Notes under the pieces: generated by a model
What the model saw: only the letters and a program-made list of their open reading frames with translations
Databases searched by the model: none
What the model was told of the DNA's origin: nothing
Position numbers and translations under genes: made by a program
Assembly (NCBI GenBank): GCA_903873995.1
Contig: CAIQQQ010000099.1
Span: forward strand, 1 to 33,863
DNA from: an uncultured Rhodospirillales bacterium
GTDB lineage: Bacteria > Pseudomonadota > Alphaproteobacteria > Acetobacterales > Acetobacteraceae
Length of the DNA: 33,863 nt
Direction of reading: 5' to 3'
In this document: piece by piece, positions 1-33,863 of the stretch
How positions within the stretch are numbered: the stretch's first letter is position 1
Layout: each line of letters begins with the position of its first letter

Positions 1-478
1 AGCAGCAGCACCTTGGGCTGCATGGCGAGCGCGCGGGCGATGCCGATGCGCTGCTTCATGCCGCCGGAGATTTCGGCCGGCCGCTTGTCGGCGTGGGGGA
101 GCATGCGCACGAGGCCGAGGTTCTCATCGACCCAGTCACAGCGCTCGGCCTTGGTCTTCTTGCCCGAAAACACCTGATCGACGGCGAGGCGGATGTTCTC
201 GCGGCAGGACAGCCAGGGGAGCAAGGAGTGGTTTTGGAACACCACGGCGCGATCCGGACCGGGCTCGTTGACCTCGCGCCCATCGAGCACGACGCCGCCC
301 TGGGATGCCTGGATCAGCCCCGCCACGATGTTGAGCAGGGTGGATTTGCCGCAGCCCGAATGGCCAATGATGGCGATGTATTCGCCCTTGGAGACGTTGA
401 GATCGACGTTGCTCAGCACCGCCGGCGCGCCCGGGTTAAAGCTGATGGAGACATCTGAGATAGCGAGGAAGCTGTTCA
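1..478 (-). CDS. nrtD: Nitrate/sulfonate/cyanate-type ABC transporter ATP-binding protein (NrtD/TauB-like), truncated by left window edge
   Basis: Reverse-strand translation from ATG at 478: MNSFLAISDVSISFNPGAPAVLSNVDLNVSKGEYIAIIGHSGCGKSTLLNIVAG (Walker A), FQNHSLLPWLS (Q loop) and EISGGMKQRIGIARAL (signature). It runs off base 1. Confidence 0.9.
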
Positions 479-501
479 TTTTGTTTGCCTTGCGGTTGAA
501 A

Positions 502-533
502 AGTTCTTTGTTTCTTTCTTTCAAGAAAGAACT
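502..533. repeat. Inverted repeat / hairpin in the nrtB-nrtD gap
   Basis: 8-bp perfect arms AGTTCTTT (502-509) and AAAGAACT (526-533). An alternative pairing TTCTTTC/GAAAGAA is also possible. Confidence 0.6.
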
Positions 534-535
534 GC

Positions 536-1393
536 TTATTTCTCTCGCGTGACCATATTTCCTGCTGCTGCCACTAGCCGGTCCAAAACAAAACCGACAA
601 GCCCGACGTAGATGAGGGCCACGATGATGTCGGAGATATTGGAGCTGTTCCAGGCGTCCCAAATAAAGAACCCAATCCCGACGCCACCGATCAGCATCTC
701 GGCCGCAACGATCGCGAGCCAGGACAGTCCGATGCCGATGCGCAGCCCGGTGAAGATGTAAGGGGCGGCGGACGGCAGAACGATCTTGGCGAAGTAGCCG
801 ACACCGCGCAGGCGGATGACACGGGCGACGTTGCGATAGTCCTGCGGCACGTTGCGGACGCCGACGGCGGTGTTGATGATCACGGGCCAGATGGCGGTGA
901 TGAAGATGACGAAGATCGCAGACGGCTGGGCCTCGCGAAAGCCGGCAAGCGCCAGCGGCAGCCAGGCGAGCGGCGGGACGGTGCGCAGCACCTGGAAGAT
1001 CGGATCGAGCCCGCGCATGGCGATCGCCGATGTGCCGACGAGCATGCCGAGCGCGATGCCCACGATGGCGGACAGGCTGAAGCCGAGGGCGACGCGCTTG
1101 AGGCTGGCGAACAGATGCAGGCCGAGGCCTTTGTCCAGCCCGCCGCGGTCATAGAACGGGTGGAGAATCAGCTCGCGCGAATCTGTCCAGATCTTGCTGG
1201 GCGCGGGCAGGGAAGAGGACGGCCGGTCGGCTGCGATCTGCCAGACGCCGATGATCAGCACCAGCATCACGGCCAGCGGCAGGATGTCCCGCCCCCAGGC
1301 ATAGGCGGTGCGCCCGAGCCAGGCGAGACCGGCGCGGGGTTGTGGGCCTGTACCTGAGGGGGCCAGCGCCAGGCTGCGAAGGGTGCTGCTCAT
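536..1393 (-). CDS. nrtB: ABC transporter permease, NrtB/SsuC/CmpB type
   Basis: ORF 536..1540; likely ATG at 1393 (MSSTLRSLALAPSG). Hydrophobic; contains the EAA-type region NVARVIRLRGVGYFAKIVLPSAAPYIFTGLRIGIGLSWLAIVAAEML. Confidence 0.9.
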   Translation of the reverse strand: MSSTLRSLALAPSGTGPQPRAGLAWLGRTAYAWGRDILPLAVMLVLIIGVWQIAADRPSSSLPAPSKIWTDSRELILHPFYDRGGLDKGLGLHLFASLKRVALGFSLSAIVGIALGMLVGTSAIAMRGLDPIFQVLRTVPPLAWLPLALAGFREAQPSAIFVIFITAIWPVIINTAVGVRNVPQDYRNVARVIRLRGVGYFAKIVLPSAAPYIFTGLRIGIGLSWLAIVAAEMLIGGVGIGFFIWDAWNSSNISDIIVALIYVGLVGFVLDRLVAAAGNMVTREK

Positions 1394-1403
1394 GGTCTGG
1401 TCC

Positions 1404-2681
1404 TCAGGCCTGGAGTTTCTTGATGGACTGGCCGGCGAGCCAGGCGGCCGGGTTGGCCGGATCGAACACCTTGCCGTCGAAGAACGTCTCGACCCCGCGG
1501 GAGGTGCCGACGGGCATGTCGGATGCGGCCACACCGGCAAGGGTTGCTGCGCTCCGCCAGATGTCCTCGCGGTTGACGGCTGCGACCATCGCCTTGGTAT
1601 TCGTCTCCTGGCCGAGCACGCCCCAGCGGATGTCTTCGGTGAGGAACCAGAGATCGTGCGACTGGAACGGGTAGCTGGCGTGATCGGCCCAGAATTTCAT
1701 GCGCAGATCGCTGCCGGCGGCGTGGCGGCCATCGCCGTAGTCGATGTCACCTTTGGAGCGCGGCAGGATGTCGGCCGGCGGCACGTTGAACCAGGCGCGC
1801 TTCCCAAGGATCGCCGCAAGCTCCTCCTTGTTCTCCAGCCGATCCGCCCAAAGCTGCGCCTCAATGACGGCGGCGGTGAGGGCCTCGGCCGCCTTGGGGT
1901 TTTTCGCCACCCAGTCCGCTCGCATGCCGAGCGACTTCTCGGGATGGTTCTTCCAGATCTCGCCGGTGACGCAGGCGGTGTAGCCGAGCGACTGGTGGAC
2001 AAGTTGGTCGTTCCACGGTTCGCCCACGCAGAACGCGTCCATGGTGCCGACCTTCATGTTGGCCACCATCTGCGGCGGGGGGACGACGATAGTCTGGACG
2101 TCCTTGTCCGGATCGATGCCGCCGGCGGCGAGCCAGTAGCGGAGCCACAGGTCATGGGTGCCGCCGCGGAAGGTCATGGCGACCTTGATGTCGGACTTGC
2201 CGGCAAAGATCGGCTTGAGCGGCGCCACATCCAGCCGGGCGCTGGAGGCGAGATAGGATTTGGCGACGCTGATGCCTTGGCCATTGACGTTGAGGCGAGC
2301 GAGGATCGCCATCGGCACGGTCTGGCCGTTCTGCACGATCTTGCCGGCCTGAAGCAGATACGGCATCGGTGTGAGGATGTGCGCGCCATCGATCCCGCCG
2401 GCGCCGCCGCCGAGCACGAGGTTGTCGCGCGTGCCGCCCCAGCTCGCCTGCTTCACGACCTCGACATCGGGCATGCCGTATTTGGCGAACAGGCCGCGCT
2501 CCTTGGCCACGATCAGGGGCGCTGCGTCGGTGAGCGCGATGTAGCCGAGGGTGGCCTTGGTGGTTTCAGCGCCGGTTGCGGCCAGGGCGCCGCGGGGCAG
2601 GGTCAGGCGGGCGGCGGTCAGCAGGGCTGCCGTGGCGCCCAGCGCATTGCGGCGGGTAAGGCCAGCGGTGGTTCTGGTCAT
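1404..2681 (-). CDS. nrtA: CmpA/NrtA-family ABC transporter substrate-binding protein with twin-arginine-type signal
   Basis: ATG at 2681: MTRTTAGLTRRNALGATAALL... then GYIALTDAAPLIVAKERGLFAKYG...VVKQASWGGTRDNL, typical of the NrtA/CmpA family. Overlaps the nasS stop by 4 nt. Confidence 0.88.
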   Translation of the reverse strand: MTRTTAGLTRRNALGATAALLTAARLTLPRGALAATGAETTKATLGYIALTDAAPLIVAKERGLFAKYGMPDVEVVKQASWGGTRDNLVLGGGAGGIDGAHILTPMPYLLQAGKIVQNGQTVPMAILARLNVNGQGISVAKSYLASSARLDVAPLKPIFAGKSDIKVAMTFRGGTHDLWLRYWLAAGGIDPDKDVQTIVVPPPQMVANMKVGTMDAFCVGEPWNDQLVHQSLGYTACVTGEIWKNHPEKSLGMRADWVAKNPKAAEALTAAVIEAQLWADRLENKEELAAILGKRAWFNVPPADILPRSKGDIDYGDGRHAAGSDLRMKFWADHASYPFQSHDLWFLTEDIRWGVLGQETNTKAMVAAVNREDIWRSAATLAGVAASDMPVGTSRGVETFFDGKVFDPANPAAWLAGQSIKKLQA

Positions 2682-3853
2682 GGGGTCAGGTCTCCAGGTA
2701 GGGCAGGAAGGGCGGGGGGAACGGGTGCGATGCCGGCGAGTGGGGCTGCGCGCTGCCAGATGTCCGGTCGCCAGATGGCGGCGGCCAGGTTGGCTGGGAA
2801 GGTGTCGACTTGACCCCAACGCTGCATCTGTCGGGCCCACCAGGCGCCATGCTCGGGGTGCGGATACGTTGCATCCGGGTGGAACTGCAGGCCGGGAACG
2901 GCGGTGGGGGCTTCGTCCGGCGCCATCACGAGGCGGCGGGACAAGGCAAGGGCGATGATTTCGCGCGGCACATCCGGCAGCGCGTGATCATGAACGATGC
3001 GCGTCGCGTCCTCCAGATGGCCGGGTTCGGACAGCCAGATCCCGGCCTCGATGATGGATGCGACCAGCATCTCGATCTCGGCCGGGTCCTGCGCGAGGCG
3101 GGCGGCGCTGACGGCGAGCACCTTTTCCGGGTGATCGCGCCAGATATCGGCGGTGGTGAGCGCGATACGCCCGCACCGCAGATCGACAGCGCGCGACCCC
3201 CACGGCTCGCCGGCACAGAAGCCGTCGATGCGGCCGTTCGCCAGTTCCTCGGCCACCTTGGGCGGGGGCACGACAACCAGACGAACATCGCGCTCGGGAT
3301 TGATGCCGCCTGCGGCGAGCCAGTGGCGCAGCAGATAGGTGTGGGACGAATAGGCGTAGACGACCGCGAGCGTGGGGGGCGTGCGCCCTGCTGTGCGGCG
3401 GGCGGCGAGGGCCAGGGCCAGGGCTGCGGCGGGCAACGGGCGTATCGCGGCAAGGTGGGGGGCGGCTGAGGTCATCTCGTTCATCAGCGCGTCGGACAGG
3501 GTGATGGTGTTGCCGTGGCGCGCGAGGGTGGCGACCACGGCGAGCGGGGGGCCGCCCGCCATCGCGCGCCCGGTCGGCGCCTGGGCCAGTCCGAGGCTGG
3601 CGGCGATCGGCATGGGCGACAGCATCTGCCCGCCATCCAGAGCGCCGAAGGCGATCCGGTCGCGCATCGCCGACCAGGCCTGCATGCGGCTGAGCCCGAC
3701 CCGCAGTCCATGCCGCGCGAACAGGCCCAGCGCGTCCGCTACCAGCAATGGGGCAGCGTCGGTCAGCGGAACGAAGCCCAGCGTGATCGCGGCGTTTGCC
3801 GGAATGCGCGCGGTTCGCGCTGGCTCAAGGGTCTGCGGGTCGGCCAGGGTCAC
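2678..3853 (-). CDS. nasS: NasS-like cytoplasmic nitrate-sensing NrtA paralog
   Basis: NrtA-like protein (ITLGFVPLTDAAPLLVADALGLFARHGLRVGLSRMQAWSAMRDRIAFG) without an evident export signal, directly downstream of an ANTAR regulator. The longest ORF starts at 4045. A GTG at 3853 preceded by GGAGGA is the more plausible start. Confidence 0.8.
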   Translation of the reverse strand: MTLADPQTLEPARTARIPANAAITLGFVPLTDAAPLLVADALGLFARHGLRVGLSRMQAWSAMRDRIAFGALDGGQMLSPMPIAASLGLAQAPTGRAMAGGPPLAVVATLARHGNTITLSDALMNEMTSAAPHLAAIRPLPAAALALALAARRTAGRTPPTLAVVYAYSSHTYLLRHWLAAGGINPERDVRLVVVPPPKVAEELANGRIDGFCAGEPWGSRAVDLRCGRIALTTADIWRDHPEKVLAVSAARLAQDPAEIEMLVASIIEAGIWLSEPGHLEDATRIVHDHALPDVPREIIALALSRRLVMAPDEAPTAVPGLQFHPDATYPHPEHGAWWARQMQRWGQVDTFPANLAAAIWRPDIWQRAAPLAGIAPVPPALPALPGDLTP

Positions 3854-4115
3854 GTGAGCGGGCTCCTCCCACGTGCCGGGGGCGCGTGTGGGTTGGGAGC
3901 GGGCCGCCATTGGACCGCTGAAAGGACGGGGGACTGACGCGTGCTCCATCGCCATTGATGGGCACGGCCTGGCGCGAGCCAGGAAACCAGACCTTGAGTG
4001 ACAAGCAAGCTTCGTACCAACCGGATCGGCCCACCGATGAGGCATTTTCGGAGGGGCGCTTGTAAACGGAAAGATTAAAAATAGGTCTTTTGCCCGAAAT
4101 CGATGATTTTGCCTA

Positions 4116-4694
4116 TCATAGAGGCAGTCCGGCCAGCGCGATCACGCTGTCCGCAACGTCCGCAAGACGCCTGCCCTGGTCCATCGCAAGCCGCCGCAGC
4201 GCGCGATAGGCCTCCTCCTCGCTCATCCGGCGTGTCTGCATCAGCACACCCTTGGCCCGTTCGATGAGCTTGCGCTCACTCAAGGCCTTGCGCGCCTCGG
4301 CAAGCTCGGCGCGCAAGGCCTGGTAAGCCCGGAACCGCGCCACTGCCACATCGATCACAGCGCGCACCCGGCCGGGTTGCAGCCCCTCGATGACATAGGC
4401 GGCCACCCCCGCCTCCATCGCAGCCGCGATGCTGGCAGGGTCGGCGTGATCCACGAACATGACCACCGGGCGCGGCTCGTCGCGGTTGAGGGCGCGCATG
4501 CTCTCAATGGCGTCACGCGAGGCATGGTCGAGGTCGCACACGATCACATCGGCGCGGGCGGCGCGCACCTGCGCGACAAGATCGGCATGATCGGGGATAA
4601 GGGCTGCGACCGTGCAGCCATCGGCCGTCAATCCGGCGGTGACGGCCGCGGCCCGCTCGGCGTTGTCATCGATCAACAGCACCCGCAGGTTCAT
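4116..4694 (-). CDS. nasT: NasT-like response regulator with C-terminal ANTAR RNA-binding domain
   Basis: Receiver-like N-terminus MNLRVLLIDDNAERAAAVTAGL; C-terminal RKLIERAKGVLMQTRRMSEEEAYRALRRLAMDQGRRLADVADSVI is a clear ANTAR signature. Confidence 0.9.
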   Translation of the reverse strand: MNLRVLLIDDNAERAAAVTAGLTADGCTVAALIPDHADLVAQVRAARADVIVCDLDHASRDAIESMRALNRDEPRPVVMFVDHADPASIAAAMEAGVAAYVIEGLQPGRVRAVIDVAVARFRAYQALRAELAEARKALSERKLIERAKGVLMQTRRMSEEEAYRALRRLAMDQGRRLADVADSVIALAGLPL

Positions 4695-4711
4695 CCACAA
4701 CCACTCCGGCC

Positions 4712-4751
4712 CTGCCGCGGCGCTGCACCCTGAAGTACAGGGCGGCGGCAG
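4712..4751 (-). promoter_or_regulatory. Nested stem-loop in the nasT 5' leader
   Basis: Minus strand 5'-CTGCCGC-CG-CCCTG-TACTT-CAGGG-TGCAGCGCC-GCGGCAG-3': 7-bp outer stem plus 5-bp inner stem. Confidence 0.5.
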
Positions 4752-4765
4752 AGCGGAGCAGGTGC

Positions 4766-4781
4766 AGCAAGATGGGTGCCG
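4766..4781 (-). promoter_or_regulatory. Candidate sigma-54 (RpoN) promoter for nasT-nasS-nrt
   Basis: Minus strand cGGCACccatcTTGCT: GG-N10-GC spacing exact, close to consensus TGGCAC-N5-TTGCW. Lies in the tetR-nasT gap. Confidence 0.65.
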
Positions 4782-4787
4782 CGCCTT

Positions 4788-5417
4788 TCAACCTGCCGAA
4801 GCCCTGGCCTGCTCCAGCACCGCGTCCAACGTCCGTGCCGAAATCTCCAGCACCTTCGCATCCCCGGTCACCATCAGCGCTGCGGTCGCGCCGTCGATGA
4901 TCAGCATCACCTGCCGCGCCACCAGTCCGGGCTCGGCAAATGAGGCAGCCCGCGTGCGCTCCTCCAGGAACGCCAGGATCTGCCGGTGATGATCCGAAGC
5001 GAGGTCCCGAAGCACCGGCTCAGCCATGGCGTGCTCGGCCGTCGCGTTCATGAAAGCGCAGCCATGGAACCGCCCGCCGTGAAACCACGCCGCCAAGGTC
5101 GGGATCACGCGGCGCAGCTGCGCAACCGGGTCCGGCTCCCCCTGCGTCACCGCGGCAAAGAACCCCGCCCGCCAATCCGCACCCTCGCGCAGCAGAACCT
5201 CGCGGAGCAACGCGTCCTTCGACCCGAAGCGGGTGTAAAGCGACATCTTTGATGCCGAGGCCACAGCCAGAATCCGGTCGATCCCTGTGGCATGGATCCC
5301 CTGGCTGCAGAACAGGTCGCGCGCTGCGCCCAAAATTCGTTCGGAGGCGGACAGATTTTCGGCAGGCTCGGCGCCGGCCAGCGGAACGGCGGCGAGATCT
5401 TGAGCAGCTTGTTTCAT
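4788..5417 (-). CDS. TetR/AcrR family transcriptional regulator
   Basis: SERILGAARDLFCSQGIHATGIDRILAVASASKMSLYTRFGSKDALLREVL is a TetR-type HTH. Divergent from the osmC operon. Confidence 0.92.
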   Translation of the reverse strand: MKQAAQDLAAVPLAGAEPAENLSASERILGAARDLFCSQGIHATGIDRILAVASASKMSLYTRFGSKDALLREVLLREGADWRAGFFAAVTQGEPDPVAQLRRVIPTLAAWFHGGRFHGCAFMNATAEHAMAEPVLRDLASDHHRQILAFLEERTRAASFAEPGLVARQVMLIIDGATAALMVTGDAKVLEISARTLDAVLEQARASAG

Positions 5418-5624
5418 CGTCCCCACTCGATCGCCCGAAATATGGGCATATGCACATTCATATTGCGCAACTCACGCTCTTTCTGCGGCACCCGGAGCCA
5501 CACACGGCCGGCTGCCACACAACGCAAATAACGCACCGACGCCGGACGCCGCGTCAATCCGCTCTGGCGCAGCGATACGGCCGAGATCGTCCTCACTGGC
5601 ACGGTTCTTGGGAATAACACCACA

Positions 5625-5640
5625 GACAGAACGGTCTGTC
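5625..5640. promoter_or_regulatory. Candidate TetR-family operator (inverted repeat)
   Basis: GACAGA-ACGG-TCTGTC; also reads as ACAGAC-AGAACG-GTCTGT (5623-5640). Sits in the tetR/osmC divergent region, ~45 bp upstream of the osmC start. Confidence 0.55.
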
Positions 5641-5683
5641 CGATCCCGATGCGCGCCAACGCGCCACGCCGCAGGAGTTGCTT

Positions 5684-6247
5684 ATGAGTGATGCCGTCAC
5701 CACCAACCCCCCTTCCGCCCCCGCCACTGCCATGATCGGCTGCCTGGCGCCGATCGACCGGACCGGGCTGGAAGACCTCATCGCCAAGGGCCGCGCCAAT
5801 CCGCAGGCGATCAAGACGCTCAAATGCACCACCATCGCCGAAGGGCGCTTTCGCCACCTCAACATGATCCGCGACCTGCCGCCCTATATCGTGGACGAGC
5901 CGCCGGGATTGCTGGGGGATGACACCGCGCCCAACCCCTCGGAGGCATCGCTTGCCGCCCTCGGCTCCTGCCTTGCCGTCGGGATCCACGCCAATGCCGT
6001 CTCGCGCAAGATCGTCATCCGCAAGCTCGAACTGAAGCTCGAGGCGGACATCAACATCACCGCCGTCTGGGGCACCGGTGACACCTCCCCCAAGCCCGTT
6101 GGCTTTGACGCTGTCCGCGTGAAGGTCGATCTCGAGGCGGATGCGCCCAAGGAAGAGCTCGACGCGCTGATCGTCCACGCCACAAAGTGGTCTCCGGTTG
6201 CCAACACCTTCATGAAGCCCGTGGGCGTCCAGGTGGAGGGCCTCTGA
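5684..6247 (+). CDS. OsmC/Ohr-superfamily protein
   Basis: AGGAG upstream of ATG 5684; PNPSEASLAALGSCLAVGIHANAVSRKI and HATKWSPVANTFMKPV match the two OsmC motif regions. Confidence 0.82.
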   Translation: MSDAVTTNPPSAPATAMIGCLAPIDRTGLEDLIAKGRANPQAIKTLKCTTIAEGRFRHLNMIRDLPPYIVDEPPGLLGDDTAPNPSEASLAALGSCLAVGIHANAVSRKIVIRKLELKLEADINITAVWGTGDTSPKPVGFDAVRVKVDLEADAPKEELDALIVHATKWSPVANTFMKPVGVQVEGL

Positions 6248-7383
6248 TGCAGACCGGGCTCGCGCACGCAGAAGCCCACGCGCCTGCGATGGACCGGACA
6301 GCCTTGCTGGCCGGCATCAGCGTGCGGGCCCGGGCCGATCTGCCGTCCTTGGTCGAAAGCATCGACCAGGACGGCCTATACCCCCGTCAGACAATGCGGG
6401 CGCTGGGGCAGGATGGCCTGTTCTCCGCCCATCTCGCAGGTGCCACAATGCTGGCCCGCCCCGATCTTGGCGCCGCCATCCAGGCGATGGCCGCCGTTGG
6501 CGCCGAGTGCATGTCCACCGCCTTCTGCACCTGGTGCCAGGACGCCAGCGGCTGGTATCTGGAGCACACGGCCAACACGGCGCTGCGCGCGCGGCTGCAG
6601 CCGGAGATCGCCAGCGGCGCCGTCATGGCGGGCACCGGCATGTCCAATCCGCTCAAGACCTTCTCCGGCATCGAGGGCTTCAAGCTCAAGGCGAAGCGTG
6701 CAGACGGCGGCTACGTCGTCTCCGGCGTGCTTCCCTGGGTCTCCAACCTCGGCGACGGTCACTGGTTCGGCACCGTGATGCAGGACGCGGATGACGATGC
6801 CCACCAGTTCTTCGCCATGGTGCAATGCGGCCAGCCTGGTGTGGAGATCCGCCAGAACGCCCGCTTCATCGCCCTCGAAGGCACCGGCACGTATTCCGTG
6901 CTGTTCCGCCGCGCCTTCATCGCGGACGACATGATGCTGGCCGATCCGGTCAGCGACATGGTCAAGCGCATCAAGCCCGGCCTCATCCTGCTGCAGACCG
7001 GCATGGGCCTTGGCGTGATCGAGGCCTGCATCGGCTTGATGGCGGAGAGCAACCGCACCCACGGCCATGTGAACCAATACCTCGAAAAGGGCGTATCGTA
7101 TTTCGAGGACGCGCGCGACCTGCTGCAATCCGAGATCCTGCATCTCGCCGCCACCCCCACCGAGACAGCGCCCGAGCAGATGCGGGCGGTGCTGACCGCG
7201 CGGCTGCGCACCAGCGAGCTCGCCCTGGACGCCGCCCAGGCCGCCCTGCTGCATGCCGGCTCGCGCGGCTATCTGCACGGATCGCCGGTCAACCGGCGTC
7301 TGCGCGAGAGTTATTTCGTGGCGATCATCACCCCTTCCATCCGCCATCTCCGCAAGGAACTGGCCGTGATGGGGCGGAACTGA
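6247..7383 (+). CDS. Acyl-CoA dehydrogenase-fold flavoprotein
   Basis: ATG overlaps the osmC stop (TGATG). Contains GTGMSNPLKTFSGIEGFKLKAKRADGGYVVSGVLPWVSN (ACAD middle-domain pattern) and a C-terminal RRLRESYFVAIITPSIRHLRKEL in place of the usual YEGT-type region. Confidence 0.8.
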   Translation: MQTGLAHAEAHAPAMDRTALLAGISVRARADLPSLVESIDQDGLYPRQTMRALGQDGLFSAHLAGATMLARPDLGAAIQAMAAVGAECMSTAFCTWCQDASGWYLEHTANTALRARLQPEIASGAVMAGTGMSNPLKTFSGIEGFKLKAKRADGGYVVSGVLPWVSNLGDGHWFGTVMQDADDDAHQFFAMVQCGQPGVEIRQNARFIALEGTGTYSVLFRRAFIADDMMLADPVSDMVKRIKPGLILLQTGMGLGVIEACIGLMAESNRTHGHVNQYLEKGVSYFEDARDLLQSEILHLAATPTETAPEQMRAVLTARLRTSELALDAAQAALLHAGSRGYLHGSPVNRRLRESYFVAIITPSIRHLRKELAVMGRN

Positions 7384-7691
7384 TGCCCAGTGTTGTCATC
7401 ATCGACCGGACAGGTGCTGCCCATGTGCTCACCGGCAAGCCGGGCGACAGCGTGATGCAGCTTGCCCGTGCCGCCGATCTTCCCGTGCCGGGCGAATGCA
7501 ACGGATCACTTGCCTGCGCCACGTGCCACATGGTGGTCGACCCCGTATGGGCCGATCGCCTGTTGCCCATCAGCGATGACGAGGAGGCCATGCTCGACAC
7601 GGTCTTCACCCTCACCGCGACCTCGCGCCTCAGCTGCCAGATCCGGCTGACCCTGGAGCTGGACGGTCTGCGCCTGTCTCTGCCCGCCTGA
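7383..7691 (+). CDS. [2Fe-2S] ferredoxin (adrenodoxin/ISC-type)
   Basis: ATG overlaps the upstream stop. Translation MPSVVIIDRTGAAHVLTGKPGDSVMQLARAADLPVPGECNGSLACATCHMVV...RLSCQIRL, with C-x5-C-x2-C ... C motif. Confidence 0.9.
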   Translation: MPSVVIIDRTGAAHVLTGKPGDSVMQLARAADLPVPGECNGSLACATCHMVVDPVWADRLLPISDDEEAMLDTVFTLTATSRLSCQIRLTLELDGLRLSLPA

Positions 7692-7719
7692 ACCCATCCC
7701 GCAACCAGGAGCGTATCGC

Positions 7720-8604
7720 ATGTCAGACAAGGTCCTGATCTCGCCTGCCGAACTTGCCGCCATGATCCCCTCTTCGGATGTGGTGGTGATCGACACCCGC
7801 AGCCCCGACGCCTACGCCAGCGGCCACGTGCCTGGGGCGGTGAACCTGTTCGAGGTGTTCACCTTCCTCGCTACCTCCACCCCCGAAGGTGTGACGGAAC
7901 TGCGCGAGACCTTCGCGCGCCATTTCGGCGCCGCCGGCCTGTCCGGCGCCGAGACGGCGGTGTTCATCGAGGAAAGCATGAACTCGGGCTTCGGTATGTC
8001 TTGCCGCGGCTATTTTCTGATGCAGTTCCTGGGCTACCCGAAGGCCATGGTCGTTCATGGCGGCATGGTGGCGTGGAAGGCCGCGGGCCTGTCTGTCACA
8101 ACCGAGGTCCCGGTGGTCGAACCCAAGACCTTCCCTGTTATGGACACCGGACAGGATGTGATCATCAACTACGAGACGATGCTCGCTGCTCTCGGCGACA
8201 GCGACGTGGCGCTGGTCGATGTGCGCGATGTCGATGAGTGGGTCGGGACCTCCTCCTCTCCCTACGGTCCAGATTTCGCCCCGCGCAAGGGCCGCATTCC
8301 TGGCGCGCGCTGGCTGGAGTGGTACCGCATGATGAAGCCGTCGGCGTCAGGCCCTGTGTTCAAGTCCAAGGACGAGATCCTGGCCGAGTGCGCAACCGTC
8401 GGCGTCACGCCGGAAACGCCGGTGTTCCTGTATTGCTTCAAGGGGGCCCGCGCCTCCAACACCCTGGTTGCCCTCAAGGAAGCGGGCATCAAGGACGTGC
8501 GGATGTATTTCGGCAGCTGGAACGAGTGGAGCCGCATGCCGGAACTGCCGATCGAAGCTGGCCTGCCCTTTGCTAAGCCTGACACCGCGCTCGCGGCCGA
8601 CTGA
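7720..8604 (+). CDS. Two-domain rhodanese / sulfurtransferase
   Basis: VVVIDTRSPDAYASGHVPGAVN (domain 1); ALVDVRDVDEWVG...FLYCFKGARASNTLVALKEAGIKDVRMYFGSWNEWSRMPELPIE (domain 2, active-site Cys loop CFKGARA). Confidence 0.92.
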   Translation: MSDKVLISPAELAAMIPSSDVVVIDTRSPDAYASGHVPGAVNLFEVFTFLATSTPEGVTELRETFARHFGAAGLSGAETAVFIEESMNSGFGMSCRGYFLMQFLGYPKAMVVHGGMVAWKAAGLSVTTEVPVVEPKTFPVMDTGQDVIINYETMLAALGDSDVALVDVRDVDEWVGTSSSPYGPDFAPRKGRIPGARWLEWYRMMKPSASGPVFKSKDEILAECATVGVTPETPVFLYCFKGARASNTLVALKEAGIKDVRMYFGSWNEWSRMPELPIEAGLPFAKPDTALAAD

Positions 8605-8614
8605 TCGCGCCAAT

Positions 8615-8653
8615 CGCCACGCGCCGGACCGGTCCGGCGGGTGGCGGATTTTT
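8615..8653 (+). terminator. Strong intra-operon hairpin followed by T-run (terminator/attenuator-like)
   Basis: CGCCAC-G-CGCCGGACCGGTCCGGCG-G-GTGGCG (8615-8646), including a perfect 18-bp palindrome at 8622-8639, then GATTTTT. Confidence 0.65.
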
Positions 8654-8666
8654 CAAGGAACCCTGC

Positions 8667-10010
8667 ATGCCTCTGATCTGCGACCCGTTCGATCCCTCCG
8701 CCACCCATTCCGATGGCTGCGGCTGCGCGGCCCATGGCGGTGTGAGCCAGCTTCAAGGGGCCGACCGCATGGCCCAGATCGTTAACACCGCGGTGCTACG
8801 CGCGGCCTTCCCGAAAGCGACCTCGCGCCGCCGCTTCCTCAAGGCTGTTGGTGCCACCACGGCCGCCGCCGCCCTGGCCGAGCTGTTCCCGCTCGCATCC
8901 GCCACCGCGCTGGCCCAGGACGCCCCCAAGGGGCTCGAAAAACCCAACCTCAAGATCGGCTTCATCCCGATCACTTGCGCCTCGCCGATCATCATGGCGC
9001 AGCCGATGGGCTTCTATGCGAAGCACGGCCTCAACGTGGAGGTCATCAAGACCGCCGGCTGGGCGATCGTGCGCGACAAGGCGCTGAACCGCGAATATGA
9101 CGCAGCCCACATGCTGAGCCCGATGCCGATCGCCATTTCGCTCGGCCTCGGATCGGTGAAGCAAAGCTGGCAGATCCCGGCGATCGAGAACATTAACGGA
9201 CAGGCCATCACGCTTGCCGTGAAGCACAAGGACCGACGCGACCCCAAGACCTGGAAGGGCATGCGCTTCGGCATCCCGTTCGACTATTCGATGCACAACT
9301 ATCTGCTGCGCTACTACCTTGCCGAAGCCGGCCTCGATCCGGACAGCGATGTGCAGCTCCGTGTGATCCCGCCGCCCGAGATGGTCGCCAATCTCCGCGC
9401 CGACAACATCGACGGCTTCCTGGGGCCGGACCCGGTGAACCAGCGCGCCGTGTTCGACGGCGTGGGCTTCATCCACATCCTCTCGCGCGAGCTGTGGGAC
9501 GGGCATCCGTGCTGCTCCTTCAGCTCCTCGGCCGAGTTCGCCCAGGCGAACCCCAACACCTTCCTGGCCCTCACCCAGGCGATCATCGATGCCACCGGCT
9601 TTGCCAACAAGGCCGAGAACCGCAAGCAGATTGCGGACGCCATCGCACCGACCAACTATCTCAATCAGCCGCCGGTTGTGGTCGAGCAGGCGCTGACAGG
9701 CATCTTCGCCGACGGTCTCGGCAATGTCGTGCGCCAGCCGCTTCGCGCCGGCTTCGACCCGTTCCCCTGGGAGAGCTTCGGCGTGTGGATCCTGACCCAG
9801 ATGAAACGTTGGGGGCAGCTCAAGGGCGATGTCGATTACGCCCAGGTCGCAAAATCGGTGATGCTGGCCACCGACGCCCGCAAGCAGATGACGGCGCTCG
9901 GCCTTGCGGCCCCCGCGGCAAACACCAAGACCTTCGTGGTGATGGGCAAGGCGTTCGACCCCGCGACCCCCGAAGCCTACCTGGCGAGCTTCCCGATCAA
10001 GCACGTCTGA
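8667..10010 (+). CDS. CmpA/NrtA-family ABC transporter substrate-binding protein with twin-arginine signal (probable cyanate or related anion)
   Basis: SRRRFLKAVGATTAAAALAELFPLASATALA Tat-like signal; KIGFIPITCASPIIMAQPMGFYAKHGLNVEVIKTAGWAIVRDKALNREYDAAHMLSPMP. Start at 8667 (AAGGA SD) or 8769. Confidence 0.87.
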   Translation: MPLICDPFDPSATHSDGCGCAAHGGVSQLQGADRMAQIVNTAVLRAAFPKATSRRRFLKAVGATTAAAALAELFPLASATALAQDAPKGLEKPNLKIGFIPITCASPIIMAQPMGFYAKHGLNVEVIKTAGWAIVRDKALNREYDAAHMLSPMPIAISLGLGSVKQSWQIPAIENINGQAITLAVKHKDRRDPKTWKGMRFGIPFDYSMHNYLLRYYLAEAGLDPDSDVQLRVIPPPEMVANLRADNIDGFLGPDPVNQRAVFDGVGFIHILSRELWDGHPCCSFSSSAEFAQANPNTFLALTQAIIDATGFANKAENRKQIADAIAPTNYLNQPPVVVEQALTGIFADGLGNVVRQPLRAGFDPFPWESFGVWILTQMKRWGQLKGDVDYAQVAKSVMLATDARKQMTALGLAAPAANTKTFVVMGKAFDPATPEAYLASFPIKHV

Positions 10011-10011
10011 C

Positions 10012-10842
10012 ATGACAAGGTTCGCCGCCCCCTTCCTGTCGATCGTGCTGCTCGCCCTGTTACTGGGCGTTTGGCAGATTTCGGTGCACGACACGCAGCC
10101 AGCCGCTGGGATGGACCCGGAATACGCCAAGCTGATGGGGCTGCAGGCCACCGCCGGCAAATCCGCGATCCCAACGCCGCTCGACGTCGCGGCAAAACTC
10201 GTCCAGGCGATCCGGGATCCGTTCTACGACCACGGGCCGAACGACAAGGGCATAGGCATCCAGCTCGCTTACTCGCTCGGCCGCGTGCTGCTGGGCTTCG
10301 GGCTCGCGATGATCGTGGCAGTCCCGCTGGGCTTCCTGATCGGCATGTCGCCGCTAATGGGTGCTGCGCTCAACCCGTTCATCCAGGTGCTCAAGCCGAT
10401 CAGCCCGCTCGCCTGGATGCCGCTGGCCCTTTACACCATCAAGGACAGCGACCAATCGGCGATCTTCGTCATCTTTATCTGCTCCGTCTGGCCGATGCTG
10501 GTGAACACCGCCTTCGGGGTCTCAGGCGTGCGCCGTGAATGGCTGAACGTCGCACGCACCTTGGAAGTAGGTCCGCTCCGTCGCGCCCTGCGCGTGATCC
10601 TGCCGGCGGCGGCGCCGACGATCTTCACCGGCATGCGTATCTCGATCGGCATCGCCTGGCTGGTGATCGTTGCCGCCGAGATGCTCGTGGGCGGCACCGG
10701 CATTGGCTATTTCGTGTGGAACCAGTGGAACAACCTCTCTCTGGCGGACATCCTGATGGGCATCCTGCTGATCGGCGTGGTCGGCATGGCACTGGATCGC
10801 GCGCTCGCCGCAGCCGCCACGTCCGTCGCGTGGCGCGAGTGA
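10012..10842 (+). CDS. ABC transporter permease, NrtB/CynB type
   Basis: Hydrophobic; LNVARTLEVGPLRRALRVILPAAAPTIFTGMRISIGIAWLVIVAAEMLVGGTGIGYFVWNQWN. Confidence 0.9.
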   Translation: MTRFAAPFLSIVLLALLLGVWQISVHDTQPAAGMDPEYAKLMGLQATAGKSAIPTPLDVAAKLVQAIRDPFYDHGPNDKGIGIQLAYSLGRVLLGFGLAMIVAVPLGFLIGMSPLMGAALNPFIQVLKPISPLAWMPLALYTIKDSDQSAIFVIFICSVWPMLVNTAFGVSGVRREWLNVARTLEVGPLRRALRVILPAAAPTIFTGMRISIGIAWLVIVAAEMLVGGTGIGYFVWNQWNNLSLADILMGILLIGVVGMALDRALAAAATSVAWRE

Positions 10843-11705
10843 TGGCGCATTCCTGGCTCTCCGTTGAAGCCATCGCGCGCAGTTACGGCGCCCGCCCGGT
10901 GTTCCGCGACCTTTCCTTCGGCATCGATCGCGGCGAGTTCGCGTGCCTCATCGGCCATTCCGGCTGCGGCAAGACCACCATCCTCAACATCCTGGCGGGC
11001 CTCGAAGCCCCTGATGCCGGCGTGCTGGTGATGGACGGGCACGAGACCGCCGGGCCCTCGCTCGACCGTGCGGTGATCTTCCAGTCCCACGCCCTCTATC
11101 CCTGGCTCACCGCCCTCGGCAACGTCGCGTTCGCGCTTCGCAGCCGCCACCCCACCTGGTCCCGAACCCAGATCGAGATCCAGGCCCGCGCCGCACTGGC
11201 CACCGTCGGCCTCAAAGACGCCGCCACCCAAAAACCCGCCGAACTGTCCGGCGGCATGAAGCAACGGGTCGGCATTGCTCGCGCCCTCTCCCTCGAACCC
11301 GCTTTGCTGCTGATGGACGAGCCGTTTTCAGCACTCGACGCCCTTACCCGTGGCACCCTGCAGGACGAGGTCTCGGGCCTGGTCGGCGGCGGGCGACAGA
11401 CCGCCTTCATGATCACGCATGACGTGGATGAGGCCATCCTGCTCGCCGATCGCATCCTGCTGATGACCAACGGGCCCGACGCCTGGCTTGCCGAGATCGT
11501 GATCAACACGCTGCCGCGCCCGCGCGACCGGGCCAATCTGCACCGCCAGCCCGGCTATTACCCACTGCGCAACCACATTGTGGACTTCCTGGTGACACGC
11601 TCCAGACTGCTGGCCGGCCAGCAGCCCCCAGGCTGGACAGGGCGAGACGTGCCCGAAATTCGCCCTTCCGATTTTCACGAACAACGAGAAAGAGTGCCCG
11701 CATGA
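10842..11705 (+). CDS. ABC transporter ATP-binding protein, NrtD/CynD type
   Basis: In-frame ATG at 10842 (TGATG overlap with permease): GHSGCGKTTILNILAGL, ELSGGMKQRVGIARALSLEPALLLMDEPFSALDALTRGTLQ. Confidence 0.92.
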   Translation: MAHSWLSVEAIARSYGARPVFRDLSFGIDRGEFACLIGHSGCGKTTILNILAGLEAPDAGVLVMDGHETAGPSLDRAVIFQSHALYPWLTALGNVAFALRSRHPTWSRTQIEIQARAALATVGLKDAATQKPAELSGGMKQRVGIARALSLEPALLLMDEPFSALDALTRGTLQDEVSGLVGGGRQTAFMITHDVDEAILLADRILLMTNGPDAWLAEIVINTLPRPRDRANLHRQPGYYPLRNHIVDFLVTRSRLLAGQQPPGWTGRDVPEIRPSDFHEQRERVPA

Positions 11706-12151
11706 ACGACGCCAAGACCGAGCTCGGCCGCAAGCTGCTCAAGATCAAGAAGCAGCATGGCTGGAAATGGTCCGACATCGCCGCCAAACTCGGCCACGCT
11801 CCGGTCTGGACCGCGGCCGCCTGCCTCGGCCAGATGTCCATGACCGAGGAAACCGCAGCCAAGACCCAGACCCTGTTCGGCCTGACTGACGAAGAAGCAG
11901 AGCTCCTTGCCGAAGCCCCCTATCGCGGCTCTCTGCCCACCGCCGTCCCAACCGATCCACTGATCTATCGCTTTTACGAACTGATCCAGGTTTACGGCAC
12001 CACGTGGAAAGACATGATCCACGAGGAATTCGGTGACGGCATCATGTCTGCCATCGATTTCGATATGACCCTGGAACGCCAGCCCGACCAAAAGGGCGAC
12101 CGCGTCAAGCTGACGATGAGCGGGAAGTTCCTGCCTTATAAGAGATACTGA
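11702..12151 (+). CDS. cynS: Cyanate hydratase (cyanase)
   Basis: MNDAKTELGRKLLKIKKQHGWKWSDIAAKLGHAPVWTAAACLGQMSM...VPTDPLIYRFYELIQVYGTTWKDMIHEEFGDGIMSAIDFDMTLERQ, full-length cyanase with catalytic R/E/S region. Confidence 0.97.
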   Translation: MNDAKTELGRKLLKIKKQHGWKWSDIAAKLGHAPVWTAAACLGQMSMTEETAAKTQTLFGLTDEEAELLAEAPYRGSLPTAVPTDPLIYRFYELIQVYGTTWKDMIHEEFGDGIMSAIDFDMTLERQPDQKGDRVKLTMSGKFLPYKRY

Positions 12152-12180
12152 AAAATTGTTCGACCGGAAGGCGTCTTCGT

Positions 12181-13059
12181 TCAACTCAACGTCGGGTCCA
12201 ACCGGTCTCGGAGCCAGTCGCCGACGAGGCTGACCGAGAGGGTTGTCAGCACGATCACGGTGCTGGGTGCCAACAGGATCCAGGGGGCTCGGGTCAGGTA
12301 TTCGCGGCCGTAGCCGACCATGTTGCCGAGCGAGGTCATGGGCGGCTGCACACCGAGGCCGAGGAAGGAGAGACCGCTTTCGAGCAGCACGACCTCGGGA
12401 AACGACAGTGTGGCAGAGACGATGAGGGTGGAGGCGATGTTGGGCAGGACATGGCCCAGATAGATGCGCAGTGGCTTGGCGCCGAGCTGGCGGACGGCCG
12501 CTGCGTAGCCTTGGGCGTTGGCGGCGATGGCGAGGCCGCGGGAGATGCGGGCGTGGCGTTCCCAGCCGTAAAGACCCATCAGCACGACAAAGAGGCCAAG
12601 CGCGTTGCCGAAGAACGCGAGCACGGAGAGGGCGAGTATCAGGAACGGCATGCTGGCCTGGAAGTCGATCAGCATCAGCACGAACTGTTCCACCCAGCCG
12701 CGGAAATGCGCGGCGAGGAAGCCCATGGTGGTGCCGAACACAGCGGCGATCACGGTGGCGCCGATTGCGATCATCAGCGAAATGCGGATCGAGACGACGA
12801 GACGTGATGTGACGTCTCGTCCCAGCTCGTCGGTGCCGAACAGGTGGCGGACGGTGCCGCCGAAGCCTGCTGGCGGTTGCAGGCGCGAGCGCAGGTCGAG
12901 GGTTGTGATGCCATAGGGACGCAGATAGTCAGCCAGCAGAGCCACGAGGATAATGCCGAGGATCCAGGTCAGCGCGACGATGACTAGAACAGGCACTTTC
13001 GTGCGTTTGCGGCGTGTGGCACCAATGCTGCCGGCAACGGGCGCTGTTGTGACAGACAT
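12181..13059 (-). CDS. Peptide/nickel-type ABC transporter permease (DppC-like)
   Basis: HLFGTDELGRDVTSRLVVSIRISLMIAIGATVIAAVFGTTMGF and SLSFLGLGVQPPMTSLGNMVGYGREYL, classic DppC/OppC motifs. Confidence 0.93.
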   Translation of the reverse strand: MSVTTAPVAGSIGATRRKRTKVPVLVIVALTWILGIILVALLADYLRPYGITTLDLRSRLQPPAGFGGTVRHLFGTDELGRDVTSRLVVSIRISLMIAIGATVIAAVFGTTMGFLAAHFRGWVEQFVLMLIDFQASMPFLILALSVLAFFGNALGLFVVLMGLYGWERHARISRGLAIAANAQGYAAAVRQLGAKPLRIYLGHVLPNIASTLIVSATLSFPEVVLLESGLSFLGLGVQPPMTSLGNMVGYGREYLTRAPWILLAPSTVIVLTTLSVSLVGDWLRDRLDPTLS

Positions 13060-13060
13060 C

Positions 13061-14005
13061 TCAATGCCCTCCGGACGCGCCGGCCCGCAGCCGCGGGTCG
13101 AGCACGCCATACAGAAGATCGACGATCAGGTTCGAGACCACCATGGTGCTGGCCACCAGCAGCAAGATGCACTGCACCACGGCAAGGTCACGGTTGGACA
13201 CCGAAACCACGAGCAAGCGGCCCACACCAGGCCAGGAGAACACGCTCTCCACCACCACGGCGCCGGCGATCAGCGAGCCGACCATGAAGCCGACGACCGT
13301 CACGGTCGGGATCGCAGCATTGGGCAGCGCGTGGCCGCGCACAACCCGGTGCCACGGCACGCCCTTGGCGAGCGCTGTGCGGATATAAGGCTGGCCCAGC
13401 ACCTCCAGCATCGCCGAGCGGGTGAAGCGCGCCAGCACGCCGGCGCCACCGAAGCCCAGCGTGATCACCGGCAGGATCATCGAGCGCCAGCTTTCCTGCC
13501 CGCCGGAGGGCAGCCAGCCGAGTTGCACCGCGAACAGCAGCACCAGCAGCAGGCCGAGCACGAAGCTCGGCACGGTGAAGCCTGCGACGGCCGCGGCCAT
13601 CACCAGGCGATCGGTGGTGGAGTTGCGATGCAGGGCGGCATGGATGCCGGCGGGGATGCCCACGCAGATCTTGAGCAGCAGAGCGGGGATGGTCAGGATC
13701 AGGGTCGCCGGAATTCGCTCCGCGACCAGTTGCAGCGCAGGCCTTCCGTCTCGGAACGACACGCCGAGGTCGCCCTGCGCGATGGCTGTGAAATAATCGA
13801 TATACTGGATCCAGATCGGCTGATCGAGGCCCCAGGCGTGACGGAAGGCCTGGATCGCCTCTTCCGGCGCCTCCGGACTCATGATGATCAGCGCGGGATC
13901 GCCGGACAGACGCAGCACCACGAAGGCGAAGGTCACGACCAGCACGATGGTCAGAGCGGCGCGGGCGAGCCTAAGGGCGAGATAGCGCAGCATCAGGCGC
14001 TCCAC
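13061..14005 (-). CDS. Peptide/nickel-type ABC transporter permease (DppB-like)
   Basis: MLRYLALRLARAALTIVLVVTFAFVVLRLSGDPA...ARFTRSAMLEVLGQPYIRTALAKGVPWHRVVRGHALPNAAIPTVTVVG. A start at 13993 is also possible. Confidence 0.93.
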   Translation of the reverse strand: MERLMLRYLALRLARAALTIVLVVTFAFVVLRLSGDPALIIMSPEAPEEAIQAFRHAWGLDQPIWIQYIDYFTAIAQGDLGVSFRDGRPALQLVAERIPATLILTIPALLLKICVGIPAGIHAALHRNSTTDRLVMAAAVAGFTVPSFVLGLLLVLLFAVQLGWLPSGGQESWRSMILPVITLGFGGAGVLARFTRSAMLEVLGQPYIRTALAKGVPWHRVVRGHALPNAAIPTVTVVGFMVGSLIAGAVVVESVFSWPGVGRLLVVSVSNRDLAVVQCILLLVASTMVVSNLIVDLLYGVLDPRLRAGASGGH

Positions 14006-15534
14006 GCCCCGAAGAAATCCATGAAGAAGCTGGGCGGCTGGCGCCAGGGCAGGGATTTTTTCATGCCGGTGAACACCGCGTTCTGATGCAGCACGATATA
14101 GGCGGGGTCCTCACGCTCACAGATTTCGAGCATGCGGGCGAACACGGCATGGCGCCGCGCCGGGTCGGTGCCGGTTTCGAGCTCGACCGACAGGCGGTTC
14201 ATCTCGGCATTGGTCCATTCGCCGTTGGTCTGCTGCGCGCCGTTGGGGCCGTGCTGGTTGACCAGCGAGGACACCGGATCGTCGAACACCGCGGAGTTGG
14301 ACCAGTCGCGCACGCCGCGCGGGCCGGATTTGTCCAGCACCTGCGGCCAGTTCTCCTTGACCTCCAGGCGGATGTTGAGGCCCACGGCACGCCAGAACTC
14401 GGCCAGGATCTGTGCTGTGGCGGTCTCGGCGGTGTAGTAGTTGTTGCGGGCGCGATAGACGATTTCTTCGCCCTTGTAGCCGGCCTCGCGCAGCAGATCG
14501 GCGGCGCGTTTCGGGTCGTATGGCGGGACGGTCCAGCCCTTGACCAACATCTGGCCGTAGAACTCGAATTGCAGCCCCGCGGGAACCTGGGCGCGCCTGG
14601 CCCACAGGCTGTCCACGATCGCCTGGCAATCCACGGCGTGCGCCATGGCGAGGCGGATCTTGGGGTTGGCCAGCACCGGGTGGTTCTTGTCGAACACCAC
14701 GATGCGGTGGTTGGTCACGAGGCCGCCTTGTATGGCAAGGCCCGGGACGCGCTCGATCTCGCCGATCTGGTCTGGCGGGATGTCGCACGCGAAGTCGAAC
14801 TCGCCGGCGCGCAGGCCGGCGATGCGGGATGCCACTTCTGGCACCTCGAGGAAGCGGATTGATTTGAGCTTCGGGCGGCCGGCCCAGTAGCCGTCATGGC
14901 TGTCGAGAATCAGCTCGCTGTCGGCCTTGAAGCTGCGCAGCCGGTAAGGGCCGGTGCCGCAGGGCGATTTGGCGTTGGCTGCCCAGTCGCCGGTTTCGCG
15001 CCAGTGTCGCTGCGACACGATCTCGCGCCCGCCGGCGGAGAGGCGGCCCTCCAGCGTGAGGTCCGGCACCGAATTGACGATCCGCACGGTGCGGGCATCG
15101 ACGATCTCGACGCTTGATAGCGCCGGGAAGTGCCGCTTGGCGATCTTCGGCACGTCGGCGGGCAGATCCTGGCCGAACATATGCGCGCCGTAGCTGAACG
15201 CCACGTCCTCGGCGGTCAGCGTGTCGCCGTTGTGAAACGTGACACCCGGCCGCAGCGACAGCTCGACGATCTCCGGGCTGATCCGCCGCCAGCTTTCGGC
15301 GATGCCCGGCACCCGCTCCAGCTTGCCCTGCTGGTTGCGCGCGATCGGCGTTTCCAGGATCGAGGCGACCCAGCGCTCGGACACGTTGGAGCTCTGCTCG
15401 CGCAGCGGCTCCAAAACGCCGGTGTTGGTGATCTTCTGGACTGCGACGGTCACGCTCGGGCGCTGATCGGACTGCGCGATCGCCACATGCGGCAGTAGGG
15501 TTGTCGCGAGAAGCGTGCGGCGGGTGAGCTTCAT
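13993..15534 (-). CDS. Peptide/nickel-type ABC solute-binding protein (paralog C)
   Basis: MKLTRRTLLATTLLPHVAIAQSDQRPSVTVAVQKITNTGVLEPLREQSSNVSERWV...VTFHNGDTLTAEDVAFSYGAHMFG; SBP family 5. Confidence 0.9.
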   Translation of the reverse strand: MKLTRRTLLATTLLPHVAIAQSDQRPSVTVAVQKITNTGVLEPLREQSSNVSERWVASILETPIARNQQGKLERVPGIAESWRRISPEIVELSLRPGVTFHNGDTLTAEDVAFSYGAHMFGQDLPADVPKIAKRHFPALSSVEIVDARTVRIVNSVPDLTLEGRLSAGGREIVSQRHWRETGDWAANAKSPCGTGPYRLRSFKADSELILDSHDGYWAGRPKLKSIRFLEVPEVASRIAGLRAGEFDFACDIPPDQIGEIERVPGLAIQGGLVTNHRIVVFDKNHPVLANPKIRLAMAHAVDCQAIVDSLWARRAQVPAGLQFEFYGQMLVKGWTVPPYDPKRAADLLREAGYKGEEIVYRARNNYYTAETATAQILAEFWRAVGLNIRLEVKENWPQVLDKSGPRGVRDWSNSAVFDDPVSSLVNQHGPNGAQQTNGEWTNAEMNRLSVELETGTDPARRHAVFARMLEICEREDPAYIVLHQNAVFTGMKKSLPWRQPPSFFMDFFGAWSA

Positions 15535-16511
15535 CAGGCGGCCATCCTGGCTTGGGGTTCGGCGAGATGGCAGGCGACGTCCCGCCCGTCATCCATCGTC
15601 CGCAACTGCGGAATCTCGACCGCACAGCGTGCCACCGCGACCGGGCAGCGCGGGTGGAAGGCGCAGCCGGTCGGCCGGTCGGCGGGGTTGGGCGGATCGC
15701 CGGTCAGCACGATGCGCGGAATGCGTCGCGGGCCGGGCACCGGGATCGCCGAGACAAGTGCGCGCGTGTAGGGGTGGACGGGGTCGGCAAACAGCGCCTC
15801 CGGATCGCCCTGCTCGACGATGCGGCCGAGATACATCACGGCCACGCTATGGCTGACCTGGCGCACCACCTTCAGATCGTGGCTGATGAACACCATGGCG
15901 ATGCCGCGCGCCGCCTGCAGGTCGGTGAGCATGTTCACGACCTGCGCCTGGATCGACACATCGAGGGCGGAGACAGGCTCGTCGCACACCAAAAGGGCTG
16001 GATCGGTGGCCAGCGCCCGCGCGAGGACGGCGCGCTGGCGCTGGCCGCCGGAGAGTTCGTGGGGGTGGCGCGCGGCCTGGTCGGCACGCAGGCCGACATC
16101 GACCAGCAAGGCCGCCACCCGCTCGGCGCGCTCGGACGCGGTGCCGATGCCGTGGATGATCAGCGGCTCCTCGACCTGCTGCGCGATCGTGAGCCGGCGA
16201 TCCATGGCACCCAGCGGATCCTGGAACACCAGCTGCATCCGCTTGCGCAGGGCGCGCCATTCGGTGGTGCCAGGTGCGGGCATCGGCTGTTCCTCGAACA
16301 GCACGGATCCTTCGCTCGGCCGCTCCAGACCCAGCATCAGCCGCCCGGTGGTGGATTTGCCGCAACCGCTTTCGCCCACGACGCCGAGCGTTCGGCCGGC
16401 CGTGACGTTGAGGGAAATGCTGTCCACCGCGCGCACCTCGGTGCTCCGGCCCAGCAGCCCGCGCCGCGTGGTGTAGGCGCGCGCCACGTCCGTGAGCGTC
16501 AGCAGGCTCAT
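15534..16511 (-). CDS. Peptide-type ABC transporter ATP-binding protein (DppF-like)
   Basis: VVGESGCGKSTTGRLMLGL, ELSGGQRQRAVLARALATDPALLVCDEPVSALDVSIQAQV, C-terminal CAFHPRCPVAVARCAVE. Confidence 0.94.
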   Translation of the reverse strand: MSLLTLTDVARAYTTRRGLLGRSTEVRAVDSISLNVTAGRTLGVVGESGCGKSTTGRLMLGLERPSEGSVLFEEQPMPAPGTTEWRALRKRMQLVFQDPLGAMDRRLTIAQQVEEPLIIHGIGTASERAERVAALLVDVGLRADQAARHPHELSGGQRQRAVLARALATDPALLVCDEPVSALDVSIQAQVVNMLTDLQAARGIAMVFISHDLKVVRQVSHSVAVMYLGRIVEQGDPEALFADPVHPYTRALVSAIPVPGPRRIPRIVLTGDPPNPADRPTGCAFHPRCPVAVARCAVEIPQLRTMDDGRDVACHLAEPQARMAA

Positions 16512-17476
16512 GCGAGCTCCCTCACCCGGGCAGTGGCATGCACGCAGGCGGCGATATGGCCGTCCTCGATATCGACGAAGGCCGGCATCTCAAGGCATGC
16601 CTCGTCCGCGTGCTCGCAGCGCGGCGCGAATGCGCAGCCTTGCGGCAGGTTCCAGGGCTCCGGCACGGAGCCGGGAATGGCGGCAAGGCGTCGCTTTGGC
16701 CCCACCATGTCCGGCAATGCGCCCAGCAGACCCTGCGTGTAGGGATGCGCGGGATGGGCGAACAGCAGGTCGGTCGGCGCCTGCTCCACTATACGGCCGG
16801 CATACATCACGGCGACGCGCGAGCACATATCGGCCACCACGCCGAGATCGTGGCTGATCAGCACGAGCGCCATGCCGGTCTCCTGCTGCAGACGGCGCAG
16901 CAGATCGAGGATCTGCGCCTGGATGGTGGCGTCCAGCGCCGTGGTCGGCTCGTCCGCCACCAGCAGCTCCGGCTGGCCGGCCAACGCCATTGCGATCATG
17001 ACGCGCTGGTTCTGCCCGCCGGACATCTCGTGCGGATAGACCTCCAGCCTGCGCCCGGCATCGGGGATGCCGACGAGTTCGAATAGCCGGCGCGCCTCGG
17101 CCCAGGCCTGGGCGCCGTCCATGCCGCGATGCAGGCGCAAGGCCTCCACCACCTGGCGGCCGACGCGTTGAACCGGGTTCAGGGCGCTGGCCGGGTCCTG
17201 GAAGATCATTGCGATGCGCCCGCCGCGCACGTCATCGAGGGTCGCGGCTGGCGCGTCGAGCAACTCGGTGTTGCCCAGCCGCACCGAGCCGGTCGTCACC
17301 GCCGTGTTGGGCAGCAGACCAAGGGCGGACAACCAGGTGACGGACTTGCCCGACCCGCTCTCGCCCACCAGTCCCACGGCCTCGCCCTTGGCGAGGTCCA
17401 GATCGACGCCGCGCAAGGCCGGCACGCCGTTGAACCGGACCTGCAGATCGCGAAGGCTGACCAGCGACTCACCCAC
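16508..17476 (-). CDS. Peptide-type ABC transporter ATP-binding protein (DppD-like)
   Basis: [64 protein letters not shown]-terminal [16 protein letters not shown]. Confidence 0.94.
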
Positions 17477-19106
17477 GAATGCCTGCCCCCCAATTGCTTG
17501 CGCGGAAATCCATCACGAAGCTTGGGCACGCGCGCCAGGCGATGTCACGCCGCTTCGCCGTGAACGACGCGTTCTGATGCAGCACGGTATAGGCCGGATC
17601 CTCCCGCTCTGCGATCTCCAGCAGGCGGCGCCAGATGCGCTTGCGCAGCGCCTTGTCCGTGCTGGTCTGCATCTGGGTGGCAAGCTGGTTGAACTCCGCG
17701 TTGGTCCATTCCTTGGCCGCGGTGGAGGAACCGCCCGGCCCAAACGTCGCGATCATGCCGCCCACAGGATCGTTGAACGACGCGCCGCCCGACCAATCGC
17801 GAACGCCGCGCGGGCTGGAAAGATCGCGGATCTGCGTCCAGTTTTCCTTCATGGTGAGCTCGATGTTGAGCCCGACCTCGCGCCACATCTCGATCAGGAT
17901 CTGCGAGGTCGCCACCTGGTTGGTGTAGTAGTTGTTGAGCAGGCGATACGGGATCGCATCGCCCTTGTAGCCGGCGGCCTTCAGCAGCGCGCGAGACTTC
18001 GAGGGATCGAACTCCGGCACGTTCCAGTCGGTGAGCTGCATGTCCCCGAAATAGTCGAACTGCAGGCCGTGCGGGATGCGGGTTCGGCCGGCCCAGAGGC
18101 TGTCGATGATCGCCTGGCGGTCGATGGCGTGGCCGAAGGCCTGCCGCACGCGCGGATCGGCGAGGGTGGGGTTGGTCTTGTTGAAATCCGTCATGCGGAT
18201 GTTGAGGATGGTGCCGCCCACCACCTCGAAGGCCGGGCGGCTTTCCACCGCACCGATCTGGTCGGGCGGGATGTCGCAGGCGAACTGGTATTCGCCGGAC
18301 AGCAGGCCGTTTATGCGGCTCGGCACCTCGGGCACCTCGACGAAGCGGAGGGTCTTGATGGGCGGCCGGCCGCCCCAGTACTCGTCATGCGCGTCGAGGA
18401 TCAGCAAGTTGTCCGGCCGGAACTCGCGCACGCGATACGGGCCGGTGCCGATCGGCTTGCGCGCGAAGGCGAGCCAGTTCTCCGCATCCTCGTAACCACG
18501 ACGGGACGTGATCTCCGAGCCGGTGGCGGCGATGCGGCCTTCCAACGTGACGTCCGGCGTCGCGTTGACGAAGCGCACGGTATAGCGGTCGGTCGCCTCG
18601 ACTTTGACCAGCGACGGGAAGCGCTGGCGTGCGACCGGGCCAATCTCGGGCGGCAGCGCCTTCGATCCGGCGCCAATCACCGGACCACTCGTGGGATTGC
18701 CTGGCCGGCCCATGTAATCGGGCGTGGTGTCGCCGAACATCTTCTGGGCGGAGAAGCACCAGGCGACATCCTCTGCGGTCATCTCGTCGCCGTTGTGGAA
18801 CTTGACGCCGCGGCGCAGCGACAGCTCCACGGTCTGATCGTCGATGCGGCGCCACTCCGTGGCGAGGCCGGGCATCTGGCTGATGCCGTGAAACCAGTCG
18901 AGGTCGATCAGACGCTCGCACATCAACGAAGATGTGCGCTCGCCCACGTTCGACTGCTCGCGGATCAGGTCGAACGTGTTGGAGTTGGAGATTTTCTGCA
19001 CCGCAATCGTGATCACCGGCCGGTTGTCGGCCTGTGCGAGGGACACGCGTGGAAGAAGGGTCGCCGCCCCGGCGAGGGCGGCCGCTCTGCGCCGGGACAG
19101 CAACAT
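17469..19106 (-). CDS. Peptide/nickel-type ABC solute-binding protein (paralog B)
   Basis: MLLSRRRAAALAGAATLLPRVSLAQADNRPVITIAVQKISNSNTFDLIREQSNVGERTS...VKFHNGDEMTAEDVAWCFSAQKMFG. Confidence 0.9.
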   Translation of the reverse strand: MLLSRRRAAALAGAATLLPRVSLAQADNRPVITIAVQKISNSNTFDLIREQSNVGERTSSLMCERLIDLDWFHGISQMPGLATEWRRIDDQTVELSLRRGVKFHNGDEMTAEDVAWCFSAQKMFGDTTPDYMGRPGNPTSGPVIGAGSKALPPEIGPVARQRFPSLVKVEATDRYTVRFVNATPDVTLEGRIAATGSEITSRRGYEDAENWLAFARKPIGTGPYRVREFRPDNLLILDAHDEYWGGRPPIKTLRFVEVPEVPSRINGLLSGEYQFACDIPPDQIGAVESRPAFEVVGGTILNIRMTDFNKTNPTLADPRVRQAFGHAIDRQAIIDSLWAGRTRIPHGLQFDYFGDMQLTDWNVPEFDPSKSRALLKAAGYKGDAIPYRLLNNYYTNQVATSQILIEMWREVGLNIELTMKENWTQIRDLSSPRGVRDWSGGASFNDPVGGMIATFGPGGSSTAAKEWTNAEFNQLATQMQTSTDKALRKRIWRRLLEIAEREDPAYTVLHQNASFTAKRRDIAWRACPSFVMDFRASNWGAGIRG

Positions 19107-19109
19107 CTC

Positions 19110-20732
19110 TCAGACCTTCCAGTTCTTGGCGCGGAAATCCATCGCGAAGGACGGGGCGGCCTTCCAGCCGATATCCTTGCGCGTGGCGGTGAACGTCGCG
19201 TTCTGGTGCAGCACGGTGTAGGCGGGGTCCTCGCGCTCGCAGATCATGAGCATGCGCGCGAAGATCTGGTGGCGCTTGGCGCGATCGGTGCCGGTCTGCA
19301 GCTCGACCGACAACCGGTTCATCTCGTCGTTGCTCCACTCGCCGCGCTGCACCTGCTCGCCGTTCGGGCCGTGCTGGGCGACGATGGAGGAGACCGGATC
19401 GTTGAAGGTGGCCGAGTTGGACCAGTCGCGCAGGGCGCGGCTCGGCGTCTTCTCGAAGATCTGGCTCCAGTTTTCCTTCATCACGATCTGCACGTTGATG
19501 CCGACCTGGTTGAACATCTCGGTCAGCACCTGACCGGTTGCGGTCTGGTTGGTGTAGTAGTTGTTCTGCAGGCGGAACTCGATCCGGTCACCCTTGTAGC
19601 CGGCTTCCTTCAGCAATTCCTTCACGCGCGCCGGGTCATACTCGGGCACCGTCCAGCCCTGCACGAACATGTCGGCATAGAACGGCCATTGCAGGCCCGC
19701 AGGGATCGTGGTGCGGCCGGCCCAGAGGCTGTCCACGATCGCCTTGCGGTCGATGGCATGGGCCAGGGCCAGGCGCAGCTTCGGGTTGGCGAGTGCGTTG
19801 TGGTTGTCGAACGCCAGGATGCGGTGGTTCGGGATCGTCCCGCCCAGCACGCGGAAGGCCGCGTTCTTCTCGATGTCCAGGATCTGGTCGGGCGGGATGT
19901 CGCAGGCGAACTGGAACTCGCCGGACAGCAGGCCGTTCACGCGCGAGGCGACCTCGGGAACCTCGACGAGGCGCAAGGTCTTGATCGGCGGGCGGCCCTC
20001 CCAGTAATCGTCATGCGCATCCAGGATCAGCATGCTGTCGGGCTTCATCTCGCGCACCTTGTAAGGGCCGGTGCCGATCGGCTTGCGCGAGTAATCGAGC
20101 CAGGAGGCGGCCTCTTCATAGCCGCGGCGGCTGATGATCTCGCTGCCGGTGGAGGATGCGCGGCCCTCGATCGTCACGTCCGGCGTCGCGTTGACGATGC
20201 GGACCGTGTACTTGTCCACGACCTCGACGCGGTCGAGCGCCGGCCACAGGCGGCGCGCCACCGGCGGCACCTCGGGCGGCAACTCCTTGGACTTGTTGAT
20301 GATCTGAAAAACCGAGGACAGCGTCAGGGTCTTGCCGTCTACCGTCGGGCGGGTGGCGCCGAACATGTGCTCGGGCCCGAAGCTGAACGCCACGTCTTCG
20401 GCGGTCATCTCGTCGCCGTTGTGGAACTTCACACCCTTGCGCAGGCTGAACTCGACGGTCTTGTCGTCGATCCGCTTCCACTCGGTGGCCAGCGACGGGG
20501 TCTGCTCGAGTTGGCCCTGATAGTTGAGGCCGATCAGACGCTCGTTGAACATCGCCGATAAGCGCGTGCCGACATTGGACTGCTCGCGCAGCAGGTCGAG
20601 CGCGTTGGTGATGGACACCTTCTGGACCGCAACCGTCACGGTCGGGCGGTTATCGGCCTGGGCGATGGCCACGCGCGGCAGGATCGTCGTGGCGGTGGCG
20701 AGGCTGAGGGCCTCACGGCGGGACAGCTTCAT
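19110..20732 (-). CDS. Peptide/nickel-type ABC solute-binding protein (paralog A)
   Basis: MKLSRREALSLATATTILPRVAIAQADNRPTVTVAVQKVSITNALDLLREQSNVGTRLS...VKFHNGDEMTAEDVAFSFGPEHMFG. Confidence 0.9.
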   Translation of the reverse strand: MKLSRREALSLATATTILPRVAIAQADNRPTVTVAVQKVSITNALDLLREQSNVGTRLSAMFNERLIGLNYQGQLEQTPSLATEWKRIDDKTVEFSLRKGVKFHNGDEMTAEDVAFSFGPEHMFGATRPTVDGKTLTLSSVFQIINKSKELPPEVPPVARRLWPALDRVEVVDKYTVRIVNATPDVTIEGRASSTGSEIISRRGYEEAASWLDYSRKPIGTGPYKVREMKPDSMLILDAHDDYWEGRPPIKTLRLVEVPEVASRVNGLLSGEFQFACDIPPDQILDIEKNAAFRVLGGTIPNHRILAFDNHNALANPKLRLALAHAIDRKAIVDSLWAGRTTIPAGLQWPFYADMFVQGWTVPEYDPARVKELLKEAGYKGDRIEFRLQNNYYTNQTATGQVLTEMFNQVGINVQIVMKENWSQIFEKTPSRALRDWSNSATFNDPVSSIVAQHGPNGEQVQRGEWSNDEMNRLSVELQTGTDRAKRHQIFARMLMICEREDPAYTVLHQNATFTATRKDIGWKAAPSFAMDFRAKNWKV

Positions 20733-22282
20733 GTGCTGGTTTCCTTGGTTGGGCGTTGGCCGCGTTCCTCGAGACCGTCGGGGGTGGCGCGGAAATGGGT
20801 AAGCGTCCGATCGGCATGGCGCATCCGCCAGGACAGCGCGCGCTGCGCGTAGTCCCGCACGATTGCGGCATAGGCCGGATCGTCAGCGAGGTTGCGGAAC
20901 TGGTGCGGGTCCGCCTTCAGATCGAACAGCAAGGCGGGCAGGGCGGTGAAATGGACGTATTTGAATTTTTCGTCCTGCAGCACCGACAAGGTGCAGTCAT
21001 CCATCTGCAGCCCCAACTCGCCCTCGTAATCGTTGGGGAACACGTTACGGAAGTCGAACTCATAATGCAGCGCGTCACGCCACCCGTCCGGTGTCTTGCC
21101 CTGCAAAAACGGCAGCAGGCTGTGCCCGTCGCATGTCCGCGGGGCCGCGCCGCCCAGCCATTCCAGCAAGGTCGGCATGATGTCCACGCTCTCGGTGAAC
21201 GCATCGACGATCTTGCCCCGCGTCTCGGTCGCGTCCGGATCGACGATCACCAGCGGAATGCGGAAGCTCTCATCGAAATAGCCGATCTTGCCCAGCAGAT
21301 GATGATCGCCAAGCTGCTCGCCGTGATCGGAGGTGAACACCACCAAGGTGTTCTCCCATTGGCCGGTCTCGTCCAGATAGTCGATCACCCGGCCAAGACA
21401 GTCATCCACCTCGGAGATCAGACCGTAATAGGTGGCGCGCATCTGGGCGATCTCGCCCTCGTCCATCGCCGCCACCAGGCCCTCGCCACGGCGGAAGAAG
21501 CTGCCTTGCTTGGAGTTGCGCATATAATAGGAGAGCAACGGATGCTGCGCCGCCTCCTCCTCGACCGTCGCCGCGCGCACCGGCTTGGGCATGTCGGCAG
21601 GCTGATACATCGCGTGATACGGAGCACTCGCCACGAACGGCGGATGCGGGCGGTAATAGCCGAGATGCAGGAAGAACGGCTTGCCGTCGCGGCCCTTCAG
21701 ATAGGCCAGCGCGCGATCGGTGAAGAACGCGCTGTCGGAATATTCCTTGGGGATCCGCGCCGGCCGGTCCGTAGCACCCGGCACCGCGTCCATGCCCTCC
21801 GGCAGCCAGATGTCGTCGCGCTGCTTCGGCACATCGAAGCCCTGTTGCGCCAACCAGCCGAAATAATGGTCATGCCCCGGGCCGAAGCTGCCGACCGGGC
21901 GCCAACCGTCCATCATGTCACCCAGATGGCGGAACCGTGGATCGTTTGGCGATGTCGTGCGTGGGTCGGGTGCCGTGGTGGTGTAGCCGATCAGCGCCGG
22001 ATCGACGCCCAGACCCCGCAGTGCCTGCGGCAGCGTTGTATGCCGCGCATCCAATGGCACCCAGTTCTGCACCTGGCGATGATTCATCAGATAAAGCCCG
22101 GTATGCAGGCTCGCCCGCGCCGGTCCGCACGGAACCGCCGTCGTCACATGGTTGCGAAACGTGACACCTTCGCGGCACAGACGATCCAGATTCGGCGTGC
22201 TGAGCTGCGTGTTGCCAAGATGCGGCACGCAGTCGGCGCGCCATTGATCCACAACCACCAGCAAAACGTTGCGTTGCACCAT
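20729..22282 (-). CDS. Phosphonate monoester hydrolase / sulfatase-superfamily hydrolase (formylglycine type)
   Basis: MVQRNVLLVVVDQWRADCVPHLG...LDRLCREGVTFRNHVTTAVPCGPARASLHTGLYLMNHRQVQNWVPLD: C-x-P-x-R FGly motif; FTSDHGEQLGDHHLLGKIGYFDESFRIPLVIVD. Overall layout matches characterised PMH enzymes as remembered. Confidence 0.88.
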   Translation of the reverse strand: MVQRNVLLVVVDQWRADCVPHLGNTQLSTPNLDRLCREGVTFRNHVTTAVPCGPARASLHTGLYLMNHRQVQNWVPLDARHTTLPQALRGLGVDPALIGYTTTAPDPRTTSPNDPRFRHLGDMMDGWRPVGSFGPGHDHYFGWLAQQGFDVPKQRDDIWLPEGMDAVPGATDRPARIPKEYSDSAFFTDRALAYLKGRDGKPFFLHLGYYRPHPPFVASAPYHAMYQPADMPKPVRAATVEEEAAQHPLLSYYMRNSKQGSFFRRGEGLVAAMDEGEIAQMRATYYGLISEVDDCLGRVIDYLDETGQWENTLVVFTSDHGEQLGDHHLLGKIGYFDESFRIPLVIVDPDATETRGKIVDAFTESVDIMPTLLEWLGGAAPRTCDGHSLLPFLQGKTPDGWRDALHYEFDFRNVFPNDYEGELGLQMDDCTLSVLQDEKFKYVHFTALPALLFDLKADPHQFRNLADDPAYAAIVRDYAQRALSWRMRHADRTLTHFRATPDGLEERGQRPTKETST

Positions 22283-22407
22283 TGGCCTCCCATCGATGCG
22301 GCGAAGTAGCATGCGCCCGGGAAGGCTGTGTGACAGTTAAGCTTCAAATTGATGACACCCTCGACCTGGCCCCTCCTCGGCCGCATGTTGCCGACGGCGC
22401 GCAGGCG

Positions 22408-22455
22408 CCCCAGAAGACCAAAGCCCCAGAAGACCAAAGCCCCAGAAGACCAAAG
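22408..22455. repeat. Perfect tandem repeat, 3 x 16 bp (CCCCAGAAGACCAAAG)
   Basis: Three exact consecutive copies at 22408-22423, 22424-22439 and 22440-22455, 25 bp upstream of the ALDH start. Confidence 0.97.
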
Positions 22456-22480
22456 ACAGACAACAATCAGGAGAGCCGCC

Positions 22481-23911
22481 ATGTACTCGGACGTTCATTT
22501 GTTCATCAACGGCGCCTGGACGCCGGCCGCCTCCGGCAAGACGCTCCCGGTCGTGAACCCCGCCACCGGCGAGACCATCGGCGCAGTTGCCCATGCCGAG
22601 ACCGTCGATCTTGACCGCGCCCTCGCAGCCGCGGAGCAGGGCTTTCACGTCTGGCGTCGCATGTCCGCCTACGATCGCAGCAAGATCATGCGCAAGGCCG
22701 CCGAACTGCTGCGTTCGCGCGTGGACACGATCGCGCCGCTGATGACCCAGGAGCAGGGCAAGCCGCTGGCCGAGGCCAAGGTTGAGACTGCGTTCTCCGC
22801 CGACATCATCGAATGGTTCGCCGAGGAGGCCCGAAGGGCCTATGGCCGAGTGGTGCCCTCCCGCGTCGAAGGCACCACGCAGATGGTGCTCAAGGAACCG
22901 GTTGGGCCCGTTGCCGCCTTCACACCGTGGAATTTCCCGATCAACCAGGCCAACCGCAAGATCTGCGGGGCGCTGGCGGCCGGCTGCTCGATCATCGTGA
23001 AGGGCCCGGAAGAGACGCCCGGCTCGCTTGCGGCCTACGTCCAGTGCTGGGCCGAAGCCGGCGTGCCCGCTGGCGTGGTGAACCTCGTCTACGGCGTGCC
23101 GGCTGAGATCAGTTCCTACCTCATTCCGCATCCGGTCATCCGCAAGATCTCCTTCACCGGCTCAACGCCGGTGGGCAAGCATCTCGCGGCGATGGCCGGC
23201 GCCCATATGAAGCGCGTGACGATGGAGCTTGGCGGCCATGCGCCGTCGATGATCTTTGACGACGCGGATCTCGATCGCGCCGCCTCGATCCTGGCGGCCA
23301 ACAAGTTCCGCAACGCGGGGCAGGTCTGCGTGGCGCCGACTCGCTTCCTGGTGCAGGCGAGCGTCCATGACGCCATGGTCGACAAATTCGTGGCCAAGGC
23401 CGAGGCACTCGTTGTGGGCAACGGCATGGAACCTGGCACCACCATGGGCCCGCTTGCCAACGCACGTCGCGTGCCGGCCATGGAAGCCTTGATCGCCGAC
23501 GCTGTCGCCAAGGGGGCCGAAATCCGCACCGGCGGCAAGCGCATCGGCAATGTCGGCAATTTCTTCGAGCCGACCGTGCTGACCGGCGTGACACCGGAGA
23601 TGCGTGTTATGAACGAGGAACCCTTTGGTCCACTCGCGCTGTTCAGCCGCTACGACACGTTCGATGAGATCGTCACCGAGGCCAACCGCCTCGAATACGG
23701 TCTGGCGGCCTATGCCTACACATCGTCCCACAAGACCGCGACCCTGCTCGGCAGCCGCGTGGAGGTCGGCATGCTGTCGATCAACCATCATGGCATCGCG
23801 CTGCCGGAAGTGCCGTTCGGCGGTGTGAAGGACAGCGGATACGGCTCCGAGGGCGGCACAGAAGCCATCGAGGCGTATCTCAACACCAAGCTGGTGACGC
23901 AGGCGATCTGA
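22481..23911 (+). CDS. NAD(P)-dependent aldehyde dehydrogenase (succinate-semialdehyde dehydrogenase-like)
   Basis: [110 protein letters not shown] upstream of ATG 22481. Confidence 0.94.
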
Positions 23912-23929
23912 AGTCAGGCGATCTGAAGT
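23900..23929. repeat. 15-bp tandem duplication spanning the ALDH stop codon
   Basis: caggcgatctgaagt x2 (23900-23914, 23915-23929) followed by cagg. Confidence 0.95.
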
Positions 23930-24702
23930 CAGGTGGTGGGGCAGGGTGCGGCGGTCGCGTTCCGGACGCATCGCACCCGACCCTATGGTCAGCGATGTAT
24001 CGCCCTTGGCATCGATCATACGCGTCGTGGTTTCCGCGATGGCACCTTCTCGGTTGCCTGCCGAGACGCCCCGCATCTTATGGTCGCGATCGCCAAAACC
24101 TCTTCGAAGGTAGTCACGGTGTCCTTCCGCAAGTCGCTGACCGTTCTTGCTCGCCCGAAGCCGATGATTTGAGCGTTTGCAAAGTTTATTCATGAGACGC
24201 TGAGCTGTTTTGTGACGTCCCAAGACAATTCGAGCAGCGCCAAGACACTTCTTGCAGCATCTAAGGCGGACGTCGCGCATGTATGTGCGTAGAGCACAAT
24301 TCCATCGTGGGTCGCTTAACGTCTTTTCTCTCTTCTTTGCAAACAATACGCAAATCTTATGCTTTGTAGCGTCTCGGAAGAACCCTGCCGCGTGGCCCAA
24401 ATCGGGTTTGGCTGGGATAACGAGGTGATCGAGACATGACGATCTCAGCGACGTTCTGCGTGACCGCAGCCCCTGAGTGCCATCATGAGGCACGGCCCGG
24501 CTGCGCGCATCTCAACCGGCATGACGACCTGATCGGGCGCGCCTGCGCCCGCGCGCCGGTCCCGCATCCGCTGCGGTAGCGCACGCCGTCCGGCCAAGCG
24601 AGGGCACAACCCGAAAAACCACTTTAAATCAAAGGTCTGACCCAAGCGCTGAGACATCGTTTCGCGCTGCCGGGAAGCCGTGAGCCCAAAAAGGACGACG
24701 TC

Positions 24703-25842
24703 GTGACCTCTTTCTCGGCCTCCAAACTCGGACGACGGGCGGCTCTTGCGGGCCTCCTCGCCGCGGCGGTAGCCGGTCGGGCCGCCGCCGCGGACAATGC
24801 CGCGCAGGCCGTCTGGTCGCTGTACAAGGCGCGGTTCGTGGCCGCCGATGGCCGGGTGATCGACAATGACAATCACGGCGTCTCGCATTCGGAAGGGCAG
24901 GGCTACGGGCTGACGCTTGCGGAACATTTCAACGATCCGGTGACATTTCAGCGGATCCTGGATTGGACCTGCCGCAACATGGGCAGAGCCGGCGACGCGC
25001 TGCACGCATGGCGCTACGTGCCCAATGTGCCTGTGCCCGTGGGCGACAAGAACAATGCGACCGACGGCGATCTGTTCATCGCATATGCCCTGTCCCGTGC
25101 CGGACGGCGCTGGAACCGGCCGGATTTCAAGGCGCTCGCCTCTGATATCGCAACGGACATCCTGCGTCTGCTGGTCCGGCGCGTCGTCGGGCGGACCCTG
25201 TTGATGCCGGGGCTGGACGGCTTTGACACAGGTGAGTCGGTGACCGTCAATCCTTCTTATTATGCCATGTTTGCCTTCGAGGAGCTCAACGGCGTGGCAC
25301 CCTCGACTTGGTGGGCGGAGCTCACGCGCGATGGTCTCGGCCTGCTGCGCGACGCGAGGTTCGGCCGCTGGAAGCTTCCGCCGGACTGGCTCTGCGTTGA
25401 CAAATCCGATGGCGGCATGGCGCCGGCGGCCAACAAGCCGGCGCGGTTCTCCTGGGATGCAGTCCGGGTGCCGCTCTATCTGGCCTGGAGCGGGTATGGC
25501 GGCTGCGAGGCGGCCCGATCGATCGCGGAGTTCTGGGCGGCCTCGGCTTCGGGGAGGATGCCGGCCTGGATCGACCTGGTGACCGGCCAGACTGCGCCCT
25601 ATGCCGCGAGCCCCGGGCTCGTCGCCGTTCGTGACTTCGCGCTGGGCGCGGCTCATAAGGCGGTGCCGGAGACCCAGGGCAGGGCGGCCTTGCCGGTCAA
25701 TTATTACGCGGCGTCACTGATGCTGCTCGCCGATGTCGGCCGTGCCCGTGTGTCCGAACTTCCCAACCGGCCGGTCCTGGGGGAACCACCGGTGCCGATG
25801 CCGATGGCATCCTCGATGCCCGGCGGAAGGGCGAGGACATGA
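24703..25842 (+). CDS. Glycoside hydrolase family 8 (endoglucanase-like), exported
   Basis: GTG start; RRAALAGLLAAAVAGRAAA signal; VIDNDNHGVSHSEGQGYGLTLAEHFNDPVTFQRILDWT (GH8 catalytic Glu region), NNATDGDLFIAYALSRAG, VNPSYYAMFAFEEL. Confidence 0.88.
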   Translation: MTSFSASKLGRRAALAGLLAAAVAGRAAAADNAAQAVWSLYKARFVAADGRVIDNDNHGVSHSEGQGYGLTLAEHFNDPVTFQRILDWTCRNMGRAGDALHAWRYVPNVPVPVGDKNNATDGDLFIAYALSRAGRRWNRPDFKALASDIATDILRLLVRRVVGRTLLMPGLDGFDTGESVTVNPSYYAMFAFEELNGVAPSTWWAELTRDGLGLLRDARFGRWKLPPDWLCVDKSDGGMAPAANKPARFSWDAVRVPLYLAWSGYGGCEAARSIAEFWAASASGRMPAWIDLVTGQTAPYAASPGLVAVRDFALGAAHKAVPETQGRAALPVNYYAASLMLLADVGRARVSELPNRPVLGEPPVPMPMASSMPGGRART

Positions 25843-26033
25843 GCGGCCTGCTCGCCCCTGCGCCCGGACCACTTGGTATGGTCCGGTCACCGACCGATCT
25901 GTCGCTCGGCATCGCGATGTATCCGCGGCACGGACGCTCGCTCGACGACCTCATGAACCACGCCGATGCGGTCCAGTTGCACGACCTGCTGGACGGGGGC
26001 AGTCTGATGCCGAAACGCGTCGCACGGTTCTGA
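25839..26033 (+). pseudogene. Remnant of a GGDEF (diguanylate cyclase) domain C-terminus
   Basis: 64-aa ORF with DLSLGIAMYPRHGRSLDDLMNHADAV, resembling the SIGIALYPxDGxxxxxLLxHADxAMY end of GGDEF domains. No upstream GGEEF body is present. Confidence 0.6.
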
Positions 26034-26141
26034 CGGGCATCTGCGAACCAAAGGGTTCGAGTACGATCCGCGAAGCTTTAGGCGGGGATTTGGCCCAGCT
26101 CTGATGTCTCTGAGCCGCTATCGATCAGCCCGAGCGCCGGG

Positions 26142-26447
26142 TCAGCGGCCGTGCCATTCATCCGTGGCACTGGACGGATGAAATGCGGCCCTGACGGACA
26201 CGACAAAGGCAGCCACCGGCAATGTGGCAAACAAAGGGGTCAATTCCGGCTTGGTCCAGAGGCTCATCATGACGGCGGCCAATGCCGGCAGGATCAACAA
26301 CCCGGCGCCCAGCGACCGATCCTCCGCCTGTCCGCGTGCGATCCGTTCTGAAATTAGGTCGGCACTGTCGGAGGCGAGGGGCGGTGTTGCACGACTGATG
26401 TGAAGAAGATTGGCGTCCGGCACAGCAGAAGCATCAATCTTGCTCAT
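26142..26447 (-). CDS. Hypothetical small membrane protein
   Basis: 101 aa with two hydrophobic segments (LGAGLLILPALAAVMMSLW, LTPLFATLPVAAFVVSVRAAF). No recognised family. Confidence 0.4.
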   Translation of the reverse strand: MSKIDASAVPDANLLHISRATPPLASDSADLISERIARGQAEDRSLGAGLLILPALAAVMMSLWTKPELTPLFATLPVAAFVVSVRAAFHPSSATDEWHGR

Positions 26448-26651
26448 CGGCCCGGTTCCTGATGTCCGACCAGGGCGGCAGATCGCCCTCCCCTTCCGAC
26501 CAAAACCTATCCTCTACGGCACCGAATGACCCGCCACGTTATGTCTATTTTTGCCGTCCTGTGTCTGAGTATTGTGCAGTACAAAGATGTTGGATCGCGC
26601 TGGGCCGGCGAGCGCCAGACCATCGCCACTCGTTGCGAAAGCCAGACGAGC

Positions 26652-28625
26652 TCAGATATCGAGCTCTTCGACCTGCTGGGCATGTTCCTGGATGAACTGA
26701 AAGCGCAGCTCCGGCTTGCGGCCCATGAGGCTTTCGACAAGGCTGGCGGTTTCCTGCCGGTCCGCATCGGCACTCACCACTTTCAGCAGCGTGCGCTTCT
26801 TGGCGTCCATGGTGGTGTCCTTCAGGGCCGCCGGCGGCATCTCGCCCAGGCCCTTGAAGCGGCTGACCTCGACCTTCTGGCTGCTGCGGAACTGCTTCAT
26901 GCGGATCTCGCGGTCTTCGTCGTTCATTGCGTAGACCGATTTGGCGCCCTGGGTGAGGCGGTAGAGCGGCGGCTGGGCGAGGTAGATATGGCCGTGCTGA
27001 ATGAGATCCGGCAGCTCGCGGTAGAAGAACGTCATCAGCAGCGAGGCGATATGGGCGCCGTCCACGTCGGCGTCGGTCATGATGATAACGCGGCCGTAGC
27101 GGAGGCGGGCGCGGTCGAACCGGTCGCCGACGCCGCAGCCCAGCGCCTCGATCAGGTCCTTGAGCTCCTGATTCTGCCGCAGTTTCTCGGTGCTGGCGCT
27201 GGCGACGTTGAGGATCTTGCCGCGCAGAGGCAGCACCGCCTGGGTGGCGCGATCGCGCGCCTGCTTGGCCGAGCCGCCGGCGCTGTCGCCCTCCACCAGG
27301 AAGATCTCGGTGCGCGAAGCGTCCTCGAGCGTGCAATCGGCGAGCTTGCCCGGCAGTCGCAGGCGGCGCGTGGCGGATTTGCTCGGCGTGTCCTTCAGTT
27401 CGCGGCGCCGCAGCCGCTCCTCCGCGCGATCGATGACAAAGCCGAGCAGCGCGTCGGCCTGCGGCGGGCTGGAGCCGAGGAAATGATCGAACCGGTCGCG
27501 CAGCGCGCCCTCCACCAGGCGCGTGGCCTCTGCGGAGGTCAGCTTTTCCTTGGTCTGCCCTTGGAACTGCGGCTCGCGGATGAATACCGAGAGCTTGGCG
27601 GCGAGCGGTCCCATGACGTCTTCGGCCGTGACTGTCGCGGCCCGCTTGTTGCCGCGCTGCTCACCCCAGGCGCGCAGACCCTTCAGCAGTGCTGCGCGAA
27701 ACCCAGCCTCATGCGTGCCGCCCTGCGGCGTCGGCACTGTGTTGCAATAGCTCGACAATGCTGTCTCGCCATCATCGAGCCAGGCCAGTGCCCATTCGAC
27801 GCGCCCTGTGCGGCTGCCATCTGTGGCGGACGGCAGATCGGCCTCGCCTGCCCACAGCGGCACGATCGGCGTGCGCGCGCCGAGCTCGGCCTCCAGGCTG
27901 TCCCGCAGCCCGCCGGGGAAATGCAGATCCGCCTCCGCCGGCGTCTCGGTGCCCTCAACCAAAGACGGATCGCAGCTCCAGCGAATGCGCACGCCGCGGA
28001 ACAGATAGGCCTTGGAGCGGCACATCCGGTGAATGCGAGATGCGCTGAACATCAGCGCCCCGAAAATCTGGTCGTCCGGCTTGAACCGGATCTGCGTGCC
28101 CCGCCGGTTCTGCACCGCGCCGACTTGTTCCAGCTTCGTCTGCGGCGCACCGCGCGAATAGCTCTGCCGCCACAGCACCCGATCCCGCGCGACCTCTACC
28201 TCCAGCGTCTCGGACAGCGCGTTCACCACCGAACTGCCGACGCCGTGCAGGCCGCCGGACGTCTCATAGGCCTTGCCGCCGAACTTGCCGCCGGAATGCA
28301 GCGTGGTGAAGATCACCTCCAGCGCCGACAGATGCTTGAACTTCGGATGCGCATCCACCGGAATGCCGCGGCCGTTGTCTCGCACCGTCAAGACATTGCC
28401 CAGGCCTAGCGTCACCTCGATCAACGTGGCATGGCCCGCCACCGCTTCGTCCATCGCGTTATCGATGATCTCGGCCGCCAGATGGTGCAAAGCCCCCTCA
28501 TCCGTGCCGCCGATATACATGCCGGGACGCCGGCGGACCGGTTCCAGCCCCTCCAGGACCTCAATATCCTTCGCCGAATACTGAGACCCGGTAGCGTCAG
28601 CGCCCGCCTTGAACAAATCGTTCAT
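26652..28625 (-). CDS. parE: DNA topoisomerase IV subunit B
   Basis: YSAKDIEVLEGLEPVRRRPGMYIGGTDEGALHHLAAEIIDNAMDEAVAGHA; GLHGVGSSVVNALS; IFLVEGDSAGGSAKQARDRATQAVLPLRGKILNV; IIMTDADVDGAHIASLL. Confidence 0.97.
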   Translation of the reverse strand: MNDLFKAGADATGSQYSAKDIEVLEGLEPVRRRPGMYIGGTDEGALHHLAAEIIDNAMDEAVAGHATLIEVTLGLGNVLTVRDNGRGIPVDAHPKFKHLSALEVIFTTLHSGGKFGGKAYETSGGLHGVGSSVVNALSETLEVEVARDRVLWRQSYSRGAPQTKLEQVGAVQNRRGTQIRFKPDDQIFGALMFSASRIHRMCRSKAYLFRGVRIRWSCDPSLVEGTETPAEADLHFPGGLRDSLEAELGARTPIVPLWAGEADLPSATDGSRTGRVEWALAWLDDGETALSSYCNTVPTPQGGTHEAGFRAALLKGLRAWGEQRGNKRAATVTAEDVMGPLAAKLSVFIREPQFQGQTKEKLTSAEATRLVEGALRDRFDHFLGSSPPQADALLGFVIDRAEERLRRRELKDTPSKSATRRLRLPGKLADCTLEDASRTEIFLVEGDSAGGSAKQARDRATQAVLPLRGKILNVASASTEKLRQNQELKDLIEALGCGVGDRFDRARLRYGRVIIMTDADVDGAHIASLLMTFFYRELPDLIQHGHIYLAQPPLYRLTQGAKSVYAMNDEDREIRMKQFRSSQKVEVSRFKGLGEMPPAALKDTTMDAKKRTLLKVVSADADRQETASLVESLMGRKPELRFQFIQEHAQQVEELDI

Positions 28626-28689
28626 GCTGTGTTCCCGTGTGAGCGCCGCACCTTAGCGACCCGGTCTGTGGTGAGGCAAGCGAAGGGAC

Positions 28690-28718
28690 GGAAGGCCAGG
28701 GCAAAGCACTGGCCTTCC
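28690..28718. terminator. Probable terminator hairpin in the MFS-parE gap
   Basis: Perfect 10-bp arms GGAAGGCCAG (28690-28699) and CTGGCCTTCC (28709-28718), 9-nt loop. T-tract weak. Confidence 0.65.
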
Positions 28719-28733
28719 TATTCTCCGCCCGCG

Positions 28734-30353
28734 TCACCTCAAATCAGGACGGCTGGGGTTCACCATGAGGTAGCGGCGTTGTTTGAGGGGTTCGAGGCCC
28801 GTGTCGAAGTCCATCGCGCGGGCGAGGGCGGCGCGGTCGTCGTCGGACAGCCGGCCGGCTTCGCGGAGGTGGTCGGTCCAGCTTTCCATCCACCAGAGCT
28901 CGACCCAGTGACTGGGGTTGGAGACATCTTCGCCGAGGTTCCACAGGATGGCGCCGGCGCGGCCGCGGACGTCTCGCAGCTCGATCATGGCGGCGAGGAA
29001 CGCGTCCTTGCGGGCGGGATCGACGTGGTAGTGCTGGGTTTCCATGACACGGTCGCGGGTGATGCCGAGGACGGGCACGAGCTCGGGCGCGATGCTTTCG
29101 GTTTCTGTGAGGGGGCGCAGCGGCGCGAGGGCGGATTTCGGCTCGGTGCCGTCAAGCCGGAAGCTGCGTGCGGCGATGGCTGCGAGTGCTCCGAGTGCGG
29201 CGGCTATCATCAGGGCGGTCGAGAGGCCGAGCTTCGTTCCGACCCATCCCCAGAAGAAGGTTCCGCCGGCGAGCGCGAAGTTGGAGGCGAGCTGGTAGAT
29301 CGCAAGGGCCCTGGAACGCACCCAGCCGGGCGCGGCAAGCTGGGCGGCGCCTTGCGTGATGGAGGCGGCCGCGACCCAGCCGAGCCCAAAGAGATACATG
29401 GCAATGGAGGCTGCGACCCAATGCGTGGCCAGCGCCAGCATCGCCATGCCGGTGCAGGACATCAGCGTGGCGCCGAACACGATGGCCGAGCGGGAGGCGC
29501 GGCTGCGCAGCTGCGGTAAGAGGAGACCTGCTGTGACGCCGCCGATGCCCATCAGCCCCAGCAGTGTTCCGTAGAATGCGGCGCCCATGTGAAGCTGTTC
29601 GCGCACCACCAGCGGCAGCACGCCCCATGGGCCCGCACAGAATGCAAAGAACGCTGCGGCGCGGATCATCGCGGCGCGCATGGAGGGGGTGCGGCGCACG
29701 AAGCGCACGCCGGCGCGCATGGCGCCGGAGAGTTTTTCGGGCGGCAGCGCGGCGGTCCGGCGTTGGCGGTGCAGGGTGAACAACACCCCGATCACCGCGA
29801 GATAGGTGATCGCGTTCAACCCGAAGGTCAGCCCTGGCCCGCCGGCCAGCAGCAGGAAGCCTGCGATGGCGGGGCCGACAGCGCGCGCGAGATTGAAGCC
29901 GACGCCGTTCAGCGCGATCGCCTGCGCAAGATCGGCGCGGGGCACAGCCTCGGCCATCACCGATCCCCAGGAGGGGTTGTTGATGGCGGCGCCGAGCCCG
30001 ATGGCGAAGGTGAGTCCCAGAAGGCCCCATGGTCCAGTCACGCCGCCCAAGGTGAGACCGGTGAGCAGTACCGCCGATCCGAGCATCCAGGTCTGCGTCA
30101 GGATGATGAGGAGCCGCCTGTCCACGATGTCGCCAATGGCGCCGGCCGGCAGTGCCAGGAGGAAGATTGGCGTGATCGTCGCGGCCTGCACCATGCTGAC
30201 CATCAGCGCATCTGGCGTAAGGGTGGCCATAAGCCAGCCCGCGCCGGTGTTCTGCATCCAGACACCGAGCGAGACCACGACGTTGGCGAGCCACAGCACG
30301 CGAAACAGTTTGTGGCGCAGAGGGGCGAGGGCAGCGGGAAGGGCCATGGACAA
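28734..30353 (-). CDS. MFS transporter, MFS_3/DUF894 type with C-terminal soluble extension
   Basis: MALPAALAPLRHKLFRVLWLANVVVSLGVWMQNTGAGWLMATLTPDALMVSMVQAATITPIFLLALPAGAIGDIVDRR; C-terminal ITRDRVMETQHYHVDPARKDAFLAAMIELRDVRGRAG...HWVELWWMESWTDHLRE. Confidence 0.87.
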   Translation of the reverse strand: MSMALPAALAPLRHKLFRVLWLANVVVSLGVWMQNTGAGWLMATLTPDALMVSMVQAATITPIFLLALPAGAIGDIVDRRLLIILTQTWMLGSAVLLTGLTLGGVTGPWGLLGLTFAIGLGAAINNPSWGSVMAEAVPRADLAQAIALNGVGFNLARAVGPAIAGFLLLAGGPGLTFGLNAITYLAVIGVLFTLHRQRRTAALPPEKLSGAMRAGVRFVRRTPSMRAAMIRAAAFFAFCAGPWGVLPLVVREQLHMGAAFYGTLLGLMGIGGVTAGLLLPQLRSRASRSAIVFGATLMSCTGMAMLALATHWVAASIAMYLFGLGWVAAASITQGAAQLAAPGWVRSRALAIYQLASNFALAGGTFFWGWVGTKLGLSTALMIAAALGALAAIAARSFRLDGTEPKSALAPLRPLTETESIAPELVPVLGITRDRVMETQHYHVDPARKDAFLAAMIELRDVRGRAGAILWNLGEDVSNPSHWVELWWMESWTDHLREAGRLSDDDRAALARAMDFDTGLEPLKQRRYLMVNPSRPDLR

Positions 30354-30388
30354 GTCTCGCCCGATCCAGCCCTATCTGGAAAGCGACG

Positions 30389-31699
30389 TTACGGCGATGC
30401 GTTGAAATGCACGCCGCGGCCGACCGCGGCACCGATGAGCACGAGGGCAGGGCCCTTCGTGGACCAGGCCGGACCTTCATCCACCAGGCGATCGAGGCTG
30501 CCACGCAGCTCGCGCTGTCGGCTCGTGCCGCCTCGTTCGATCAGCATCGCCGGCGTGGCGGGATCGAGCCCGTGCGCGAGGAGCCCGTGGCGCAGCTGCG
30601 GCAGGGAGACGACGCCCATATAGACCGCGAGCGTGCCGCCTAAAGCCACCAGCGGCGCGAAGTCCATATCGAGCCGGCCTTCCTTCGTGTGGCCCGTCAG
30701 GAACGTGACGCTGCGGGCCGCGTGACGATGGGTGAGGGGAATGCCGGCCTGCGCGGCGCAGGCCAGCGCTGCGGTCACACCCGGCACGACCTCGAACCGC
30801 ACGCCGGCTTCGGCCAGCGCCTCGGCCTCCTCGCCGCCGCGGCCGAACACGAACGGATCGCCGCCCTTCAGCCGGACCACCTTGCGGCCTTCGCGGGCGA
30901 GACGGACCAGGAGGGCGTTGATCTCCTCCTGGACGAGGCAGTGGTTGGCGCGCTGCTTGCCGACATAGATCCGCTCGGCATCCCGCCGCGCCATGTCCAG
31001 AACGTCATCGCCCACAAGCCGGTCATGCACGATCACATCGGCCTCGCCGAGCAGCCTTAGCGCCCGCAACGTCACGAGATCCGCAGCACCCGGGCCGCCG
31101 CCGACGAGGAAGACCATGCCGCCGGATGGTTCGGCGCTCTCGAGCGTCGCCTCCACGACGCGCGCCGCCTCGTCCTCGCGCCCGGCGAACACGAGATCGG
31201 CGGCCTCGCCGGTCAGTAGCGTCTCCAGCACCCGCCGGCGCTGAGCAAGATCGGGCAGCCGGGTGCGGATCGCGTCCTTGAAGCGCTCTGCCAGCGCTGC
31301 GAGCCGGCCATAGGCAGGCGGGATCAGCGCCTCGATCCGCGCCCGGATGAGCCGGGCGAGAACCGGTGCGGCGCCCGCGGATGACACGGCGATCGTGATC
31401 GGATCGCGATCGATGGTGGCCGGGGTGATGTAGCTGCACAGCTCTGGCCGATCGACAACATTGACCGGGATGCCACGTGCAAGCGCGGCCGCACTGAGTG
31501 CGTGCAGGTCTGCCTCGGGTGCGTCCGCCCCGATGGCGATGGCGCATCCGTCGAGATCTTTGGGATCGAAGGTGGATTTGCGGATGACAGTGGCACCTGC
31601 GGCTGCGAGCGGTTCGGCCTTGCGCGCGGCGATGGGGCCGTCTCCCAGAACCAGCGCCAGGCGGCCGTGCAGCTCCAGGAAGATGGGGTAGTGACGCAT
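30389..31699 (-). CDS. cysG: Siroheme synthase (precorrin-2 dehydrogenase/ferrochelatase + uroporphyrinogen-III C-methyltransferase)
   Basis: MRHYPIFLELHGRLALVLGDGPIAARKAEPLAAAGA; VFLVGGGPGAADLVTLRALRLLGEADVIVHDRLVGDDVLDMARRDAERIYVGKQ; RLKGGDPFVFGRGGEEAEALAEAGVRFEVVPGVTAA. Confidence 0.96.
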   Translation of the reverse strand: MRHYPIFLELHGRLALVLGDGPIAARKAEPLAAAGATVIRKSTFDPKDLDGCAIAIGADAPEADLHALSAAALARGIPVNVVDRPELCSYITPATIDRDPITIAVSSAGAAPVLARLIRARIEALIPPAYGRLAALAERFKDAIRTRLPDLAQRRRVLETLLTGEAADLVFAGREDEAARVVEATLESAEPSGGMVFLVGGGPGAADLVTLRALRLLGEADVIVHDRLVGDDVLDMARRDAERIYVGKQRANHCLVQEEINALLVRLAREGRKVVRLKGGDPFVFGRGGEEAEALAEAGVRFEVVPGVTAALACAAQAGIPLTHRHAARSVTFLTGHTKEGRLDMDFAPLVALGGTLAVYMGVVSLPQLRHGLLAHGLDPATPAMLIERGGTSRQRELRGSLDRLVDEGPAWSTKGPALVLIGAAVGRGVHFNASP

Positions 31700-31848
31700 G
31701 AGGGCCTCGCCAGTTGTCCAGTCGGTTGTCCAGAATGTCGCATTAAGTGGGCGGTGTGCTAAATTACATCTTTTTTGGGACTTTAATGCTTTCTTGACCC
31801 ATTTCCTCATAAATCCCTACAGAACTTTTGCACGCGAAAGAGGGTCCC

Positions 31849-32436
31849 ATGAGAGTCCTGCATCTGATCACGGCGGCCGCGACGGCAGAAGCGTCCTTCG
31901 GCTTGGCCCGGTCCCAGGCCGACGCCGGGGGCGGTGAGACGGAACTTGTTGTGATGGCGCCGGAAGACAGCGCGGTTATCGCGTGGTCGATGGCCTGCGG
32001 GATCGCCGCGTTGCGGCTGCGGCCGGGCCAGACGGCACGCCGACTGCGCGATGCAGTTGTCGCCCTGCAGCCGGACGTTATTCATCTGCATGGCGCGCTT
32101 GCCAGCGATAGAGCCATGCCGCTGTCCGTTTTCGCCCATCTCCCATCTGTGCTGCAGCTAGCCGGCGATGATTTTGATGTGTCCGGCATGCTGCAACACC
32201 AGGTGCGGGGCATTCGCCTTGACCGTGCGCGAGGTGAAGGCGCCTGGGTGGTATGCACCCGTCCGACGCCAAACGGCGCGCCGGTGCTCTCGTCTCAACT
32301 GCCGATCGGCGTTGCGAACGTGGCGATACCGGAGCATTCCCGGGCGACGCCGGATTGGTTCTTGGCGGTTTATCGCCGCCTGCTGGCCGCGTCGCCGGTG
32401 CGCGTTCCCAGCGTTGTTGCCAGCGCCATGGGCTAA
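31849..32436 (+). CDS. Short glycosyltransferase-4-like N-terminal domain protein
   Basis: MRVLHLITAAATAEASFGLARSQADAGGGETELVVMAP...LRDAVVALQPDVIHLHGALASDRAMPLSVFA; ~195 aa, no C-terminal GT domain. Confidence 0.55.
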   Translation: MRVLHLITAAATAEASFGLARSQADAGGGETELVVMAPEDSAVIAWSMACGIAALRLRPGQTARRLRDAVVALQPDVIHLHGALASDRAMPLSVFAHLPSVLQLAGDDFDVSGMLQHQVRGIRLDRARGEGAWVVCTRPTPNGAPVLSSQLPIGVANVAIPEHSRATPDWFLAVYRRLLAASPVRVPSVVASAMG

Positions 32437-32493
32437 CGCGCGGCCTTGCTCGCGTGTGCTAGGGTCGGGAGAGACTGGCGCTTAGGAGTGGGT

Positions 32494-33498
32494 ATGACGA
32501 TCCTGGTCACCGGGGCCGCTGGCTTCATTGGGCACCACGTGTCCATTGCGCTGCGCGGGCGTGGAGAACGAGTGATCGGCGTTGACAGTCTGACAGACTT
32601 CTATGAGGTCCGGCTGAAGCATGACCGGCTGGCGTGCCTTGAGGGGGATGCCCGCTTTGTCTTTCACAAAGGCGATGTGGCGGATGCCGTGTTCACCGCG
32701 CAGGTGGCGGCCGCCTATCCAGAGATAACTGCGGTGATTCACCTTGCAGCCCAGCCTGGCGTACGGCCGGGCAATGTGCCGCCCCAGACCTATGTGCGTA
32801 CCAACCTCCTCGGACATCTCAACATTCTGGAGCTTGTGCGCGCGCTCCGCGGCTGTCGACACCTGGTCTATGCGAGCTCGTCGTCGGTTTATGGGTCGAG
32901 TTCGCGGTTGCCGTATCGCGAGGATGACCGGGCGGATGCGCCGATGTCGCTGTATGCTGCGACCAAACGGAGTGATGAGCTGATCAGCCATGCGTATCGC
33001 GGACAGCTCGATGTGCCGCAGACGGGGCTGCGGTTCTTCACCGTCTATGGTCCATGGGGTCGGCCGGACATGGCCTATTTCAGGTTTGCGCGGAAAATTC
33101 TGAAAAAACAACCTATTACGCTGTTTGATGGTGGGCGCCTGAAGCGGGATTTCACGTATATCGACGATATCGTGGCAGGGATTTTGGGCTGCCTCGATCA
33201 CCCACCGACAGAGTCTCCGGACGGACGGACCCCCTCCCACGTGCTGAATATCGGCAACCATGACACCCAGCCGGTGATCGCGCTGGTGGCTTCATTGGAG
33301 AATGCGTTGGGGCAGCGCGCGGTGATCGTCGATGTGCCGGCACCTGTCACAGAAGTGTCTGAAACCTTTGCGGATATTTCTGCGTTGATGGCGCTAACAG
33401 GGTTCGCTCCACGCACAAAACTGGTGGACGGAATCGAACGTTTTGTGGCCTGGTTTGAACGATGGGAGGGTGTGGAGCGGACCGCTCTCCGCCGGTAG
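32494..33498 (+). CDS. NAD-dependent epimerase (UDP-glucuronate 4-epimerase-like)
   Basis: MTILVTGAAGFIGHHVSIALRGRGERVIGVDSLTDFYEVRLKHDRL; HLAAQPGVRPGNVPPQTYVRTNLLGHLNILE; YASSSSVYGSS; SLYAATKRSDELISHAY; GLRFFTVYGPWGRPDMAYFRFARKIL. Confidence 0.93.
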   Translation: MTILVTGAAGFIGHHVSIALRGRGERVIGVDSLTDFYEVRLKHDRLACLEGDARFVFHKGDVADAVFTAQVAAAYPEITAVIHLAAQPGVRPGNVPPQTYVRTNLLGHLNILELVRALRGCRHLVYASSSSVYGSSSRLPYREDDRADAPMSLYAATKRSDELISHAYRGQLDVPQTGLRFFTVYGPWGRPDMAYFRFARKILKKQPITLFDGGRLKRDFTYIDDIVAGILGCLDHPPTESPDGRTPSHVLNIGNHDTQPVIALVASLENALGQRAVIVDVPAPVTEVSETFADISALMALTGFAPRTKLVDGIERFVAWFERWEGVERTALRR

Positions 33499-33522
33499 TG
33501 ACACATCACTGCAAAAAACCGT

Positions 33523-33551
33523 TTGACCGCGTCATCGGTTCCCCCTATCTC
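33523..33551 (+). promoter_or_regulatory. Candidate strong sigma-70 promoter (rrn P1-like)
   Basis: TTGACC (33523-33528), 17-bp spacer, TATCTC (33546-33551), 24 bp after the epimerase stop. Confidence 0.6.
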
Positions 33552-33674
33552 TGCGTCACCGAGACGCTGACTGCCTGTTGAAGACGGGTTGCTCAGTTGC
33601 CTCCTGCTCCTTTCGGCACCTTGCATGCTGAAGCTGCACCGAACAGGTGCTCTTCTGCGTTGTCCGGTCGCCAC

Positions 33675-33685
33675 GCTCTTTGAAA
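33675..33685 (+). promoter_or_regulatory. boxA-like antitermination element of a ribosomal RNA leader
   Basis: GCTCTTTGAAA followed by TTTGCATCTGGAATGGAAGGGATACGTTGGCGGCG, resembling alphaproteobacterial rrn leader/spacer sequence. 16S not inside window. Confidence 0.6.
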
Positions 33686-33863
33686 TTTGCATCTGGAATG
33701 GAAGGGATACGTTGGCGGCGCTCCATGGCTGATTACTGGGAATAGTGATTGGTGATTGTATTTAGGTTTTCCAAGTTTTCGAGCTTGGTTTGCTTGAGTG
33801 CGTTCAGTGGGGTGTTTGTTGATGTGTTTTGACAGATTGATAAACGCTTCGAACGCATGTGAC

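Follow-up and report, generated by a model that had tools for sequence, protein, structure and literature searches.

A conserved gene set of an acyl-CoA dehydrogenase-like flavoprotein, OsmC, sulfur-handling enzymes and cyanase: a candidate oxidative route from thiocyanate to cyanate

The cynFABDS genes of Pseudomonas pseudoalcaligenes CECT5344 serve cyanate assimilation, and cynABDS is induced by cyanate (PMC6627978). Thiocyanate is opened by two described enzymes, thiocyanate dehydrogenase and thiocyanate hydrolase, both of which were worked out in sulfur-oxidising bacteria. Heterotrophs of several genera, including Methylobacterium, have been reported to use thiocyanate as a nitrogen source (reports cited in PMC5328954). 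Here we describe an operon in which a cyanase cassette follows genes for a flavoprotein and sulfur-handling enzymes. It is located on a contig of an uncultured Rhodospirillales bacterium, of which a stretch of 33,863 nucleotides was analysed (the window).

The operon occupies positions 5684-12151 of the plus strand and comprises eight ORFs in the order osmC-ACAD-ferredoxin-rhodanese-cynABD-cynS, where ACAD stands for the acyl-CoA dehydrogenase-like flavoprotein. The initial annotation had described eight packed genes, and all overlaps that it listed were confirmed: 1-nt TGATG overlaps at 6247, 7383 and 10842, and a 4-nt overlap at 11702. The ATG of osmC at 5684 is preceded by AGGAG. That annotation had missed a divergent minus-strand gene (4788-5426) encoding a TetR-family regulator (TetR_N, 43.8 bits), as well as a conserved operator between this gene and the operon. 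The probable TetR operator is the inverted repeat ACAGACAGAACGGTCTGTCC at 5622-5641, some 40 bp ahead of the osmC start codon. Its exact 17-mer occurs once in the window (expectation 0.06), and in 45 of 59 TetR-type loci the tetR-osmC gap holds a match with at most three mismatches, while the remaining sequence of these loci is almost free of such matches. Elsewhere in the same bacterial family, related loci likewise have an orthologue of the regulator (55-66%) divergent from osmC. The TetR protein is probably a local repressor of the operon, with 5622-5641 as its predicted operator. A sigma70 promoter scan gave no match.

The last four genes, in the order substrate-binding protein (NrtA-type), permease, ATPase and cynS, fit a cynABDS cassette. 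The first encodes a CynA-like, CmpA/NrtA-type substrate-binding protein (8667-10010; NMT1_2, 284 bits), predicted to be Tat-exported (TAT signal at residues 52-71). It is followed by a CynB/NtrB-like ABC permease (10012-10842; BPD_transp_1, and TIGR01183 (ntrB of the nitrate/cyanate type) with 226 bits against a cut-off of 209) and a CynD/NtrCD-like ABC ATPase (10842-11705; ABC_tran, and TIGR01184 with 269 bits, just under the cut-off of 292). As initially annotated, the terminal gene (11702-12151) encodes a cyanase (TIGR00673 equivalog, 172 bits, cut-off 113; Cyanate_lyase, 125 bits); its active-site residues R90, E93 and S116 are kept in 48 of 48 relatives, and it is the sole cynS of this genome assembly. 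The importer had been taken to import the S-C-N substrate, a view that we do not retain: the window-type permease is accompanied by cynS in all 26 loci with enough flank, and we therefore assign the importer to the cynABDS cassette. It may import cyanate and is not clearly an importer of a sulfur substrate. The sigma54 regulator CynF is absent at the window cassette, where the TetR gene and its operator are present instead; sigma54 regulators adjoin relatives with a rubredoxin reductase.

The defining gene of the set encodes the flavoprotein (6247-7383), which we propose to be an oxygenase acting on an S-C-N substrate. Its score for the Pfam domain Acyl-CoA_dh_N barely exceeds the cut-off (26.3 versus 22.9 bits), and it passes no curated ACAD subfamily cut-off, the best NCBIfam score being 40 bits against 650. 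A Foldseek search with its AlphaFold2 model (pLDDT 91.7) returned acyl-CoA dehydrogenases with TM up to 0.85 at 14-19% identity, and the nitrososynthase KijD3 (3m9v) was among the matches. A FAD-binding motif of the W-[IV]-[ST]-N type is present, with P163-W164-x-S166 invariant. Judged by sequence alignment rather than a solved structure, the catalytic glutamate (Glu376 type or alternative Glu254 type) is absent: there is no acid at the expected position in the segment RR.RE.YFVAI.TP..KHL, nor in the helix segment KxGFILLQTGM, and the only invariant acids of the family are E143 and E354. Ordinary acyl-CoA metabolism was ruled out: the catalytic base is missing, and the neighbourhood has no recurrent CoA enzymes. 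The gene set marks a family with a sharp boundary (members score at least 411 bits, all others at most 199), whose current annotation is just acyl-CoA dehydrogenase, although its sequence speaks against that activity.

The product of osmC (5684-6247) does belong to the OsmC fold family (PF02566, 64 bits), as its annotation implied, but is not a two-cysteine peroxidase. Cys98 (numbered on the 189-residue ORF from 5678) is invariant in 103 of 103 relatives, and the second OsmC/Ohr cysteine is replaced by W, Y or F in [WYF]-S-P-V. A role as thiol peroxidase in peroxide defence is not supported because this second catalytic cysteine is missing. The [2Fe-2S] ferredoxin (7383-7691) is of the ISC/adrenodoxin type (PF00111 (Fer2), 35.7 bits; TIGR02007, 56 bits, below cut-off), and its four cluster cysteines are invariant (12/12). 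The next gene (7720-8604) encodes a two-domain rhodanese/sulfurtransferase (PF00581, 112 bits) with the active loop CFKGAR; Cys95 and Cys239 of the protein are invariant (62/62).

We surveyed 91 flavoprotein loci and compared 80 genomes containing the flavoprotein with 76 related genomes lacking it. Several families of Alpha-, Beta- and Gammaproteobacteria contain the same gene set; isolates that carry it include Mameliella alba, Pseudosulfitobacter pseudonitzschiae and Acetobacter ascendens. Either osmC or the analogous ahpD adjoins the flavoprotein gene in 89 of the 91 loci, the remaining two being on cut contigs. Rhodanese of the window type is present in 43 of the 80 genomes and in none of the 76, and all five rhodanese matches in a 200-genome phylum sample were in flavoprotein genomes. 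Strict exclusivity is weakened because relatives (47-63%) are present on Paraburkholderia, Caballeronia and Nostoc plasmids with no flavoprotein nearby. Sulfur handover to rhodanese had been suggested initially; in several loci a persulfide dioxygenase (PDO) takes the place of rhodanese. It is present in the operon of six loci without rhodanese, one of which (L135) is a single run of sigma54-osmC-ACAD-rubredoxin reductase-cynABDS-PDO. Cyanase genes were found in 67 of the 80 flavoprotein genomes versus 32 of the 76 (stratified p ~1e-7), in 41 of the 43 genomes that carry rhodanese, and within 20 kb of the flavoprotein gene in 39 of the 67. Across families, the flavoprotein gene keeps company with osmC, an electron carrier, rhodanese and cynS. 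This co-occurrence was the check that the initial annotation had proposed, and the recurrence of the set over the surveyed loci rules out a chance neighbourhood. At the level of gene content, the survey shows a single conserved set made up of the flavoprotein, OsmC (or AhpD), an oxygenase-type electron carrier, an enzyme for sulfane sulfur and cynABDS. No paper in the open-access library searched reports a cluster of this kind that combines cyanase with OsmC or rubredoxin.

Two separate functions might still be neighbours with no shared intermediate, namely a sulfur-acquisition module (osmC-ACAD-electron carrier-rhodanese, with SfnB/sulfonate-type kin) and plain cynABDS. The latter is known as a stand-alone unit and is always whole here (26/26); many Burkholderiaceae-type loci have it as a separate divergent operon, and about a quarter of core loci carry a type 2, sulfonate-like importer, usually without cynS. 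We nevertheless consider this quite unlikely: the adjacency is far above chance in several families, the two halves in the window form one closely packed gene run, and in Marinobacter, Mameliella and Pseudothioclava cynS comes straight after the core without cynABD. On the flavoprotein tree, cynS adjacency requires at least 17 changes, which means that the link has been gained anew or lost repeatedly and does not go back to a single inheritance.

Electron partners alternate among loci between [2Fe-2S] ferredoxin, rubredoxin, a rubredoxin-reductase fusion and an HcaD-type ferredoxin reductase, the latter having a ferredoxin-like gene alongside in two relatives (L047 and L094). These are the kinds of partner that feed oxygenases, in line with the proposed oxygenase role of the flavoprotein. 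The initial proposal of the ferredoxin as electron handler agrees with this recurrence, but the ferredoxin is one among several interchangeable partners. The window operon contains no dedicated NAD(P)H reductase. An electron carrier is present near the flavoprotein in 40 of 91 loci; about half show none, which counts against an S-C-N route.

In the reading that we favour, at a probability of roughly 0.5, the products of the operon oxidise an S-C-N compound in the cytoplasm, releasing cyanate and sulfane sulfur, and cyanase takes up the cyanate. The compound is most likely thiocyanate, which would give these two products. Electrons from NAD(P)H would pass through ferredoxin (rubredoxin or rubredoxin reductase in relatives) to the ACAD-fold flavoprotein, where reduced flavin and O2 would oxygenate thiocyanate to hypothiocyanite or an equivalent product. 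This product may be captured by the lone cysteine of OsmC as a mixed disulfide, Cys-S-S-CN, whose hydrolysis at the carbon would yield cyanate and a cysteine persulfide. Rhodanese, or persulfide dioxygenase in other lineages, would remove the persulfide sulfur, and CynS would convert cyanate to CO2 and ammonia. The importer beside cynS would supply or retrieve cyanate, and may admit thiocyanate too. The narrower proposal of a cytoplasmic ferredoxin- or rubredoxin-dependent flavoprotein thiocyanate monooxygenase, working via a mixed disulfide on single-cysteine OsmC and coupled to cyanase in Alpha-, Beta- and Gammaproteobacteria, is a tentative one, to which we give somewhat less than even odds.

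Oxidation or desulfuration of an S-C-N or nitrile-type compound had been suggested from the outset. That sulfane-sulfur enzymes and cyanase frame the flavoprotein speaks for an S-C-N compound, but a simple story of thiocyanate as nitrogen source is at odds with lineages that have the core and neither cynS nor rhodanese; some loci lack both rhodanese and persulfide dioxygenase, which also counts against the route. Cyanase genes are absent from 13 of the 80 flavoprotein genomes. Three of these belong to one genus, in which some loci are near-copies (97-98%) of the one in Methylocystis iwaonis; also among the 13 are all lineages that combine ahpD with a type 2 importer. In these lineages either cyanase would not receive the product or the substrate is a different one; where cynS and rhodanese are both missing, the substrate may vary. 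The flavoprotein might open organic S-C-N compounds (isothiocyanates, organic thiocyanates or thioureas) as sulfur sources, freeing cyanate and sulfane sulfur. Lineages without cynS could use the sulfur alone, the type 2 importers are SsuA/TauA-like, and a DsbA/kappa-GST-like thiol enzyme adjoins the core in eight loci. We regard organic substrates as unlikely, since the importer in the window belongs to the CmpA/NrtA/CynA type for small anions and the surveyed neighbourhoods contain no recurrent hydrolase or carbon-chain enzyme. The SsuA/sulfonate-like alternative importer was also counted in favour of the main S-C-N reading.

A cyanide monooxygenase has been postulated, without demonstration (PMC11049912), and the flavoprotein could turn cyanide into cyanate with rhodanese, the classic cyanide-detoxifying enzyme, as a parallel cyanide trap. 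Cyanate as product and oxygenase-type partners would agree with this. However, cyanide needs no importer, the persulfide dioxygenase that replaces rhodanese removes the very sulfane sulfur that a cyanide trap requires, and the constant single-cysteine OsmC would have no role, so that we consider it very unlikely.

If true, the thiocyanate route would add a third way of opening thiocyanate, with no relation to the known dehydrogenase or hydrolase, and its genes would be candidates for those behind the growth of heterotrophs with thiocyanate as nitrogen source. It would bear on thiocyanate clean-up and on how S-C-N compounds cycle through soil and plants, and the flavoprotein would be, to our knowledge, the first ACAD-fold enzyme fed by ferredoxin or rubredoxin. 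The gene set is an explicit, testable candidate for thiocyanate-using heterotrophs, and might also account for some of the cyanase genes that heterotrophs carry.

The CECT5344 cluster and the window have in common an NrtA/CmpA-type ABC importer and cyanase in the order A-B-D-S; the former lacks flavoprotein, OsmC, ferredoxin and rhodanese and is under the sigma54 activator CynF, whereas the window has a TetR gene (PMC6627978). ETHE1/Blh/PDO sulfide-oxidation units contain the same sulfur-handling enzymes as the window set, but no flavoprotein, window-type OsmC or cyanase; a 60% identical rhodanese on a plasmid of Caballeronia grimmiae has PDO, TauE, YeeE and ArsR-type genes as neighbours. DszC, the HpaB/HsaA oxygenase components and KijD3 use the same ACAD fold for oxygenation. 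These monooxygenases draw free reduced flavin from a flavin reductase, whereas the window genes point to a ferredoxin or rubredoxin donor, and there is no sequence closeness. Among the window proteins scanned, no gene for copper thiocyanate dehydrogenase or thiocyanate hydrolase was found. Thiocyanate hydrolase (COS pathway) likewise opens thiocyanate, but is a hydrolytic enzyme of three subunits that yields COS and ammonia. The copper thiocyanate dehydrogenase route of Thioalkalivibrio, Thiohalobacter and Afipia would share its expected products, cyanate and zero-valent sulfur, with the window route; there, a copper protein exported by Tat to the periplasm passes electrons to cytochrome c (PMC5328954, PMC6504805, PMC8061750). 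In contrast, the window encodes a flavoprotein with no visible signal peptide, presumably fed by ferredoxin or rubredoxin, with cyanase alongside.

The initial annotation described eight closely packed plus-strand genes at 5684-12151 (osmC, an acyl-CoA dehydrogenase-like flavoprotein gene, ferredoxin, rhodanese, cynABD and cynS), and both this layout, with each ORF in its proposed position, and the overlaps between genes (TGATG at 6247, 7383 and 10842; 4 nt at 11702) were borne out exactly. The window, contig C99, is part of a 4.1 Mb genome assembly, of which the closest named relatives are MAGs of Acetobacteraceae/Rhodospirillales. A good ribosome site precedes the osmC start at 5684, and a TetR gene (4788-5426) is divergent from the operon. 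The inverted repeat ACAGACAGAACGGTCTGTCC is located between the TetR gene and osmC (5622-5641). Because this repeat is unique in the window (1 copy vs 0.06 expected), and a close version lies between tetR and osmC in 45 of 59 TetR-type loci and almost never elsewhere in them, it is predicted to be a conserved operator of the operon's own. Directly upstream, the minus strand (536-4700) encodes an ABC permease, an NrtA-type binding protein, a second NMT1_2 protein and a response regulator with an ANTAR domain. Together they resemble a gene cluster for nitrate uptake under NasS-NasT-type control, and the operon therefore lies in a nitrogen-acquisition neighbourhood.

The defining gene of the system encodes the flavoprotein (6247-7383). 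A family profile built from 17 members was run against 399 genomes of the phylum; orthologues scored at least 411 bits and all other proteins at most 199, which delimits the flavoprotein as a separate family of its own at the sequence level. Named carriers include Mameliella, Fluviibacterium, Pseudothioclava, Methylobacterium, Methylocystis, Pseudosulfitobacter, Marinobacter, Acetobacter, Caballeronia and Moraxella. The AlphaFold2 model is a confident acyl-CoA dehydrogenase fold (pLDDT 91.7; TM up to 0.85), and the FAD-holding motif P163-W164-x-S166 is retained. The catalytic-glutamate segment, R[ED]A..IYEG in acyl-CoA dehydrogenases, reads RE.YFVAI.TP or close variants and contains no acid, and neither does the alternative glutamate position in an earlier helix. 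By sequence, the protein is predicted to be a flavoenzyme, not an acyl-CoA dehydrogenase. An orphan family member in Helicobacter saguini sits on a very long branch and lacks all of the typical neighbours. A separate ACAD-like group, 25-31% identical, comprises loci L012-L016, where the genes adjoin ABC importer genes, and Synechococcus elongatus plasmid pANL (NC_007595.1 17882-18718); it is probably another sulphur-acquisition flavoprotein.

The gene surroundings, which the initial annotation had proposed to compare between genomes, are conserved. When up to 20 kb around each of 91 flavoprotein genes from seven families was surveyed (named loci being additional), an osmC or ahpD-like gene adjoined the flavoprotein in 89 loci, the other two being cut by contig ends; in 6 of the 91, osmC is replaced by an ahpD-like gene whose CxxC is intact. 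Two loci of one clade, L056 (a Neisseria gonorrhoeae chromosome filed as plasmid) and L095, each carry an AhpD-like gene and a flavoprotein 39% identical to that of the window, with a rubredoxin-reductase-like piece in L056; neither has osmC, rhodanese, importer or cynS near the flavoprotein, and cynS is absent from the entire L095 genome. A DsbA/kappa-GST-like protein (annotated 2-hydroxychromene-2-carboxylate isomerase) adjoins the core in L054 (9929-10531) and eight surveyed loci, and a glutathione-linked step is possible.

The window-type rhodanese (at least 61% identity) is present in 43 of 80 genomes with the flavoprotein vs none of 76 without, and all five matches in a 200-genome sample of the phylum fall in flavoprotein-bearing genomes. 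Both rhodanese cysteines are invariant (62/62), and 41 of the 43 genomes also have cynS. Six rhodanese-less loci contain a persulfide dioxygenase (PDO) of the Blh/ETHE1 kind inside or directly behind the operon; one of these runs sigma54 regulator-osmC-ACAD-rubredoxin reductase-cynABDS-PDO (L135). Close rhodanese relatives also adjoin such a dioxygenase without a flavoprotein on plasmids of Paraburkholderia phymatum and Caballeronia grimmiae, the latter (a 60% relative) together with an ArsR-type regulator, YeeE, TauE and a molybdopterin oxidoreductase; these loci appear to be sulfide or persulfide units.

Cyanase accompanies the flavoprotein in 67 of 80 genomes vs 32 of 76 related genomes without it (stratified p about 1e-7), the latter being those listed without a flavoprotein match and not a random draw. 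The excess is strong in the other three families and vanishes in the large family f171, where cynS is common regardless (20/22 vs 16/20). In 39 of the 67 genomes having both, no more than 20 kb separates cynS from the flavoprotein gene. Since cynS adjacency changed at least 17 times on the flavoprotein tree, the association does not go back to a single inherited gene order. The proposal that the importer brings in the sulphur compound was not followed, because the window's type of importer (CmpA/NrtA/CynA) is accompanied by cynS in all 26 full-flank loci and can thereby be assigned to a cynABDS cassette. In Pseudomonas pseudoalcaligenes, such a cassette has a demonstrated role in the uptake of cyanate (PMC6627978). 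In other lineages, the importer ahead of osmC is of another, SsuA-like kind. An odd N-terminal cysteine motif (PFD..AT...C.C...H-like) precedes the Tat signal in the binding proteins of the window (8667-8770) and of Caballeronia sp. SBC2 (L060, 10522-10620).

A single flavoprotein flanked by cyanase and by sulfane-sulfur enzymes points to a substrate whose cleavage would give cyanate and sulfane sulfur, and thiocyanate is the simplest such molecule. An electron carrier or reductase lies near the flavoprotein in 40 of 91 loci: a [2Fe-2S] ferredoxin, an HcaD-type ferredoxin reductase, or a rubredoxin that either stands by itself (L173) or is joined to an NADH:rubredoxin-reductase-like domain. 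Ferredoxins, rubredoxins and such reductases usually supply electrons to oxygenases, which favours an electron path that would lead through the flavoprotein to O2. In the most likely mechanism, of which we infer each chemical step, reduced flavin and O2 would oxygenate thiocyanate to hypothiocyanite or an equivalent species, which OsmC would capture on its single cysteine, hydrolysis would yield cyanate and a persulfide, and the persulfide sulfur would pass to the rhodanese. What the analysis shows is limited to the associations among the genes and the absence of both the acyl-CoA dehydrogenase base and the second OsmC cysteine. Two observations do not fit: cynS is missing in 13 of 80 flavoprotein genomes, mostly ahpD or SsuA/TauA-like importer variants without rhodanese, and about half of the 91 loci have no electron carrier near the flavoprotein. 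The family may therefore include members acting on another sulphur compound.

No paper describing the osmC-flavoprotein-rhodanese-cynABDS gene set was found in the open-access literature searched. A cyanide monooxygenase yielding cyanate has been postulated, not demonstrated (PMC11049912), and for a thiocyanate-breaking Afipia strain, the copper enzyme was predicted as its route (PMC8061750). The described thiocyanate enzymes are two, the periplasmic copper thiocyanate dehydrogenase and thiocyanate hydrolase (PMC5328954, PMC6504805). Both are proteins unrelated to the flavoprotein of the window.
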